Assembly: GCF_002355895.1 (NCBI RefSeq)
Contig: NZ_AP017652.1
Span: 1,273,001-1,337,000 of the forward strand
Source: Streptococcus sp. NPS 308
GTDB taxonomy: Bacteria > Bacillota > Bacilli > Lactobacillales > Streptococcaceae
Reading direction: 5' to 3'
DNA length: 64,000 nt
Made by a program: the position numbers and the translations under genes. Under the pieces are notes generated by a model. That model was given only the letters and a program-made list of their open reading frames with translations. It ran no database searches and was not told the DNA's origin. Positions 1 to 64,000 of the stretch are shown piece after piece; position 1 is the first letter of the stretch; each line of letters opens with the position of its first letter.

Positions 1-1
1 C

Positions 2-385
2 CAGCTGGATATCTCAAAACGTATTATTGCTGTTTTAGTGCCAAATATTGTGGAAGAAGGTGAAACTCCAGAGGAAGCCTACGATTTGCAAGCCATTATG
101 TACAATCCGAAAATCGTCTCCCACTCTGTTCAGGATGCTGCCCTTGGCGAAGGAGAAGGTTGCCTATCTGTTGACCGTAACGTACCAGGCTATGTTGTCC
201 GCCATGCCCGTGTCACTGTTGATTACTTTGACAAGGACGGTGAAAAACACCGTATCAAACTTAAAGGATACAACTCCATCGTTGTCCAACATGAAATTGA
301 CCACATCAACGGAATCATGTTCTACGATCGTATCAATGAAAAAGATCCATTTGCTGTTAAAGATGGTTTACTGATTCTGGAATAA
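2..385 (+). CDS. def: Peptide deformylase, C-terminal part (5' end outside window)
   Basis: Removes the formyl group from the N-terminal methionine of nascent proteins at the ribosome. The visible 127 residues begin at the Gln that ends deformylase motif 1 (AAPQ) and include motif 2 (GEGCLS, metal-ligand Cys) and motif 3 (QHEIDH, two metal-ligand His and the catalytic Glu). The reading frame is open to the left edge, so the GTG at 38 is an internal Val and not a start. The length from motif 2 to the C-terminus fits the long Gram-positive (type 2) deformylases. A terminator follows within 10 bases of the stop. Confidence 0.96.
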
Positions 386-390
386 AGAAA

Positions 391-413
391 ATCCCGTTGC
401 AAGACGGGGTTTT
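391..413 (+). terminator. Intrinsic terminator of def
   Basis: ATCCCGT pairs with ACGGGGT (one G-U) around a 6-base loop and is followed by TTTGTGTT. The hairpin overlaps the promoter of the next gene. Confidence 0.7.
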
Positions 414-423
414 GTGTTATAAT
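397..423 (+). promoter_or_regulatory. rlmB promoter, extended -10, nearly leaderless
   Basis: TTGCAA at 397-402 and an extended -10 (TG at 415-416, TATAAT at 418-423), spacer 15. Only six bases (AGAGGC) separate the -10 from the ATG at 430, so transcription should begin at or next to the start codon. Confidence 0.7.
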
Positions 424-429
424 AGAGGC

Positions 430-1158
430 ATGAAAACAAATGATATTGTCTATGGCGTCCATGCCGTTACTGAAGCCCTCCTTGCAAACACTGGAAACAA
501 ACTCTACCTCCAAGAAGATCTTCGAGGTAAGAATGTTGAGAAAGTCAAGGAACTGGCTACTGTGAAAAAAGTCTCCATCTCTTGGACCTCAAAAAAATCC
601 CTCTCTGAAATGACCGAAGGTGCTGTCCATCAAGGATTTGTCCTTCGAGTTTCTGAATTTGCCTATAGCGAGCTAGATCACATTCTTGCCAAAACGCGTC
701 AAGAAGAAAATCCTTTGCTATTGATTCTAGACGGGTTAACTGATCCTCATAATCTGGGTTCTATCTTGAGAACTGCTGACGCGACCAATGTTTCAGGAGT
801 CATTATCCCCAAACACCGCGCTGTCGGTGTAACTCCTGTTGTTGCCAAAACGGCTACAGGAGCTATTGAGCATGTACCGATTGCTCGAGTGACCAACCTT
901 AGTCAAACTTTGGATAAACTCAAGGATGAAGGCTTCTGGACCTTCGGAACGGATATGAATGGTACTCCTTGCCACAAATGGAATACAAAAGGAAAAATCG
1001 CCCTCATCATAGGTAATGAAGGAAAAGGCATCTCTAGCAACATCAAAAAACAGGTCGATGAGATGATTACCATCCCCATGAATGGGCATGTTCAAAGCCT
1101 CAATGCCAGTGTTGCTGCAGCCATTCTCATGTACGAAGTTTTCCGAAATAGACTATAA
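430..1158 (+). CDS. rlmB: 23S rRNA (guanosine-2'-O-)-methyltransferase, TrmH/SpoU family (RlmB-like)
   Basis: SAM-dependent 2'-O-ribose methyltransferase of the SPOUT family, 242 residues, likely acting on 23S rRNA. The N-terminal part is the substrate-binding domain (YGVHAVTEALL); the C-terminal knot domain holds motif 1 (DPHNLGSILRTADA), motif 2 (IIGNEGKGIS) and motif 3 (LNASVAAAILMYE). An in-frame start 33 bases upstream lies inside the preceding terminator and promoter, so ATG 430 is chosen. It appears to be a single-gene transcript ended by the hairpin at 1160. Family assignment is firm; the exact rRNA position is inferred from family membership. Confidence 0.9.
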   Translation: MKTNDIVYGVHAVTEALLANTGNKLYLQEDLRGKNVEKVKELATVKKVSISWTSKKSLSEMTEGAVHQGFVLRVSEFAYSELDHILAKTRQEENPLLLILDGLTDPHNLGSILRTADATNVSGVIIPKHRAVGVTPVVAKTATGAIEHVPIARVTNLSQTLDKLKDEGFWTFGTDMNGTPCHKWNTKGKIALIIGNEGKGISSNIKKQVDEMITIPMNGHVQSLNASVAAAILMYEVFRNRL

Positions 1159-1159
1159 T

Positions 1160-1194
1160 AAAAAGTTTCCAGTCATCTGATTGGAAACTTTTTA
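1160..1194 (+). terminator. Intrinsic terminator of rlmB
   Basis: AAAAGTTTCCA (1161-1171) pairs with TGGAAACTTTT (1182-1192), followed by T residues. Confidence 0.85.
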
Positions 1195-1198
1195 TGAT

Positions 1199-1397
1199 TA
1201 TACTCAATGAAAATCAAAGAGCAAACTAGGAAACTAGCTGTAGACAGCTCAAAGCACTGCTTTGAGGTTGTAGATAAGACTGACGAAGTCAGCTCAAAAC
1301 ACTGTTTTGAGGTTGTGGATAGAACTGACGAAGTCAGTACCCATACCTACGGCAAGGCGAAGCTGACGTGGTTTGAAGAGATTTTCGAAGTGTATTA
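1199..1397 (-). repeat. BOX-type intergenic repeat (boxA at the right end)
   Basis: The right part carries CTACGGCAAGGCGAAGCTGACG, one base different from the standard BOX A1R sequence, and ends in GAAGAGATTTTCGAAG. The middle has two copies of GAGGTTGTnGATAnnACTGACGAAGTCAG-like boxB sequence, and the left end (ACTCAATGAAAATCAAAGAG) is the boxC side. The long open frame across it is a by-product of the repeat. The trxB stop codon (1395-1397) lies in its last bases. Confidence 0.88.
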
Positions 1398-2306
1398 ACT
1401 ATGTTCGGTGATAAACTTGTAGGCTTCTTGACCTGCGATAGCCCCATCTCCAACTGCTGTTGTCACTTGGCGAAGGTCTTTCTGGCGAACATCTCCAACT
1501 GCAAAGATGCCATCAACGCTAGTTTTCATGTGATTGTCTGTTACGATCCAGCCTGCCTGGTCTTGGATATTCAAATCCTTAACAAAATCACTAACAGGGT
1601 CCAGTCCAACATAGATAAAGACACCTCCGAAGGCTTGCTCTGTCACTTGACCAGTTTTTACATTTTCAAATACAACTGACTCTACTCGGTTTTCACCTTT
1701 GATTTCCTTAACTACAGAGTCCCAGATAAAGTTGACTTTTTCATTAGCAAAGGCACGGTCTTGCAAAACCTTTTGGGCACGAAGTTGGTCGCGACGGTGA
1801 ACAATAGTGACAGACTTGGCAAAGCGTGTCAAGAAGAGAGCTTCTTCTACCGCTGAATCTCCACCACCGACTACGAGCAAGTCTTGGTCACGGAAGAAAG
1901 CTCCATCACAGACCGCACAATAGGAAACGCCTCGGCTATTTAATTCTTCTTCTCCAGGAACATCTAAAAGACGGTGTTTAGAGCCAGTTGCCACGATGAC
2001 AGTACGGGTTTCATAAACTTGGTCATCAGTGATTACCTTCTTATAGTCAGCATGATCTTCAATCTTTTCAACAAACCCATAAAGGTGCTCCACTCCAAGA
2101 TTTTCAAGTGGTTCAAACATTTTTTCAGCCAATTCAGGTCCACTGATATTGGCATAACCTGGATAGTTTTCAATATCAGATGTGTTGTTCATTTGCCCGC
2201 CTGGCAGACCACCTTCAATCAAAGCCACTTTCAGATTGCTTCGAGCAGCATATAAGGCAGCTGTCATTCCCGCAGGTCCAGCACCAATAATAATCGTATC
2301 GTACAT
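1395..2306 (-). CDS. trxB: Thioredoxin-disulfide reductase
   Basis: NADPH-dependent flavoenzyme, 303 residues, that reduces thioredoxin in the cytosol. FAD-binding GAGPAG near residues 8-13, the redox-active CAVC at 130-133 within SYCAVCDG, the NADPH-binding GGGDSA just after it, and the late FAD motif GIFAVGDV. Length and domain order match the low-molecular-weight class. It is the last gene of a leftward cluster with a small membrane protein (65 bases upstream) and an amino-acid ABC transporter. If that transporter imports cystine, as in relatives, the pairing with a disulfide reductase would be logical (inference). Confidence 0.97.
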   Translation of the reverse strand: MYDTIIIGAGPAGMTAALYAARSNLKVALIEGGLPGGQMNNTSDIENYPGYANISGPELAEKMFEPLENLGVEHLYGFVEKIEDHADYKKVITDDQVYETRTVIVATGSKHRLLDVPGEEELNSRGVSYCAVCDGAFFRDQDLLVVGGGDSAVEEALFLTRFAKSVTIVHRRDQLRAQKVLQDRAFANEKVNFIWDSVVKEIKGENRVESVVFENVKTGQVTEQAFGGVFIYVGLDPVSDFVKDLNIQDQAGWIVTDNHMKTSVDGIFAVGDVRQKDLRQVTTAVGDGAIAGQEAYKFITEHS

Positions 2307-2371
2307 TTCGATTCCTTCTTTCTTGTTGTAACTATCTTTATTCTAACTGTTTGAAGTTTATTTAGCAAGCA

Positions 2372-2596
2372 TTATGCTCTGAAAACTAAAATGAGACTCA
2401 TGACGGCAAAGGATAATACTGGAATCACCAAAACCCCAATCATAATCATATCATAGAGATGGGCTTGACGGGCCTTGGCTGTCTTGTCCACACCAGACAT
2501 AGCTCGCAATCCAATCCAAATCCCTAAAGAAATCACGACGAGAATGGTCGTTAAGATCAAACTCTCGAAATATAAAGAAAATAGTTGCAGCAGCAT
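2372..2596 (-). CDS. DUF4059-type small membrane protein
   Basis: 74 residues with two predicted membrane segments (about 8-28 and 50-72) separated by a charged loop (SGVDKTAKARQAHLYD). It resembles the streptococcal DUF4059 family, whose function is unknown. It lies between trxB and the ABC transporter genes, all leftward, and so may be co-transcribed with one or both. Confidence 0.75.
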   Translation of the reverse strand: MLLQLFSLYFESLILTTILVVISLGIWIGLRAMSGVDKTAKARQAHLYDMIMIGVLVIPVLSFAVMSLILVFRA

Positions 2597-2625
2597 GATC
2601 TCTCTCGTTTCTATCTTTTTTAAAG

Positions 2626-2662
2626 AGTAAACTCAGCTAGTCCAACTAACTGAGTTTTCCTT
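2626..2662 (-). terminator. Hairpin after the ABC transporter genes, weak terminator or attenuator
   Basis: On the minus strand AAACTCAGTTAGT pairs with ACTAGCTGAGTTT (one G-U) around TGG. The U-tract is weak, so partial read-through into the DUF4059 gene and trxB is possible. Confidence 0.5.
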
Positions 2663-2674
2663 TTTACTATTATA

Positions 2675-3418
2675 TCAAATATAAGTCCGTTTGTAACTAG
2701 CGAAGAATTCTTTTGTCCGTTCTTCTTTCGGCTGATTGATGATTTCATCCGGTGTGCCTGACTCGATGATTTTCCCTTTATCTAGGAACAAAATCTTATC
2801 TGCCACTTGGGCTACAAAAGACATATCGTGACTAACCAAGATCATGGTTTGACCAGACTTAGCGGCATCTGCAATAGATTTTTCCACTTCTCCGACCAAT
2901 TCTGGATCAAGAGCTGATGTTGGTTCGTCCAAGAGCAAGACGTCTGGTTTCATAGCGAGGGCACGCGCTAGGGCAACCCGTTGCTTTTGCCCACCTGACA
3001 AATGACGAGGGTAATGTTGCTCCTTATCAGAAAGACCGACCTTAGCCAACTCTTCCTTGGCGATTTTGGTTGCTTCCTCATCTGATAATTTCTTAACAAC
3101 AACCAAGCCTTCCTTGACATTGTCAAGGGCTGTTCGGCGTTCAAATAAGTTGAACTGTTGGAAAACCATGGACAACTTGCGACGAAGGGTTAGAATCTCC
3201 TCTTGGCTAATCTGAGAAAAATCAACTATAAAATCGTCAATCTGGATGGATCCGCTATCTGGTGTTTCAAGATAGTTAAGGCTACGCAAGAAAGTTGATT
3301 TCCCTGCTCCAGATGAACCAATCAAGGCTACTACTTCTCCCTTTTGGATATCCAAGTCCAGATGATCCAAGACAGTCTGACCTGAAAAGGATTTGCTTAA
3401 ATTCGAAATCTTAATCAT
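2675..3418 (-). CDS. Polar amino-acid ABC transporter, ATP-binding protein
   Basis: 247-residue nucleotide-binding subunit of a PAAT-family importer. Walker A GSSGAGKS at 34-41, Q-loop MVFQQFNLF, signature LSGGQKQR, Walker B VLLLDEP, and the H-loop in LVSHDMSF. It overlaps the permease stop codon (shared base 3418), so the two are translationally coupled. No periplasmic-type binding protein gene is adjacent; in mitis-group streptococci such pairs work with binding proteins encoded elsewhere. Cystine is a plausible substrate by position and family but the sequence does not prove it. Confidence 0.92.
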   Translation of the reverse strand: MIKISNLSKSFSGQTVLDHLDLDIQKGEVVALIGSSGAGKSTFLRSLNYLETPDSGSIQIDDFIVDFSQISQEEILTLRRKLSMVFQQFNLFERRTALDNVKEGLVVVKKLSDEEATKIAKEELAKVGLSDKEQHYPRHLSGGQKQRVALARALAMKPDVLLLDEPTSALDPELVGEVEKSIADAAKSGQTMILVSHDMSFVAQVADKILFLDKGKIIESGTPDEIINQPKEERTKEFFASYKRTYI

Positions 3419-4218
3419 TAACGTAGGTCTCCTTTCACATCTGTAGTTACTGTATCCGGCGCAGAAATTTGCATTTTCTTCTCGATAAAACGACCGAGGC
3501 TTTCGATTCCGATATTGACTACCCAGTAAACAAGGGCTACGGAGATGAATCGCTCAAAGTAACGATAATCAGCTCCACCCAAAATCTGAGCCTGAGCAAA
3601 AACTTCGACAACACCCGCACTAAAGGCTAGCGAAGTTCCCTTGGTCAAACCGATGAGGGAATTGATCAAGGTTGGAGTAGCTACCACCGCTGCATTAGGA
3701 ATAATGACACGACGATAAACTTGCGCACGGGTCATCCCCAGACTGCGTGCCGCTTCAATCTCACCAGGATTGACAGAAAGAATGGCTGCACGAATGGTTT
3801 CGCTGGCATAAGCTGCCTCATTAAAGGCAAAAGCTACGATAGCAAAGGTTGCTGCAGGAATAGCATTGATATTGAAGCTGGTTCCCCATTGTTGATTGAG
3901 GGCTTTCAAAGCAAGTGGAATCCCATAGTAGGTCAACATAAGCTGAACCAAAATCGGTGTCCCTTTTAAAAAGCTGACAAAAAAGGCCTGTAAGGGATAT
4001 AAAATCTTAACACGGTTTATTTTAACAATGGCAAAAACCAAGGCTAGCACCAAACCAAAAATCGCACCGCTAAGCGTCAACATGATAGTTGTGGGAAGTT
4101 GTTGGACAATTCTTGGAATCCCATCAAAAACCGAACGCAAGCTAAAGAGCTTACCGTCTGGAATCAGCTGCATCAAGCTCTGGTACCAATCTGATGCTAA
4201 AAGTGTTGTAACAGTCAT
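3418..4218 (-). CDS. Polar amino-acid ABC transporter, permease
   Basis: 266-residue inner-membrane permease of the HisMQ/GlnP family. Several hydrophobic spans, a conserved start region (GTPILVQLMLTYYGIP), and the EAA loop ending in EAARSLGMTRAQVYRRV that docks on the ATPase. Unlike some streptococcal GlnP proteins it has no fused substrate-binding domain. It is the first gene of the cluster, with its own extended -10 promoter 30 bases upstream. Substrate not determinable from sequence alone. Confidence 0.92.
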   Translation of the reverse strand: MTVTTLLASDWYQSLMQLIPDGKLFSLRSVFDGIPRIVQQLPTTIMLTLSGAIFGLVLALVFAIVKINRVKILYPLQAFFVSFLKGTPILVQLMLTYYGIPLALKALNQQWGTSFNINAIPAATFAIVAFAFNEAAYASETIRAAILSVNPGEIEAARSLGMTRAQVYRRVIIPNAAVVATPTLINSLIGLTKGTSLAFSAGVVEVFAQAQILGGADYRYFERFISVALVYWVVNIGIESLGRFIEKKMQISAPDTVTTDVKGDLR

Positions 4219-4245
4219 AAAAACATCCTCTCCTGATAATGATTC

Positions 4246-4273
4246 ATTCTACCATACTTCTGCTCGCAAGCAA
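4246..4273 (-). promoter_or_regulatory. Promoter of the ABC transporter cluster
   Basis: TTGCTT at 4268-4273, 16-base spacer, TAGAAT at 4246-4251 preceded by TGG (extended -10). Upstream (4290-4370) lies an inverted pair, TCTATCTTC and GAAGATAGA, about 50 bases apart, that could be a regulator site. Confidence 0.6.
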
Positions 4274-4374
4274 ATTATTTGCTACGGGTAAAGCAGACTT
4301 TGTCTATCTTCTAGTTTATCACACTTTAAAACAGGGAAGCTATATATTTTACCTATCAAGAAGATAGATAAAAA

Positions 4375-4731
4375 CTATTTCAAGCCCAGTTCCCCGTAGG
4401 ATTTTCTATAGCCGATTTGCTTAACAGCACCATTCTCCACCAAAATTGGACGTTTCAATAACATGCCATCACTCGCTAGAAGCTTGGCAGCTTCTTGATT
4501 TGATAGACTTCCAACCTTATCCTTCAAGCCAAGTTCACGGTACTTGATACCACTGGTATTGAAAAATTGTTTCACTTCAAAACCAGAAGTTTCTAGCCAG
4601 TTTAAAATAACTTCTTCACTTGGTGTTTCTTCTACAATATGGATATCTTGATAGTCAAGTCCGAGTTGGTCAAGTTCATTCTTTGCTTTCTTACAAGTTG
4701 AACATTTTGGGTATTCGATAAATTCTAACAT
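4375..4731 (-). CDS. Spx/ArsC/MgsR-family thioredoxin-like protein
   Basis: 118 residues, the usual length for the ArsC/Spx superfamily. It begins with the redox pair C10-S-T-C13 (YPKCSTCKKA) and ends in GYRKSYGELG. It lacks the RNA-polymerase-contact features that define true Spx with certainty, so it may be an Spx paralogue or an arsenate-reductase-like thiol protein. It is 12 bases downstream of ogt on the same strand and probably part of the GNAT-ogt transcript. Confidence 0.8.
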   Translation of the reverse strand: MLEFIEYPKCSTCKKAKNELDQLGLDYQDIHIVEETPSEEVILNWLETSGFEVKQFFNTSGIKYRELGLKDKVGSLSNQEAAKLLASDGMLLKRPILVENGAVKQIGYRKSYGELGLK

Positions 4732-4743
4732 CTTCTTTTCTTT

Positions 4744-5259
4744 CTATTTTTTATTCTCTTGAAATGCTGCACCTTCATGTTGCAAGAGCCAGGCTTTCTT
4801 TTCGACTCCCGATGCATAGCCTGTCAGACGATTGCCTGACCCCAGCACACGATGACAGGGTACAAGGATGGACCAGGGATTACGCCCCACTGCTCCGCCA
4901 ATAGCTTGGGCAGAATTCACCTGCAAGTCTTGAGCTATTTGTCCGTAAGTTACTGTTTGACCGTAAGGAATAGCCTGTAAGTAAGCCCAGACTCGCTTTT
5001 CAAAATCCGTTCCAATGGGAGCCAAAGGTAAGTCAGATAGATCCTGAACACTGCCTTCGAAATAGGTATCTAAATAGGAAATAACTTGCTCTAATACAGG
5101 ATGGCTACCAACTTCTTCTATCGTTTCATCCCCTAATCCTCTCTCAAAATGAGTTTGGTCCTGCACCCAAATCCCAAACAAATATTGCTCATCAGCAACT
5201 AAGGACAAGGTTCCAATTGGCGATAAGTAGAGCATTTTTGAATACTTTTTCTGCGTCAT
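4744..5259 (-). CDS. ogt: Methylated-DNA--protein-cysteine methyltransferase
   Basis: Suicide repair protein that takes the alkyl group from O6-methylguanine onto its own cysteine. The active-site PCHRV places the acceptor at Cys135; the helix-turn-helix region (TVTYGQIAQ) and the NPWSILVPCHR context are intact. 171 residues, normal length. Its start overlaps the stop of the GNAT gene by 4 bases (5256-5259), so coupling is expected. Confidence 0.95.
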   Translation of the reverse strand: MTQKKYSKMLYLSPIGTLSLVADEQYLFGIWVQDQTHFERGLGDETIEEVGSHPVLEQVISYLDTYFEGSVQDLSDLPLAPIGTDFEKRVWAYLQAIPYGQTVTYGQIAQDLQVNSAQAIGGAVGRNPWSILVPCHRVLGSGNRLTGYASGVEKKAWLLQHEGAAFQENKK

Positions 5260-5753
5260 TTTTTTAATCTCTGATAGGCCAAGCGTTCCCCATCAACTGG
5301 AACTTTTCCGACCTGACTGAATCCAAGTTTTTCAAAGATATGCTGCATGGCCTTGTTTTGTGCATGCGTATCTGAACGAAAATCTAGATAATCAAAACCT
5401 TCAATCAAGCCTTCTAGGAAAGTCTGAGCAACTCCTTGTCCTTGGACATCTGTTGCCACAGCGATACGGTGAAAGACCAGATATTCTGATTCTTCCCCAT
5501 GCCAACTTCCTTCATAAATGGCTTCATAGGCTTCCTCTGGGCTCTTGGTCACAGCAGCATAGGCTAACAGTTCTCCTCCCTCTTCCAATGCCACATAGGC
5601 TTGACCAGAGATGATATCATCAATAATGATGTCAGCATTTGGATAGCCATTTTGCCACTGGTCACTACCAGACTTGGCTAAACACTTTTTGGCATCCTCC
5701 ATCACCTGCATAATCGCATCTACTTCGTTTGGAAAAGCTAAACGAATCTCCAT
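5256..5753 (-). CDS. GNAT-family N-acetyltransferase
   Basis: 165 residues with the acetyl-CoA-binding motif A region (VFHRIAVATDVQGQGVAQ, the QGQGVA loop) and the C-terminal FEKLGFSQVGK typical of GNAT enzymes. Substrate unknown. First gene of a three-gene leftward unit with ogt and the Spx-like protein. Divergent from the DUF1836 gene. Confidence 0.85.
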   Translation of the reverse strand: MEIRLAFPNEVDAIMQVMEDAKKCLAKSGSDQWQNGYPNADIIIDDIISGQAYVALEEGGELLAYAAVTKSPEEAYEAIYEGSWHGEESEYLVFHRIAVATDVQGQGVAQTFLEGLIEGFDYLDFRSDTHAQNKAMQHIFEKLGFSQVGKVPVDGERLAYQRLKK

Positions 5754-5887
5754 CTTTTCCCCTCATTTCTAACTATTTTCTCTCATCATAGCATAATTTA
5801 AAGCTTTCTACAAGCAGTTGAAACTTGACTTTTATTTTTTATTATTTTATAATCTAGTTATTAAAACTAGATAAAAAGGAGTTGGAA

Positions 5888-6334
5888 ATGAATTCTAACT
5901 TTTCCTACCCAAAATGGGAAGACATTCCAAACATTGACCTCTATCTGGATCAGGTTTTACTTTATGTCAATCAAGTCTGTGCTCCTATCTCTCCAGATAA
6001 AGACAAGGGGCTAACAGCATCCATGGTCAATAACTATGTTAAACATGGTTACCTGACAAAGCCTGACAAGAAAAAATACCAACGCAAACAGATTGCCCGT
6101 TTGATTGCCATCACCACTCTCAAGTCTGTCTTTTCGATCCAAGAAATCGCTCAGACACTGAATAGTCTACAAACTCAAGCGAGCTCAGACCAGCTCTACG
6201 ACGCTTTTGTGGACTACATGAACCATGGGATTGATCCAGAAAATCCTATTATCCAAACCAGCTGTCAAACGGTTAAACTCTATCATCAAACTCTAGACTT
6301 AATCCTTAGCAAAGAAGAGGAGAAAATCCAATGA
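5888..6334 (+). CDS. DUF1836 protein, probable HTH regulator
   Basis: 148 residues. The segment at about 40-80 (LTASMVNNYVKHGYL, then KKYQRKQIARLIAI) resembles the winged-helix start of DUF1836/MerR-like proteins, which are probable DNA-binding regulators of unknown target. ATG 5888 is chosen over an in-frame TTG at 5882 because the AAAGGAG at 5876-5881 directly abuts the TTG but sits 6 bases from the ATG. Its last four bases overlap the hemolysin III gene, suggesting coupling. Confidence 0.85.
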   Translation: MNSNFSYPKWEDIPNIDLYLDQVLLYVNQVCAPISPDKDKGLTASMVNNYVKHGYLTKPDKKKYQRKQIARLIAITTLKSVFSIQEIAQTLNSLQTQASSDQLYDAFVDYMNHGIDPENPIIQTSCQTVKLYHQTLDLILSKEEEKIQ

Positions 6335-6978
6335 ACACCAGCCTAAAGCTCAGTAAAAAACTTAGTTTTGGAGAGGAAATTGCTAATAGCGTGACCCATG
6401 CTGTGGGTGCCGTTATCATGCTCATCCTACTTCCTATTTCATCCACCTATAGTTATGAAGCACATGGATTTTTATCGTCTTTTGGCGTTTCTATCTTTGT
6501 TATCAGTCTCTTTCTCATGTTCCTCTCGTCAACCATTTACCACTCTATGGCCTATGGTTCGACCCACAAATACGTCTTGCGAATCATCGACCATTCTATG
6601 ATTTATGTGGCTATCGCAGGCTCTTATACGCCAGTCGTCTTGACTTTGATGAATAACTGGTTTGGGTATCTGATTATTGCCATTCAATGGGGAACGACCA
6701 TCTTTGGCATTCTCTATAAAATCTTTGCTAAAAAGGTTAATGAGAAATTCAGCCTTGCCCTTTACCTGATTATGGGCTGGTTGGTTCTAGCTATCATTCC
6801 TGCCATTATCAGTCAAACAACGCCAATTTTCTGGAGTCTCATGGTAACTGGCGGACTCTGTTATACAGTTGGAGCTGGATTTTACGCTAAGAAAAAACCT
6901 TATTTTCACATGATTTGGCATCTCTTTATCCTAGCAGCATCTGCACTCCAATACATCGCGATTGTTTATTACATGTAA
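6331..6978 (+). CDS. Hemolysin III / PAQR-family membrane protein
   Basis: 215 residues with seven predicted membrane spans. Conserved family residues are present: SSTIYH in the second span region, the HS...D motif (RIIDHSMIYVAIAGSYTP) and the C-terminal HMIWH, which in PAQR proteins form a zinc site. Despite the name, most bacterial members are not proven haemolysins. Translationally coupled to the upstream DUF1836 regulator; ends at a strong bidirectional terminator shared with pdxT. Confidence 0.9.
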   Translation: MNTSLKLSKKLSFGEEIANSVTHAVGAVIMLILLPISSTYSYEAHGFLSSFGVSIFVISLFLMFLSSTIYHSMAYGSTHKYVLRIIDHSMIYVAIAGSYTPVVLTLMNNWFGYLIIAIQWGTTIFGILYKIFAKKVNEKFSLALYLIMGWLVLAIIPAIISQTTPIFWSLMVTGGLCYTVGAGFYAKKKPYFHMIWHLFILAASALQYIAIVYYM

Positions 6979-7008
6979 AAAAGTTGAGAATCTTTTCTCA
7001 ACTTTTTT
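6977..7008. terminator. Bidirectional terminator between hemolysin III gene and pdxT
   Basis: Perfect 14-bp stem AAAAAAGTTGAGAA / TTCTCAACTTTTTT with U-tracts on both strands. The pdxT stop codon lies within it. Confidence 0.9.
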
Positions 7009-7579
7009 CTTTACACATATTGATAAAGTACTGGTGCAAGCGAGCATCATCTGTTAACTCTGGATGAAAAGAGGTCACCAGCATATTTTTTTCTTGAGCT
7101 GCAACGATTTGGTCGTCTAGGGTTGCTAGGATTTCAACACCCTCTCCAAGACTACTGATAATTGGTCCGCGGATAAAGGTCATTGGAATCTTGCCAACTC
7201 CCTTACATTCTGCCTCTGTATAGAAGCTTCCCAGTTGGCGGCCATAGGCATTGCGTTCAACCACTATATCCATGGTTCCAAGATGACTTTCTTCCTGGGA
7301 AGTGATTTCCTTAGCCAGCAAAATCAAGCCTGCGCAAGTACCAAAAACGGGAAGACCAGATAAAATGGCTTCTCGGATTGGAACCAGCATCTGCTGGTCA
7401 CGCAAGAGTTTGCCCATGGTTGTAGATTCCCCACCAGGCAAAATCAAACCGGACAAGTCACTCTGACGTTGTTGAAAATCATCTAAATTTCTGATTTCAA
7501 CACTAACAACACCTAAGTTTTCTAACACTTTTGCATGCTCTTCAAAGGCACCTTGCAAGGCTAATATTCCGATTTTCAT
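6998..7579 (-). CDS. pdxT: Pyridoxal 5'-phosphate synthase, glutaminase subunit
   Basis: 193-residue class I glutamine amidotransferase that supplies ammonia to PdxS. Catalytic triad visible: Cys82 in FGTCAG, His172 and Glu174 in SFHPEL; the oxyanion segment LPGGEST is at 48-54. It starts directly after the pdxS stop codon with no intergenic space, so the two subunits are made from one transcript. Together they make vitamin B6 from ribose 5-phosphate, glyceraldehyde 3-phosphate and glutamine. Confidence 0.97.
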
Positions 7580-8455
7580 CTATTTTCCTCGCTCAGCCAT
7601 GAGAATTTGGATTTCATTCTCATTGATACCAACCATGGCTTCCCCAAGATCTTCTGAAATTTGTGCTAAGATTTGTGGGTTTTGGTAATTGGTTACGGCT
7701 TTGACAATGGCACTTGCTCGTTTAACAGGGTCTCCTGATTTGAAAATACCTGAACCGACAAAGACGCCCTCTGCTCCCAATTGCATCATCAGCGCAGCAT
7801 CTGCTGGCGTTGCAACGCCTCCAGCTGCAAAGTTTACAACTGGCAATTTTCCATGTTCATGGACATACTGAACCAATTCAATAGGGACTTGCAAGTCTTT
7901 GGCAGCAACATAGAGCTCGTCTTCACGTAGGTTTTGAATGCGGCGAATTTCCTGATTCATCATACGCATATGGCGAACGGCTTGAACAATGTCTCCTGTA
8001 CCGGGTTCTCCTTTTGTACGAATCATGGAAGCTCCTTCAGCGATACGACGCAAGGCTTCACCCAAGTCCTTAGCTCCACAGACAAAAGGAACTTGGAATT
8101 CCTTCTTGTCCACATGGAAACGATCGTCAGCTGGAGACAACACTTCACTCTCATCGATATAGTCAATCTCAATAGCCTCTAAAATCTGAGCTTCTACAAA
8201 ATGTCCAATTCTAACTTTGGCCATCACTGGAATGCTCACTGCTTCTTGGATCTCCTTAATCATCTTTGGATCACTCATACGAGAAACACCACCAACTGCA
8301 CGAATATCAGCCGGAATCCGCTCTAAGGCCATAACAGCTGCCGCACCAGCAGCCTCTGCGATACGAGCCTGTTCAGGGTTCTGCACATCCATGATAACAC
8401 CGCCCTTAAGCATCTGCGCCAAGTTTTTATTTAGTTCATAACGATTTTCAGTCAT
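7580..8455 (-). CDS. pdxS: Pyridoxal 5'-phosphate synthase, synthase subunit
   Basis: 291-residue (beta/alpha)8 synthase that condenses the sugar phosphates with ammonia from PdxT to give PLP. Very conserved segments: [17 protein letters not shown] near the N-terminus, [14 protein letters not shown] with the first Schiff-base Lys, and the phosphate site [13 protein letters not shown]. The frame is open 36 bases further up, but ATG 8453-8455 has GAGG at 8-base spacing and gives the family's usual N-terminus ([13 protein letters not shown]). Confidence 0.96.
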
Positions 8456-8560
8456 TTCTTTATCCTCATCATTTGTATTGGTAGCTACCATTTCATTTTA
8501 AGCCAGAAAAGAATGAACCACAAGATAAAAAAACAATAATTGTATGGGTACAGATTAATT

Positions 8561-8595
8561 AAAAAACTATCTGACCTTAACTTAAGGCCAGATAG
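8561..8595 (-). terminator. Intrinsic terminator of nox
   Basis: On the minus strand CTATCTGGCCTT pairs with AAGGTCAGATAG (one G-U), loop of 5, then six T. Confidence 0.88.
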
Positions 8596-8606
8596 CTCAG
8601 CTATTG

Positions 8607-9986
8607 TTATTTTTCAGCTGTAAGTGCAGCCATTGTGATGTAGTTGTAAGGTTTGTTAAAGTGTGGCAAGAAGAATAGGTCTGTCAAAGCCAACTTGTCA
8701 ATTGTCACATGTTCTTGGATAGCAAGTGAGAACATATGAATTCCCATGCTGATAGCAGAATCACGTGATACCATTTGAGCACCAAGAATTTCGCGACTGT
8801 CTTTATCAAAGACAATCTTGATGGCAACTTCATGGTTGTCGTGCTTCATAAATTCTGGTTTTTGAAGATCGTTAAAGCCTGTTTCAGTTGCGTTGTAACC
8901 AGCAGCTTTAGCTTTTTCAAGAGTCAAACCAGTTGAAACCATGTGCAGACCGTAGATTGAGATACCGTTTGATCCTTGTACACCGATTCCTTCAAGTTCG
9001 TGTCCACAAGCGTTGTAAGCACCAACGATACCAGTACGAACAGCGTTTGAAGCAAGCGCGATGTAGCTAGTGTCTTTACGAGCGTTGTCATAAACAGTCG
9101 CACAGTCACCTACTGCATAAACACCTGGAATTGATGTTTCTTGTTTCTTGTCTACAAGGAAGGCACCGTTACGGAAGAGTTCAATCTTACCATCAGCAAG
9201 AGCTGTGTTTGGACGGAAACCAACTGCAAGAACAACCATATCCACATCAAATGTTTCTTTGTCTGTTACCAAGCGTTCAACTTTACCATCACCTTGGATA
9301 GCTTTTACTGTTTGACCAAGTGCCAAGCGGATGTTGTTGTCTTCCAAGTTCTTCGCCATCATTTGAGTGAAGTCTTTGTCGTAGTAGCCGTTCAAAACAG
9401 TGTCTACGATATCAACAAGAACAACTTCTTTTCCAAGACGTTCGAAAGCTTCAGCAAGTTCAACACCGATATAACCACCACCAACAACTGCGATGCGCTC
9501 AAGGTGTTTGCTCTTGTCAGCAAGTTTTTCGATAACTTCTTCTGCGTTTTGGTACAACTTAACAAATTGAACATTTTCAAGTGTTGCTTTGAATTCGCGG
9601 TTGCCCTTAACGATTTCAACACCTTCGATTGGAGGCAAGATTGGAGTTGAACCAGTCGCAAAGATCAATTTGTCATAAGACTCTTTATGTTCTTGACCTT
9701 CAACTTCTGCTGTCACAACTTTATTGTCATAGTCGATTGAAAGAACAGGTGAGTTCATGTAAACTTTTGCACCCTTAGCTTCCAATTTTTCTTTATCAGA
9801 GTAGAACAAGCCTTCAGCTCCGTCGATTTGTTCCCCGATCCAAAGCGCCATTCCACAACCAAGGAATGAAATATTTGAGTTTTGGTCAAATACAACGATT
9901 TCATTTTCATGTCCAAAATTGTCCAACATAGTATTGATACATGCTGTACCAGCGTGGTTAGCACCAACTACAACGATTTTACTCAT
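8607..9986 (-). CDS. nox: NADH oxidase, water-forming
   Basis: Four-electron FAD-dependent oxidase reducing O2 to water with NADH; regenerates NAD+ in aerobic streptococci. 459 residues. N-terminal FAD Rossmann fold, the single redox-active cysteine Cys44 (SFLGCGM) that cycles through sulfenic acid, NADH-binding [13 protein letters not shown], second FAD motif GVYAVGDCA, and the C-terminal dimer domain. Divergently transcribed from the apbE operon; its promoter carries a cre-like site over the -35 box. Strong codon bias (few rare codons) suggests high expression. Confidence 0.97.
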
Positions 9987-10024
9987 AGAAAATTTCCTAC
10001 CTTTAATTTAAAATTTACCTTTCT

Positions 10025-10053
10025 AGTATAACATTTACTGTTAGCGTTTACAA
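10025..10053 (-). promoter_or_regulatory. nox promoter with overlapping cre-like site
   Basis: TTGTAA (10048-10053), 17-base spacer, extended -10 TGtTATACT (-10 hexamer 10025-10030). TGTTAGCGTTTACA at 10039-10052 matches the cre consensus TGWAANCGNTNWCA at 13 of 14 positions and covers the -35 region, so CcpA would be expected to act here. Confidence 0.75.
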
Positions 10054-10174
10054 GGTATTTGCTTAGAATTCTCTTATTTTAAGCAATTTTAAGTTTTATT
10101 ATATTATTTTTTTTGAGTTTCTATCTTTTTTTATATTTTTTGAGCATATTTCTTGACTTTTTGTTAAAATTTAT

Positions 10175-10203
10175 TTGTGAAAACGCTGACTTTATGTTAT
10201 GCT
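10175..10203 (+). promoter_or_regulatory. apbE operon promoter with overlapping cre-like site
   Basis: TTGTGA (10175-10180), 17-base spacer, extended -10 TGtTATGCT (hexamer 10198-10203). TGAAAACGCTGACT at 10178-10191 matches cre at 13 of 14 positions and overlaps the -35. The 307-base gap between nox and apbE holds these two divergent promoters, an AT-rich centre and a leader of about 85 bases before apbE. Confidence 0.75.
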
Positions 10204-10293
10204 AGAAACATGGAAATAAAATGTAAGGGGTTCAATTCTCGTAAATTTAACCTAGCTTGAATATTTCCTCTGAAGAAGAAAGGAGTTGGTAGC

Positions 10294-11208
10294 TTGCCTC
10301 TTCGTTCACGTTCTGAACGACTCATGGGAACAACTATCACGATTTCATTAGTAGATGAACAGGCAGATTGCCTGCTTCAAGGAGCCTTTGATTTACTCAG
10401 AGAGCTCGAGTACCGCTTCAACGCCAACAGTCAAGAATCCGAATTGATGGAGATCAATCACCAGGCTGGAATTGCTCCGGTCAAGGTCCATCCTGACTTA
10501 TTTGAACTGATTGCTCTTGGGTTAGAACATAGTCTAGCTCCATCTAGCCATCTCAATATCAGTATTGGTCCCTTGATTCAAACCTGGCGAATCGGTTTTT
10601 CAGATGCTCTACTCCCCGAGCTAAACGAAATCGAAGCTGTCTTGCCTCTAGTTGACCCGCATTTTATCAAGTTAGATCCAGCTAGCTCTACTGTATTTTT
10701 AGAGAAAAAGGGAATGAAACTTGATTTAGGTTGCTTAGCTAAAGGCTATAGTGCAGATAAGGTTGCTCAGTATTTAAAAGTACACGGAGTCACTTCTGCC
10801 TTGATCAATCTCGGAGGAAATATCCTCACCATCGGGAACAATCAAGCCAAAGAAGGGAAAGACTGGCAAATCGGTATTCAAGATCCACGAAATCCTCGTG
10901 GCAATCATCTCCTAACCATTCCTGTTTCTAACAAATCCGTCGTCACTTCTGGTATCTATGAACGCCACATGACAATAGACGGAGAAGACTATCACCATAT
11001 TTTTGATAGCGAGACAGGATTCCCTGTCGAAACAGAGCTCGCTAGCCTAACGATTATCTCAGATAAATCCGTCGATGGTGAGATTTGGACAACCCGCCTA
11101 TTCGGAGAACGTAGCGCTTCTATCCTCTGGCAAGTCGAAAGTTTAGATGGCATCGAAGCCATTCTCATCGACAAAGAGGGGAACCTTACATGTTCTTCAG
11201 GCCTTTAA
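10294..11208 (+). CDS. apbE: ApbE-family FAD:protein FMN transferase
   Basis: Transfers FMN from FAD to a Thr/Ser of target proteins (Mg-dependent). 304 residues. The conserved core LDLGCLAKGYSADKV, the LINLGGN segment, and the C-terminal SGIYERHMTIDG...HHIFDSETGFPV are present. TTG 10294 is chosen: AAAGGAG lies 8 bases upstream, while the first ATG (10324) would cut into the conserved RLMGTTITI start. There is no signal peptide or lipobox, so it should act in the cytosol, unlike most ApbE lipoproteins. It is followed within 33 bases by two FMN-reductase-family genes, the second of which carries matching target motifs. Confidence 0.92.
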   Translation: MPLRSRSERLMGTTITISLVDEQADCLLQGAFDLLRELEYRFNANSQESELMEINHQAGIAPVKVHPDLFELIALGLEHSLAPSSHLNISIGPLIQTWRIGFSDALLPELNEIEAVLPLVDPHFIKLDPASSTVFLEKKGMKLDLGCLAKGYSADKVAQYLKVHGVTSALINLGGNILTIGNNQAKEGKDWQIGIQDPRNPRGNHLLTIPVSNKSVVTSGIYERHMTIDGEDYHHIFDSETGFPVETELASLTIISDKSVDGEIWTTRLFGERSASILWQVESLDGIEAILIDKEGNLTCSSGL

Positions 11209-11241
11209 ATTTGTATTATGTAAAAAGAGAAAGGAAATCTC

Positions 11242-11847
11242 ATGCTAAAACTTATTGCCATTGTTGGAACGAACTCTAAACGTTCTACAAACCGCCAATT
11301 GCTCCAATACATGCAAAAACACTTCGCCGACAAGGCTGAGATTGAACTTGTTGAAATCAAGGATATCCCTGTTTTCAACAAACCAGCAGATAAACTTCTT
11401 CCTGCTGAAATTCTTGAAATTGCGGCTAAAATTGAAGCATCTGATGGTGTCATCATCGGTACCCCTGAGTACGACCACTCAATCCCTGCAGTTTTGATGA
11501 GCGCTCTTGCTTGGCTATCTTATGGTATCTACCCACTTTTGAACAAACCAATCATGATCACTGGTGCTTCTTACGGAACTCTTGGTTCATCTCGTGCTCA
11601 ATTGCAACTTCGTCAAATCTTGAACGCTCCTGAAATTAAGGCAAATGTTCTTCCAGATGAATTCTTGCTTTCTCACTCTCTTCAAGCATTTAACCCAAGT
11701 GGTGACTTGGTTGACCTTGATGTCATCAAGAAATTGGATGCCATCTTTGATGACTTCCGTATCTTTGTGAAGATTACTGAGAAATTGCGCAATGCGCAAG
11801 AATTGCTTCGCAAAGATGCAGAAGAATTTGACTGGGAAAATTTGTAA
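11242..11847 (+). CDS. NADPH-dependent FMN reductase-family flavoprotein
   Basis: 201 residues with a flavodoxin-like fold: phosphate-binding loop GTNSKRSTNRQ near residue 10 and the flavin-contact segment GTPEYDHSIPAVLMSAL. It closely resembles the first ~190 residues of the next gene (shared NKPvMI.GASY..l.tSRAQ..LRqIL.AP pattern), indicating tandem duplication. AAAGGA precedes ATG 11242. It lacks the PAS-like part and the flavinylation tail of its neighbour. Probably reduces flavin or a quinone/azo substrate with NAD(P)H; partner likely the neighbouring flavoprotein (inference). Confidence 0.88.
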   Translation: MLKLIAIVGTNSKRSTNRQLLQYMQKHFADKAEIELVEIKDIPVFNKPADKLLPAEILEIAAKIEASDGVIIGTPEYDHSIPAVLMSALAWLSYGIYPLLNKPIMITGASYGTLGSSRAQLQLRQILNAPEIKANVLPDEFLLSHSLQAFNPSGDLVDLDVIKKLDAIFDDFRIFVKITEKLRNAQELLRKDAEEFDWENL

Positions 11848-11864
11848 GATAGGAGACCGAAAGA

Positions 11865-13109
11865 ATGAAATTTGTTGGACTTGTTGGATCAAACTACGAT
11901 CAATCATATAACCGCAAACTCTTGGAATTTATTCGTCGTAATTTCAAATTCAAATTTGAATTAGAAGTTCTTGAAATCGACGAAGTTCCAATGTTTAACC
12001 AAGACGAAAAATGGGACGAAAGCTTCCAATTGCGTTTCTTGTATAACAAGATTACACGTGCTGATGGTGTCATAATTGCGACTCCTGAGCACAACCACAC
12101 TATCTCAGCTTCTCTCAAATCTGTACTTGAATGGCTTTCATACGAAGTTCATCCATTTGAAAACAAACCTGTTATGATTGTGGGAGCATCATACTACGAC
12201 CAAGGGACTTCACGTGCCCAAGTTCACCTTCGTAAGATTCTTGACGCTCCTGGTGTCAATGCCTACACACTTCCAGGTAATGAATTCCTTCTTGGTAAAG
12301 CCAAAGAAGCTTTTGATAACAATGGAAACATCACCAACGAAGGCACTGTTAAATTCCTTGAAACTTGCTTAGATAACTTTGTAAAATACGTAGGAGTCGT
12401 TTCGAAATTGAAAAAACCAAAACCAATCGAACCAGAAGACTTGGATTGTGGAAAACCAATTGCTACAACCATTACAGAAGTTGACCCTGATGATCCAGAA
12501 TGGGTAGAAAAAGTTGCAGCAATCACTGGGGCTGTTTCTGGTGATACCTATGTCAAATTGGACCACGGTATCCTGACAGTTAACCAAATCGATATGTTCT
12601 TGAAAGCTATGCCATTTGAATTGACATATGCTGATGATAACAACCAATTCCTCTACTACAACAACGCTCACCAAGATCCAGACACCATGTTTGCTAAACG
12701 TGTACCACCTCAATCAGGTAGCCGTATGTCAACTGTGCATGGTTCTCTTCCGCCAGCACGCATGAAAAATGTAGAGTGGGTTATCGGAACACTTCGCAAC
12801 GGAAACCAAGAATACGTCCGTACGATCGTTCCAGGTTCTCCTGCAGGTGTCATCAACACACACAACTACCAAGCAATGTACTATCCTGATGGATCATACG
12901 CTGGAATCAATGAAATCGTCTTTAACTTCCAACCATGGCTTGACTGGTACCTAAAAGAAACGGGTCAACGTTTGGTGGGTGGTAGCGGATCATTTGCTCC
13001 TGCAGCTGGAGGTCATGGAGACGCCGATGCTACTTCTGGCGCTTCTGATTCAGGTGATGCTGGAGGCCACGGTGGTGACGCAGACGCTACTTCTGGTGCA
13101 AGCAACTAA
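11865..13109 (+). CDS. FMN reductase/PAS-like fusion with two C-terminal flavinylation motifs
   Basis: 414 residues in three parts. Residues 1-185 are an FMN-reductase fold (GSNYDQSYNRK loop, ATPEHNHTISASL). Residues about 235-365 resemble the PAS_10/DUF438-associated domain (LTVNQIDMFLKAMPFELTYA, then VPPQSGSRMSTVHGSLP). Residues 372-414 are a Gly/Ala/Asp tail holding two copies of DATSGAS (388-394 and 407-413). This fits the ApbE target pattern Dxx(S/T)GA(T/S), with Ser394 and Ser413 as predicted FMN acceptors. apbE is two genes upstream in the same operon. Family assignment is firm; covalent flavinylation is an inference from motif plus context. Confidence 0.88.
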   Translation: MKFVGLVGSNYDQSYNRKLLEFIRRNFKFKFELEVLEIDEVPMFNQDEKWDESFQLRFLYNKITRADGVIIATPEHNHTISASLKSVLEWLSYEVHPFENKPVMIVGASYYDQGTSRAQVHLRKILDAPGVNAYTLPGNEFLLGKAKEAFDNNGNITNEGTVKFLETCLDNFVKYVGVVSKLKKPKPIEPEDLDCGKPIATTITEVDPDDPEWVEKVAAITGAVSGDTYVKLDHGILTVNQIDMFLKAMPFELTYADDNNQFLYYNNAHQDPDTMFAKRVPPQSGSRMSTVHGSLPPARMKNVEWVIGTLRNGNQEYVRTIVPGSPAGVINTHNYQAMYYPDGSYAGINEIVFNFQPWLDWYLKETGQRLVGGSGSFAPAAGGHGDADATSGASDSGDAGGHGGDADATSGASN

Positions 13110-13115
13110 GAAACC

Positions 13116-13142
13116 AAAAAGGAGCCAGGTGGCTCCTTTTTT
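13116..13142 (+). terminator. Terminator of the apbE operon
   Basis: AAAAAGGAGCC / GGCTCCTTTTT, loop AGGT, followed by T residues. Confidence 0.9.
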
Positions 13143-13153
13143 ATTACAACAGA

Positions 13154-13187
13154 AAAGGGGCTTGTAAATCATCTACAAACCCCTTTC
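13154..13187 (-). terminator. Terminator of the DUF896 gene
   Basis: On the minus strand AAAGGGGTTTGTA pairs with TACAAGCCCCTTT (one mismatch), then a short T-rich run. Convergent with the apbE operon terminator. Confidence 0.7.
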
Positions 13188-13190
13188 GTT

Positions 13191-13448
13191 TTATGAGTTA
13201 GGATCATCTAAACTACGGCCGTGTAAACCTTTTTCACGTTGTACTTGGCGTAGTTTTTCTGGTGTGACGTCATTTCCTTCTTCGTCGACAATTTTGATTC
13301 CTTCAATGTGGTGGCGAACAGAACGACGATAGCCTTCAATATACTCCTCACGAAGTTTAGCTTGTTCCACTTTTTCAGCAGAAGTTAAGCCTTCTGTTTT
13401 TTTCTTTTTAGCAAGCTCGTTAATACGATCAATTTTTTTAGGATCCAT
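13191..13448 (-). CDS. DUF896 (YnzC-like) protein
   Basis: 85 residues, the usual size for the DUF896 family of small helical-hairpin proteins. Typical opening [20 protein letters not shown], then [17 protein letters not shown] and the [12 protein letters not shown] tail. Function unknown; some relatives are stress-induced. It lies about 40 bases downstream of glyS on the same strand and may be read with it. Confidence 0.9.
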
Positions 13449-13490
13449 GTTTCTCTCCTTTATGATAAGATTTAATCCGTTTACCAGATT

Positions 13491-15527
13491 TTATTTGGTA
13501 TTGATTTGGTTGAAACGTGCAAGTTTAGCTGCTTTCTTGGTTAATTGTGACAAGATTGCCAAACGATTTTGACGGATAGACTGATCTTCAGTCATTACCA
13601 TGGTATTCTCAAAGAAAGCATCAATAACTGGACTAAGCGCAAAGAGTTGTTCTAATTGCTGGCTTGCAGTTCCTGATAAAACTAATGATTCTACTGCCTC
13701 CGCCAAAGCTTTCTCTTCTTCATTCTCAAAGAGAGCAGGATCAACCGTGTCAGAACCTTCTGCCTTCTCAGCCAAGTTGAAGGCACGGGAGAGGGATTCA
13801 ACAGACGATTTGAAATCTTCTTTCTTGCTTGCTTCGACAAGAGCACTTGCTGCTTCTAGCATATCTGCCACAACAAAGTTCGAACTTGCAAGAACTGCTT
13901 CCTTGATATCTTTTGGAGTAGAACCCATCATCTTATCAACACGAGCCTTGATAAAGTCCATGACCTCTGCTTTATTTGCATAAGTCAAGCTGTCAAATTT
14001 CAAACTGTAAAGGCTATCAATCAGCTCATCCATAGCAATATGCCAACCAAAAGCATCCAAGATACGAACCACACCTTGCGTCGCACGACGAAGGGCATAA
14101 GGGTCGTTAGAGCCTGATGGAATCAAGCCTACTGAGAAGAAACTCAAAATCGTATCCAATTTGTCTGCAATGGCTAGAATGGCTCCGACCTTACTCTCTG
14201 GAAGTTCGCCTTCGGCAGCTGTCGGCATATAGTGTTCACGAATAGCAGCTGCAACTGCTGGAGTTTCTCCAGCAAGAAGAGCATATTTCTCACCCATAAT
14301 TCCTTGGAGTTCATCAAACTCACCAACCATACCCGTCAACAAGTCAAACTTGTAAATGGCTGCTGCACGCGCTAGGTCAACTGTTTCATCCACTGACAAA
14401 CCAGCTTTTTCTGCCAAGAGAATGGCAATCTGACCTGTACGAATCATGTGTTCACGAAGAGAACCAATCTTTTCGTGGAAGGTGACGTTGTTTAATTTTT
14501 CAACAAGGTCAGAAATAACCAATTTTTGGTCTTCACGCCAGAAGAATTCTCCGTCTTCCAAACGGGCTACCAAGACTTTTTCATTTCCTTTGATGACATT
14601 TTCCAAATGCTCTGCGTTTCCGTTACGAACTGAAATGAAGTTTGGTAAGAGTTTACCGTCTTGATTACGAACAACAAAGTAGCGTTGGTGTTCCTTCATC
14701 GAAGTCACCAAAACTTCTTCTGGAACTTCAAGGTATTTGGCATCAAAACTACCCATAAAGGCAGTTGGGTATTCAACCAAGTTCAAGACTTCGTTCAGCA
14801 AGTCCGTATCAATTTCGATACCTACACCATGTTTTGCCTCAATTTCCTTGATTTGGTCAACAATCATTTGCTGACGTTCACGTGGATCCGTGATTACAAA
14901 CTGTGCGCGAAGGTCTTCTTCGTAGCTCAAAGCTGACTGAATCTTAGTTTCTTGTCCCAAGAAACGATGGCCACGGCTTACACGACCGCCCTTGATATCA
15001 AGGAAATCCAAGTCAAACTCTTCTTCATCTAAAAGAACAGTTAAAGTGTGAACAGGACGGATGTATTCAAAGGTATTGTTAGCCCAGTGCATGCTGACAG
15101 GGAATGTCAGTGACTTCAAGACATCTACAACACCTGGAACAATTTTCTCAACTGGTTGACCCACTTCTTCCTTGGTAACATAGACATATTCTTCACCCTT
15201 GATTTCACGGAATTCGATGTCTTCAACTGTCAAGCCTTTTCCACGGACAAATCCTTGAGCTGCTTTGGTGAAGTTTCCATCACTATCCAAGGCAATTTTC
15301 TTTGCTGGACCCTTGAAATCTTCTGTCAAATCAGACTGTTTGTCTGCAAGACCAGTCACACGAACAGCCAAACGACGTGGCGTTGAGAAGGTTTGAATGT
15401 CTTCAAAGGACAGGCGGTTTTCCTTGAGGAAGGCTGCCATTTTTTCACCTAGTTGTTTTTCACTTGGAGTTACTACGTAGGCTGGTAACTCTTCAAGACC
15501 GAGTTCTACTAATAAGTTTTTTGTCAT
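13491..15527 (-). CDS. glyS: Glycyl-tRNA synthetase, beta subunit
   Basis: 678 residues. Beta chain of the heterotetrameric bacterial glycyl-tRNA synthetase; provides tRNA binding and the HD-like and anticodon-binding domains. Recognisable landmarks: [15 protein letters not shown] at the start, [21 protein letters not shown], and [26 protein letters not shown]. Lies downstream of glyQ with an unusual 259-base gap, so it probably depends on the glyQ T-box leader or on a local promoter. Confidence 0.97.
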
Positions 15528-15786
15528 GTTTTTTCCTTTACATTTTCTTCAATCTTTTTTGATATGCACCTTAGGTACTGGGGACGCCGCTAACTAACTT
15601 TGTGAGTCTGTATGGAAATCTGATGCTAAATTGATTAAGATTTCCAACAGTCTCATCAAAGTGGATTTAGCTGACTGATTTTTGAACCTAAGGTTTCAAA
15701 AATCCCCACATAACAGTACAGCGGTGCATAACCCTCTAGCAAGTCTTCGACTTGCCTCTAACGATTTTAGAGCACAGTATTACTCA
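15528..15786 (-). other. glyQ-glyS spacer with three inverted repeats
   Basis: Non-coding stretch inside what is normally a tight operon. On the minus strand it contains GCAAGTC/GACTTGC (3-base loop), GATTTTTGAAACC/GGTTCAAAAATC (one bulge, 3-base loop), and TGGAAATCT/AGATTTCCA (about 16-base loop). No clear U-tract follows any of them, so they are not obvious terminators. No open frame is convincing. Confidence 0.5.
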
Positions 15787-16704
15787 CTATTCTGCGTCTT
15801 CTGCTAAGAGTTTAGCTCGTGTTACTTCATCTAAAAGTGGGTAGCCTAGGCGTTTGCGTTCTGCGACAAAGGTTTTGGCTACGACACGGGCCAAGTTACG
15901 GATACGAGCGATATAGCCCGCGCGCTCCGTTACAGATACGGCCCCACGCGCGTCCAGCAGGTTAAAGGTATGTGAACATTTGAGAACATAGTCATAGGCA
16001 GGGTGAACCAAGCCCTCTTCCAAGGCACGACCAGCTTCTTTTTCAAACTTATCAAAATTTTCTAGCAACATTTCTTGATCAGAAATTTCAAATGAATATT
16101 TTGAATGCTCATACTCAGGCTGGATGAAGATTTCTCCGTATTTAACACCATCAGCCCACTCGATATCATAAACAGAATCCACTTCTTGAATGTAAGAAGC
16201 CAAGCGTTCTAAACCATAGGTAACTTCCGCAGTCACAGGGCCAGTTGCCAATCCACCAACCTGTTGGAAATAAGTGAACTGCGTGATTTCCATACCATCA
16301 AGCCACACTTCCCATCCAAGACCAGCTGAACCAGTTGATGGATTTTCCCAGTTATCTTCAACGAAGCGAATATCATGTTCCAATGGATTGATACCCAATT
16401 TTTCCAAAGACTCAAGGTAAAGCTCTTGGATATTTGATGGAGAAGGTTTCATGACCACTTGGAATTGGTGATGTTGGTAAAGACGGTTAGGATTTTCCCC
16501 GTAACGACCGTCAGCGGGACGACGTGATGGCTCTACATAAGCCGCATTCCATGGCTCAGGTCCGATAGCACGAAGGAAGGTATAAGGACTCATTGTCCCC
16601 GCACCTTTTTCATTGTCATAAGCCTGCATAAGCATACAACCTTGGTCATTCCAAAATTGTTGCAAAGTCAAAATAATCTCTTGAAAGGTTAGTTTTTTGG
16701 ACAT
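15787..16704 (-). CDS. glyQ: Glycyl-tRNA synthetase, alpha subunit
   Basis: 305-residue catalytic subunit that activates glycine and charges tRNA-Gly with GlyS. Class II landmarks: [46 protein letters not shown], and the C-terminal [17 protein letters not shown]. Preceded by a GGAG at normal spacing, a second diverged copy of its own start region 173 bases upstream, and a T-box leader, so its transcription should respond to uncharged tRNA-Gly. Confidence 0.97.
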
Positions 16705-16877
16705 GTTTTACTCCATTTTCTATAATTTCTTGCGACACGAGTCTGCCTTGTCAATTATACGAGGCAAGACGAGTTAGTACTGCGTCTAGCTCAGGCACTC
16801 TAGTGCTGAGCGTGGGGCAGTCCGACTGTAAGGAGGTCTCTGCCACTGACGCAGTGGAAAGTCAATTTTTTAGACAT
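16705..16877 (-). repeat. Diverged duplicate of the glyQ start plus hairpin-rich insert
   Basis: GGAGTAAAACATGTCCAAAAAA at the real glyQ start recurs 173 bases upstream as GGAGTAAACAATGTCTAAAA, encoding the same MSKKLTF. Between the copies lie short hairpins: CCACTG/CAGTGG, CAGTC/GACTG, CTCAG-CACT/AGTG-CCTGAG, and an imperfect pairing around CTCGTCTTGCC. The arrangement looks like an insertion or unequal exchange that copied the ribosome-binding site and first codons. Confidence 0.7.
16800..16877 (-). CDS. 25-residue upstream ORF, remnant of the glyQ start
   Basis: Starts with AAGGAG at good spacing and ATG at 16875-16877; the first seven residues equal GlyQ (MSKKLTF), then the frame runs into unrelated sequence and stops at TAG 16800-16802. 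It lies in the glyQ mRNA after the T-box terminator, so it would be translated before glyQ. Probably a relic rather than a functional peptide; it could still affect glyQ expression. Confidence 0.4.
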   Translation of the reverse strand: MSKKLTFHCVSGRDLLTVGLPHAQH

Positions 16878-16912
16878 TGTTTACTCCTTGTTATTAATTC
16901 TTGAGACTTTGG

Positions 16913-17099
16913 ATACAAAAAGAACCGTGTCTTTACTCCTAAGTCTGTGACCTAGGGGCGTCAGAAACGCGGTTCCACCCTAATTTATTACTTCATTGTT
17001 TTTAAAAATACGACAGAAAGCGCCAGTTTCTTAGTTTGTTCTACTTGGCTCCCACTGTCCCAAGCTCGCTTGAAGAACGCCATAAGACTTTCTTTCCTG
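16913..17099 (-). promoter_or_regulatory. T-box leader of glyQ
   Basis: The conserved T-box AGGGTGGAACCGCG is on the minus strand at 16968-16981, followed by GAACCGcGT...ACaCGGTTC and TTTTT, the terminator (ending near 16916) that competes with the antiterminator. The region upstream to 17099 is the expected length for Stem I and the specifier loop. Uncharged tRNA-Gly should allow read-through. Confidence 0.9.
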
Positions 17100-17105
17100 T
17101 TGAAT

Positions 17106-17134
17106 ATTATATCAGAAAGGCAAGAAATTTACAA
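17106..17134 (-). promoter_or_regulatory. Promoter of glyQ T-box transcript
   Basis: TTGTAA (17129-17134), 17-base spacer, TATAAT (17106-17111) preceded by TGA (extended -10). It lies in the short gap between the aldo/keto reductase stop and the leader. Confidence 0.75.
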
Positions 17135-17150
17135 TTCTTTTTCTTACTTT

Positions 17151-17996
17151 CTAAAAATCCATCTCATCCACACGAGGTGCGCCCGAAGTCACTGAAATTG
17201 TCTTTAAGACTTCTCGCTCGTCTTTGCTGAGTTCAATTTCAAAACAGTCAAGATTGCTCTGGATGCGAGAGGCTGTCACTGACTTAGGTAGGGGTAAAAA
17301 TCCTTCTGCCAAGCTCCAAGCCAAGGCAATTTGAGCAACTGATTTCCCATGCTTAGCAGCAATTTCTTGGACTTCTGTCTTGTCAAACAACTCCCCTTGC
17401 CCAAATGGTCCCCATGCCTCTAAGAGGATTCCTTTCTCTTTACAGTAGTCAACCACTTCCTCCTGATAAACTCCTGGTGCCAAGCGTACCTGATTGACCG
17501 CTGGGATGATTCTTGCTGTCTCAAGTAAGTCATCCAAATGATGGGGAAGGAAATTACTAACGCCGATAGCACGAATTTTACCTTCTTGGTACAGGTCCTC
17601 CATCGCTCTCCAGACATCGGCATTGCGAGTTTTCCATTCGTCATTTTCTCTTAAAGGTTTTGGATTTGGCCAATGGATAAGGTACAAATCTAGATAATCC
17701 AATCCCAATTTTTCCATTGATTGCTCAAAAGCATGTCGAGCTTCATCATAGCTGTGATTGGTATTCCAGAGTTTGGTCGTTACAAAGATTTCTTGGCGAG
17801 GAATACCGCTATCTCGAATAGCGCGACCAACACTCTCCTCATTTTTGTAGATAGCTGCAGTATCGATATGACGATAACCAGCCTTCAAGGCTTCCAAAAC
17901 AGCTTGGTAGGCTACTTCTCCATTTTCAGCTTTCCATGTTCCAAATCCTAGTACAGGAATTGAAACTCCATTATTAAGGGTGTAAGATTTCATCAT
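17151..17996 (-). CDS. Aldo/keto reductase
   Basis: 281-residue NADPH-dependent (beta/alpha)8 reductase of the AKR5 type (2,5-diketo-gluconate/methylglyoxal reductase-like). Catalytic tetrad region: GYRHIDTAAIYKNEE (Asp, Tyr), FVTTKLWNTNH (Lys), YLIHWPNP (His). Conserved GVSNF and the phosphate-binding end (PLPKSVTASRI). Physiological substrate unknown. Single gene, no strong operon link. Confidence 0.92.
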   Translation of the reverse strand: MMKSYTLNNGVSIPVLGFGTWKAENGEVAYQAVLEALKAGYRHIDTAAIYKNEESVGRAIRDSGIPRQEIFVTTKLWNTNHSYDEARHAFEQSMEKLGLDYLDLYLIHWPNPKPLRENDEWKTRNADVWRAMEDLYQEGKIRAIGVSNFLPHHLDDLLETARIIPAVNQVRLAPGVYQEEVVDYCKEKGILLEAWGPFGQGELFDKTEVQEIAAKHGKSVAQIALAWSLAEGFLPLPKSVTASRIQSNLDCFEIELSKDEREVLKTISVTSGAPRVDEMDF

Positions 17997-18073
17997 TTTT
18001 CCTTTCTATGTGAAGAAAATCTAAAGAAACAAAGGCTGATTACCAGAACACTTGCTCCTTTAGATCTTGAAGA

Positions 18074-19465
18074 TTATTGATCACGGTCATAATACATTTC
18101 GTGAGCCTTCAAGCGAGAGTTGAGCAATTCGGGAACGGTCACAAATGTATACCCTTCACCCTTTAAATACTCAATAACACTTGGTAGAGAATTAACAGAA
18201 GGACCATGGATATCATGCATGAGGATGATGGAACCATTGCGAACCTGACGTTGTATCTCTGTTAAAATAGCTGTTTCATTCTTACTCTTCCAGTCCAAAC
18301 TATCCACATTCCACATGATAAAGCTCAAGTCCAGACTGTTACGGATATCATCTGTAATGGCACCATAAGGAGGGCGCATGAGTTTAGAACTCGAACCTAG
18401 AACTTGGGTTAACAAATCTTCTGTGTCAGCGATTTGCTTTTTAGCATCTTCGAGAGATAGTTGGGAAAGGACAGGATGACTCCAGCTGTGGTTGGCAACC
18501 ACATGCCCCTCAGACTTCATCCGTTTAAGGATGTCTTCATTGCCAGCGATGTTTTTACCAAGTACAAAGAAGGTCGCCTTTACTTTGTACTTAGCTAATG
18601 TATCCAAAGCTTGTGTAGTTGTAGACGGATTTGGACCATCGTCAAAGGTCAAAGCCACAACTTTTTTGTCTTTTTGTGCAAAGTAAGCTTGATAGAGTTC
18701 AGCATCTTTTTCTAATAGATAAGAGGACTCCAAAACATCAAAGAAACTGGATATCGGTAGAGCAATTTCCTCCAAAGTCTCCCCTGGATTAGGAGGATAA
18801 AGGATGATTTGACTATCTTTATAATCAAAGCTCCATGATGCCAGATCTTGGTCTGTAAAGTTTTTTAGGACCTGATCAATTTTTGTCTGGTCGAGTTTCT
18901 TATCTTCTAGAGTTGATTTGATTTGACTCAGTAAGAGTTCCTTAGCCTTACTTGCATCTTTGAAGAGTTTGCTGAGGTCAAAATCTTTCCCATCTTCAGT
19001 CAAGAAAATTTTCCCTAAAGAAGTCTTTTCTTTTTCTTCAACCTTTGATGCAGACAAATCGTAGACTTGCTTGCTGATATTACGAGAAACAACTCCCTTT
19101 AAGACGGGGTCCAACTGCTCACTATAATAAAAGACCAAATCCTCTTTATCTTCCAGCTTTTCTTTGATATCCTGGTTGATTTTTTCTCTAACAGACGCAA
19201 TGACTTCCTCTCCTTGCAGAGGGTAGTAGGCAATCACCTCAGCTTGACCTTTTCGGAAATGGTCCTTCTGACTACCTGAGTTGAATTGCTGGTCCTTTTC
19301 GCTTTTTAGCGCTTCAATTTTTTGTTCGTAAGATTGCTTTTGTAGTAGCTTATAACCAATAGCACTCCCTAATAGAATCGTAGCAACTCCTAAGATTCCA
19401 ACAAGGGAAAGCAATAGCCTTCTCGTTTTATCGTGAGAAACACGTTTCGCTCTATTTTTTTTCAT
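18074..19465 (-). CDS. pgdA: Peptidoglycan N-acetylglucosamine deacetylase
   Basis: 463 residues. Deacetylates GlcNAc in peptidoglycan, giving lysozyme resistance. N-terminal cytosolic Lys/Arg stretch, one membrane span (about 17-38), an extracellular spacer, and a NodB domain from about 268. Active-site residues are in the positions known for the pneumococcal enzyme: Asp275-Asp276 (TFDDGPNP), His326 and His330 (HSWSH), Arg364 (RPPYG), Asp391, His417. Membrane-anchored, acting outside the cell. Confidence 0.96.
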
Positions 19466-19529
19466 ATTTCCATCATATCAAATCGAGGCTATTATTTCAA
19501 TGATAAACAGGGATTCTGTCTTTTTTTAG

Positions 19530-19562
19530 GAAAAGAAAAAAGCTTAGAAATCTTCTAAGCTT
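19530..19562 (-). terminator. Terminator of ezrA
   Basis: AAGCTTAGAA / TTCTAAGCTT with a 3-base loop; on the minus strand it is followed by TTTTTCTTTT. Confidence 0.88.
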
Positions 19563-19568
19563 CTATTT

Positions 19569-21296
19569 TTAAAAACGAATCGCTTCACGTGTTTTCTCAT
19601 ATGAAGTTACAAAACGGTTTGTAACCCCCGGTTCAGCAACTTCCAAGGCTTGTGAAATTTTTTCAAAAGATGCCTGGTAGTCAAACTCTTTTTCAAAAAT
19701 TTCAAGCGCTTCGTTGAAGGCCTCTTGGATACGCTCATCGAATGAACGGTAACGATTTGAGTATTGCAAGAGTTGCTCCGTCAAGGTTGCATATTGAACG
19801 ATATCATAGGTTTCTGTTTCAAGTGCTTCCATATCATTTGTTGCAATTTCAAGAATTCGTTTAACCGATTCAATATTCACTTGTGGTTGTTCTAACTCTG
19901 CCATCAGATCTTCTGTGTTATGACTTGCAGTAAAGAAAAGTTTCAAGAAACTTTGAGGAATACCTGGCAAGTTTCTCTTCTCCATGTAACGTTTGATAGT
20001 ATGCAAACGGTTCACATAGACATTTGCTTTTTGGCGAGCATTGAGGTCGTCTTTTTCAATTTGCGCAAGTCGTTCGCTAACAGAGATTTGCTCATCCTCT
20101 ATATCCTTGAGGTTGCTTTGAAGCATTTCCAACTGTTCTTCAAGAGCAGAGTAGGCTTGTGTTGACTCACCTTGATCCTCTGTCACTTCCATGATTGCTG
20201 TATCAAGTGCAGCCAATTCTGCTTGAAGACGACGAACATGATTACCATCACTTTCAGGAAGAAGGTAGGTTTTAGTCAAGCGTTCAAGATCTTGAACAAG
20301 CACCTGATTATTTTCTTTCAAGTGGTTGAGATAAGTTGGTAATGTCGAAAGAAGACTTTCAACTACTTTTTGAGCTGCAATTTCACGAGTGAAGATATCA
20401 TAAAGTGCGTTGATTTCTTCTTGGATGCGATTATTTTCATACTCTGCATTGTCCAATTCCAACTGACGAATATTTTCTTGATTATTTTTCAAAGACTCAT
20501 GCAAAAGTTGGAAACGGGATTCAATATCTGTTTCTGTAAAGTGGTAGTTGGCATCCAACAGCTTGCGATAACCTTCTTCCAAATCTGCCAATTGTTCTGG
20601 CAGTTCCTTTGTCAAGGTTTCAACAAGAGCTGGAATTCGCTCAACGATGTGTGTCAAAGCGAGAATATGATTTTCAGTTGAATCAAGAATTGCTGCGGCT
20701 TCAACCGGGTCACCTGATGAATTTAGGGTAACAAATTGAGAGAATTCAGATTGGATGTTTTCCAATTGTTTCTCAATCTCAGGAAGGGCCTTACCATATT
20801 TCTCCGAATCTTCTGCAACGGTATGTTGAAGGGATTCAAACAAGTCCAAAGCATGAAGGACGCGACCACTATTCTTAGATTCTTGTTTTTCAAGTTCAGA
20901 AAGGGCATTACGAATAGCAGCAATATCTTCTTCAATCAAGCCGATTTGGCTTTCAATTTGATCAATCTTGTGAGCAGCTTTGAAAAAACGGAAAGAATTA
21001 TTGTAGCTTTCAGCTTCAAAGAGGTGATTTTCAATATCAGCAAATGAGTTCAGAGATAAATCAACCCATTTTTGGTTCCATTCACGGAAGGTCACCTGAC
21101 TTTGACCAATCAAGTGCATGTTTTTAACGGCTTCAACCTCATCATTTACAGGAAGGTTGTAGAGTTCTTCTTTTCTTTCTTCAAGGGCCGTTAATCTGCT
21201 TACATTACGCTTACGTAAAAAGATAGCTGTTACATAAGCTAAGATCAGAATGACTGCAATTGCAACCATTAGATAAATTAGTTGTCCATTAGACAT
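19569..21296 (-). CDS. ezrA: Septation ring formation regulator EzrA
   Basis: 575 residues: one N-terminal membrane span (about 5-26, GQLIYLMVAIAVILILAYV), a basic junction, then long spectrin-like coiled-coil repeats through the rest. EzrA links FtsZ to the membrane and to cell-wall enzymes; essential in pneumococcus. It follows gyrB by 80 bases, a conserved pairing in streptococci. Confidence 0.95.
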   Translation of the reverse strand: MSNGQLIYLMVAIAVILILAYVTAIFLRKRNVSRLTALEERKEELYNLPVNDEVEAVKNMHLIGQSQVTFREWNQKWVDLSLNSFADIENHLFEAESYNNSFRFFKAAHKIDQIESQIGLIEEDIAAIRNALSELEKQESKNSGRVLHALDLFESLQHTVAEDSEKYGKALPEIEKQLENIQSEFSQFVTLNSSGDPVEAAAILDSTENHILALTHIVERIPALVETLTKELPEQLADLEEGYRKLLDANYHFTETDIESRFQLLHESLKNNQENIRQLELDNAEYENNRIQEEINALYDIFTREIAAQKVVESLLSTLPTYLNHLKENNQVLVQDLERLTKTYLLPESDGNHVRRLQAELAALDTAIMEVTEDQGESTQAYSALEEQLEMLQSNLKDIEDEQISVSERLAQIEKDDLNARQKANVYVNRLHTIKRYMEKRNLPGIPQSFLKLFFTASHNTEDLMAELEQPQVNIESVKRILEIATNDMEALETETYDIVQYATLTEQLLQYSNRYRSFDERIQEAFNEALEIFEKEFDYQASFEKISQALEVAEPGVTNRFVTSYEKTREAIRF

Positions 21297-21376
21297 ATCA
21301 AACTCCTTTTATACTAGAAACAATCGTAATGATTATATCATATTTTTTAAACCAAGGGAACTATTTCCCACATTTT

Positions 21377-23900
<2,524 letters not shown>

Positions 23901-23907
23901 ACCCTTC

Positions 23908-23916
23908 ATTATACCA
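23908..23916 (-). promoter_or_regulatory. Extended -10 promoter of HAD-gyrB, nearly leaderless
   Basis: TGGTATAAT on the minus strand with the hexamer at 23908-23913; seven bases separate it from the ATG at 23898-23900. No Shine-Dalgarno could be included in such a transcript for the first gene. Confidence 0.65.
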
Positions 23917-23961
23917 TTTTTTTATGAAAAAAGCGATGATTTCCTAGATTTTTCCAAGTAA

Positions 23962-23986
23962 AAAACGAGAGTCTGCCTCTCGTTTT
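23962..23986 (-). terminator. Terminator of the DJ-1 gene
   Basis: AAAACGAGAG / CTCTCGTTTT, 5-base loop; minus-strand T run follows. Confidence 0.88.
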
Positions 23987-24539
23987 ATTCTTGATTTCCA
24001 AAGACATCTCGATAGAGCATACCGACTCGTAAACTTTCGGCATCTCCTCCCAACTGATCCACCAATTCATAGGCAAAGGCAAGGGCTGTTGACGGTCCTC
24101 GGCTGGTTGTTAGATTGCCATCCACAACAACTGTTTCCTTTTGGTAAATCCCGTCAGTAATTTGCTCCTGCACACCGTCATAACAGGTAAAGCGCTTATC
24201 TTTTAAAACACCTGCTTGATGGAGGGCGATTGGGGCTGCGCAGATAGCCGAAATCTTCTTTCCCTCTTGGTTAAAGGCTTGAATCTCAGAAATGAGGGCT
24301 TGATTATCCCGTAGATTTGCTGATCCAGGCATGCCACCTGGCAGAACGAGCAGGTCATAGTCGGATAAATCACCATCAAAGACACGATCGGCTGTTACCT
24401 GAATGTCATGTGATCCTGTCACCTGCTCCTCAAATCCTACCATATCACAGGAAATGTTTGCTCGACGCAAGACATCGACTACTGTCAAGGCTTCGATTTC
24501 TTCAAAGCCATTTGCTAAGATAACTGCTACTTTTACCAT
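23985..24539 (-). CDS. DJ-1/PfpI/ThiJ family protein
   Basis: 184 residues. Nucleophile-elbow cysteine Cys100 (ISAICAAP) and the conserved acidic residue in GFEEIEALTVVDVLRR; LVLPGGMPGSANL in the middle. The family includes glyoxalase III/deglycase-type and chaperone-like proteins; specific role unknown. Lies 10 bases downstream of rodA, same strand, so likely in the same transcript. Confidence 0.9.
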   Translation of the reverse strand: MVKVAVILANGFEEIEALTVVDVLRRANISCDMVGFEEQVTGSHDIQVTADRVFDGDLSDYDLLVLPGGMPGSANLRDNQALISEIQAFNQEGKKISAICAAPIALHQAGVLKDKRFTCYDGVQEQITDGIYQKETVVVDGNLTTSRGPSTALAFAYELVDQLGGDAESLRVGMLYRDVFGNQE

Positions 24540-24549
24540 AGCGACCTCC

Positions 24550-25773
24550 TTATTTGATTTGTTTTAGGATTACTTTTTTTCGTTTGAATGGAATTTTCCC
24601 ACTCTTTTCTTCTGCTAGATTGGTCTGGTAACTCATAGACAAGAGGAGACCGACACCGATGAGGTTACTAATAATAGCGGAGCCCCCTTGAGAGATGAAA
24701 GGTAAAGGTATCCCAGTCAGTGGAAGCAAGCCAGTCACTGCGCCAATATTTTCAAAGATATGGAAGAGCAACATCATGATAAAGCCAGTCGAAATATAGG
24801 TATAGAACTGGTTATTTGATCTGAGAGTAATCTTCAACATCCGATAGATAAGAAGTAGGTACAAAGCAATGACAAAGACTGAACCAATGAAGCCAAAATC
24901 TTCCGCAATCACTGTAAAAATCATATCACTCTCACGTACTGGAATGAGGAGATTGGAAACATTGAAACCTTGTCCAAACAAGCCACCACTTCCAATAGCA
25001 ATTTGCCCTTGCGCCTGTTGGTAAGTTGTTGTTTGCGCAAAGTCAAAGGGATTGAGCCATGCCAAAATACGGTTAATCTGGTAGGTCGGCATCCCAATCT
25101 GGTGCAAGAAAGCACGTCCATCTTTACTGATAAAAATCGCTAGAAAGCCTCCTACTGCAGTCACTCCCGTAACAAAAACTGGAATGATAATCTTCCACGA
25201 AACGCCTGAAAGGAGAACCATACCTGCAAAAATAGCCACGAAGACCAAGGCAGTCCCTAAGTCACTTTGTAGGGCTAAAAGGACCAGCACTGGGATAGTA
25301 AAGCCAATCATCCAAATAATCAACAGGAAATCCAAAGGGATGGTTCGACGCCACTCCTTGTGCTTTTGAGTGAATTGCACAATGACTCGAGCTAATATCA
25401 AGATGTAGGAAATCTTCATGAACTCAGATGGTTGAAAAAGTGTTGTCCCTCCAATTGACACCCAGTTTTTAGCACCCGTAGAAGCTACCAAACTCGGATT
25501 GTAAAAAACAAGAGGTAGGACCATCAAAGCTAGCCCTAGACCATAAAGATAGGGAGTCACCTTCCATAAAAACTCGGTATTAAAGAACATGACCACAAAG
25601 CCAATGACAAGCCCTAAAGCAATCCAGGCGATTTGCTGACCTAGAATTGGAAGTACATTATTAGGATAGTCATGGCTAACTGCTATATAAATAGCCACTA
25701 CTCCAATCACCAGTAGACAAAATACTGGTAGAAGAAGACTATAGTCGACTCGAGAGTCGAAGGAACGTTTCAT
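24550..25773 (-). CDS. rodA: SEDS-family peptidoglycan polymerase RodA
   Basis: 407 residues with about ten membrane spans. SEDS signature ITGLLPLTGIPLPFISQGGSA-like region (GAVTGLLPLTGIPLPFISQG) and the conserved extracellular loop (IAIGSGGLFGQGF). RodA rather than FtsW is favoured by length and by genomic position near gyrB/ezrA; it would polymerise glycan strands for peripheral growth with a class B PBP. Five bases separate it from the helicase gene upstream. Confidence 0.9.
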   Translation of the reverse strand: MKRSFDSRVDYSLLLPVFCLLVIGVVAIYIAVSHDYPNNVLPILGQQIAWIALGLVIGFVVMFFNTEFLWKVTPYLYGLGLALMVLPLVFYNPSLVASTGAKNWVSIGGTTLFQPSEFMKISYILILARVIVQFTQKHKEWRRTIPLDFLLIIWMIGFTIPVLVLLALQSDLGTALVFVAIFAGMVLLSGVSWKIIIPVFVTGVTAVGGFLAIFISKDGRAFLHQIGMPTYQINRILAWLNPFDFAQTTTYQQAQGQIAIGSGGLFGQGFNVSNLLIPVRESDMIFTVIAEDFGFIGSVFVIALYLLLIYRMLKITLRSNNQFYTYISTGFIMMLLFHIFENIGAVTGLLPLTGIPLPFISQGGSAIISNLIGVGLLLSMSYQTNLAEEKSGKIPFKRKKVILKQIK

Positions 25774-25778
25774 CTTTT

Positions 25779-28271
25779 TTACCTTTTCTCTTTCTTGGAT
25801 TTTTCTTTCATTCTATTGCGACGAGATTGTAGAAAATCTGCTACTGCAGACTCTAGCTGGTCTCTAGCAAGGACCCGAACCGTTCTTTCTTTTGACAAGG
25901 TTTGGGCGATTTGTTTGCCATAGCGCTTGCTGACAACACGGCTATCTAAAAGCACAGCAACCGAACCTTGGTCAGGCCGTCTAACAGTACGACCTAATGC
26001 TTGTTTTAGCCGAATAATAGCCATCGGCAATTGATAATCATAGAAAGGATTTTTTCCTTCACGACGTAGTTCTTGGTTTAATTTTTTGGTTAACGGTTCT
26101 TGTGGATTTTGGAAAGGCAATCTCGGAATCACTTGAAGTACAAATGGATGGGTTGAAAAATCAACTCCTTCCCAGAAACTACCTGTTCCAAGCAAGATCT
26201 GGCGTTCACCTTTGTCAAAACGTTTTTTCAGTTGGCTTGGTTCCCCATTTTTATACTGAGCTAGATGAGGTTGGTCTAGCAAGTCCGAAACTGCCAGTAA
26301 CATCTCTTTTGAGGTAAACAAAACCAATAAGGGTTCTTGAAAGGCTTGTAAACGTCGGATGACAGAAGCCACTTCACTCGCATAGTCAAAAGGCGAAATT
26401 TCGGTAACGATAGGAAAGTCATCAATTAGATAGACTTCTTGTTGGTCCTGCTTTGCTACATCAAGCCTAACAAGTGGCGCATCTGGAAATCCCAGTAAAT
26501 CTGCTAAGGAAACTCGATTGCTAATTTCAAGAGTGGCCGACACTCCTAGGAGCCTACAAGCTTCTGGCAATAAGTCTGCTAGTATAAAGCGGCCTCTTTT
26601 GCTTGAACAAATCAGGACATCCTTACTCGATTTCTCTGCTGGAGCAAGCCAAAATTCACGGTCCGACGTAAAAAAGTTTGCAATCTCTCTATACTCTGGG
26701 AGAGCTAACTCTGAAAAATGTTGGCGTAACTGTTCGAGAGAATCCAACCACTTTCCATTCTTCAGACCTGACTGATACTGCTCCATCAAGTAACGACATT
26801 CAAAACCTATACTCTCAAGCAAGCGTTTCTGAATCAAATCTTCCACTGTCTCCAAAGACTTTTCAATTTGAGTTACAAGATCCTCAAGGCGATAAGCCTG
26901 CTGAGCTATATTTTCAAGGGCTAGGAGCATTTTTTGAGCTTCATCCAAGATCACCAAACGGTTGTCGACAAACTCTGGATTGTCCTCCAAACGAGTGACC
27001 AGATAGGCATGATTAGTCAAGAGAACACGACTAGTCTTGGCTTTTTCCTGCCCTCGTTTCCAAAAATCCTCTGTGGCAAATAAACTTTTCTTTGAAAGCT
27101 TGCCATCGTGGACTAGTTCAGGTAGATAATGCTGATAGCGATAAAGTTGCCCAATTTCGTCCAAGTCACCAGTCTCTGTCTCCGTTAGCCAGATGAGCAG
27201 TTGCATTTTAAAGCGTGTGAAAAGACGATTAGACTCAGATCGATGGAGAACTCTGTGAAAGGCATCCAGTTTTAAATAATTTTGAGGCCCCTTGAGACTA
27301 TGAATCTCCAGATGAAAAACCTCTTTTAAACGCTGTCCTTCTTCTTGCATGATCTGATTTTGAAGAATTTTAGTCGGAACGCTCACTAGGATTCCAGCTT
27401 CACTCTCCGAGTTCAAAGCTGGGAGGAGATAACCGTATGTCTTACCCAATCCCGTTTGAGCTTGGATAAAAGAAGTCTGGTGTTCTTCCAATAAGTGCTC
27501 AACCTTCTCCGCAAAATCCAGCTGCTGTGGACGCTCCTCCAGCCCCAATAAAGAAATGTTTTTAGCAAAGTCTTTGGATAACTTTCGTGGGACTAAGCCT
27601 TTGCTTTCCTTTCTGAGGAAAAGCCCATGAAGCTCCATCAAGTCTGGCGAAGATAAGAGAGATTGTTGCTGATAGACCTCCTCAATCACCAGATAACTTT
27701 CATAGAGAAGGTTGTCTGCATGGTTTAACAAGCTTTCTAAAAGCCCTTTAGGTAGCTCGAAGAGTTTTTGACGCATGTAAAGTAAGAGTTCAGCTGTTGC
27801 CTGAGCATCTGACAGGGCAGTATGGGCATGTTCCAGCTCAATGCCCAACTCTTGACAAAGGATACCTAAGTTATACTTTTCAAACTGAGGATACAAAACT
27901 TGGGCAAGCTCAACTGTATCCACCCGCGGTGTGCGCAATTCATAGCCTTCAAAAAAAAGAAATTCTGCAAGGAGGTTGGCATCAAATTGTACATTGTGCG
28001 CAACAAAAACACCGTCCTTAACCAATTCAAAAATTTTTCCAGCCACCTGAGAAAATTCTGGTGCTGCAGCCAAACGCTGATCGGTCAGACCTGTTAATTC
28101 TTTGATATGAGAATCCAAGGGTTCATGGGGATTGACGTCAGTCGCATACTGATCGACGATTTCGCCATTCTCAATCACCACAATGCCTACTTGAATAATT
28201 TTTGCCTTGCTTCCGGTGCTGGTCGCCTCTAAATCAACGACCACATACCGATTATTTCTCGCATTCATCAT
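25779..28271 (-). CDS. DnaQ-type exonuclease fused to DinG-type helicase
   Basis: 830 residues. N-terminal DEDDh exonuclease: VVDLEATSTG (Asp, Glu), HNVQFDANLL (His, Asp), EHAHTALSDAQATA (His, Asp). Then an XPD/DinG superfamily 2 helicase: Walker A AQTGLGKTYG, DEAH-box variant DEAQKML, SFWEGVDF, and motif VI QALGRTVRRPDQ. Firmicute DinG proteins of this fusion type are reported to be mainly exonucleases; helicase activity should not be assumed. An ATGATG start with no Shine-Dalgarno lies 5 or 8 bases after a TATAAT, so the true start is 28271 or 28268. Confidence 0.9.
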   Translation of the reverse strand: MMNARNNRYVVVDLEATSTGSKAKIIQVGIVVIENGEIVDQYATDVNPHEPLDSHIKELTGLTDQRLAAAPEFSQVAGKIFELVKDGVFVAHNVQFDANLLAEFLFFEGYELRTPRVDTVELAQVLYPQFEKYNLGILCQELGIELEHAHTALSDAQATAELLLYMRQKLFELPKGLLESLLNHADNLLYESYLVIEEVYQQQSLLSSPDLMELHGLFLRKESKGLVPRKLSKDFAKNISLLGLEERPQQLDFAEKVEHLLEEHQTSFIQAQTGLGKTYGYLLPALNSESEAGILVSVPTKILQNQIMQEEGQRLKEVFHLEIHSLKGPQNYLKLDAFHRVLHRSESNRLFTRFKMQLLIWLTETETGDLDEIGQLYRYQHYLPELVHDGKLSKKSLFATEDFWKRGQEKAKTSRVLLTNHAYLVTRLEDNPEFVDNRLVILDEAQKMLLALENIAQQAYRLEDLVTQIEKSLETVEDLIQKRLLESIGFECRYLMEQYQSGLKNGKWLDSLEQLRQHFSELALPEYREIANFFTSDREFWLAPAEKSSKDVLICSSKRGRFILADLLPEACRLLGVSATLEISNRVSLADLLGFPDAPLVRLDVAKQDQQEVYLIDDFPIVTEISPFDYASEVASVIRRLQAFQEPLLVLFTSKEMLLAVSDLLDQPHLAQYKNGEPSQLKKRFDKGERQILLGTGSFWEGVDFSTHPFVLQVIPRLPFQNPQEPLTKKLNQELRREGKNPFYDYQLPMAIIRLKQALGRTVRRPDQGSVAVLLDSRVVSKRYGKQIAQTLSKERTVRVLARDQLESAVADFLQSRRNRMKEKSKKEKR

Positions 28272-28274
28272 TAA

Positions 28275-28469
28275 AAATTATATCAAAAAAAGCATGATTT
28301 GACACCCCTCAACTTTGATAACAATCTTGTTTCACTTTCGAGTTCGATTAAAAATCAAGACCTTAAAAGTGAGAATTTCTCGCAAGTTCAGCAGTTGCTT
28401 GCTGGTTCTGAGGTATTTGAAAAACTTAACAGGATAGTTACATCAATACAAAAAGACAACCAAGGAATT
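28275..28469 (+). pseudogene. Possible gene remnant (LXG/TIGR04197-like C-terminal fragment)
   Basis: An open frame runs rightward from just after a stop at 28272 and into the antisense of nnrD. Its central ~55 residues look protein-like: DNNLVSLSSSIKNQDLKSE, then QQLLAGSEVFEKLNRI and QKDNQGISR. The pattern recalls small helical type VII secretion-associated proteins of Firmicutes. There is no ATG or good ribosome-binding site, only a TTG at 28299, and the frame is not otherwise explained. I treat it as a possible decayed fragment; it could also be chance. Confidence 0.3.
28277..28304 (-). promoter_or_regulatory. Promoter of the DnaQ-DinG gene, nearly leaderless
   Basis: Minus-strand TGTCAA, 16-base spacer, TATAAT (28277-28282) with TGA before it. 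Start codon begins 5-8 bases further on. Confidence 0.6.
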
Positions 28470-29319
28470 AGCCGCCTTTTTGAGATATTTTTTTCATTTT
28501 TTTCGGAAGTGTCTTGCTAATTTCTGTTGGCAAGACAAGATAGTGTTCTTGAGCTAGTTCTTGGGCAATAGCTGAGTGCAGATGGGTCGCTACTACTACG
28601 CGTTCATAGAGATTGACATGTGGAAACTGACCTGCAAAACCTGCAATCATCCCAGCCAAAGTATCTCCCATCCCACCAGTTGCTTGATAGGGGCCTCCAA
28701 CCTCCAGTTGATAGTATTCAGGTTTGCCAGCTTGCCAGATACGAGTCGCTGGACCCTTCTCGACTAGAATCGTTCCTTGAGGAAAAGATGAAAGAGCCCT
28801 AGCTGTCGTCTCAGTATTTTGATGGTCAAGAACTATACCAGACAGTCTTTCCCATTCCTTTTGGTGGGGAGTTAGGATGAGCTGACTAGATGGGAATGGC
28901 AAATGACCTTTTGCTAAGATACCCAAAGCACCACCATCAATAATCAAAATCTGGTCATTTCTGAGCTTATCAAAAACCCGTTTTACAAGTTCTTCTCCGA
29001 ATGCATCCTCTCGCAAACCCGGACCTAACAAGACAACTTCTGCCTTTTCCAACTGTTCTTTTAGTAATGCTTTGTCCTTTAGAGAAAAAGCCATGGTCTC
29101 AGGTAAATGGCTGTGCAGGGCTGTGATATTCTCCTTATCCGTGCCAACAGTCACCAACCCTGCCCCACTTTTGACAGCTGCAATGGCTGACATGATGATA
29201 GCTCCCCCATAAGGATAGGTCCCTCCCAGCAAGAGCAGGCGCCCGTAATCTCCTTTATGGCTGTGACAAGGCCGTTCAATAATGACTTTTTCTAATAAAG
29301 TTTGATCAATCACTTTCAT
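28468..29319 (-). CDS. nnrD: ADP-dependent NAD(P)H-hydrate dehydratase
   Basis: 283-residue ribokinase-like enzyme that repairs hydrated NADH/NADPH using ADP. Typical GGTYPYGGAIIMSAIAA, ILTPHQKEWERL, and the active-site loop GGMGDTLAGMIAGF. The epimerase domain (NnrE) found fused in many bacteria is absent, as usual for streptococci. Its own promoter sits in the 57-base gap after the Cof-type HAD gene? No: transcription runs leftward from 29345, directly after that gap, so nnrD starts its own transcript. Confidence 0.93.
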   Translation of the reverse strand: MKVIDQTLLEKVIIERPCHSHKGDYGRLLLLGGTYPYGGAIIMSAIAAVKSGAGLVTVGTDKENITALHSHLPETMAFSLKDKALLKEQLEKAEVVLLGPGLREDAFGEELVKRVFDKLRNDQILIIDGGALGILAKGHLPFPSSQLILTPHQKEWERLSGIVLDHQNTETTARALSSFPQGTILVEKGPATRIWQAGKPEYYQLEVGGPYQATGGMGDTLAGMIAGFAGQFPHVNLYERVVVATHLHSAIAQELAQEHYLVLPTEISKTLPKKMKKISQKGG

Positions 29320-29339
29320 CGTTATTTTCCTCTCACTCC

Positions 29340-29373
29340 ATTATACTATAAAAGGAGGGGCAAACCTCCTTTT
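29340..29373 (-). promoter_or_regulatory. Terminator of the Cof-type HAD gene fused to the nnrD promoter
   Basis: On the minus strand AAAAGGAGG / CCTCCTTTT (29350-29373, 6-base loop) is followed after 4 bases by TATAAT (29340-29345) and the nnrD leader with GAGAGG. Confidence 0.7.
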
Positions 29374-29376
29374 ACA

Positions 29377-30150
29377 CTATTTTCTCTTAAATTCCGCAAA
29401 GGTCTGTAAGATTTTAGCTGCTACTGCTGGAGAAGGAGCTCCTTTTAGCTCTAACGTGTCATCTGCATATGGACTAAGACCAGCAAAATCTCCAATCTGG
29501 ACAGAGTAGAGAGATGTTTTAAAGAGCTCAATATCGTTTTGGTCATTTCCAAAAGCAATGAAGTTCTCTCCACATAACTTTTCAACAGTTGTCGCCTTAT
29601 GAGTGTCCAAGGGGTTGACATAAAGGCACTTTTCATGCGCATGATAGGACAGATGAGCCTGCCCCAGTCTTTCTAACTGACCAAGCAGGTCATCAAGCAA
29701 CTCCTCATGGTCACCCATATAAACGACTACCTTAATCGGAGTACCCAAGTCCTCGAGTTTCTGGTGACGAGCCACCTTTAGGGGATCCACGCTGGAGATA
29801 AATGGAATTTTTTCCACAATCTGACCACTATAGTCAAAGCAATCATCTGCAAAGAAAGGAAGATTATAAGTCTGGCAATAATCCACTAGCGCCTGATAAA
29901 CTCTAGCATCGAGATTTCTTTCGAAGATAGCCTTCCCCAAGTGATAGGCTACGCCACCATTCAAACCTATAACCAAGCGCTGACTGAGTTCAGGGCCTAA
30001 TAAACCCAAGCAATCCCGATAAGAGCGAGCTGAGGCAAATACAAGATCATGCCCATAATCTTCAGCCTTTAAAAGAACCTGCTGAATCTCCTCATCAATG
30101 GTCATGTAGTCAAAAGATAGCGTTCCATCCAGGTCAAATACGAATTTCAT
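29377..30150 (-). CDS. HAD hydrolase, Cof-type sugar phosphatase family
   Basis: 257 residues. HAD motif I FDLDGTL at the very N-terminus, type IIB cap in the middle, and motif IV FIAFGNDQNDIELF. These enzymes dephosphorylate sugar phosphates or nucleotides such as FMN or PLP; substrate not predictable here. Four bases after folD, so probably co-transcribed. Confidence 0.88.
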   Translation of the reverse strand: MKFVFDLDGTLSFDYMTIDEEIQQVLLKAEDYGHDLVFASARSYRDCLGLLGPELSQRLVIGLNGGVAYHLGKAIFERNLDARVYQALVDYCQTYNLPFFADDCFDYSGQIVEKIPFISSVDPLKVARHQKLEDLGTPIKVVVYMGDHEELLDDLLGQLERLGQAHLSYHAHEKCLYVNPLDTHKATTVEKLCGENFIAFGNDQNDIELFKTSLYSVQIGDFAGLSPYADDTLELKGAPSPAVAAKILQTFAEFKRK

Positions 30151-30154
30151 CTTC

Positions 30155-31012
30155 CTAGTCCTTGTTTAGTGTTCGAAGCGCTGCCTGATAGGTTTGCTCC
30201 ATTAGCATGGTAATAGTCATAGGTCCAACTCCACCAGGTACAGGTGTGATGTGACTAGCAAGTGGTGCAACCGCATCATAATCAACATCTCCACAAAGTT
30301 TGCCATTTTCATCTCGGTTCATCCCAACGTCAATGACAACCGCTCCCGGTTTGACAAAGTCAGCAGTCACAAACTTAGCACGACCGATTGCAACGACAAG
30401 AATATCCGCCTTAGCAGCCACCTTGGCAAGATGATGGGTGCGTGAGTGAGTCAAAGTCACAGTCGCATTCTTTGCTAAAAGAAGCTGAGCCATCGGTTTT
30501 CCAACGATATTGGAACGACCGATGACAACTGCATTTTTACCTTCTAGATCAATCCCATATTCATGAAACATTTCCATAATTCCTGCAGGTGTCGAAGGAA
30601 TCATAACTGGATGACCAGACCAGAGGCGACCCATGTTTAGCGGATGGAAACCATCCACGTCTTTTTCGGGGTCAATAGCCAACAAAACTGCCTCTTCGTC
30701 AATATGTTTAGGTAAAGGCAACTGGACCAAAACCCCATGCCAAGCTGGATCTTGATTGTATTTGGCAATCAAATCTAACAATTCTTCTTGGGTAATGGTT
30801 TCAGGAACTCGCACTACTTCACTATGGAATCCTGCAGCAAGAGCCGACCGTTCCTTATTGCGAACGTAGACTTGGCTGGCTGGATTATCTCCAACCAAAA
30901 TCACCACCAAACCTGGAACTAAACCTGTTTCTTCTTTTAGTTTGGCCGTCTTTTCAGTCAACTGTCCTTGTAACTTAGCTGCAAGAGCCTTCCCATCGAT
31001 AATCTGAGCCAT
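30155..31012 (-). CDS. folD: Methylene-tetrahydrofolate dehydrogenase/cyclohydrolase
   Basis: 285-residue bifunctional enzyme interconverting methylene-, methenyl- and formyl-THF with NADP+. Conserved [15 protein letters not shown] (catalytic Lys), [10 protein letters not shown], and the NADP-binding [11 protein letters not shown] and [10 protein letters not shown]. The frame opens at a TTG 21 bases earlier, but ATG 31010-31012 gives the family N-terminus [11 protein letters not shown] and follows AGAGAAGAG. Promoter TGATATAAT at 31043-31048 region. Confidence 0.96.
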
Positions 31013-31187
31013 ATCTCTTCTCTTTTCTATCAAATATCCTCTATTATATCAAAAAATAACTCGCCATCCTAACACTTCTTGCCTAATGGACCTTATAGTC
31101 TGAAACTATAAGAAAAAGCTCAGTTGCAGGACTAGTCATTCTCTTACTGGAGGATAAAGGAACTCCACAGAATAATGATATTATTTT

Positions 31188-31216
31188 TTGATTCTGCATC
31201 AAAAATAATGTACAAT
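31188..31216 (+). promoter_or_regulatory. Promoter of the 48-residue ORF
   Basis: TTGATT (31188-31193), 17-base spacer, TACAAT (31211-31216). It faces rightward, away from folD. Confidence 0.65.
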
Positions 31217-31253
31217 ATAAGTAAAGGAAGTCTTACAAAAAAGGAGGATAGAG

Positions 31254-31400
31254 ATGTCAATCTTTCATAAATATATACTATTTTTTATATTTCTTATACT
31301 AGCACTATACTCTGATAAGCTTTTCAAAAAGAACCACCAAGTTTGGAAAATTATTTTCGCAGTATTAGGTATACTTACAAGCATTAGCTTCATGTTTTAA
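31254..31400 (+). CDS. Small hydrophobic membrane peptide, 48 residues
   Basis: Too short for routine gene calls but well supported: promoter, perfect AAGGAGG 7 bases from ATG, and a strong terminator 8 bases after the stop. Sequence has two hydrophobic segments (about 7-20, ILFFIFLILALYS, and 33-47, IIFAVLGILTSISF) joined by a Lys/His/Asn loop. I do not recognise the family. Possible roles include a small membrane regulator or stress peptide; a type I toxin is less likely because no antisense RNA is evident. It stands alone between folD and the ABC transporter. Confidence 0.7.
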   Translation: MSIFHKYILFFIFLILALYSDKLFKKNHQVWKIIFAVLGILTSISFMF

Positions 31401-31408
31401 CTAAAATA

Positions 31409-31447
31409 AAGTAGGAATCAGTGTTTTCTGATTCCTACTTTTTATTT
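31409..31447 (+). terminator. Terminator of the 48-residue ORF
   Basis: 13-bp perfect stem AAGTAGGAATCAG / CTGATTCCTACTT, 6-base loop, followed by TTTATTTAT. The 528-base folD to ABC transporter gap otherwise holds the folD promoter, the small ORF unit, and about 95 AT-rich bases with nothing recognisable. Confidence 0.92.
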
Positions 31448-31541
31448 ATAACTTTAATCTAAACTGAGTAAAGAAGTTTTGATATAACTTATCGAACTAT
31501 CTACCTAAGAAAAAGTCGAAATGGATATAAATTTACAACTC

Positions 31542-32276
31542 TTACAAAACCTTACTCAAGAAATCTTTGGTTCTTTGTTCTTGGGTTTGTTCAAAGACTT
31601 GCTCTGGCGTTCCATCTTCGACAACAACACCATCAGCCATAAAGATGACACGGTCTGCTACCTCACGCGCAAAGCCCATTTCATGAGTCACAATCACCAT
31701 GGTCATCCCTGACTTGGCAAGGTCTTGCATAACAGCTAGAACTTCTCCAACCATCTCAGGGTCTAGGGCTGAAGTCGGCTCATCAAAGAGCAAAACATCT
31801 GGTTCCATAGCAAGTCCACGTGCAATGGCAATCCGTTGTTGCTGACCACCTGACAAACTCTGAGGATAGGCCTTTGCCTTATCTGGCAAGCCAACTTTTT
31901 CTAACAGTTCCTGTGCTCTTTTCTCCGCAACTTCCTTGCTTTCACCTTTGGTTTTAATTGGTGACAAAGTGATATTTTCCATCACTGTCATATTGGGAAA
32001 GAGGTTGAATTGTTGGAATACCATACCCATCTTTTCACGCATGGCAAAAAGGTCATTTTTCTTATCTGTGATATCGACTCCTTCAAAGATAACCTTACCT
32101 TTACTTGCTTCTTCAAGGAGATTCATCGAACGAAGGAGAGTTGATTTCCCGCTCCCTGACGGACCAATAATGACCACAACTTCTCCTCGTTTAATCTCAA
32201 GGTTGATGCCTTTTAAAACTTCATTTTCCCCAAAAGACTTATGTAGTTCTTCAATTTTAATCAAGGTTTCTGTCAT
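31542..32276 (-). CDS. Polar amino-acid ABC transporter, ATP-binding protein (GlnQ-like)
   Basis: 244 residues. Walker [11 protein letters not shown]-loop [11 protein letters not shown], signature LSGGQQQR, Walker [16 protein letters not shown]-loop VTHEMGF. Closest in pattern to GlnQ-type importers of glutamine/glutamate or other polar amino acids. Overlaps the permease stop by one base. No binding protein gene next to it. Confidence 0.93.
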
Positions 32277-32959
32277 TATTTCTTGTCTCCTTGTCCAATA
32301 TGTTTTTCAAATGCTTTCAACGCCACTGTCAAAACAGAGGTCATAATCAAATAGTAAAAGGCTGCAAATAAAAGTGGAGTCAACGGTAAATACGTTGTTG
32401 TTGCTACTGTCGTTGCACCATTCCACAACTCCATAACTCCAATCGCAGACAAGAGGGAACTATCCTTGATAATGGTGATAAATTCATTTCCCAGAGCTGG
32501 AAGAATATTCTTGATAGCTTGTGGCAAAATGACATAACGCATGGCATTTTTCGGACGAATACCAAGAGAGTAAGCAGCCTCTAACTGACCTTTAGGAACC
32601 GCATTGATCCCCGCACGAACAGTTTCAGACACATAAGCTCCACTATTCATAGAAATAATCAGAATACCTGGAATTAAACGGGAAAGGTCCACACCTAAAA
32701 TCCCTACTTGAATAGTAGGCGCATCGATATGCATGAGGGCAAAAGCAATCATAATTTGCACCATCATCGGTGTCCCTCGGAAAATCCATACATAAACATT
32801 TGCAAACCAGACAAGAGGTCTAAAACGTGAACGTTGAGCAAAGGCCAATAAGACACCAAGAATGGTACCGAAAAAGACTACCAGAATTGAAATCACTACC
32901 GTGATAAGAGCACCATAATTAAAATAAGGTAAATACTTTGGTAAAAAGGAAAAATTCAT
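32276..32959 (-). CDS. Polar amino-acid ABC transporter, permease
   Basis: 227 residues with about five membrane spans, [15 protein letters not shown] near residue 60, and the EAA loop [23 protein letters not shown]. Lacks any fused substrate-binding domain, so the pair depends on a binding protein encoded elsewhere. First gene of the two-gene unit. Confidence 0.92.
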
Positions 32960-32992
32960 ATAAACTCAGCTTTCTAAATATCAGATTGTATG

Positions 32993-33021
32993 ATTATAAC
33001 ATGTTCTGAATTAAAATTCAA
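32993..33021 (-). promoter_or_regulatory. Promoter of the second ABC transporter
   Basis: TTGAAT (33016-33021), 17-base spacer, extended -10 TGtTATAAT (hexamer 32993-32998). The spacer contains the inverted pair GAAT/ATTC, part of a possible operator. Confidence 0.65.
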
Positions 33022-33149
33022 TATTTTTTCACTGATTTTCACCAATAATTTTATGCAAAAGAGAAATAGCGAGAAATCTTAGTTTTTTCTAGTCAAGTCC
33101 CCGTGGTTTATGGTAAAATAGTAACGATAAGAAATGGAGGAGAATCATA

Positions 33150-33380
33150 ATGGAATCACATTTGGTTAGAATCATCAACCGCCTAGAAGCTATGACAAAA
33201 GATGGCGGAAATCTTAAACGTAATTTTGAACGTGAAGGAGTTGTTGTTGCAGAGGTTGCTTACAGCTATGACGAAGAAAATGGATCACTCTTCACCCTTC
33301 GCGATGTTGAAGCACGTGAAACCTATACCTTTGATAGCATTGACTTGATTGCAATGGAGATTTACGAACTCCTTTACTAA
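33150..33380 (+). CDS. DUF1797 family protein
   Basis: 76 residues, matching the small Firmicute DUF1797 (YktA-like) family in size and pattern: HLVRIINRLEAM at the start and FDSIDLIAMEIYELL at the end. Function unknown. Preceded by GGAGGA at 8 bases and an extended -10 TGGTAAAAT near 33112. The following 235 bases hold an imperfect terminator (AATCCT...AGGATTTTTTC near 33420-33450) and the clpE promoter. Confidence 0.88.
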   Translation: MESHLVRIINRLEAMTKDGGNLKRNFEREGVVVAEVAYSYDEENGSLFTLRDVEARETYTFDSIDLIAMEIYELLY

Positions 33381-33516
33381 TAGAATAACAGTGGGGAAAC
33401 CTGACTGATGAACGAGAATCCTTTTTGTCCCTGCAAATAGGATTTTTTCTTACCATCAGTAACAGAGATTTTCTTAGGAACTTTCTCTCCAAATCTTCCT
33501 AGCCCAATCTTTTTAC

Positions 33517-33575
33517 TTGCTTTACACCTTAATCATGCTATAATGAGAATATAAAAACTTTGACTATTTTTGACC
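33517..33575 (+). promoter_or_regulatory. clpE promoter and CtsR operator
   Basis: TTGCTT (33517-33522), 16-base spacer, TATAAT (33539-33544). TTTGACTATTTTTGACC at 33559-33575 is the CtsR heptad pair (reverse complement GGTCAAAnnnAGTCAAA), placed just after the predicted start of transcription so that CtsR binding would block elongation or initiation. Confidence 0.88.
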
Positions 33576-33615
33576 TTTTATCAGGCCAAGGGTAAGAATG
33601 AAATGAGGTAGATGT

Positions 33616-35877
33616 ATGCTCTGTCAAAACTGTAAAATTAACGACTCAACAATTCATCTTTATACCAATCTCAATGGACAGCAAAAACAAATTGATCTCT
33701 GTCAAAATTGCTATAAAATTATCAAAACGGACCCAAACAATACCCTCTTTAAAGGGATGACTGACCTAAACAATCGTGACTTTGATCCTTTTGGAGACTT
33801 TTTCAATGATTTGAACAATTTCAGACCTTCTTCTAATAATGTCCCTCCAACTCAATCAGGTGGAGGATATGGGGGTAATGGTGGCTACGGACCTCAAAAT
33901 CGCGGACCCATTCAAACACCGCCTCCAAGTCAAGAGAAAGGTCTTCTAGAAGAGTATGGAATCAATGTTACTGAGATTGCTCGTCGGGGAGATATTGACC
34001 CTGTTATTGGTCGAGATGAGGAGATTATCCGCGTTATCGAAATCCTCAACCGTCGAACCAAGAACAATCCTGTCCTTATCGGAGAACCAGGTGTCGGTAA
34101 AACAGCCGTTGTCGAAGGTCTAGCTCAGAAGATTGTTGATGGTGATGTTCCCCATAAACTCCAAGGTAAGCAGGTCATCCGTCTGGATGTGGTCAGTCTA
34201 GTTCAAGGAACAGGGATTCGAGGCCAATTTGAAGAACGCATGCAAAAGCTCATGGAAGAAATCCGCAAACGTGAGGACATCATCCTCTTTATCGACGAAA
34301 TCCATGAAATTGTTGGTGCAGGGTCAGCAGGCGATGGCAATATGGATGCAGGAAATATCCTCAAACCAGCCCTTGCCCGTGGTGAATTGCAATTGGTTGG
34401 AGCTACTACTCTCAATGAATACCGCATCATTGAAAAAGATGCTGCTCTCGAGCGCCGTATGCAGCCTGTCAAGGTAGATGAACCAACTGTCGAAGAAACC
34501 ATTATCATCCTCAAAGGGGTTCAAAAGAAATACGAAGACTACCATCACGTCAAGTATACTGATGCTGCTATCGAAGCAGCTGCAAATCTTTCCAATCGCT
34601 ATATTCAAGATCGATTCTTGCCAGACAAGGCTATTGACCTGTTAGATGAAGCTGGTTCTAAGATGAATCTGACACTGAACTTTGTTGATCCTAAAGTGAT
34701 TGACCAGCGTTTAATTGAAGCTGAGAATCTCAAGGCTCAGGCTACACGAGAGGAAGACTTTGAAAAAGCTGCCTATTTCCGCGATCAGATTGCCAAGTAC
34801 AAGGAAATGCAGAAAAACAAGGTGACCGATCAGGATACTCCTATCATTAGCGAGAAAACCATTGAGCATATCATCGAGCAGAAAACCAATATTCCTGTCG
34901 GAGAACTCAAAGAAAAAGAACAGTCTCAGCTTATCCATCTAGCAGACGACCTCAAGGCCCATGTTATCGGACAAGACGAGGCTGTCGATAAGATTGCCAA
35001 AGCCATTCGTCGTAATCGTGTTGGACTTGGAACTCCTAACCGCCCAATCGGAAGCTTCCTCTTTGTCGGACCAACTGGTGTTGGTAAGACAGAACTTTCC
35101 AAACAACTAGCCATTGAGCTCTTTGGCTCTGCTGACAGCATGATTCGCTTTGATATGAGTGAATACATGGAAAAACACAGTGTGGCTAAATTAGTCGGAG
35201 CCCCTCCAGGTTATGTCGGCTATGATGAAGCTGGTCAGTTAACGGAAAAAGTTCGTCGCAATCCTTACTCACTTATCCTTCTCGATGAGGTCGAGAAAGC
35301 CCATCCAGATGTGATGCACATGTTCCTTCAAGTCTTGGACGATGGTCGTTTGACAGATGGGCAAGGACGAACAGTTAGCTTTAAGGATGCTATCATTATC
35401 ATGACCTCAAATGCGGGTACTGGTAAGGCTGAAGCCAGCGTTGGTTTTGGAGCCGCTCGTGAAGGACGTACCAACTCTGTCCTCGGTGAACTCGGTAACT
35501 TCTTTAGTCCTGAGTTTATGAACCGTTTTGACGGTATCATCGAATTTAAACCTCTCAGCAAGGACAACCTTCTCCAAATCGTCGAACTCATGCTAGCGGA
35601 TGTCAACAAACGCCTCTCTAGCAACAATATCCACCTCGATGTGACAGACAAGGTCAAGGAAAAGTTGGTTGACCTAGGTTATGATCCAAAAATGGGAGCA
35701 CGGCCACTCCGCCGTACCATTCAAGACTATATCGAGGATGCCATCACTGACTTCTACCTTGAAAATCCAAGTGAGAAAGTCCTCAAGGCAGTCATGACAA
35801 GCAATGGCAATATTCAAATCAAATCTGCCAAAAAAACTGAAAAAACAGAAGAGATTGCTTCTGAAATAGAAGAATAA
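33616..35877 (+). CDS. clpE: ATP-dependent Clp protease ATPase subunit ClpE
   Basis: 753 residues. N-terminal zinc finger with paired Cys-x-x-Cys (C3/C6 in MLCQNCK and LCQNCY near 30), a Gly/Asn/Gln-rich linker, AAA+ domain 1 (Walker [11 protein letters not shown] at 156), a UVR segment in the middle ([14 protein letters not shown]), and AAA+ domain 2 (Walker [12 protein letters not shown] at 485). Hsp100 unfoldase that feeds ClpP; heat- and stress-induced. The CtsR site in its leader agrees with this, and clpP in this window carries the same operator. Confidence 0.97.
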
Positions 35878-35889
35878 ATCTATATAACA

Positions 35890-35924
35890 AGTGCAGAAAG
35901 TCTATCATTTTCTGCACCTTTTTT
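35890..35924 (+). terminator. Terminator of clpE
   Basis: GTGCAGAAA / TTTCTGCAC with 8-base loop, then CTTTTTTAC. Confidence 0.88.
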
Positions 35925-35944
35925 ACTAAAATAAATGCAAAACC

Positions 35945-35973
35945 TTGACAGCTTGCCCCTCGTCCATTATGAT
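35945..35973 (+). promoter_or_regulatory. Promoter of the Nudix gene
   Basis: Consensus TTGACA (35945-35950), 17-base spacer, TATGAT (35968-35973). Confidence 0.75.
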
Positions 35974-36007
35974 AATAATAAAGATACTAGAGAATGAGGA
36001 AAGTTCA

Positions 36008-36460
36008 ATGGCCAACCCAACTTTTGGTGAAAAAGAAGAAAATGTGACCTACCAGCACCGCTATGGTGTTTACGCAGTTATCCCTGATCCTGAAAAAAAA
36101 CAAATCGTTTTAGTTCAAGCTCCCAATGGTGCTTGGTTCTTGCCAGGTGGAGAGATTGAAGCGGGAGAAGACCATCAAGAAGCACTGAAGAGAGAACTCA
36201 TCGAAGAACTTGGCTTTACAGCTGAAATTGGAAGCTATTTCGGACAAGCTGATGAGTATTTCTACTCTCGTCACCGTGATACCTACTACTACAATCCAGC
36301 TTATCTCTACGAAGCTATTTCTTTCCAAAAAGTACAAAAACCTTTAGAAGACTTTAATCATATTACTTGGTTTCCTATTGACCAGGCAATAGAAAAACTC
36401 AAACGTGGTAGCCACAAATGGGGAATTGAAGCTTGGAAAATCAGGCATGGAATTGACTAA
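36008..36460 (+). CDS. Nudix hydrolase
   Basis: 150 residues. Complete Nudix box at 48-70 following GX5EX7REUXEEXGU (GGEIEAG, then RELIEELGF), which coordinates Mg for hydrolysis of a nucleoside diphosphate linked to another group. The frame runs 63 bases further up but that part lies in the promoter; ATG 36008 has GAGGAAAG upstream. Substrate unknown. Confidence 0.92.
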   Translation: MANPTFGEKEENVTYQHRYGVYAVIPDPEKKQIVLVQAPNGAWFLPGGEIEAGEDHQEALKRELIEELGFTAEIGSYFGQADEYFYSRHRDTYYYNPAYLYEAISFQKVQKPLEDFNHITWFPIDQAIEKLKRGSHKWGIEAWKIRHGID

Positions 36461-36483
36461 AATACACGATTTTATCCAAAAAG

Positions 36484-36492
36484 TGCTATAAT
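36484..36492 (+). promoter_or_regulatory. Extended -10 of the DUF1827 gene
   Basis: TGCTATAAT, 27 bases before the ATG, with CGGAGG in the leader. Confidence 0.6.
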
Positions 36493-36518
36493 AGAGTTAG
36501 AAAATCGGAGGAACTATT

Positions 36519-36818
36519 ATGAAGCTTATCAACACGACTAATTCACACTCGCAACTTGTTAAAAGCCAATTAGAAAGCACTGACGCAACGCTTGTTGAAG
36601 TTTATTCAGCTGGAAACACAGATGTGATTTTCACTCAAGCTCCGCTTCACTATGAAATCCTCATTTCCAACAAACACCGCGCTATTCGTGAACCAGAAAT
36701 CGAAACCATCCAAGATTTCTTCATGAAACGCAAAATCGATAAAGATAATATCGATGAAGCCAATATTAAGACCCTTTATTCAGATAAATTGATTGAAATT
36801 TCTATTCCTACAAAATAA
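36519..36818 (+). CDS. DUF1827 family protein
   Basis: 99 residues, matching the DUF1827 family of Lactobacillales in length and pattern: MKLINTTNSHSQLVKSQLES at the start and an acidic/basic C-terminal half. Function unknown. Own promoter and terminator, so monocistronic. Confidence 0.85.
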   Translation: MKLINTTNSHSQLVKSQLESTDATLVEVYSAGNTDVIFTQAPLHYEILISNKHRAIREPEIETIQDFFMKRKIDKDNIDEANIKTLYSDKLIEISIPTK

Positions 36819-36848
36819 GAAAGCCAGCCAAAAGCTGGTTTTCTTTTG
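36817..36848 (+). terminator. Terminator of the DUF1827 gene
   Basis: AAGAAAGCCAGC / GCTGGTTTTCTT with a 5-base loop. Confidence 0.85.
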
Positions 36849-36850
36849 CA

Positions 36851-36885
36851 AAAAAAGATTGGTAGTTTCTACCAATCTTTTATTT
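36851..36885 (-). terminator. Terminator of metK
   Basis: AAAGATTGGTAG / CTACCAATCTTT with a 3-base loop; the minus strand continues with T residues. Confidence 0.9.
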
Positions 36886-38076
36886 TTATTTCACAGCTTC
36901 TTTCAAAGCGTCTACCTTGTCCAAACGTTCCCAAGGAAGGTCAATATCTGTACGTCCCATGTGTCCATAAGCCGCTGTTTGACGGTAAATTGGGCGTTTG
37001 AGATCCAGCATTTGAATAATTCCTGCAGGGCGAAGGTCAAAGATTTGACGCGCTGCTTTTTCAAGCTTGCTTTCAGCTACTGTTCCTGTACCAAAAGTAT
37101 CGATACGAACAGAAACAGGCTGTGCCACCCCAATAGCGTAGGCCAATTGCACTTCTGCCTTCTTAGCAAGGCCTGCTGCAACGATGTTCTTGGCAATGTA
37201 GCGAGCTGCATAAGAGGCTGAACGGTCCACTTTAGTCGCATCCTTACCAGAGAAGGCACCACCACCATGGCGAGAGTAGCCACCATAGGTATCCACGATA
37301 ATCTTACGACCAGTCAAACCTGAGTCCCCTTGAGGTCCACCGATTACAAAGCGACCAGTTGGATTGATGAAGAATTTGGTTTGCTCATCCAAGTAAGAAG
37401 CTGGAATAACTTCCTTGATAACCTTGCTAATCACATCATCGTGAATTTGTTCGTTGCTGACTTCTGGGTCGTGCTGAGTTGAAATAACGACTGTGTCCAC
37501 ACGTACCGGACGGTCATTTTCATCATACTCAACTGTTACTTGTGATTTGGCATCAGGACGAAGATAGCTGATTTCACCAGACTTACGAAGTTCTGCCAAA
37601 CGACGAACCAACTTGTGACTAAGTGAGATTGGTAAAGGCATGAGTTCTTCTGTCTCATCCACTGCAAACCCAAACATAAGACCTTGGTCTCCAGCACCAA
37701 TCAAGTCCAGCGGATCTTGATCTACATTCCCACGAACCTCCAAGGCTTCGTTAACACCTTGGGCGATATCTGGTGACTGCTCAACAAGTGACGGATGAAC
37801 TCCCACCGTCTCCGCAGAAAAACCATACTCTGTATTGGTATAACCAATCTCTGCAATGGTATCACGAACCACACGGTTAATATCCACATAGGCATTTGTC
37901 GAAATTTCACCAAAAACATGGACAGAACCAGTATAAACAGCTGTCTCAGCAGCAACATGCGCCTCTGGATCCTCTGCTAAAATAGCATCCAAAATCGCAT
38001 CTGAAATTTGGTCTGCAATCTTATCTGGATGCCCCTCAGATACAGATTCAGACGTGAATAATTTACGTTCTGACAT
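36886..38076 (-). CDS. metK: S-adenosylmethionine synthetase
   Basis: 396 residues. Makes SAM from methionine and ATP. Diagnostic [12 protein letters not shown] and GGGAFSGKD motifs, N-terminal [17 protein letters not shown]. Its Shine-Dalgarno is a run of six G (38085-38090), the sequence sequestered in S(MK) riboswitches, so translation should fall when SAM is plentiful. Single gene ending in its own terminator. Confidence 0.98.
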
Positions 38077-38323
38077 AAAAATGTCCCCCCTTAAAAAATA
38101 TTGTTATAGAGTTACAAAGTACTGATAGAAATTTCTATAGTCTAAGAGTTACGACGCGAAAGAAATAAAAACGATGTTTTTTTATTTCTGAAGCTAGTAA
38201 GGCGCATAGGGTGACCGCGTTATAGCGGCAACCGTAGAAGGACGAGCTACTTTGGAGCCGTCATTCTTTGCGAGTTACAAAGTACTGATAGAAATTTCTA
38301 CCATCTTATCGGGACTATATAAC
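38077..38323 (-). promoter_or_regulatory. S(MK) (SAM-III) riboswitch leader of metK, duplicated and interrupted
   Basis: Reading down the minus strand, the leader begins GTTATATAGTCCCGATAAG, then ATGGTAGAAATTTCTATCAG and TACTTTGTAACT. This lines up with the S(MK) core (UCCCGAAAGGAUGG, P2 hairpin, AGAUGCCUUGUAACC). The GGGGGG Shine-Dalgarno partner is not next to it: about 134 bases intervene, then a second copy of TAGAAATTTCTATCAGTAC-TTTGTAACTC precedes the GGGGGG. The 5' GTTATA can pair with TATAAC just after the second copy. Riboswitch identity is firm; which halves pair is inference. Confidence 0.85.
38109..38300 (-). repeat. 29-base direct repeat flanking an insert in the metK leader
   Basis: Identical 29-base copies at 38109-38137 and 38272-38300 (period 163), each covering P2 and the conserved UUUGUAAC of the aptamer. 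The intervening bases hold two hairpins on the minus strand: AGAAATAAAAA/TTTTTATTTCT with a short loop, and GGTtgCCGC/GCGGtcACC. Confidence 0.95.
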
Positions 38324-38329
38324 CTTATC

Positions 38330-38338
38330 ATTATACCA
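38330..38338 (-). promoter_or_regulatory. metK promoter, extended -10
   Basis: TGGTATAAT with hexamer 38330-38335; transcription should start near 38323, exactly at the first riboswitch base. The 342-base gap to the DEAD-box gene is filled by this leader and an AT-rich stretch. Confidence 0.7.
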
Positions 38339-38418
38339 CTTTTTATTTTTTTTTGCAGTATTTTTAAAAATTCATAAAATGAAGTTAAAAAAGGAGCTAT
38401 GCAGCTCCAATTTTATAC

Positions 38419-39762
38419 TTAAAATGTTTGGCGTTTAGCTTTACGCTCGGCACGGCCACGCGCACGATTTTCAGCACGCTTGGTTTTGCGACGTTTTTCA
38501 TCTACCGCCCATTGAATCTTCTTCTTATAGCCTGGTTTGACTTTTTTCTTTTTCTTTTTGACTAAGCCAATCATTTCAATATCAAGCTTATCCTGCTTCT
38601 TTTCACGGTTGGCACGACGATCACGGTCATAGGTATCTTGGAACTCTCCGTCTTTAATCATCTTAGGAATAAACTTGATTCCTAATTTCTCCAACTCACG
38701 GATATCCGAGTCATCGCTTGGCTGGTAAAGCGTAATAGCTATACCAGGTAGACCATTACGTCCAGTACGTCCCACACGGTGAACAAAGAAGGACAAGTCT
38801 TGAGGAATGGCGTCATTGATGACATGACTAACACCTTCAATATCAATTCCACGCGCTGCCAAGTCCGTTGCGACAATGTACTCAAAATCAAGATTTTTCA
38901 CCTGATTCATGATCCGCTTGCGCTCACGAGGAGCAATATCCCCATGAATCTTAGCCACCTTCAAACCTTGAGCTGTTAGATATGTATGCAATTCATCTGC
39001 ACGCGTCTTGGTATTAACAAAAATCATGGCTAGATATGGTTGCATGGCTTGCGTCAACTCATAAATCTGAGCATTTTTATCTCGTCCCTTGGTCGAAATC
39101 AACCAGTTATCAATGGTATCGGAGATGACTGTTTTTGTTTTGATTTTTTCCATAACAGGATTTGACAAATATTTTTTCAAGAAAGGCTGCAACTTCTGTG
39201 GAATGGTTGCTGAAAAGACCATGAATTGCAAGTCTTTAGGAAGGCTTCCTGCTATCTTATCAACTGTCTCTAAGAATCCCATATCCAAGGTCATATCGGC
39301 TTCATCGACAACAAAGGTCTTAGCCTTATGAATAGCCAGATCACCAGATTTTACCAAGTCATAGATACGACCTGGAGTCCCGATGACAATGTGGGGCTGG
39401 TTACTTGCCAATTTATCAATCTGACGTGCCTTATCCGTCCCCCCCACATAATTAACCACACGAACTTCGACATCCGAGTGGGCCGCAATCTGACGTGCTG
39501 CTTGGTAGATCTGAGTAGCTAACTCACGACTTGGAGCAGTAATGACCGCCTGCACACTATCGCTAGTTTCATCTAATTGCTGGAAAATTGGTAACAAGAA
39601 AGTATGAGTCTTTCCAGAACCTGTTTTTGATTCACCAACCAAGTCACGACCTGCCAAGACTATAGGAATTAACTTATCTTGAACCTCTGTAGGAGTTGTA
39701 TAATTCAACTCCTCCAAAGCCTTTTCTATATAATTTTTAAACTGAAATTTCGTAAATGACAT
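38419..39762 (-). CDS. DEAD-box RNA helicase
   Basis: 447 residues. Motif I SKTGSGKT, motif II DEAD (VVDEADMTLDMG), motif III SAT, motif VI HRVGRTGRNG; a long Lys/Arg-rich C-terminal tail (VKKKKKKVKPGYKKK) that should bind RNA. Resembles the CshB/YfmL-like cold-shock and ribosome-assembly helicases of Firmicutes; exact subclass uncertain. ATG 39762 chosen over one 21 bases up because GAGGATAAT precedes it. Confidence 0.93.
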   Translation of the reverse strand: MSFTKFQFKNYIEKALEELNYTTPTEVQDKLIPIVLAGRDLVGESKTGSGKTHTFLLPIFQQLDETSDSVQAVITAPSRELATQIYQAARQIAAHSDVEVRVVNYVGGTDKARQIDKLASNQPHIVIGTPGRIYDLVKSGDLAIHKAKTFVVDEADMTLDMGFLETVDKIAGSLPKDLQFMVFSATIPQKLQPFLKKYLSNPVMEKIKTKTVISDTIDNWLISTKGRDKNAQIYELTQAMQPYLAMIFVNTKTRADELHTYLTAQGLKVAKIHGDIAPRERKRIMNQVKNLDFEYIVATDLAARGIDIEGVSHVINDAIPQDLSFFVHRVGRTGRNGLPGIAITLYQPSDDSDIRELEKLGIKFIPKMIKDGEFQDTYDRDRRANREKKQDKLDIEMIGLVKKKKKKVKPGYKKKIQWAVDEKRRKTKRAENRARGRAERKAKRQTF

Positions 39763-39866
39763 ATTATCCTCGATTCTATTCATCTAACCATTATACCATA
39801 TTTTGAACATTTTCAGTAGTTAAGTCCGACTAGCAAAAAATGAAAGGGATTGCTCCCTTTCATTTT

Positions 39867-40682
39867 CTATTTCCAGTGTAAAACGGCATTCAAACCATAG
39901 TGGTCACTGACTTGCGGACTATTCTGACCATCAAAAATTACATGCAAGCTTTCTACTTCTAACTCTTTCGTTGTAAAGACGTAGTCGATTCGAAGTGGTT
40001 CAGAATTACCTTTCCAGCCATCAATTTCTGGTGGTACTGTATGGCGGCCACTTCTCTCCTTAGCAACTTCAAAAGCATCTTGTAACTCTAGAGGACTAGC
40101 TAGGATAGCTTGATAACCTTCCTGACCAGCTGGGTTATTGAAATCTCCAGCTAGTAAAAGAGGTTTCTTTAAATCCTTCAGTACAGCCTCAAATCGTGCC
40201 CATTCTTCCTGAAAACCTTTATCCCACCATGAAAGATGGACGCTTGCAAGAGCGAGTTCCTTACCTTCAACTTCTGTCTCAACCAAGGCGACACGGCGAG
40301 TATGGTAGTCTGTTGGATCATCTACATCCGAAACCAAAATCTCACGCGCTTGAATAGGTGTCTTGGATAAGATAGCAACACCCTCATGGTAGCGGTCATA
40401 ACCGATATGGTTATAGGCCCAGGTCCAATAGTAGCTTCTTCCTTTCTCAGCCAATTTTTCAACCAAAAGTCTAACATAGTGGTCTTGGTGAATTGGCTCT
40501 GCCGCTGGCAAAGCTTGATAGAGGGCATTAACCTCCACCTCAGGAGAAGTGATTTCCTGATTGATTTCTTGGAAACAAATCAAATCATAGTCTTTATCAA
40601 GAATATCTTGGAGCAAGAGCTGGAATTTTTCTTCTGCTTCTTTCTCCATCCAACTATGGGTATTGAGTGTTAAAAATTTCAT
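39867..40682 (-). CDS. Endonuclease/exonuclease/phosphatase-family hydrolase
   Basis: 271 residues with the EEP fold: LTLNTHSW (metal site Asn), ICFQEIN (catalytic Glu), LLAGDFNNPAG (Asp/Asn) and SDHYGL (Asp-His). The family includes phosphodiesterases, nucleases and sphingomyelinase-like enzymes; no signal peptide, so cytosolic. Substrate unknown. Confidence 0.85.
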   Translation of the reverse strand: MKFLTLNTHSWMEKEAEEKFQLLLQDILDKDYDLICFQEINQEITSPEVEVNALYQALPAAEPIHQDHYVRLLVEKLAEKGRSYYWTWAYNHIGYDRYHEGVAILSKTPIQAREILVSDVDDPTDYHTRRVALVETEVEGKELALASVHLSWWDKGFQEEWARFEAVLKDLKKPLLLAGDFNNPAGQEGYQAILASPLELQDAFEVAKERSGRHTVPPEIDGWKGNSEPLRIDYVFTTKELEVESLHVIFDGQNSPQVSDHYGLNAVLHWK

Positions 40683-40696
40683 GCTTTTCTCCTAAA

Positions 40697-40726
40697 ACAA
40701 GAGGTTGGAAAACAGCTTCCAACCTC
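40697..40726 (-). terminator. Terminator of ptsG
   Basis: GAGGTTGGAA / TTCCAACCTC with a 6-base loop; minus-strand TTGTTTT follows. Confidence 0.85.
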
Positions 40727-40733
40727 AAGTATA

Positions 40734-42920
40734 TTACAATTCTACTTTTGCAACTGCTGTTTTCGCTGCAAGAGAACCAGTTTGTTCTAATTTAACAGAT
40801 TTAATCGCTTCGGCATTTGTGAAGACAACCACTGTTGAAGTTTCACGATCTGCTGCACGGATAGCATCCAAGTCAGCTGTAACAAGAAGATCACCAGCAG
40901 CAACCTTTTGTCCTTCAGCTACGTGAACTGTAAATGGTTTTCCTTCAAGACTTACTGTGTCCAAACCGATGTGAACAAGTACTTCAAGACCTGCTTCAGT
41001 CACAAGACCAAGAGCATGTTTAGTTGGGAAGACACTTGATACAGTACCAGAAACTGGAGATACGATATTTCCATTTGCTGGTTCTACTGCGAAACCGTCA
41101 CCCATCATTTTTTGAGCAAAAACAGGATCTTTAACTTCGCTCAATTCAACAACTTGACCGTCAGCTACTGAATAAACTTCCTCTGTTACACCTTTGTAGT
41201 GTACAGTGTTTTGTTGAGCTTCAGTCATTTGACTTGGAAGAGTTTCAGGAATAATTTCACCTGAGTCAAGGATATCTTGGATATCAGATTTCAATACGTC
41301 AGCTTTTGGTCCGTAGATAGCTTGGACACCTTGTCCTTTCATGACAAGACCCATAGCTCCTTCTGCTTTCCATTGTTCCTCAGTACCAACGCGATCTGCA
41401 TCTTTAACAGTTACACGAAGACGAGTCATACATGCATCAACATCTACGATATTTGCACGACCACCAAGAAGGTTAATGATATTTACGGCTTGAGAAGCTG
41501 CTGCAACTTTTGGAGTTCCAGAAGCTGCTTCTTCTGATGCTCCTTCAGCTGTTTCGTAGTTTCCGTTACGTCCTGGGGTTGCGTAGTTGAATTTCTTGAT
41601 CATGAAGTTGGCAATGAAGTACATGATAACCGCAAAGAGAACAGTTACCCAGATAAAGTTAACGATATCCATACCAATACCAGCATTAATTGCCAATGGT
41701 GTACGAGTCAAGAATTCAATTGAACCGAATGAGTGGACACGAAGGTGAACAATATCTGCCATAGCAAAGGCAGCACCTTGAACTACTGAATAAACAAGGT
41801 AAAGCGGTGTCGCGATGAACATGAACATGTACTCGATTGGTTCAGTAACCCCTGTCAAGAATGTTGCAAGGGCTGTCGCAATCATCATACCCTTGTATTG
41901 GTGTTTCTTGTCAGCATCAACATTGCGGTAGATAGCAACGATGACACCCATCAAGATACCAAATGAACCGATCATTTGTCCAACTTTGAAACGAGCTGGA
42001 TGTACTGTATCTAACAAGTGTTGGTATTGACCAGCATCAGTACCTTTAAGGTTTACAAGGTCTGTTACCCATGCAAGCCAAAGTGGATCTTGACCAAATA
42101 CTTGGCTACCTTTTGCTGCACCAGTTAAGACTTCATAAGTACCACCAAGAGCTGTGTAGTTCATTGGGATAGTCAACATGTGGTGAAGACCAAATGGCAA
42201 GAGCAAACGCTCCAAAGTACCATACAAGAATGGTGCTAAAATTGGTGCAGTTTCTTGAGAGTTTGCAATCCAGATACCAAAGCTATTGATACCTGTTTGA
42301 ACAAGTGGCCAGAAAATTGAAAGAACAATAGCAGCAATTACTGAACGAACAATAACTACAAACGGTACAAAACGTTTTCCGTTAAAGAATGAAAGTGCAT
42401 CAGGAAGCTTACGGAAGTTATAGTATTTGTTAAAGGCAGTTGCCCCTATAAAACCAGAAATAATCCCTACGAAAACACCCATGTTAAGTGCTGGAGCTTC
42501 CATAACACTGATAAAGTAATCAGAAACTTTGATTGACCCACCCAATAGTGTTGAAACCATAGCATTTGGATCTTTTAGCATATCGCCAGATACGCCAAAG
42601 ATTGTACCTGTGATACGGTTAATAAGGATAAAGGCAAGACCAGCAGCAAAAGCACCACCAGCGCGTTCTTTAGCCCAGCTTCCTCCGATAGCAAGGGCGA
42701 ACAAGATATGAAGGTTAACGATAACTCCCCAACCGATTTGCTCTAGTACACCACCAGTAATTACAAGTGGTGAAAAGTTAGGGTTAATCATCACGAGCGA
42801 CTTACCAATTGAAATCATCAATCCAGCCGCTGGCATAACAGCGATAACCACCATCAAAGCCTTACCGAATTTTTGCCAAAACTCGAAAGACAAGACATTT
42901 TTGAATGTAGCTTTCATCAT
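40734..42920 (-). CDS. ptsG: PTS glucose-type EIICBA permease
   Basis: 728 residues. Order IIC-IIB-IIA: hydrophobic IIC to about 445 with LPFGLHHMLTIPMNY and FLTGVTEPIEYMFMF, an Ala/Glu linker, IIB with phospho-Cys497 (DVDACMTRLRV), and IIA with phospho-His650 (LVHIGLDTVSL). Takes up and phosphorylates glucose (possibly also other hexoses) using HPr. Highly biased codons. Preceded by a cre-like palindrome in the leader, implying CcpA control. Confidence 0.96.
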   Translation of the reverse strand: MMKATFKNVLSFEFWQKFGKALMVVIAVMPAAGLMISIGKSLVMINPNFSPLVITGGVLEQIGWGVIVNLHILFALAIGGSWAKERAGGAFAAGLAFILINRITGTIFGVSGDMLKDPNAMVSTLLGGSIKVSDYFISVMEAPALNMGVFVGIISGFIGATAFNKYYNFRKLPDALSFFNGKRFVPFVVIVRSVIAAIVLSIFWPLVQTGINSFGIWIANSQETAPILAPFLYGTLERLLLPFGLHHMLTIPMNYTALGGTYEVLTGAAKGSQVFGQDPLWLAWVTDLVNLKGTDAGQYQHLLDTVHPARFKVGQMIGSFGILMGVIVAIYRNVDADKKHQYKGMMIATALATFLTGVTEPIEYMFMFIATPLYLVYSVVQGAAFAMADIVHLRVHSFGSIEFLTRTPLAINAGIGMDIVNFIWVTVLFAVIMYFIANFMIKKFNYATPGRNGNYETAEGASEEAASGTPKVAAASQAVNIINLLGGRANIVDVDACMTRLRVTVKDADRVGTEEQWKAEGAMGLVMKGQGVQAIYGPKADVLKSDIQDILDSGEIIPETLPSQMTEAQQNTVHYKGVTEEVYSVADGQVVELSEVKDPVFAQKMMGDGFAVEPANGNIVSPVSGTVSSVFPTKHALGLVTEAGLEVLVHIGLDTVSLEGKPFTVHVAEGQKVAAGDLLVTADLDAIRAADRETSTVVVFTNAEAIKSVKLEQTGSLAAKTAVAKVEL

Positions 42921-42945
42921 TCAAATCTCCTTTATTTTATTTTAG

Positions 42946-42995
42946 GCAAACGTTTTACGAAAACGTTTGCACCAACTTATATACTAATTATACCA
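42946..42995 (-). promoter_or_regulatory. ptsG promoter and cre-like 25-bp palindrome
   Basis: Extended -10 TGGTATAAT (hexamer 42987-42992). Ten to 35 bases downstream lies a palindrome (42946-42970) with 11-bp arms GCAAACGTTTT / AAAACGTTTGC around ACG. Part of it (CGAAAACGTTTGCA) fits the cre consensus at 12 of 14 positions. Being in the transcribed leader, a bound CcpA-type protein could act as a roadblock; it might also serve another LacI-family regulator. Confidence 0.7.
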
Positions 42996-43060
42996 CTTTT
43001 TATTTTTTTGTAAAGGCTTTTATAGAAAAAAATTCTCCTTTTTCTTAAATTTTTATACAA

Positions 43061-43090
43061 AAAAGAGAAGTTCTTTAAAACTTCTCTTTT
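43061..43090 (-). terminator. Terminator of ftsEX
   Basis: AAAAGAGAAGTT / AACTTCTCTTTT with a 6-base loop, U-rich on both strands. Confidence 0.85.
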
Positions 43091-43140
43091 AAACTGTCTG
43101 GATATTTCCACTAAGCTATGCAATTTGCATTGATATCCAA

Positions 43141-44067
43141 TTAAATTTTCAAGAATCGACGCATTGAAATTCCTGATCCGATTGATCCAATGAAGATTCC
43201 GATGACAAACAAGAGAACTGTCATCAAAGGAATAAATAGATCTGGCGTAATCATGGATAGGTTTTGACCAACCAAGGATTTATTGACAGACTGGTAAACC
43301 ATATTGTAGATAAAGAATACTAGGACTGAAGGAATAGCTGCTCCAAATAAACCAATGAAGGCACCTTCCAACAAGAATGGACCACGGATGTAACTATTCT
43401 TAGCTCCTACCAGACGCATAATCTGAATTTCACGGCTACGCGAAATAATGGTGATACGAATGGTATTGGAAATCAAGAAGACCGCGATGAAAATCAAGAG
43501 TCCTGCAATAATCAATCCCCACACACGGATGAAGGAAGCTAGTTCAAAGAGTCGTTGAGTGTTGGCTCCACCATCTTGAACTTCTGAAACTCCCTCGATT
43601 TTCTTAGCATCTTCAGCTACTTTCTTTACATCACTTGGAGATTTGGTATCTACGATATAGGCATCATAGAGTGGGTTGGCATCCCCTTCAAAGACCTTCC
43701 AGTCATCCCCCATCGTTTCAGTCAATTTTTGGTATTGCTCCTCTTTACTTGAGAAGGTAACGCTTTTTACAGCTGGCATAGCTTTCAAAGCATCATAGAC
43801 CTTGTGATAGTCATTGTTGGTAACTGTCTGACCTTCTTTTTCAATCGTTTCACTGTTATCTGCCACATCCTTACGAATGTAAACCATGACACGAACGTTG
43901 TTTTCAATATCGGTAGCCAGTTTAGCTGTGTTAAAAATTACGGATGCAAACAGGGCAACGAGCGTCAAGGTAATCATAACCGAGCTCACTGCTGCTACTG
44001 TCATCCAGCCATTTCGCTTTAAACTTTTTAGTGATTCAAATAAATGGCGAAAAAATCTACTAATCAT
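43141..44067 (-). CDS. ftsX: Cell-division ABC-transporter-like permease FtsX
   Basis: 308 residues, four membrane spans: one near the N-terminus (MTVAAVSSVMITLTLVALFA), a large extracellular domain (about 50-170) that in pneumococcus contacts the hydrolase PcsB, and three C-terminal spans. ATG 44067 gives the usual N-terminus MISRFFRHLFESLK; a second ATG at 44076 is possible. Its start overlaps the ftsE stop by 8 bases. Confidence 0.95.
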   Translation of the reverse strand: MISRFFRHLFESLKSLKRNGWMTVAAVSSVMITLTLVALFASVIFNTAKLATDIENNVRVMVYIRKDVADNSETIEKEGQTVTNNDYHKVYDALKAMPAVKSVTFSSKEEQYQKLTETMGDDWKVFEGDANPLYDAYIVDTKSPSDVKKVAEDAKKIEGVSEVQDGGANTQRLFELASFIRVWGLIIAGLLIFIAVFLISNTIRITIISRSREIQIMRLVGAKNSYIRGPFLLEGAFIGLFGAAIPSVLVFFIYNMVYQSVNKSLVGQNLSMITPDLFIPLMTVLLFVIGIFIGSIGSGISMRRFLKI

Positions 44068-44752
44068 CGTATCCATATTCTCCTTTTGCTTCGTCACGAA
44101 CGACACGGCCATTTTCAATGGCAATGACACGGTGGCGCAAGGTATTTACAATCTGGCTATTATGGGTAGCCATCAATACTGTAGTACCTTGGAGATTGAT
44201 GCGTTCCAACAGATTCATAATTTCCCAAGAATTATCTGGGTCCAAGTTTCCTGTCGGCTCATCGGCAATCAAGACTTTCGGATTGTTGACAATCGCGCGA
44301 GCAATGGCAATCCGTTGTTGCTCTCCACCTGAAAGTTCATTAGGGAATGAACGAACCTTATGTTTCAAACCAACTAGGTCCAAAACTTCCATCACACGTT
44401 TTTTAATGGTACGGCGGTTCTCACCGATTACTTCCATTGCATAGGCAATATTTTCATAAACGGTTTTCTTTGGCAAGAGTTTGTAGTCTTGAAAGACAAC
44501 TCCAACACTACGACGAAGAAGAGGAATATCTTTCTTCTTGATTTTAACCAAATTAAAACCTGCAACTGTTAAACTACCTTTTTCAATCTTTACTTCTCGA
44601 TATAAAGCTCGAATAAAGGTGGACTTCCCTGCTCCAGAAGGTCCTACGATATAGGCAAATTCTCCTGGTTCAATAGTGACAGACACACCACGCAAGGCAG
44701 TCGTCCCGTTGTCATACTTTTTGACAACATCTCGCATTTCAATGATTGACAT
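44060..44752 (-). CDS. ftsE: Cell-division ATP-binding protein FtsE
   Basis: 230 residues. Walker A GPSGAGKSTFI, signature LSGGEQQR, Walker B VLIADEPTGNLDP, H-loop MATHNSQ. Cytosolic partner of FtsX; the complex drives peptidoglycan hydrolysis at the septum. Coupled to ftsX by overlap and 17 bases after prfB, so prfB-ftsE-ftsX is probably one transcript. Confidence 0.97.
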   Translation of the reverse strand: MSIIEMRDVVKKYDNGTTALRGVSVTIEPGEFAYIVGPSGAGKSTFIRALYREVKIEKGSLTVAGFNLVKIKKKDIPLLRRSVGVVFQDYKLLPKKTVYENIAYAMEVIGENRRTIKKRVMEVLDLVGLKHKVRSFPNELSGGEQQRIAIARAIVNNPKVLIADEPTGNLDPDNSWEIMNLLERINLQGTTVLMATHNSQIVNTLRHRVIAIENGRVVRDEAKGEYGYDD

Positions 44753-44769
44753 GTGAGTTCCTTTCTATC

Positions 44770-45865
44770 TTAGCTGATTCTCCATTTGAGATAGGCATCG
44801 ATGAAACCATCTAAATCTCCATCCATAACCTTATCTACTTGGGCAACTTCAAAGCTCGTACGGTGATCTTTCACCATGGTATAAGGTGTGAAGACATAAG
44901 AACGGATCTGACTTCCCCAAGTGATTTCTTTTTTCTCGCCTTTGAGGGAATCGACTTCTGCTGCTTTCTTTTCTTGCTCCATTTGATAGAGCTTAGCCTG
45001 CAACATCTTCATAGCACGATCTCTATTTCCATACTGGGTACGATCGACTGTCGATTGAACGACTGTCCCCGTAGGAATGTGCGTCAAACGCACACCTGTT
45101 GAAACTTTATTGACGTTCTGTCCACCAGCACCACCTGAACGGAAGGTATCCATCTTGATATCGTCGTCACGGATTTCTACTTCGATGGTATCATCTAACT
45201 CAGGCATAACTTCCACAGAAGTAAACGAAGTGTGACGACGTTTAGCAGAGTCAAATGGTGAAATACGGACCAAACGGTGAACACCCATTTCCGACTTGAG
45301 AAGACCGTAGGCATTTGGACCTTCAAAGGACAAGGTCACAGACTTGATGCCCGCTTCATCACCAGCTTGGTAATCCAAGACTTCAACTTTAAAGCCTTTT
45401 GCATTTCCATAACGAGTGTACATACGAAGTAACATATCGCCCCAGTCCTGAGCCTCAGTCCCGCCTGAACCTGGATGAATTTCCAAAATTGCATTATTAT
45501 GGTCATAAGGTTCTGACAAGAGAAGCGTCATCTCATAGCTGGTCATCATCTTATCCAACTCAGTTAGTTGCTCTACCAGTTCATCATGGACTGACTCGTC
45601 TTCTGCTAAAAAGTCTAATAAAATTTCAACTTCATCCTGCGACTCCTCCATTTTATGGAAGGTGTTGTAGGTATTTTTTAATTCATTTAATTCTTGCGAC
45701 GTTTTTTGGGCCGCAATATTATCGTTCCAAAAATCAGGTTCTGTCATCTTGTTCTCCAAGATGGCAATCTCTTCCTCTAATCCTTCGAGGTCAAAGAGAC
45801 CCCCTGAAAGAAGCTAATTTTTCACGATTTGCATCAATTTTTTGACGAATTTCTGAAATGTCCAT
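44770..45865 (-). CDS. prfB: Peptide chain release factor 2 with programmed +1 frameshift
   Basis: Two frames make one 364-residue protein. From ATG 45863-45865 the first 24 codons ([20 protein letters not shown]...) end at CTT TGA (TGA 45791-45793), with AGGGGG just upstream as the internal Shine-Dalgarno. Skipping one base gives CTT GAC and opens the long frame to 44770. The catalytic GGQ ([15 protein letters not shown]) is present. RF2 reads UGA and UAA, so low RF2 raises frameshifting: autoregulation. GTATTTATGG gives the start; spacing from GGAG is 5. Confidence 0.96.
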
Positions 45866-45950
45866 AAATACTCCTTTTCATATCGTTTTATTATACCATA
45901 ATCTCTCATTTCTTTCCATATTTTGCTTTTTTATGCTTTTATTGCCCAAC

Positions 45951-45973
45951 AAAAAGAGGCTCTAAAGCCTCTG
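45951..45973 (-). terminator. Terminator of the CBS-domain gene
   Basis: AGAGGCT / AGCCTCT with a 4-base loop; minus-strand TTTTTGTTG follows. Confidence 0.82.
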
Positions 45974-45975
45974 GT

Positions 45976-46632
45976 TTAAAGGATTTTTGCAGAGGTTCGA
46001 GCAATCTCCTCTACTTGAATTCCTTCTCTTTCAAATTTTTCTTTTAAGGAATCTAGGTCAATCATTCCATCAATTTGAACCTCAATGACAACCTTACCAT
46101 CCTTACGAGGGATATTAACTGTGTGAGAAATATTCAAATTTTCCTCAACAATCAAGGTCACGATTTTTCCTAAAACTCCGACCTCGTTTTCCGTAATAAA
46201 ACGAACACGAATCCCTTCTTCTCCATAACCAGCGATTTCCAAAAAGGCTTGGAAGACATCGCGGTCCGTAATCACTCCATATACCTGCTGGTTATCAACA
46301 ACCGGTAAAATGCCAATCTTGTTTTTCAACATCAGGTAGGTCGCATCCTCTAGGCTTGCGTATCCAGAAACTGTCACAACATCCCGAATCATGACGTCTT
46401 TAACTTTAGTCTTATTGAGAAGATAATTCATCTCGTAGATAGAAAGACTGGTTGCTTTAGACGGACTTGCCTCTGCGATGGTTCCTTCTGTAACAAGACC
46501 AACCAATTGATCATTTTCGATAACAGGTAAACGGTGCAAGCCTTGCTCGCGCATCAAATCTGCTGCGTGTGCTACAGTCGTATCAGGACTGATATAAACT
46601 ACCTTGCGTGTCATAAAATCTTTAACTGCCAT
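45976..46632 (-). CDS. CBS-domain protein with C-terminal ACT domain (AcuB-like)
   Basis: 218 residues: two CBS motifs (about 1-60, DFMTRKVVYISPDTTVAHAA; about 75-130, VKDVMIRDVVTVSGYASLEDA) that typically bind adenine nucleotides, then an ACT-like ligand domain (VRFITENEVGVLGKIVTLIVEE). Lies downstream of the branched-chain amino-acid transporter operon, which suggests an amino-acid or nucleotide sensing role, but no function is established by sequence. Confidence 0.85.
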   Translation of the reverse strand: MAVKDFMTRKVVYISPDTTVAHAADLMREQGLHRLPVIENDQLVGLVTEGTIAEASPSKATSLSIYEMNYLLNKTKVKDVMIRDVVTVSGYASLEDATYLMLKNKIGILPVVDNQQVYGVITDRDVFQAFLEIAGYGEEGIRVRFITENEVGVLGKIVTLIVEENLNISHTVNIPRKDGKVVIEVQIDGMIDLDSLKEKFEREGIQVEEIARTSAKIL

Positions 46633-46812
46633 GAGACTTCTCCTTCTCTATTTCTACTTTCATTATACACTTTCTTAGACAATCAATCAAACGCTTTCAG
46701 ATCTTTTAAAAATTCTAAAAAAGCTAATCTCTTACAAAAAAGAGCTCTGATTTCGAGCTCTGTGAATGAGGGATTAACAATCCTCATTCGGTTTTATTTC
46801 ATCACTTAGGAA
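46633..46812. other. Intergenic segment between CBS gene and the liv tandem repeat
   Basis: Contains the CBS gene promoter region and two hairpins: AGAGCTC/GAGCTCT (near 46740-46760) and GAATGAGG/CCTCATTC (near 46765-46792). No open frame of note. Confidence 0.5.
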
Positions 46813-47026
46813 ATTGCTACGCAATCTCCATCCACAACCTAGACTGGTCTCCCAGACTAAAGGAGAATTGCATACGCAATTCTTATCCGCCGACTAAAAC
46901 AATCCACTGGTTCTGATGATTGCTACGCAATCTCTATCTTCCGACTAAAAAGGTCCCCCGGACGTTAGGGGAATTGCTTTTGCAATTCTCATCCGCCGAC
47001 TAAAACAATCCACTGGATTGTTTTAG
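46813..47026 (-). repeat. Tandem 106-bp repeat at the end of the liv operon
   Basis: Two diverged units, 46813-46918 and 46919-47024. Each has ATTGCTACGCAATCTC near its start, GAATTGCnnnnGCAATTC, and ATCCGCCGACTAAAACAATC-CACTGG. The right unit ends in a perfect 12-bp inverted repeat CTAAAACAATCC / GGATTGTTTTAG (47000-47026) containing the livF stop codon. In the left unit the matching half is lost. Appears to be a duplicated terminator region. Confidence 0.85.
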
Positions 47027-47733
47027 CCACCTAGATATGCTTTTCTGACTTCGTCTGATGCTGCGAGTTCTTTTCCTGTTCCCGATAGGACAATCTCACC
47101 TGTTTCAAGTACATAACCTCGATCAGAGATAGCAAGGGCCTTGTTAGCGTTCTGTTCAATTAGGAGAACCGTTGTTCCCTGCTTCTGGATATCTTGAATA
47201 ATATCAAAAATTTCTTGGATAAAGATCGGAGCCAGTCCCATTGACGGCTCGTCCAAAAGGAGAAGTTTAGGTGTAGACATGAGGGCACGTCCCATAGCAA
47301 GCATCTGTTGCTCACCACCAGATAGAGTTGCCGCATCTTGGTTTTTACGCTCTTCAAGACGAGGGAAACGCGAAAAGACTTTTTTCAAGTTAGCTTGATT
47401 TTCTTCACGATTTTTCTTTAAAAAGGCTCCCATTTCTAAGTTTTCCATAACAGTCAGGCCTGGAAAAACATGGCGTCCCTCAGGTACTTGTGAAAGGCCA
47501 GCAGCCACGATTTTTTGCGCTGGCAACTTTTGAATTTCTTTGCCTAAAAACTGAATTTTTCCAGCACTTGGACGAACCAGACCTGAAAGGGTACGAAGAA
47601 TAGTTGTTTTACCCGCACCATTAGCACCAATCAAAGAAACAACTTCACCTTCATTAACCTTGAAACTTACATCACGAACCGCTTGGATCATACCGTAATG
47701 CACAGAGAGGTTTTCAACTTTTAACATAGACAT
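47023..47733 (-). CDS. livF: Branched-chain amino-acid ABC transporter ATP-binding protein LivF
   Basis: 236 residues. Walker A GANGAGKTT, signature LSGGEQQM, Walker B LLLLDEPSMGLAP; the GLAP extension is typical of LivF. Last gene of livJHMGF; shares its first base with livG's last. Imports Leu/Ile/Val. Confidence 0.96.
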   Translation of the reverse strand: MSMLKVENLSVHYGMIQAVRDVSFKVNEGEVVSLIGANGAGKTTILRTLSGLVRPSAGKIQFLGKEIQKLPAQKIVAAGLSQVPEGRHVFPGLTVMENLEMGAFLKKNREENQANLKKVFSRFPRLEERKNQDAATLSGGEQQMLAMGRALMSTPKLLLLDEPSMGLAPIFIQEIFDIIQDIQKQGTTVLLIEQNANKALAISDRGYVLETGEIVLSGTGKELAASDEVRKAYLGG

Positions 47734-48497
47734 TAGGCTTCACCTCCTAGATAAGCTTCGATAACACGTTTGTCGTTCTTGATCTCATCCGGAGTCCCAT
47801 GAGCAATCAACCGACCATATTCAAGAACATAGATACGCTCAGTGACTTCCATAACCAAATTCATGTCGTGTTCGATGAGCATGATGGTAATTTTAAATTC
47901 ATCTTTGATACGACGGATCAATTCTGTCAATTCAGCTGTTTCTTGTGGGTTCATCCCAGCTGCAGGTTCATCCAAAAAGAGGATTTTAGGTTCTGTTGCC
48001 AGAGCACGAACGATTTCTAATCGACGTTGTTGACCATAGGCCAGATTCTTCGCAAAAGTATCTGCGTCACCATCCAAATCAAAGATCTTCAGCAAGTCCA
48101 AAGCTTTGCTTTTTAATTCTTCTTCATTCTTATAAAAAGCTGGTAGGCGTAGAAAGCTCGCAAGGACATGTTGTTTATGATGATTGCTAAACGCAATCAA
48201 AACATTTTCCAAAACTGTCAAGTCCTTGAACAAACGAATATTTTGGAAAGTACGACTGAGTCCAAGTGAAGCAATCTTATAGGGAGTTTTCCCATTTAGG
48301 AGGTGACCATCTAGAGTCACAGTACCTTCACTTGGTTCATAAACACCAGTCAAGAGATTGAAAAGGGTTGTTTTACCAGCGCCGTTTGGTCCGATCAAAC
48401 CAACCAATTCTCCCTCGTTCAATTCAAGAGTGACATCTCCAACAGCTGTTAGACCGCCAAAATGTTTGGTTAACTGTTTAACTTCAAGTAATGCCAT
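47733..48497 (-). CDS. livG: Branched-chain amino-acid ABC transporter ATP-binding protein LivG
   Basis: 254 residues. Walker A GPNGAGKTTLF, the YGQQRRLEI signature variant typical of LivG, Walker B ILFLDEPAAGMNPQE. Forms the ATPase pair with LivF. One-base overlaps with livM and livF indicate coupling. Confidence 0.96.
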   Translation of the reverse strand: MALLEVKQLTKHFGGLTAVGDVTLELNEGELVGLIGPNGAGKTTLFNLLTGVYEPSEGTVTLDGHLLNGKTPYKIASLGLSRTFQNIRLFKDLTVLENVLIAFSNHHKQHVLASFLRLPAFYKNEEELKSKALDLLKIFDLDGDADTFAKNLAYGQQRRLEIVRALATEPKILFLDEPAAGMNPQETAELTELIRRIKDEFKITIMLIEHDMNLVMEVTERIYVLEYGRLIAHGTPDEIKNDKRVIEAYLGGEA

Positions 48498-49453
48498 TAG
48501 TTTTGTCCCTCCTTCTTAGATTTTTTAAAGAAACGTGATAGACTCAATTCCCATGTTCCAAGAAGTCCGCCTGGTCTGAAAATCATGACCAATACAAGGG
48601 CCAAAGCGTAGATAATCATACGTACGCTAGCTACATCTTGAAGGAGCATATTTAAAATTCCTAAAACAATCGCTGAAACGATGGTACCAGTAATAGATCC
48701 AAGTCCACCAAATACAACGATAATCAACACGTTGATGGAATTAATAAAAGTGTAATCTTTTGGGACAACAGAACCGATAAAACCGGCCTGAAGTGAACCA
48801 GCAATACTTGCTGTAATGGCACCAAAGACAAAAGCGATAATCTTGATCTTTGTAGTGTTTACCCCAACGGACTCAGCAGCAATCTCATCCTCACGAACAG
48901 ATAGAGTAGAGCGTCCAATTGGACTACGTAAGAAGTTGAGAGTTGCAATAGTTGTGATCACCACAAATAGATAAACCATTTGCCAGTTGGTAAAGTTTGG
49001 AATACCCAAGATACCAGCGGCACCGTTGGTCAAACTTCCACCATTAATGATAAAGATACGAATGATTTCTGAAACACCTAGTGTCGCAACAGCCAGGTAG
49101 TCACCCTTCAAACGGAGTGTTGGAATCCCAACGAGCAAAGCAACTGCACCAGAAATCAAGGCGCCCAAGAGCATTGCACCAAAGAAGGCTCCATAGGTTG
49201 GTGATTTTGAGCCAACAATCGCTGCTGCATAAGCCCCAATTGCCATAAAACCTGCATGACCAAGTGAGAATTGTCCTGAAAAACCAACGATTAAGTTCAA
49301 ACCTACTGCAAGGATGATATTAATCCCAATTTGTTCTAAAATTTGGACATGGAATAGATTGAGAACACCAGCAGAAACCAGTACGCTAATCAATCCATAA
49401 CCCGCTAACAGAAGGAATAACCAGAGAATATTTACTTTAAGATTTGTCTTCAT
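48497..49453 (-). CDS. livM: Branched-chain amino-acid ABC transporter permease LivM
   Basis: 318 residues, 8-10 membrane spans, GLNLIVGFSGQFSLGHAGFMAIGAY and GGLGSITGTIVSAIVLG typical of LivM. Partner of LivH in the membrane channel. Confidence 0.95.
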   Translation of the reverse strand: MKTNLKVNILWLFLLLAGYGLISVLVSAGVLNLFHVQILEQIGINIILAVGLNLIVGFSGQFSLGHAGFMAIGAYAAAIVGSKSPTYGAFFGAMLLGALISGAVALLVGIPTLRLKGDYLAVATLGVSEIIRIFIINGGSLTNGAAGILGIPNFTNWQMVYLFVVITTIATLNFLRSPIGRSTLSVREDEIAAESVGVNTTKIKIIAFVFGAITASIAGSLQAGFIGSVVPKDYTFINSINVLIIVVFGGLGSITGTIVSAIVLGILNMLLQDVASVRMIIYALALVLVMIFRPGGLLGTWELSLSRFFKKSKKEGQN

Positions 49454-49456
49454 TGT

Positions 49457-50335
49457 TTACACCTTCTCTTTCACATTCTTACCAAGGATACCCGCAGGTC
49501 GAACAATCAGAATCAAAAGCAAAATTCCATATACGATAGCATCACGGAAATCAGACATACCGAAGGCAGTTGCAAAAGTTTCCAACAAGCCAATAACAAA
49601 TCCCCCTAGAGCTGCACCAGGAATAATCCCGATACCACCAAGTACAGCTGCAACGAATGATTTTAGACCTGGAGTCACACCCATCAAAGGTTCAAGAGAG
49701 TTGTAGTAAAGGGCAATGAGGACACCTGCTGCACCAGCAAGAGCTGAACCCAAAGCAAAGGTAAAACTGATTGTACGATTTACATTAATTCCCATCAATT
49801 GAGCTGCATCACTATCAACTGATACAGCACGCATCGCTTTCCCCATTTTTGTTTTTTTGACGATCAATTGCAATAAAACCATTAACAATATAGAAACTGT
49901 TAAAATCATCAATTGAACATTTGTCAAGCTAATTGGCCCAAAATCAAAGCGAATTGTTTCAATCGCTTGAGGGAAAGCACGAGTATTGGCACCTACTAGA
50001 TAAACCATCCCATATTCCAGTAGGAAGGACACTCCGATGGCAGTAATCAATACAGAAATACGTGTAGAGTTTCGCAGAGGACGGTAGGCAAGAAATTCGA
50101 TCACAACACCAAGTAGTGCAGTTCCCGCCATTGAAATAATTAAAGCTAAAAAGAAATTCATTTGGAAAGAATTAATCAAAAAGTAACCAATAAAGGCACC
50201 CATCATATAAATATCACCGTGGGCGAAGTTAATGAGTTTGATAATTCCATAAACCATGGTATAACCTAGGGCCAAAAGTGCATAAACACTACCCAGAATT
50301 AGACCATTCACAAGTTGTTGGAGCATAGCATTCAC
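49457..50335 (-). CDS. livH: Branched-chain amino-acid ABC transporter permease LivH
   Basis: 292 residues, about eight spans, with LGYTMVYGIIKLINFAHGD and GGIGIIPGAALGGFVIGLLE typical of LivH. Follows livJ by 110 bases; the gap holds no clear terminator, so the operon probably continues through it. Confidence 0.95.
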   Translation of the reverse strand: MNAMLQQLVNGLILGSVYALLALGYTMVYGIIKLINFAHGDIYMMGAFIGYFLINSFQMNFFLALIISMAGTALLGVVIEFLAYRPLRNSTRISVLITAIGVSFLLEYGMVYLVGANTRAFPQAIETIRFDFGPISLTNVQLMILTVSILLMVLLQLIVKKTKMGKAMRAVSVDSDAAQLMGINVNRTISFTFALGSALAGAAGVLIALYYNSLEPLMGVTPGLKSFVAAVLGGIGIIPGAALGGFVIGLLETFATAFGMSDFRDAIVYGILLLILIVRPAGILGKNVKEKV

Positions 50336-50445
50336 TCTTTTCTATCCTTATTTTTTAGAAAATTTCATTATTTTCACAAGTTCATAAACACCGAAACAGG
50401 GAGTGAGTCAAAGGCTCATTCCCCATTTCAAGTACTATTCTAATG

Positions 50446-51606
50446 TTATGGTTTTACAACTTCTGCTTCTTCAACTTTACCATTGTTCATGGTCATCATG
50501 TAAGCAGTTTTCACTGTATTGTGGTCAGCATCAAAGCTTGTTTGACCAGTTACACCTTCAAAATCTTTGGTTTTAGCAAGGTTGTCCTTGATTTCACCTG
50601 AGTTTTTAGCACCTTTTGCAGCATTCGCTACTAGGTAAACTGAGTCATAGGCTAAAGCTGAGAATGTTGAAGGCTCTTCGTTGTATTTAGCACGGTATGC
50701 TTCAAGGAAAGCTTTAGCTTTTGCAGAAACATCAACAGTAGTTGAGAATCCTGAGATGAAGTAAATGTTTGATGCTCTTTCAGCAGTTGCTTGTTGAACA
50801 AATTCTTCACCGTTAAATCCATCACCACCAATGATTGGTTTATCAATTCCCATTCCACGAGCTTGGTTTACAATTTTACCAGCTTCTGTGTAGTAACCTG
50901 GAACTACGATAGCGTCAAACTCTTTCCCTTTCATTTTAGTAAGGGCTGCTTGGAAGTCAGTATCACCTGCTACAAACGTTTCATCTGCTACAATCTCACC
51001 CTTATAGGATTCGCGGAATGATTTAGCAATACCTTTAGCATAGTCACTAGCATTATCAGTATAAAGAACAACCTTCTTAGCATTCAATTTGTTTGTTACA
51101 TAGTTAGAAATAATCTTCCCTTGGAAGCTATCTTGGAATGTTCCAATAAATAAGTAATCTTGACCTTTAGTCAAACCGTCTTGAGTAGCACTTGGTGAAA
51201 TCAATGGCACTCCAGCTTTAGTAGCGTTAGCTACAGCTGCAGCAGTTGCACCAGATGTCGCAGGTCCTACAATAGCTGCTACTTTTGATTGGGTAACAAG
51301 GTTTGTTGTAACAGAAGCTGCTTCAGCAGTTTCTGACTTGTTGTCTTTGTCTACAACTTCGATTTGTTTTCCATCGATTCCACCTGCAGCGTTGATTTCG
51401 TCTACAGCAAGTTGGGCACCTTTTTGTTCAGCTGTACCGTAAGCAGCTACAGCACCTGTCTCTTCAAAGTTAAAACCGATTTTGATTGTTTTTTCGTCTA
51501 CTGGATTTCCAGTTGTGTTTGACGCTCCTGATTTAACTTCACCACATGCAGCAAGAAGGGCCACACTAGCAAGAGCCACAAAAGATAGGGCAAATTTTTT
51601 CTTCAT
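50446..51606 (-). CDS. livJ: Branched-chain amino-acid ABC transporter substrate-binding lipoprotein
   Basis: 386 residues. Lipoprotein signal with lipobox LLAAC and lipidated Cys21; mature part is a periplasmic-binding-protein-like type I fold (KIGFNFEETGAVAAYG, IVGPATSGATAAAVANATK, IGGDGFNGEEFV). Membrane-anchored on the outside, delivers Leu/Ile/Val to LivHM. Strong promoter upstream with a CodY box between its hexamers. Confidence 0.96.
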   Translation of the reverse strand: MKKKFALSFVALASVALLAACGEVKSGASNTTGNPVDEKTIKIGFNFEETGAVAAYGTAEQKGAQLAVDEINAAGGIDGKQIEVVDKDNKSETAEAASVTTNLVTQSKVAAIVGPATSGATAAAVANATKAGVPLISPSATQDGLTKGQDYLFIGTFQDSFQGKIISNYVTNKLNAKKVVLYTDNASDYAKGIAKSFRESYKGEIVADETFVAGDTDFQAALTKMKGKEFDAIVVPGYYTEAGKIVNQARGMGIDKPIIGGDGFNGEEFVQQATAERASNIYFISGFSTTVDVSAKAKAFLEAYRAKYNEEPSTFSALAYDSVYLVANAAKGAKNSGEIKDNLAKTKDFEGVTGQTSFDADHNTVKTAYMMTMNNGKVEEAEVVKP

Positions 51607-51647
51607 TTTTAATCTCCTTATAGTCGTTTCAAAAATTGTATGTTAAG

Positions 51648-51676
51648 AATATACCGAATTATCAGAAAATTGTCAA
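51648..51676 (-). promoter_or_regulatory. livJ promoter with CodY box
   Basis: TTGACA (51671-51676), 17-base spacer, TATATT (51648-51653). Minus-strand AATTTTCTGATAATT (51657-51671) matches the CodY consensus AATTTTCWGAAAATT at 14 of 15 and covers the spacer, so CodY should repress when branched-chain amino acids and GTP are high. Confidence 0.88.
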
Positions 51677-51693
51677 TACATTTATTTATTTTT

Positions 51694-51963
51694 TTAAATG
51701 ATAACGTTTTCTTCGTTACGATAGAGATTGCCAACAAAGGGAGTCTCTAACTCTTGAATATGACAAGGCCTTACCTTTTTGATAAATCGTTCCTTAGCTA
51801 ATTTCTCAACCAAGCTTTCTAGATTCTCAGTCGGAACATAAAGTTGCAGGTAGCGATGCTTTTTAGAATGATAGAAAATGTCTCCATATTCCTGTAGTTT
51901 TTTCGCATCTCTATTATAGTAGAGATAGATGATTAATCCTGATCGGTTTGTTTTTTCAAACAT
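51694..51963 (-). CDS. DUF2129 (YlbG-like) protein
   Basis: 89 residues, basic, matching the YlbG/DUF2129 family of small Firmicute cytosolic proteins of unknown function ([27 protein letters not shown] start). Own promoter fused to the clpP terminator. Confidence 0.85.
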
Positions 51964-51994
51964 GAGGAAGCCTCTTTCTAAGAAATCTTATCCT

Positions 51995-52029
51995 ATTATA
52001 TCAAAAAAAGCAAACTCCGTCGAGTTTGC
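51995..52029 (-). promoter_or_regulatory. clpP terminator fused to DUF2129 gene promoter
   Basis: GCAAACTC / GAGTTTGC (52010-52029, 4-base loop) followed by TTTTTTT running straight into TGATATAAT (hexamer 51995-52000). Confidence 0.85.
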
Positions 52030-52041
52030 TTTCATGCTTTA

Positions 52042-52632
52042 TTAGTTCAAAGAATTGTTAGCCATGATTTCATCAATAAAGCCATATTCAAGCGTTTCTT
52101 GGGCACTCATCCAGTAATCACGTTCCGCGTCTGCATGAATTTGCTCAACTGATTTACCAGAGTTATCTGCAAGGATTTTTTCCAAGGTCTTACGAGTTTT
52201 GAGCAAGTGTTCTGCTGCGATTGCCATATCTGTCTGTTGGGTACCACCACCGGTTCCACCCATTGGTTGGTGAATCATGTACTCTGCATTTGGAAGCATG
52301 AAACGTTTGCCTTTTGCGCCACTTGATGCAATGACAGTCCCCATGGATGCAGCCATTCCCATCACGATGGTTTGAACATCTGCCTTGATAAAGTTCATGG
52401 TATCAACGATTGCCAGACCAGCTGAAACAGATCCTCCAGGTGTGTTGACATAAAGGTAAATATCTTTTGTACTATCTTGGGCATCCAAGAAAAGCAATTG
52501 GGCGATAACAGAGTTGGCCATATTGTCTTCAACGGGACCTGTTAGCATGATGATGCGGTCTTTCAGAAGACGAGAGTAAATATCATAGGAACGTTCTCCA
52601 CGGCTTGTTTGTTCAATAACTACAGGAATCAT
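52042..52632 (-). CDS. clpP: ATP-dependent Clp protease proteolytic subunit
   Basis: 196 residues. Catalytic Ser96 (GMAASMG), His121 (YMIHQP), and Asp in the C-terminal third. Forms the tetradecameric protease served by ClpE, ClpC, ClpL/X. CtsR operator overlaps its promoter. Confidence 0.98.
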
Positions 52633-52686
52633 TCATTTCTCCTTTTAACTTTTATTTTTGTTAGTCACATGACTGAAGTTATGACT

Positions 52687-52716
52687 ATTATAATATTTTG
52701 GTCAAAAAAGGTCAAA
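52687..52716 (-). promoter_or_regulatory. clpP promoter and CtsR operator
   Basis: TTGACC (52710-52715), 17-base spacer, TATAAT (52687-52692). GGTCAAAAAAGGTCAAA at 52700-52716 (plus strand) is a perfect CtsR heptad pair covering the -35. Confidence 0.9.
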
Positions 52717-52805
52717 TCTTTGCTCTATTACCTAAACAGAAACAAAAACTCAACCTCCTTTCAAGTCAAAAACGAACTTCTAGTTTCAATATTTACTTTG
52801 GAATT

Positions 52806-53435
52806 TTATTTAGTACCAAACAAGCGGTCTCCAGCATCCCCGAGACCTGGGACAATATAGCCATGTTCGTTCAAGCGTTCATCCAAGGCCGCAGTGAAAA
52901 TTTCTACATCTGGGTGAGCTTCTTGAAGAGTTTTCACTCCTTCTGGAGCAGACACTAGACAGACAAACTTGATGTTTGATGCCCCACGTTTTTTAAGGGA
53001 GTCAACAGCCAAGATAGCTGAACCACCTGTTGCCAACATTGGGTCAACGACAAAGATTTGACGTTGGTCAATGTCCTCAGGCAATTTCACCAAGTATTCA
53101 ACTGGTTGAAGGGTTTCTTCATCACGGTACATACCAATGTGCCCAACTTTTGCTGCTGGAACCAAGCTCAATAGTCCATCGACCATCCCGATACCTGCAC
53201 GCAAGATTGGGACAATCGCCAATTTTTTACCAGCCAATTGTTTTTGAACTGTTTTTGTGATTGGTGTTTCGATTTCCACATCTTCAAGTGGAAGATCACG
53301 AAGTACTTCATATCCCATCAACATTGCAATTTCATCTACTAACTCACGAAAAGCTTTTGTAGAAGTGTCTGTACGACGCAAGATAGACAATTTGTGTTGA
53401 ATGAGTGGATGATTAATGACTTCAATTTTTCCCAT
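52806..53435 (-). CDS. upp: Uracil phosphoribosyltransferase
   Basis: 209 residues. Salvages uracil to UMP with PRPP. PRPP-binding [11 protein letters not shown] and the uracil-specific C-terminal [11 protein letters not shown] are intact. The frame opens 21 bases earlier, but ATG 53435 has GAAGGA at 8-base spacing and the usual N-terminus [16 protein letters not shown]. Confidence 0.96.
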
Positions 53436-53468
53436 TTTCTGAATTCCTTCTTTCAATTTATTCTTCTC

Positions 53469-53508
53469 ATTATATCAAAAAATGGTTTAAAAAGCTTTCT
53501 AAACCATT
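53469..53508 (-). promoter_or_regulatory. comEB terminator fused to upp promoter
   Basis: AATGGTTTA / TAAACCATT (53481-53508, 10-base loop) followed by TTTTTTG and then ATATAAT (hexamer 53469-53474, TGA before it). Confidence 0.8.
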
Positions 53509-53523
53509 CATTTTTTATAAATT

Positions 53524-53991
53524 CTAAATTAAATTGGCTTCCTGGATAGCTCCTTGAACAGTCTCAAGTGGTAAATGGGTCAGCTCGGTACCTTTTTCTT
53601 GATAAAGGTACTGGGCATAGTCATCCATTCGGTACTGGTTGATATAAACCACGCGCTTGCAACCAACTTGTAGCAGTTGTTTGGTGCAGTTCAGACAAGG
53701 GAAATGGGTCACATAGGCGGTAAATCCTCTAGGAACCCCTCGTTCAGCCCCCTGGAGAATAGCATTGACCTCAGCGTGAAGGGTTCGGACACAGTGTCCT
53801 TCAATAACTAGACATTCGTGGTCAATACAGTGCTCAGTTCCTGATACAGAACCATTGTAGCCTGTTGAAATGACCTTATTATCCTTAACGAGGACAGCTC
53901 CTACTTTGGCGCGTTTACAAGTAGAACGATTGGCAATCAGTAAGGCTTGAGCCGCAAAGTACTCATCCCAAGCCAGTCTTTTTTCTGTCAT
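53524..53991 (-). CDS. comEB: Deoxycytidylate deaminase (ComEB family)
   Basis: 155 residues. Zinc site His72-Ala-Glu74 (LHAEVNAIL) and Cys99-x-x-Cys102 (PCLNC). Converts dCMP to dUMP for thymidylate synthesis. The name comes from the Bacillus competence operon; no competence role is implied. Located just after the TetR gene on the same strand. Confidence 0.94.
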   Translation of the reverse strand: MTEKRLAWDEYFAAQALLIANRSTCKRAKVGAVLVKDNKVISTGYNGSVSGTEHCIDHECLVIEGHCVRTLHAEVNAILQGAERGVPRGFTAYVTHFPCLNCTKQLLQVGCKRVVYINQYRMDDYAQYLYQEKGTELTHLPLETVQGAIQEANLI

Positions 53992-54009
53992 AAGTCTTCT
54001 CCTTACCCC

Positions 54010-54567
54010 CTATTTTTTGAAAAATGGCAAGCGTAAATCTGCAATCTTTTCAGCTGGAACCTTCATGCCATCCTTGATCCATTTGAGCAAAACCGATACG
54101 ATGGCAGAACTCCAAAAGGAATGAAGGTAGCTGCTGACGCCTTTTGATTTTCCGTGGTATTTTTCCAAAAATTCCTGCATAGCTTGGACGAAAATCTTTT
54201 CCAAGTGGTAGTCCAGAGCAAGTTGGATGATCTTGGCTTCTTTCTTGGCTGCGCGGAAAAGGTGTACCCAGACTAGATAAAGGTCTGTTTTGACATCGTA
54301 ATGGCTCAACTGTTCCATAATGTTATGGACACTGCGTTTAAAGACGCTTTCCAAAATCTCTTCTTTAGAATCATAATTGCGATAGAAGGCAGCGCGAGAG
54401 ACACCCGCCCGCTTGACCAGCTCTGAAATACTGATCTTGGCCAAATCTTTTTTCTCTAGAAGTTGCAAAAGAGCCGTCTCGATTGCTTCTCTGGTCAAGA
54501 AATTGGATTCTTGATTTGATTTTCTGAGATTTTCAAGAGACTTTTCAGATATTTTACGTTCAGACAT
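54010..54567 (-). CDS. TetR/AcrR-family regulator
   Basis: 185 residues. N-terminal helix-turn-helix (ISELVKRAGVSRAAFYRNYDSKEEI, about 40-65), variable ligand domain. The C-terminal arrangement resembles the TetR_C DhaS-like group. Divergent from degV; inverted TTGTCA/TGACAA half-sites lie in the shared upstream region. Ligand and targets unknown. Confidence 0.9.
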   Translation of the reverse strand: MSERKISEKSLENLRKSNQESNFLTREAIETALLQLLEKKDLAKISISELVKRAGVSRAAFYRNYDSKEEILESVFKRSVHNIMEQLSHYDVKTDLYLVWVHLFRAAKKEAKIIQLALDYHLEKIFVQAMQEFLEKYHGKSKGVSSYLHSFWSSAIVSVLLKWIKDGMKVPAEKIADLRLPFFKK

Positions 54568-54583
54568 AACAATTTCTTTCTAC

Positions 54584-54678
54584 TTGTGACAACAGAGAGG
54601 TGGTACTTTTGTTTCAAGGGCTTTCATGATATAATTGTAAAAAAAGACAGAACCTTTGTCAATGTATAAGTGACAAAG
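54584..54678. promoter_or_regulatory. TetR/degV divergent region: degV promoter and inverted repeats
   Basis: Extended -10 TGATATAAT for degV (hexamer 54630-54635). Two palindromic elements share TGACAA: TTGTGACAA at 54584-54592 and CTTTGTCA / TGACAAAG at 54654-54678 (9-base loop), the second inside the degV leader. Candidate operators of the adjacent TetR protein. Confidence 0.55.
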
Positions 54679-54691
54679 ATGGAGAATTTCT

Positions 54692-55537
54692 ATGACTTGG
54701 AAGATTGTAGCTGACTCTGGTTGTGATTATCGTCAACTGCCTACTCTTGCTATCGATACTGAATTTGTGAGTGTTCCTTTAACCATTCAAGTAGCTGATC
54801 AGGTCTTTATCGATGATGCCAATCTCGACATTAACCACATGATGGAAACCATGTATGCGACTTCTGAGGCTTCAAAATCAGCCTGTCCTAGCCCTGATGA
54901 TTACTTGCGTGCATTCGAAGGAGCCAAGCATATCTTTGTCGTTACTATCACTGGTGCTCTTTCTGGCAGTCATAATAGTGCGCAGCTTGCTAAGAATATC
55001 TACCTTGAAGAACATCCTGACACTCAGATTCATGTTATTGATAGTTTATCTGCAGGTGGGGAAGTTGACTTGATTGTCGAAAAAATCAATGAATTGATTG
55101 ATCAAGGACTTTCTTATGAGGAGATTGTTGAAGCTATTACAGCCTACCAAGAAAAAACCAAGTTGCTCTTTGTCCTCGCTAAGGTCGATAACTTGGTAAA
55201 AAATGGTCGTTTGAGCAAACTTATCGGTACAGTTGTTGGTCTTCTCAACATCCGTATGGTCGGAGAGGCGAGTAATACTGGAACACTAGAACTGCTCCAA
55301 AAGGCTCGTGGACCAAAAAAATCGCTTCAAGCAGCCTATGAAGAACTCATCAAGGCTGGCTATGCTGGTGGCCGTATGGTCATGGCTCATCGCAGCAATG
55401 AAAAATTCTGTCAGCAATTGTCAGAACGCTTGCTGGAAAACTTCCCACAAGCGGATATCAAAATTATCCCAACGTCTGGTCTCTGCAGTTTTTATGCAGA
55501 AGATGGCGGTTTGTTGATGGGATATGAAATCAACTAA
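54692..55537 (+). CDS. DegV-family fatty-acid-binding protein
   Basis: 281 residues with DegV features: KIVADSGCDY at the start, ITGALSGSHNSAQLA and the Arg-containing phosphate/lipid site MAHRSN, ending in TSGLCSFYAEDGGLLMGYE. DegV (FakB-like) proteins present bound fatty acids to the FakA kinase for phospholipid synthesis; whether this one does is not shown. Divergent TetR neighbour may control it. Confidence 0.9.
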   Translation: MTWKIVADSGCDYRQLPTLAIDTEFVSVPLTIQVADQVFIDDANLDINHMMETMYATSEASKSACPSPDDYLRAFEGAKHIFVVTITGALSGSHNSAQLAKNIYLEEHPDTQIHVIDSLSAGGEVDLIVEKINELIDQGLSYEEIVEAITAYQEKTKLLFVLAKVDNLVKNGRLSKLIGTVVGLLNIRMVGEASNTGTLELLQKARGPKKSLQAAYEELIKAGYAGGRMVMAHRSNEKFCQQLSERLLENFPQADIKIIPTSGLCSFYAEDGGLLMGYEIN

Positions 55538-56776
<1,239 letters not shown>

Positions 56777-56789
56777 GAAAGGAAGTCCT

Positions 56790-57311
56790 TTGGAACATAT
56801 TATTTTACTAAGAGGCGTTACTCCTAATGGAAAAAATGCTATCCCGAAAATGTCTTATTTGGTAGATATTTTGACAGAAGCTGGTTTTCAACACGTTCGA
56901 ACCTATATTCAAAGTGGGAATATCATTCTTGAGAGTGACTCAGATTTAGAAGAAATACGAGAACGCGTTCATACTTTGATACAGGAAAAAATTGGGGCCG
57001 ACTTAAAAATGGTTATCAAGAATAAGAACGATTTTGAAAAGATTGTTCATGAGAATCCATTTAAAGAAGACTATCTTCATGATCGTGTGCATGTAATTCT
57101 TTATCAAGGACTTATCCAAAGTCTGCCACTAGAAAAATTGAAAACTGACTACGGCGAGGAAGAAATCTGTGTAGGCGATTACTGTCTCTACCTCTATCTT
57201 CCTAGAACTGCAAAACAAAAAAAGCTCAATACCAACTATCTTGAAAAATTGTTTGGCGTGGTTCTGACCATGCGAAAGTTAAACGTAGTTGAAAAACTAT
57301 TAACCAAATAG
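56790..57311 (+). CDS. DUF1697 family protein
   Basis: 173 residues. Family-typical start (HIILLRGVTPNGKNAIPKM) and YIQSGNIILES; the rest follows DUF1697 in length. Function unknown. Starts with TTG 56790, 5 bases after AAAGGAAG; there is no ATG near. 13 bases downstream of the BaiN-like gene, so co-transcribed. Confidence 0.85.
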   Translation: MEHIILLRGVTPNGKNAIPKMSYLVDILTEAGFQHVRTYIQSGNIILESDSDLEEIRERVHTLIQEKIGADLKMVIKNKNDFEKIVHENPFKEDYLHDRVHVILYQGLIQSLPLEKLKTDYGEEEICVGDYCLYLYLPRTAKQKKLNTNYLEKLFGVVLTMRKLNVVEKLLTK

Positions 57312-57324
57312 TACTTGAAACCAG

Positions 57325-57357
57325 AAAAAATCAGCAGAGGTAACTCCGCTGATTTTT
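57325..57357. terminator. Bidirectional terminator between DUF1697 and MerR genes
   Basis: AAAAATCAGCAGAG pairs with CTCCGCTGATTTTT (one mismatch) around GTAA, with A and T runs on either side. Confidence 0.8.
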
Positions 57358-58096
57358 ATTTTGTCTGTGTCTGAACGTAAGCTGCAATGGCATCTGATGT
57401 GTACTGGGCTGTTCCAGGTCCAAATTTATCAATGTTTTCCTTGAACTCAGGGTTATAGACGTATCCTTTACCGATATGTCCGAAGACTTCAATAGAGCAG
57501 TCAAATCCATAAGTACGAATGGCTTGCAAGAGCTTGGCTGCTTGCTCTTGGTTTTCAGCTGCTGTTGCAGGTAAACCAGCTTGAAGATTTTGCGCCAAAG
57601 TTTGAAAGACTTGGTTAAAGGCGGCCGTAGACTCATCTTCGCGACCCTTTTGGCGTTCGAGGGCTTGATCCATGACTTCTTGTCCATACTCCTCTACCGC
57701 TTCTTGGTGGTATTTTTGATTGTCTTGATAGCTAAATCCAGTGAATTTTTCCTCAATGGTCATTTTTCTTTCTCCTTTTTGTTCTTGAATGGTTTTTTGC
57801 AAGGTGGAAATCAAGGTATCTAGATGTTGCCTTTCTCGAGTTAGATACTCTAACTGCCTCGTCAAATGGGACAATAAATCTGTCCTTTCTTCCTTTAACA
57901 GCCCTGCTATTTTTTCTAAAGAAAAGCCTAGATATTTGTAGTATAGAATGACCTGAAGGCGTTCTAAATCCTCTTGACTGTATGTTCGATAGCCGTTTTC
58001 CGACTTTAAGGGGACCAAGAGTCCTATCTTGTCATAGTGGTGCAGGGTCTTGACAGAGACACCTGAAAGCTGCGCAGCTTCTTTTATATGGTACAT
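57356..58096 (-). CDS. MerR-family regulator with TipAS ligand domain
   Basis: 246 residues: winged-helix N-terminus (MYHIKEAAQLSGVSVKTLHHYD, 1-70), a coiled dimerisation helix, and a TipAS-type antibiotic-recognition domain from about 120. Resembles TipAL/MtaN-like regulators that respond to peptide or multidrug ligands. Its own promoter has the 19-base spacer typical of MerR control, so it probably autoregulates. Confidence 0.92.
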   Translation of the reverse strand: MYHIKEAAQLSGVSVKTLHHYDKIGLLVPLKSENGYRTYSQEDLERLQVILYYKYLGFSLEKIAGLLKEERTDLLSHLTRQLEYLTRERQHLDTLISTLQKTIQEQKGERKMTIEEKFTGFSYQDNQKYHQEAVEEYGQEVMDQALERQKGREDESTAAFNQVFQTLAQNLQAGLPATAAENQEQAAKLLQAIRTYGFDCSIEVFGHIGKGYVYNPEFKENIDKFGPGTAQYTSDAIAAYVQTQTK

Positions 58097-58116
58097 GATT
58101 TCCTCCTTACAAGAAT

Positions 58117-58147
58117 AGTATAAACCCTCCCCTTAGGTCAGAGTCAA
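58117..58147 (-). promoter_or_regulatory. MerR-type promoter with 19-base spacer
   Basis: TTGACT (58142-58147) and TATACT (58117-58122) with a 19-base spacer holding an imperfect dyad around CTGACCTAAGGGGAGGG. Long spacers of this kind are twisted into shape by a MerR dimer. Confidence 0.7.
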
Positions 58148-58208
58148 GTGTTTCTGCGAAAATTTTTTAACTTTTTGGGAAAGGTGTGAAAACTTGAAAA
58201 TGGTTTTC

Positions 58209-58348
58209 TTGACAGACATTAGAAAACATGATAGGATAGTCAAGTCTATCAATCAAACAGAAGGCTCATAAAGAGCCATTGAGAGAAGGCTATTTGACAA
58301 CTCAAGTAGCCTTTTCTTATTTAAAAAAAGGAGATCGGAGTTTCAACT
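58209..58348 (+). promoter_or_regulatory. NSS symporter promoter and structured leader
   Basis: TTGACA (58209-58214), 17-base spacer, TAGGAT (58232-58237). The leader of about 105 bases has GGCTC/GAGCC and then GAAGGCTAtTTG/CAAgTAGCCTTTTC followed by TTATTT, a terminator-like hairpin upstream of the AAAAAGGAG-GGAG start region. Could be an attenuator or a regulatory RNA; no known motif recognised. Confidence 0.55.
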
Positions 58349-59689
58349 ATGTCAGAAAAATCGCAATGGGGCTCGAAACTTGGCTTTATCCTAGCATCTG
58401 CTGGCTCAGCCATCGGGCTTGGTGCCGTTTGGAAGTTTCCCTACATGACTGCTGCCAACGGTGGAGGAGGCTTTTTACTGGTCTTTCTCATTTCTACCAT
58501 TTTAATCGGTTTCCCGCTCCTGCTTGCTGAGTTTGCCCTTGGCCGTAGTGCTGGTGTTTCTGCTATCAAAACCTTTGGAAAACTGGGCAAGAATAGCAAA
58601 TACAATTTTATCGGTTGGATTGGTGCCTTTGCCCTCTTTATCCTCCTATCCTTTTACAGTGTCATTGGAGGATGGATTCTAGTCTATCTGGGTATTGAGT
58701 TTGGAAAATTGTTCCAACTCAGCGGAACGGGTGATTATGCTCAGTTATTCACTTCAATCATTTCAAATCCAGCCATTGCCCTAGGGGCTCAAGCTATCTT
58801 TATCTTGTTGAATATCTTTATTGTATCACGTGGGGTTCAAAAAGGGATTGAAAGAGCTTCAAAAGTTATGATGCCCCTGCTCTTTATCATCTTTGTTGTT
58901 ATCATCGGTCGCTCTCTCAGCTTGCCAAATGCCATGGAAGGCGTTCTCTACTTCCTCAAACCAGACTTCTCTAAGCTGACAAGTGCAGGTCTCCTCTATG
59001 CTCTAGGACAGTCTTTCTTTGCCCTTTCATTAGGGGTCACAGCCATGCTGACCTATGCTTCCTACTTGGACAAGAAAACCAATCTAGTCCAATCAGGAAT
59101 CTCCATTGTAGCCATGAACATCTCGGTATCCATCATGGCAGGTCTAGCCATTTTTCCAGCCATGTCGGCCTTCAACATCCAGTCTGAAGGGGGACCTAGC
59201 CTCCTCTTCATCGTTTTGCCACAGCTCTTTGACAAGATGCCCTTTGGAACTATTTTCTACATCCTTTTCCTCTTGCTCTTCCTCTTTGCGACGGTCACTT
59301 CTTCTGTAGTCATGCTGGAAATCAATGTGGGCAATATCACCAATCAGGACAACAGCAAGCGGGCTAAATGGAGTGTCATTTTAGGAATATTGACCTTTGT
59401 TTTTGGAATTCCTTCAGCCCTATCCTATGGAGTTATGGCGGATGTTCACATTTTTGGAAAGACTTTCTTTGATGCCATGGACTTCTTGGTTTCCAATCTT
59501 CTCATGCCTTTCGGTGCTCTCTGCTTGTCTCTTTTTACAGGCTATATTTTCAAGAAGGCACTTGCAATGGAAGAACTTCATCTTGATGAAAGAACATGGA
59601 AACAAGGACTTTTCCAAGTTTGGCTCTTCCTTCTTCGTTTCGTCATTCCAATTATCATCATCGTGGTCTTTATCGCTCAATTTATGTAA
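58349..59689 (+). CDS. Sodium:neurotransmitter symporter (NSS/SNF) family transporter
   Basis: 446 residues, about 11 membrane spans (bacterial NSS often lack span 12). Signature GSAIGLGAVWKFPYMTAANGG in span 1 forms the Na+ and substrate site. Imports amino acids or related compounds with Na+; substrate not predictable. Starts at ATG 58349 with GGAG 8 bases before. Confidence 0.92.
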   Translation: MSEKSQWGSKLGFILASAGSAIGLGAVWKFPYMTAANGGGGFLLVFLISTILIGFPLLLAEFALGRSAGVSAIKTFGKLGKNSKYNFIGWIGAFALFILLSFYSVIGGWILVYLGIEFGKLFQLSGTGDYAQLFTSIISNPAIALGAQAIFILLNIFIVSRGVQKGIERASKVMMPLLFIIFVVIIGRSLSLPNAMEGVLYFLKPDFSKLTSAGLLYALGQSFFALSLGVTAMLTYASYLDKKTNLVQSGISIVAMNISVSIMAGLAIFPAMSAFNIQSEGGPSLLFIVLPQLFDKMPFGTIFYILFLLLFLFATVTSSVVMLEINVGNITNQDNSKRAKWSVILGILTFVFGIPSALSYGVMADVHIFGKTFFDAMDFLVSNLLMPFGALCLSLFTGYIFKKALAMEELHLDERTWKQGLFQVWLFLLRFVIPIIIIVVFIAQFM

Positions 59690-59692
59690 CCA

Positions 59693-59728
59693 AAAAGGAC
59701 TTGAGTAGTAAACTCAGGCCCTTTCTTT
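59693..59728 (+). terminator. Terminator after the NSS symporter
   Basis: Imperfect stem AAAAGGACTTGAGT / ACTCAGGCCCTTT with T-rich tail; convergent with manA. Confidence 0.65.
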
Positions 59729-59729
59729 T

Positions 59730-60674
59730 TTATGGATGGCTCACAATCAATTCCAAATCTTGCCCTTCCAAGGTCCAAGCTTCAACATCACTTGGTAGGA
59801 TAAAGTGGCTGCCTTTTTGGATTGGATAATCTTTTCCATCTACAATCAGTTTCCCTTGGCCAGCTAAGACACTCAACAAGCTGTAGTCAGCTGTCTTTTC
59901 AAAATCAACTTTTCCAGTGATTTCCCACTTGTAAACGGCGAAGAAATCATTGGATACAAGGAGAGTTGAACGTAGGTCATCAGCCTTGATAGTTACAGGA
60001 CGGCTATTTGCTGGTTCACCAATGTTCAAGACATCGATGGATTTTTCAAGGTGAAGCTCACGCAAGTTGCCATTGTCGTCCTTGCGGTCAAAGTCATAGA
60101 CACGGTAGGTTGTATCACTAGACTGCTGGGTTTCAAGGATTAAGATACCTGCCCCGATAGCGTGCATGGTTCCGCTTGGTACATAGAAGAAATCTCCAGC
60201 CTTAACAGGGACTTTTGTTAATAGACCATCCCAGTCTTTAGCTTCGATTTGCTGACGGAGTTCTTCTTTTGACTTGGCATTGTGGCCATAGATAATCTCT
60301 GAACCTTCGTCTGCTGCGATGATGTACCAGCATTCGGTTTTTCCAAGTTCGCCTTCATGCTCGAGTCCATAAGCATCGTCTGGATGAACTTGGACACTGA
60401 GCCAGTCATTGGCATCGAGGATTTTGGTCAACAGTGGAAATACTGGCTCTAGACGATTTCCAAACAACTCACGGTGTTCCGCATACAAAGTTGCTAGGTC
60501 TGTTCCCTGGTAGCGTCCATTGGCAACTTTAGAAACCCCGTTGGGGTGAGCTGAGATAGCCCAGTATTCTCCGATTTTTTCACTTGGAATGTCGTAACCA
60601 AACTCATCACGTAGCTTGGTTCCACCCCAGATTTTTTCTTGCATAACTGATTGTAAAAATAATGGTTCTGACAT
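59730..60674 (-). CDS. manA: Mannose-6-phosphate isomerase, class I
   Basis: 314 residues, cupin fold. Zinc ligands in SVQVHPDD and KTECWYII, plus the catalytic region PSGTMHAIGAG. Interconverts mannose 6-phosphate and fructose 6-phosphate. Own promoter fused to an upstream terminator. Confidence 0.95.
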   Translation of the reverse strand: MSEPLFLQSVMQEKIWGGTKLRDEFGYDIPSEKIGEYWAISAHPNGVSKVANGRYQGTDLATLYAEHRELFGNRLEPVFPLLTKILDANDWLSVQVHPDDAYGLEHEGELGKTECWYIIAADEGSEIIYGHNAKSKEELRQQIEAKDWDGLLTKVPVKAGDFFYVPSGTMHAIGAGILILETQQSSDTTYRVYDFDRKDDNGNLRELHLEKSIDVLNIGEPANSRPVTIKADDLRSTLLVSNDFFAVYKWEITGKVDFEKTADYSLLSVLAGQGKLIVDGKDYPIQKGSHFILPSDVEAWTLEGQDLELIVSHP

Positions 60675-60704
60675 GTCGATCTCCTGTCTGATTTTTCTCC
60701 CCTC

Positions 60705-60739
60705 ATTATAGCAAAAAAAGAGTTCGAATTGAACTCTTT
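60705..60739 (-). promoter_or_regulatory. Terminator fused to manA promoter
   Basis: AAAGAGTTC / GAACTCTTT (60717-60739, 5-base loop), then TTTTTTT, TGC, TATAAT (60705-60710). The terminated RNA would come from 60743-60919 or from the SemiSWEET gene. Confidence 0.8.
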
Positions 60740-60919
60740 TTCCTATCTTATAAAGTAGGGAGAAGATTTTGTAAAAATAGTAACGAAATAATCTTTTACT
60801 TTATGGAGGAACCTCTAAAGCAGCACTCAGAAAGCTCGCTGTCAACGGCTATTCTCCTCAGCTCTCATTAGACTTCTTTTACTTGAGAATCTATTTTTAT
60901 GTACAAAACAGTCTTCTTT

Positions 60920-61180
60920 TTAAATCAATGCCGTAATGGCCGTTACTAGACCAAAAACGATACCTGGAGCATTGACAGCTGCAAGGGGAATATCTCTTTC
61001 TTTCTTGAAAAGACCGTAGTAAACCCAGAGACTACAGTTGATGGCTGCAACCAAGGGTTGGATAAAGTTCCCTTTTTGACCAGCCAGATTGTTCATGATT
61101 TGTGGGAAGTAAGACACGTACATCATAACAGACATGAAGGTCGCTACCCAACCCAAAATTTTCATTTGTTTTTCAGACAT
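60920..61180 (-). CDS. SemiSWEET/PQ-loop membrane protein
   Basis: 86 residues, three membrane spans, PQ motif SYFPQIM and the WVYYGLFKKE segment, ending in a glycine-rich third span. SemiSWEETs are sugar uniporters that work as dimers. The frame opens at 61198, but ATG 61180 has GAGG at 8 bases. Substrate unknown. Confidence 0.88.
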   Translation of the reverse strand: MSEKQMKILGWVATFMSVMMYVSYFPQIMNNLAGQKGNFIQPLVAAINCSLWVYYGLFKKERDIPLAAVNAPGIVFGLVTAITALI

Positions 61181-61292
61181 TTTCAAAACCTCTTTCATTT
61201 TTATGAATCATATTTTATAATCTTTTTTCAAAACAATCAAGACTTTGAAGCTTTTGTTATGAAGATGTAAACTATCACAATCTTGTGATAAG

Positions 61293-61318
61293 AAAAAGAC
61301 CGGATTTCTCCGATCTTT
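61293..61318 (-). terminator. Terminator of the VOC gene
   Basis: AAAGATCGGA / TCCGGTCTTT (one G-U) with short loop and T run on the minus strand; nearly the same sequence as the spxB terminator at 61748. Confidence 0.82.
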
Positions 61319-61384
61319 CAATAGTTCCTATTCTCAGATTCTATTTTAAGAATGATTAAGGTTAACGTCAAATGACTACGCGTC

Positions 61385-61732
61385 CTATTTCATACGATAA
61401 AAGTCAATCACTAGGCCATCAGGGCCTTTAACTAGTAGCGATTCCGTTCCCCAATCAGTTCCAGCCGGACCGTTTAAAATCTCGACACCAATTTCTTTCA
61501 ATCGTTGGAAGTTCTGATTTAGATCCTCAACCTCGATGTGAAGAATGATTCCTGATTGAAAATTTCCCAAAGGAATCAAATGATTTTGGGACAACATAAG
61601 ACAATGACTGCCAATCGTAAACTGAGCAAAACTGTCATCAACATAATCGGACTTTTTATCCAAAATACGCTCCAAGTCAGCACAGACTTGGGGAACATCT
61701 GAAACGATAATATCTAATTGATTTAAATTCAT
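61385..61732 (-). CDS. VOC-superfamily protein (glyoxalase/bleomycin-resistance fold)
   Basis: 115 residues; a single beta-alpha-beta-beta-beta repeat pair typical of VOC proteins (HIEVEDLNQNFQRLKEIGVE, then GPDGLVIDFYRMK). Metal ligands not certain. Function unknown. Follows spxB by 58 bases but after its terminator. Confidence 0.82.
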   Translation of the reverse strand: MNLNQLDIIVSDVPQVCADLERILDKKSDYVDDSFAQFTIGSHCLMLSQNHLIPLGNFQSGIILHIEVEDLNQNFQRLKEIGVEILNGPAGTDWGTESLLVKGPDGLVIDFYRMK

Positions 61733-61747
61733 TTACTATCCTCCACA

Positions 61748-61774
61748 AAAAGACCGGAGTGCTCCGATCTTTTT
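61748..61774 (-). terminator. Terminator of spxB
   Basis: AAAAAGATCGGAG / CTCCGGTCTTTTT (one G-U) with a 2-base loop, U-rich tail on the minus strand. Confidence 0.88.
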
Positions 61775-61790
61775 AAGTTCCACGAAGTAA

Positions 61791-63566
61791 TTATTTGATT
61801 GCGCGTGATTGCAATCCTTCTTCTTCCAAGAAGAGGCGGAATGGTACAAGCTCTTCAGCTTCGTATTTTTCCTTGAAGGCTTTGATAGCTTCTTCTGAGT
61901 GTTGTTTTGGATCCAACTCAAGTACTTCTACTGGAAGTGGACGATGTGGAGTGATGTGAGCATCGATAACAACAGTTTTACCTTCTTTGTTCAATTTAAC
62001 AGCTTCTGCAACAACTGCATCGATGTCTTCGATACGGTCAACTGTAAATCCTACAGCACCTTGCGCTTCAGCGATTTTCGCATAGTCAGCATTAGGGAAG
62101 TCACAACCAAACAAGTGTTTGTTTGTGTCTTCGTATTTGTCCTTGATGAAGGCATATTTACCATTTGAGAAGACAACGTTGATAACTGGAAGGTCGTATT
62201 GAACGTTTGTGATCACGTCTGGGTAGCACATGTTGAATGCACCGTCACCCATGATGTTCCATACTTGGCGATCTGGATTGTCTTTCTTAGCAGCGATACC
62301 ACCAGGAAGGGCAATACCCATTGTCGCAAAGAGTGGAGATGTACGCCACATGTTCTTAGGTGTCATGTGAAGGTGACGAGTTGATGTTTGAGTAGTGTCA
62401 CCTACGTCGATTGAGTAGATAGCGTCTTGATCAGCATGTTTGTTGATTGCATTGTAAACTTGATACAATTGCAATTCACCCTCAGTTTTACCTTCGAGTT
62501 TGTTCATGTAATTACGCCAGTTTTGGTTGTTCTTCACGTTTGCACGCCACCATGGAGTTGACTCAACTGGGTTCACTTTGTCGAGGATAGCTTTAGCTGC
62601 TTGACCTGCATCACCAAGGATTGAAGCATCAAGGGCGTGGCGTTTACCAAGTTTGTAAGGGTCGATATCGACTTGGATGAATTTTTCAGTGTTCTTGAAG
62701 GCTTCGTAAACTTCAGCAAACGGGAAGTTTGAACCAAGGAAAAGAACTGTGTCTGCTTCGAAGACAACTTCGTTAGCTGGTTTCCAACCAACACGGTAAG
62801 CAGAACCTGTCAACCCTTCGTAGTTCCATTCGAAAGCTTCGAAGTTTTTACCAGTTGTGATGATTGGTGCTTTGATTTTACGTGACAATTCAGTAATCAC
62901 TTCACCAGCTTTGACACCACCGTAACCAGCGTAGATAACTGGACGTTCAGCATTGTTCAAGATTTCAACAGCTTTGTTGATTTCAACTTCATTCAAGGCA
63001 GGAGCGATGAATGAACGCTCGTATGAACCTGAACCGTAGTATGAGTTTTCGTCGATTTCTTGGAAACCGAAGTTTACTGGGATTTCAACAACAGCTGGAC
63101 CTTTTTTAGAAACTGCAGCACGGCAAGCTTCGTCAATTACTTTTGGCAATTGTTCAGCGTAAGCTACACGTTTGTTGTAGACAGCTACTCCGTGGTACAT
63201 TGGGTTTTGGTTAAGCTCTTGGAAAGCATCCATGTTGAGTTCGTTAACTGGACGTGATCCAAGGATAGCAAGGAATGGAGTGTTGTCCATAGCTGCATCG
63301 TAAACACCGTTAATCAAGTGAGTCGCACCTGGACCACCTGAACCTACTGCAACCCCGATTGAGCCACCGAATTTAGCTTGCATAACCGCTGCAAGAGCAC
63401 CTGTTTCTTCGTGGCGAACTTGCAAGAAACGGATATCTTTGTCTTCAGCCAAAGCGTCCATCAATGAGCTGAGTGTTCCTGATGGGATACCGTAGATAGT
63501 GTCTACGCCCCATGTTTTCAATACGTTGAGCATTGCTGCTGATGCAGTAATTTTCCCTTGAGTCAT
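61791..63566 (-). CDS. spxB: Pyruvate oxidase
   Basis: 591 residues. ThDP-, FAD- and Mg-dependent; converts pyruvate, phosphate and O2 to acetyl phosphate, CO2 and H2O2. ThDP motif MGDGAFN...N, the catalytic Glu near [10 protein letters not shown], and the [12 protein letters not shown] region. Source of the hydrogen peroxide that makes mitis-group streptococci alpha-haemolytic and antagonistic. Heavy codon bias. GGAG 8 bases from the ATG. Confidence 0.98.
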
Positions 63567-63611
63567 TATAACTCTCCTTCAAATATTTTTAAAATTTGAT
63601 TCATCCGTTTT

Positions 63612-63639
63612 CATATACTAATTGGAAACGTTTCAGCAA
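63612..63639 (-). promoter_or_regulatory. spxB promoter
   Basis: TTGCTG (63634-63639), 16-base spacer, TATATG (63612-63617). A half cre-like TTGGAAACG sits in the spacer on the plus strand. A second cre-like element, TGAAAACGTTTTTT within a CAGTT...AACTG dyad, lies at about 63721-63746. The 320-base gap to the copper ATPase is filled by this region and a BOX remnant. Confidence 0.6.
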
Positions 63640-63753
63640 ATTTTTACTCTACTACTTTACCATAATTGTTTTTTGTCTCCTAAAGATGTGCTCAGAAGTT
63701 TTTATTCTCTATTACAGTACAGTTTGAAAACGTTTTTTAGAACTGTTTTATAA

Positions 63754-63866
63754 TACTCAATGAAAATTAAAGAGCAAACTAGGAAATTAGCCGTAGGTTG
63801 CTCAAAGTACAGCTTTGAGGTTATAGATAAAGTTGACGTGGTTTGAAGAGATTTTCGAAGAGTATA
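63754..63866 (-). repeat. BOX element remnant (boxA-boxC without boxB)
   Basis: Left end ATACTCAATGAAAATTAAAG (boxC side) and right end GACGTGGTTTGAAGAGATTT-TCGAAGAGTATA (boxA side), as at 1199-1397, but the CTACGGCAAGGCGA part of boxA and all boxB copies are missing. Confidence 0.85.
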
Positions 63867-63886
63867 AAAAGCAGGTAAGCCCGCTT

Positions 63887-64000
63887 TTAGTCTATCTTAG
63901 TAACGTTTAGCATGAGTGAACTGATCAAAACAGATACAGAGCTAAAGGCCATGGCTAGACCTGCCAATTCTGGGTTGAGAACCAGACCAACACCTGAAAA
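63887..64000 (-). CDS. copA: Copper-type P-type ATPase, C-terminal end (continues outside window)
   Basis: 37 residues plus stop: the last two membrane helices with PELAGLAMAFSSVSVLISSL, the pattern of P1B-type copper ATPases, where the M-x-x-SS polar cluster contributes to the transport site. In mitis-group streptococci the cop operon precedes spxB, which supports the call. Gene symbol is by family and position. Confidence 0.75.
   Translation of the reverse strand, partial: FSGVGLVLNPELAGLAMAFSSVSVLISSLMLNVTKID

Follow-up and report, generated by a model that had tools for sequence, protein, structure and literature searches.

In a Streptococcus strain near S. oralis, one operon contains the genes for an ApbE without signal peptide, an FMN_red protein of 201 aa and an FMN_red/PAS_10 protein of 414 aa; judging from sequence, the ApbE probably loads FMN onto the flexible end of an NADH flavin reductase made of two subunits. 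The core of this idea (ApbE flavinylation of FMN_red tails, and a reductase of the FRedA/B type) has already been published. What is new is that the two lines of work, one on FMN_red-tail flavinylation and the other on FRedA/B and PAS, meet in one protein. The covalent flavins attached by ApbE have mostly been studied outside the cytosol; if the present reading is correct, a cytosolic counterpart, in which a disordered arm bears several flavins, is present in many lactic acid bacteria and oral streptococci.

The operon and its products

The window analysed is the whole 64-kb stretch of DNA. The three genes lie on the same strand, with intergenic gaps of 33 and 17 bases, and the following features were recorded:

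10294..11208, + strand: apbE; 304 aa, TTG start; PF02424, E 1.4e-74
11242..11847, + strand: predicted A subunit (gene 2), an FMN_red protein of the HcrA-like lineage; 201 aa, without tail; PF03358, E 6.5e-34
11865..13109, + strand: predicted B subunit (gene 3), an FMN_red/PAS_10/flavinylation-tail protein; 414 aa; PF03358, 1.9e-33; PF13596, 7.8e-21
11865..12305, + strand: FMN_red domain, ChrR/FerB fold, pocket signature TPEHN; residues 1-147
12588..12929, + strand: PAS_10 domain; residues 242-355; Pfam, and Foldseek to 2qkp
12978..13106, + strand: Gly/Ala/Asp-rich tail, disordered; residues 372-414, pLDDT under 50
13026..13046, + strand: flavinylation motif 1, DATSGAS 388-394, predicted acceptor Ser394; sequence motif
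13083..13103, + strand: flavinylation motif 2, DATSGAS 407-413, predicted acceptor Ser413; 1 residue from the C-terminus
13116..13141, strand not given: terminator-like hairpin 3′ of the operon; hairpin scan

The ApbE matched PF02424 with 251.4 bits (curated cut-off, 25.6), and its closest solved structure was the FAD:protein FMN transferase 7esa (E 9.6e-76), which we take to be Listeria FmnB. Ten residues separate the TTG start from the conserved MGT, with neither a hydrophobic segment nor a lipobox; this N-terminus rules out a secreted or lipoprotein ApbE and bears out the cytosolic transfer proposed in the initial annotation. Among 187 aligned ApbE rows, some of which end at the edge of the locus, 186 showed no signal peptide or lipobox in their visible stretch, the sole exception (L229) being of the secreted type. 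The active site contains Ser219 and His235, the third triad position being occupied by Glu263 (codon 11080-11082) and not by Asp; the catalytic triad has been described in a review as Ser-His-Asp. Glu stood for the triad Asp in 185 of the 187 rows, the window included (184 of 186 relatives). This replacement of the presumed catalytic Asp across the signal-less ApbE clade is a new observation.

Genes 2 and 3 are consecutive FMN_red paralogues, as in heterodimeric reductases of the FRedA/B type. The description of gene 2 as a paralogue of the N-terminal FMN_red domain of gene 3 stands (40% identity over 192 residues), but since a partner FMN_red gene was present in 157 of 157 fusion loci, gene 2 is better read as the second subunit; it is most likely, from its sequence, the partner in a heterodimer of the FRedA/B, HcrA/B kind. 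The A and B lineages formed separate supported clades in the tree, each including HcrA or HcrB types. Gene 2 grouped with the HcrA-type partners (clade support 100/95), and the HcrA- and HcrB-like lineages were sisters of genes 2 and 3. The HcrA/HcrB labels of the streptococcal rows were assumed from domain make-up and recall; the Lactobacillus reductases lay on long branches, and their placement is unsure. The pocket signature of gene 2, TPEYD, was common to 145 of the 157 partners, and TPEHN was seen in the B subunits of 149 of the 157 fusion loci. This asymmetric pair resembles Asp75 of FRedA and Gln75 of FRedB (PMC4500961), the A subunit having Glu and Asp as described and the B subunit Asn, not Gln.

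The AlphaFold2 model of the 414-aa protein had a mean pLDDT of 82 and a pTM of 0.53. The folds closest to its PAS domain were those of two uncharacterised proteins, SMU_1151c (2qkp) and PF0695 (3cax); PAS structures of the heme, LOV and other types scored much lower, and no ligand could be named from the fold. The name fumarate or hydroxycinnamate reductase, given to the homologue in Streptococcus sp. DD10, was rejected for gene 3 because Pfam finds in it no FMN_bind or FAD reductase domain, PAS_10 standing in their place. The hairpin downstream was assigned by the scan to the − strand, a + strand T-run also lying 3′ of the stem; two such sites were found against a shuffle mean of 2.2, i.e. 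no excess over shuffles.

Conservation of the tail motifs and co-occurrence with ApbE

DATSGAS occurs at residues 388-394 and 407-413, and the predicted acceptor serines are therefore Ser394 and Ser413; the coordinates, Pfam matches and a motif check agree with the gene positions, the two copies in a 43-residue tail and the acceptors given in the initial annotation. Among six-frame ORFs of at least 120 codons in the window, the canonical motif was found in the 414-aa protein alone. When the 43 tail residues were shuffled (n = 200,000), two motifs arose at a frequency of 5.5e-5, and one or more at 0.018. The two copies in gene 3 use different codons; in the relatives, the commonest codings end in TCN for the first motif and AGY for the last. 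Sites were counted in a set of 157 distinct fusion ORFs with the pattern D-x-x-[S/T]-[G/S]-A-[S/T]. Of these ORFs 155 had sites, 138 of them including a canonical motif and 17 only Gly-to-Ser forms; in 152 of the 155, the last site was 1-3 residues away from the C-terminus. The motifs are not due to chance, because 155 of 157 homologues keep their sites beside variable linkers; together, the shuffles, the differing codings and this conservation rule out chance or a repeat artefact. When canonical and Gly-to-Ser forms were counted together, 47 of the 157 tails had three to seven sites. That a tail may carry up to seven predicted sites, and that the motif Gly is replaceable by Ser, are new observations. 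The claim that the tail motif is an ApbE target gains support from its retention in nearly all homologues and from the flavinylation of Lactococcus FMN_red tails described below.

The apbE gene lay within the fetched locus in 133 of the 157 fusion loci. All 20 fusion genomes without apbE in that locus carry ApbE elsewhere, and in 18 of 18 classifiable genomes with a distant ApbE one copy was signal-less with Glu. ApbE was absent from 0 of 120 fusion genomes versus 31 of 295 Lactobacillales overall (Fisher 5e-8, which ignores descent), and from 0 of 124 fusion genomes versus 12 of 196 overall in Streptococcaceae; these counts accept any ApbE, secreted ones included. The soluble redox system proposed in the initial annotation is likewise supported, ApbE being present in every searched genome having the fusion. 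Streptococcus sp. DD10 has kept ApbE and lost the Gly in both motifs (DATASAS, DATSSAS), and 16 more fusion tails have Gly-to-Ser sites only. No FMN_bind substrate was found in four of six chosen streptococcal genomes with a Glu-type ApbE but without the fusion; in G068, G052, G419 and G398, neither the fusion nor FMN_bind was found as an ApbE substrate, and the adjoining genes gave no pointer to one either. The 17 tails that have lost Gly, and the ApbE genes for which no substrate is known, show that tail and ApbE are not strictly linked: the retention of ApbE with loss of the tail motif, which had been named as a result that would speak against flavinylation, is partly seen alongside the majority that keep the canonical motif.

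The fusion was present in 120 of the 295 Lactobacillales genomes sampled. In a phylum-wide sample 43 of 348 genomes matched, the matches to the tail end being, among those listed, from two Streptococcus genomes only. At 28 other loci the final 80 residues of the longest ORF that fitted were scanned and the motif was found in 0, although in at least five the scan had picked a neighbouring ORF instead of the PAS protein. No spread of the tail beyond Lactobacillales was seen in this sample and scan.

Related systems and other carriers of the tail

The FMN_red C-terminal tails of Lactococcus lactis and L. taiwanensis are flavinylated with their cognate ApbE, as shown in E. coli, and the modification depends on the Ser/Thr of the site (PMC11334425). 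These proteins have an FMN_red domain, an unstructured C-terminal extension with one or two motifs and an adjoining apbE; all three features are present here, the extended C-terminus bearing two motifs. The fetched Lactococcus- or Lactovum-type genes differ from gene 3 in that they lack PAS and the FMN_red domain is immediately followed by the motif (n = 9 loci); no partner gene was found within about 1.5 kb at five such loci. The PAS fusion is present in three other genomes of a Lactococcus-/Lactovum-type genus (L191-L193).

FRedA/B of Lactobacillus johnsonii is an NADH flavin reductase heterodimer with NADH oxidase activity and a PAS effect; its acceptor is free FMN (Km 20 µM), and no quinone tested was reduced (PMC4500961). 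LjPAS slows FRedA/B only when added before assembly, and its gene is repressed anaerobically; fusions of PAS with FMN reductase in other species are noted in that paper, whose figure 1 names EF1227 and Lp2732. Consecutive FMN_red genes, a similar A/B pocket asymmetry and a PAS_10 protein are shared with the present operon; the PAS protein is separate, however, the reductase tail-less, and flavinylation of LjPAS is not considered in that paper. In all five Lactobacillus genomes that were inspected, the paired reductase subunits lacked the tail, which was on a separate PAS protein; at five Lactobacillus loci the flanks fetched around the PAS gene contained no apbE. Among the matches listed, 81 of 82 near-full-length stand-alone Lactobacillus PAS proteins of the LjPAS type had one to three motifs. 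This motif tail, on a protein so far not known as a flavin carrier, is a new observation and marks it as a candidate one. The initial annotation had missed both the published core idea and PAS as tail carrier in Lactobacillus.

HcrA/HcrB, the hydroxycinnamate reductase of Lactiplantibacillus plantarum, is a proposed heterodimer (PMC10295242), its lineages being sister to genes 2 and 3; HcrB-type proteins bear FMN_bind and a FAD reductase part, whereas gene 3 bears PAS_10 and a bare tail; a flavinylation motif was present in most HcrB-type ORFs seen. The ApbE of Klebsiella pneumoniae that acts with fumarate reductase is also signal-less, with a soluble cytosolic target, although a different one (PMC12052999). 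In the Flavin-tag, an N- or C-terminal DxxxGA[T/S] peptide suffices for ApbE (PMC10722498); that peptide is engineered, whereas the streptococcal tail is natural and has two sites.

With closed journals outside the scope of the searches, no paper was found that joined flavinylation with FMN reductase and a PAS domain, ApbE with Lactobacillus johnsonii, flavinylation and ApbE with NADPH-dependent FMN reductase, or, from 2018 on, flavinylation with LjPAS. The main text of PMC11334425 contains no mention of 'Streptococc' (its Table S1 may list streptococcal proteins), and that of the eLife survey PMC8238504 contains no 'Streptococc', 'Lactobacill' or 'FMN reductase'. A search for SP_1471 with SP_1472 yielded no paper, and SPD_1301 turned up in passages of two papers as an entry of a table from proteomics or expression work. 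These three are presumably the pneumococcal orthologues of the locus.

Possible roles of the tail flavins

Gene order, motif, lineage and conservation can be read from sequence; flavinylation, the heterodimer, NADH oxidase activity and the PAS effect are predicted for this organism by analogy, and the electron path from reductase to tail is one that we infer for every system considered. The product of gene 2 (A) would pair with the N-terminal domain of gene 3 (B) as a heterodimeric, NADH-dependent flavin reductase of the cytosol, akin to FRedA/B and HcrA/B and with two sites for non-covalent FMN. Ser394 and Ser413, in the disordered tail that follows the PAS domain, would receive FMN from FAD through the signal-less ApbE. 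Once tethered, these flavins would serve as built-in acceptors, reduced by the reductase in place of free FMN; their electrons would go on to O2, yielding H2O2, or to another soluble acceptor, and PAS would set the assembly or activity of the reductase. On balance we lean towards this combination of heterodimer, ApbE-loaded acceptors and PAS control. The use of free FMN by FRedA/B and the tail on a separate PAS protein in Lactobacillus count in its favour; Glu263 at the position of the triad Asp and the Lactobacillus PAS loci whose fetched flanks contain no apbE count against it. A wider proposal, which we consider plausible if just short of probable, sees in tails with one to seven covalent FMN a transferable electron arm of the cytosol in lactic acid bacteria. 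Its carrier would be the FMN_red subunit itself in the Lactococcus type, a PAS domain fused to that subunit in Streptococcus, Enterococcus and their kin, and a free PAS protein in Lactobacillus. Under this proposal LjPAS, which has been described as regulating H2O2 output, would be a redox partner of the reductase with several flavins, the H2O2-linked reductase/PAS system of Lactobacillus would rely on covalent flavins, and the recombinant LjPAS of the published in vitro work would have been unflavinylated. The association of the reductase with a PAS protein that has no known ligand would also be accounted for.

The three to seven sites of many tails exceed the two pockets of the heterodimer and were counted in favour of built-in acceptors. 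They speak against the covalent flavins being the reductase's own cofactors, an arrangement proposed for the Lactococcus proteins in PMC11334425, in which the tail folds back and anchors FMN in both FMN_red pockets. Two motifs would suit the two pockets of one heterodimer, models in that paper place the site near the pocket, and the Lactococcus-type motif directly follows the FMN_red domain; however, a PAS domain precedes the streptococcal tail, which the model shows as disordered, and the Lactobacillus tail is on a separate protein; we consider such anchoring rather unlikely. The tail flavins might instead be a redox read-out for PAS, their oxidation state letting PAS allow or slow heterodimer assembly as a post-translational oxygen switch, not a relay. 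The effect of LjPAS before assembly only and the anaerobic repression of its gene would fit such a switch, but PMC4500961, which does not mention ApbE, used purified recombinant proteins and is therefore silent on flavinylated PAS; we regard the switch as improbable. Finally, the tail could be a poor or decaying substrate of an ApbE that mainly serves an HcrB/fumarate-reductase-like FMN_bind protein encoded elsewhere. One genome with a nearly identical target protein (G130) does have a single ApbE together with an 814-aa FMN_red/FMN_bind ORF bearing DAVSGAS, and the Gly has been lost in some tails; yet the retention of the motif beside variable linkers, and the position of ApbE inside the fusion operon in most loci, make a decaying substrate very improbable.

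The operon and its motif-bearing tail

The 414-aa protein is the product of the last gene of a three-gene, single-strand operon with intergenic gaps of 33 and 17 bases, which is flanked by nox on one side and a DUF896 gene on the other:

10294-11208 (+), apbE, 304 aa, first gene
11242-11847 (+), FMN_red protein, 201 aa, second gene (gene 2, or A)
11865-13109 (+), FMN_red/PAS_10 protein, 414 aa, third gene (gene 3, or B)

The adjoining nox gene (H2O-forming NADH oxidase; window 8607-9986, minus strand) reads outward, and likewise specifies an NADH-consuming flavoenzyme. The host is a Streptococcus near S. oralis, and the nearest loci among the best 80 of 191 matches encode proteins 99-100% identical to the 414-aa protein. 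AlphaFold2 modelled its FMN_red and PAS folds (the latter most like that of SMU_1151c) with confidence; residues 372-414 showed pLDDT <50. The C-terminal end reads GGHGDADATSGAS...GGHGGDADATSGASN.

The operon is of a known kind, since flavinylated FMN_red tails, cytosolic ApbE (PMC12052999) and the reductase/PAS system (PMC4500961) have all been described, and a broader pattern surrounds it. According to PMC11334425, Firmicutes FMN_red tails with one or two motifs and an adjoining apbE have been proven experimentally to be flavinylated. Within the open literature, neither a link between such tails and the reductase/PAS system nor flavinylation of PAS or LjPAS proteins (LjPAS being the PAS protein of the L. 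johnsonii system) was found.

Both tail motifs match the consensus D-x-x-[S/T]-G-A-[S/T], the last residue of which receives FMN (PMC12052999); the predicted acceptors are therefore Ser394 and Ser413, as the initial annotation had proposed. Two motifs appeared in the shuffled tail at a frequency of 5.5e-5 (200,000 shuffles). The fetched loci provided 191 fusion ORFs (homologues of gene 3), 157 of them distinct once duplicates were removed; this is an uneven sample, with 51 from loci of the best 80 of 191 matches and 106 mainly from order-search genomes (106/120 of the fusion genomes of that search, plus a few more). At least one canonical motif was present in 138/157, only Gly-to-Ser sites (D-x-x-[S/T]-S-A-[S/T]) in 17, and neither form in two (L183, and L169, where both sites have lost their Asp). 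Counting both forms, two tails had no site, five had one, 103 two, 39 three, seven four, and one seven. The longest tail (L189, a 539-aa ORF) bears these seven sites per chain, six of them canonical. Position 5, left free in the site search, was Gly 124 times, Ser 70 times and Asp once (71 tails <77% identity), while Ala at position 6 was required by the search pattern itself. The last site lay 1-3 residues before the C-terminus in 152/155 tails; the linker between the last two sites had 42 different sequences among 85 streptococcal-type tails and 68 among 69 others.

Loss of the motif with ApbE retained, which the initial annotation had named as evidence against flavinylation, was seen in part, in Streptococcus sp. 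DD10 (sites DATASAS and DATSSAS, the apbE ORF still in place), although most homologues keep the canonical form. The tails with Gly-to-Ser sites only (DxxSSAS type) were those of loci L130, L135, L137-L141, L144, L153, L156, L157, L160, L168, L170, L173, L176 and L064. The presence of apbE at 16 of these 17 loci suggests that this ApbE clade may accept Ser in place of the motif Gly. Five pneumococcal proteins (P0014, P0016, P0049, P0051, P0052) end in DATAGASY, their second site having Ala rather than Ser/Thr at position 4; DATAGAS is perhaps a weakened site.

ApbE type and co-occurrence with the fusion

The operon ApbE has neither signal peptide nor lipobox, in agreement with the initial annotation, and the same was true of the visible stretch of 186/187 aligned ApbE rows (some truncated by the locus end), the exception being the secreted-type L229. 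The ApbE triad has been described in a review with Asp as its third residue. In the aligned rows the triad Ser and His were invariant, and the Asp column, placed by reading the alignment of the window ApbE to 7esa, contained Glu in 185/187, mostly within S-x-D-G-E-I-W-T-T-R-L-F-G (window codon 11080-11082), and Asp in L229 and the signal-less L228. A second ApbE set showed Glu in 18/18 signal-less and Asp in 6/6 signal-bearing copies. Among the copies compared, Glu tracks signal-less and Asp signal-bearing ApbE, with L228 as the one exception. Glu was also found in the ApbE adjoining tail-bearing Lactococcus-type FMN_red proteins (L195, L197, L199-L203, L205, L211). The Glu form would be active if the ApbE genes co-expressed in PMC11334425 are of this type.

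A full-length fusion was present in at least 120/295 Lactobacillales genomes (matches by E-value; a very weak fusion may be missed) and ApbE of any type in 264/295; no fusion genome lacked ApbE (0/120; Fisher 5e-8, shared descent ignored). Of 196 Streptococcaceae genomes, 124 had the fusion and 12 had no ApbE, with no overlap (3e-6, shared descent ignored). Where the fetched fusion locus contained no apbE (20 genomes), ApbE was encoded elsewhere in 20/20, and was signal-less and Glu-type in the 18/18 classified. Six genomes with signal-less Glu-type ApbE and no fusion count against a strictly one-to-one link. Two of these (G138, G266) have HcrB-type proteins with FMN_bind; in the streptococcal G068, G052, G419 and G398 (loci L237-L240) no FMN_bind protein was found. 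Genome G130 contains a target protein nearly identical to the 414-aa protein (the tail differing at one residue at least), and an HcrA/HcrB-like pair (L112:4345-6786 and L112:3723-4349) with DAVSGAS as its FMN_bind motif. Its single ApbE may serve both targets.

Gene 2 and the proposed role of the tail flavins

Gene 2 had been taken for a tail-less paralogue of the gene 3 N-domain. The two are indeed 40% identical, but gene 2 is best read as the partner subunit of gene 3, because they fall in HcrA-type and HcrB-type groups, respectively. A tree built from 53 chosen loci (102 rows, of which 88 differ) clustered gene-2 type rows with HcrA-type partners (100/95). The fusion N-domains formed a single group (100/99) that clustered with HcrB-type N-domains (100/96). 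Gene 2 and the gene 3 N-domain belong to two old lineages, and a partner FMN_red gene occurred at 157/157 fusion loci. The literature describes L. plantarum HcrAB, the hydroxycinnamate reductase, as a heterodimer (PMC10295242), and L. johnsonii FRedA/FRedB as an obligate heterodimer with two FMN sites that oxidises NADH with FMN as acceptor, yielding 0.56 H2O2 per NADH (PMC4500961). LjPAS slows this enzyme when acting before assembly, and the authors point to species in which an LjPAS homologue and FMN reductase are joined in one protein (PMC4500961). The FRedA/FRedB pocket asymmetry (Asp75 vs Gln75; PMC4500961) is matched in part here by TPEYD in A (145/157 loci) and TPEHN in B (149/157).

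Most likely, NADH would reduce the bound FMN of an A/B heterodimer and electrons would pass to the tethered tail flavins, which would stand in for the free FMN used by FRedA/B and then react with O2 or another acceptor. The tail might instead serve as a cofactor anchor, as PMC11334425 proposes for Lactococcus FMN_red proteins. We consider this less likely: it agrees with the two-site streptococcal case, but 47/157 fusion homologues have more sites than the two heterodimer pockets, and in Lactobacillus the tail sits on a separate protein. For both reasons an electron arm would appear to suit the data better than a simple anchor.

Tails on other proteins

In all five Lactobacillus-type genomes examined, both FMN_red genes were motif-free, and a separate 231-250-aa PAS protein carried the motif; each genome has ApbE, though no apbE was found in the fetched flanks of the PAS gene. 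Among the best 120 of 270 matches to this protein, which include Lactobacillus jensenii and L. intestinalis, 96 were shorter than 300 aa, 90 of them with at least one canonical motif; at ≥225 residues, 81/82 of these had one to three motifs, and 52 had three. By size, family and genus they fit the LjPAS type. Stand-alone genes of this type, with up to three C-tail ApbE motifs, are:

L230:6009-6746 (-)
L231:5510-6250
L233:5509-6258

The C-tails of these and of the stand-alone Lactobacillus PAS proteins P0121-P0210 bear up to three motifs, such as DATTGAT, DTATGAS and DTSSGAS. A phylum-wide sample contained the PAS domain in other ~400-aa proteins as well, and among the matches listed from it the tail end was matched in Streptococcus alone. 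In Lactococcus-type genomes the motif directly follows FMN_red, with apbE adjoining; a close relative, P0242, is from Lactococcus garvieae.
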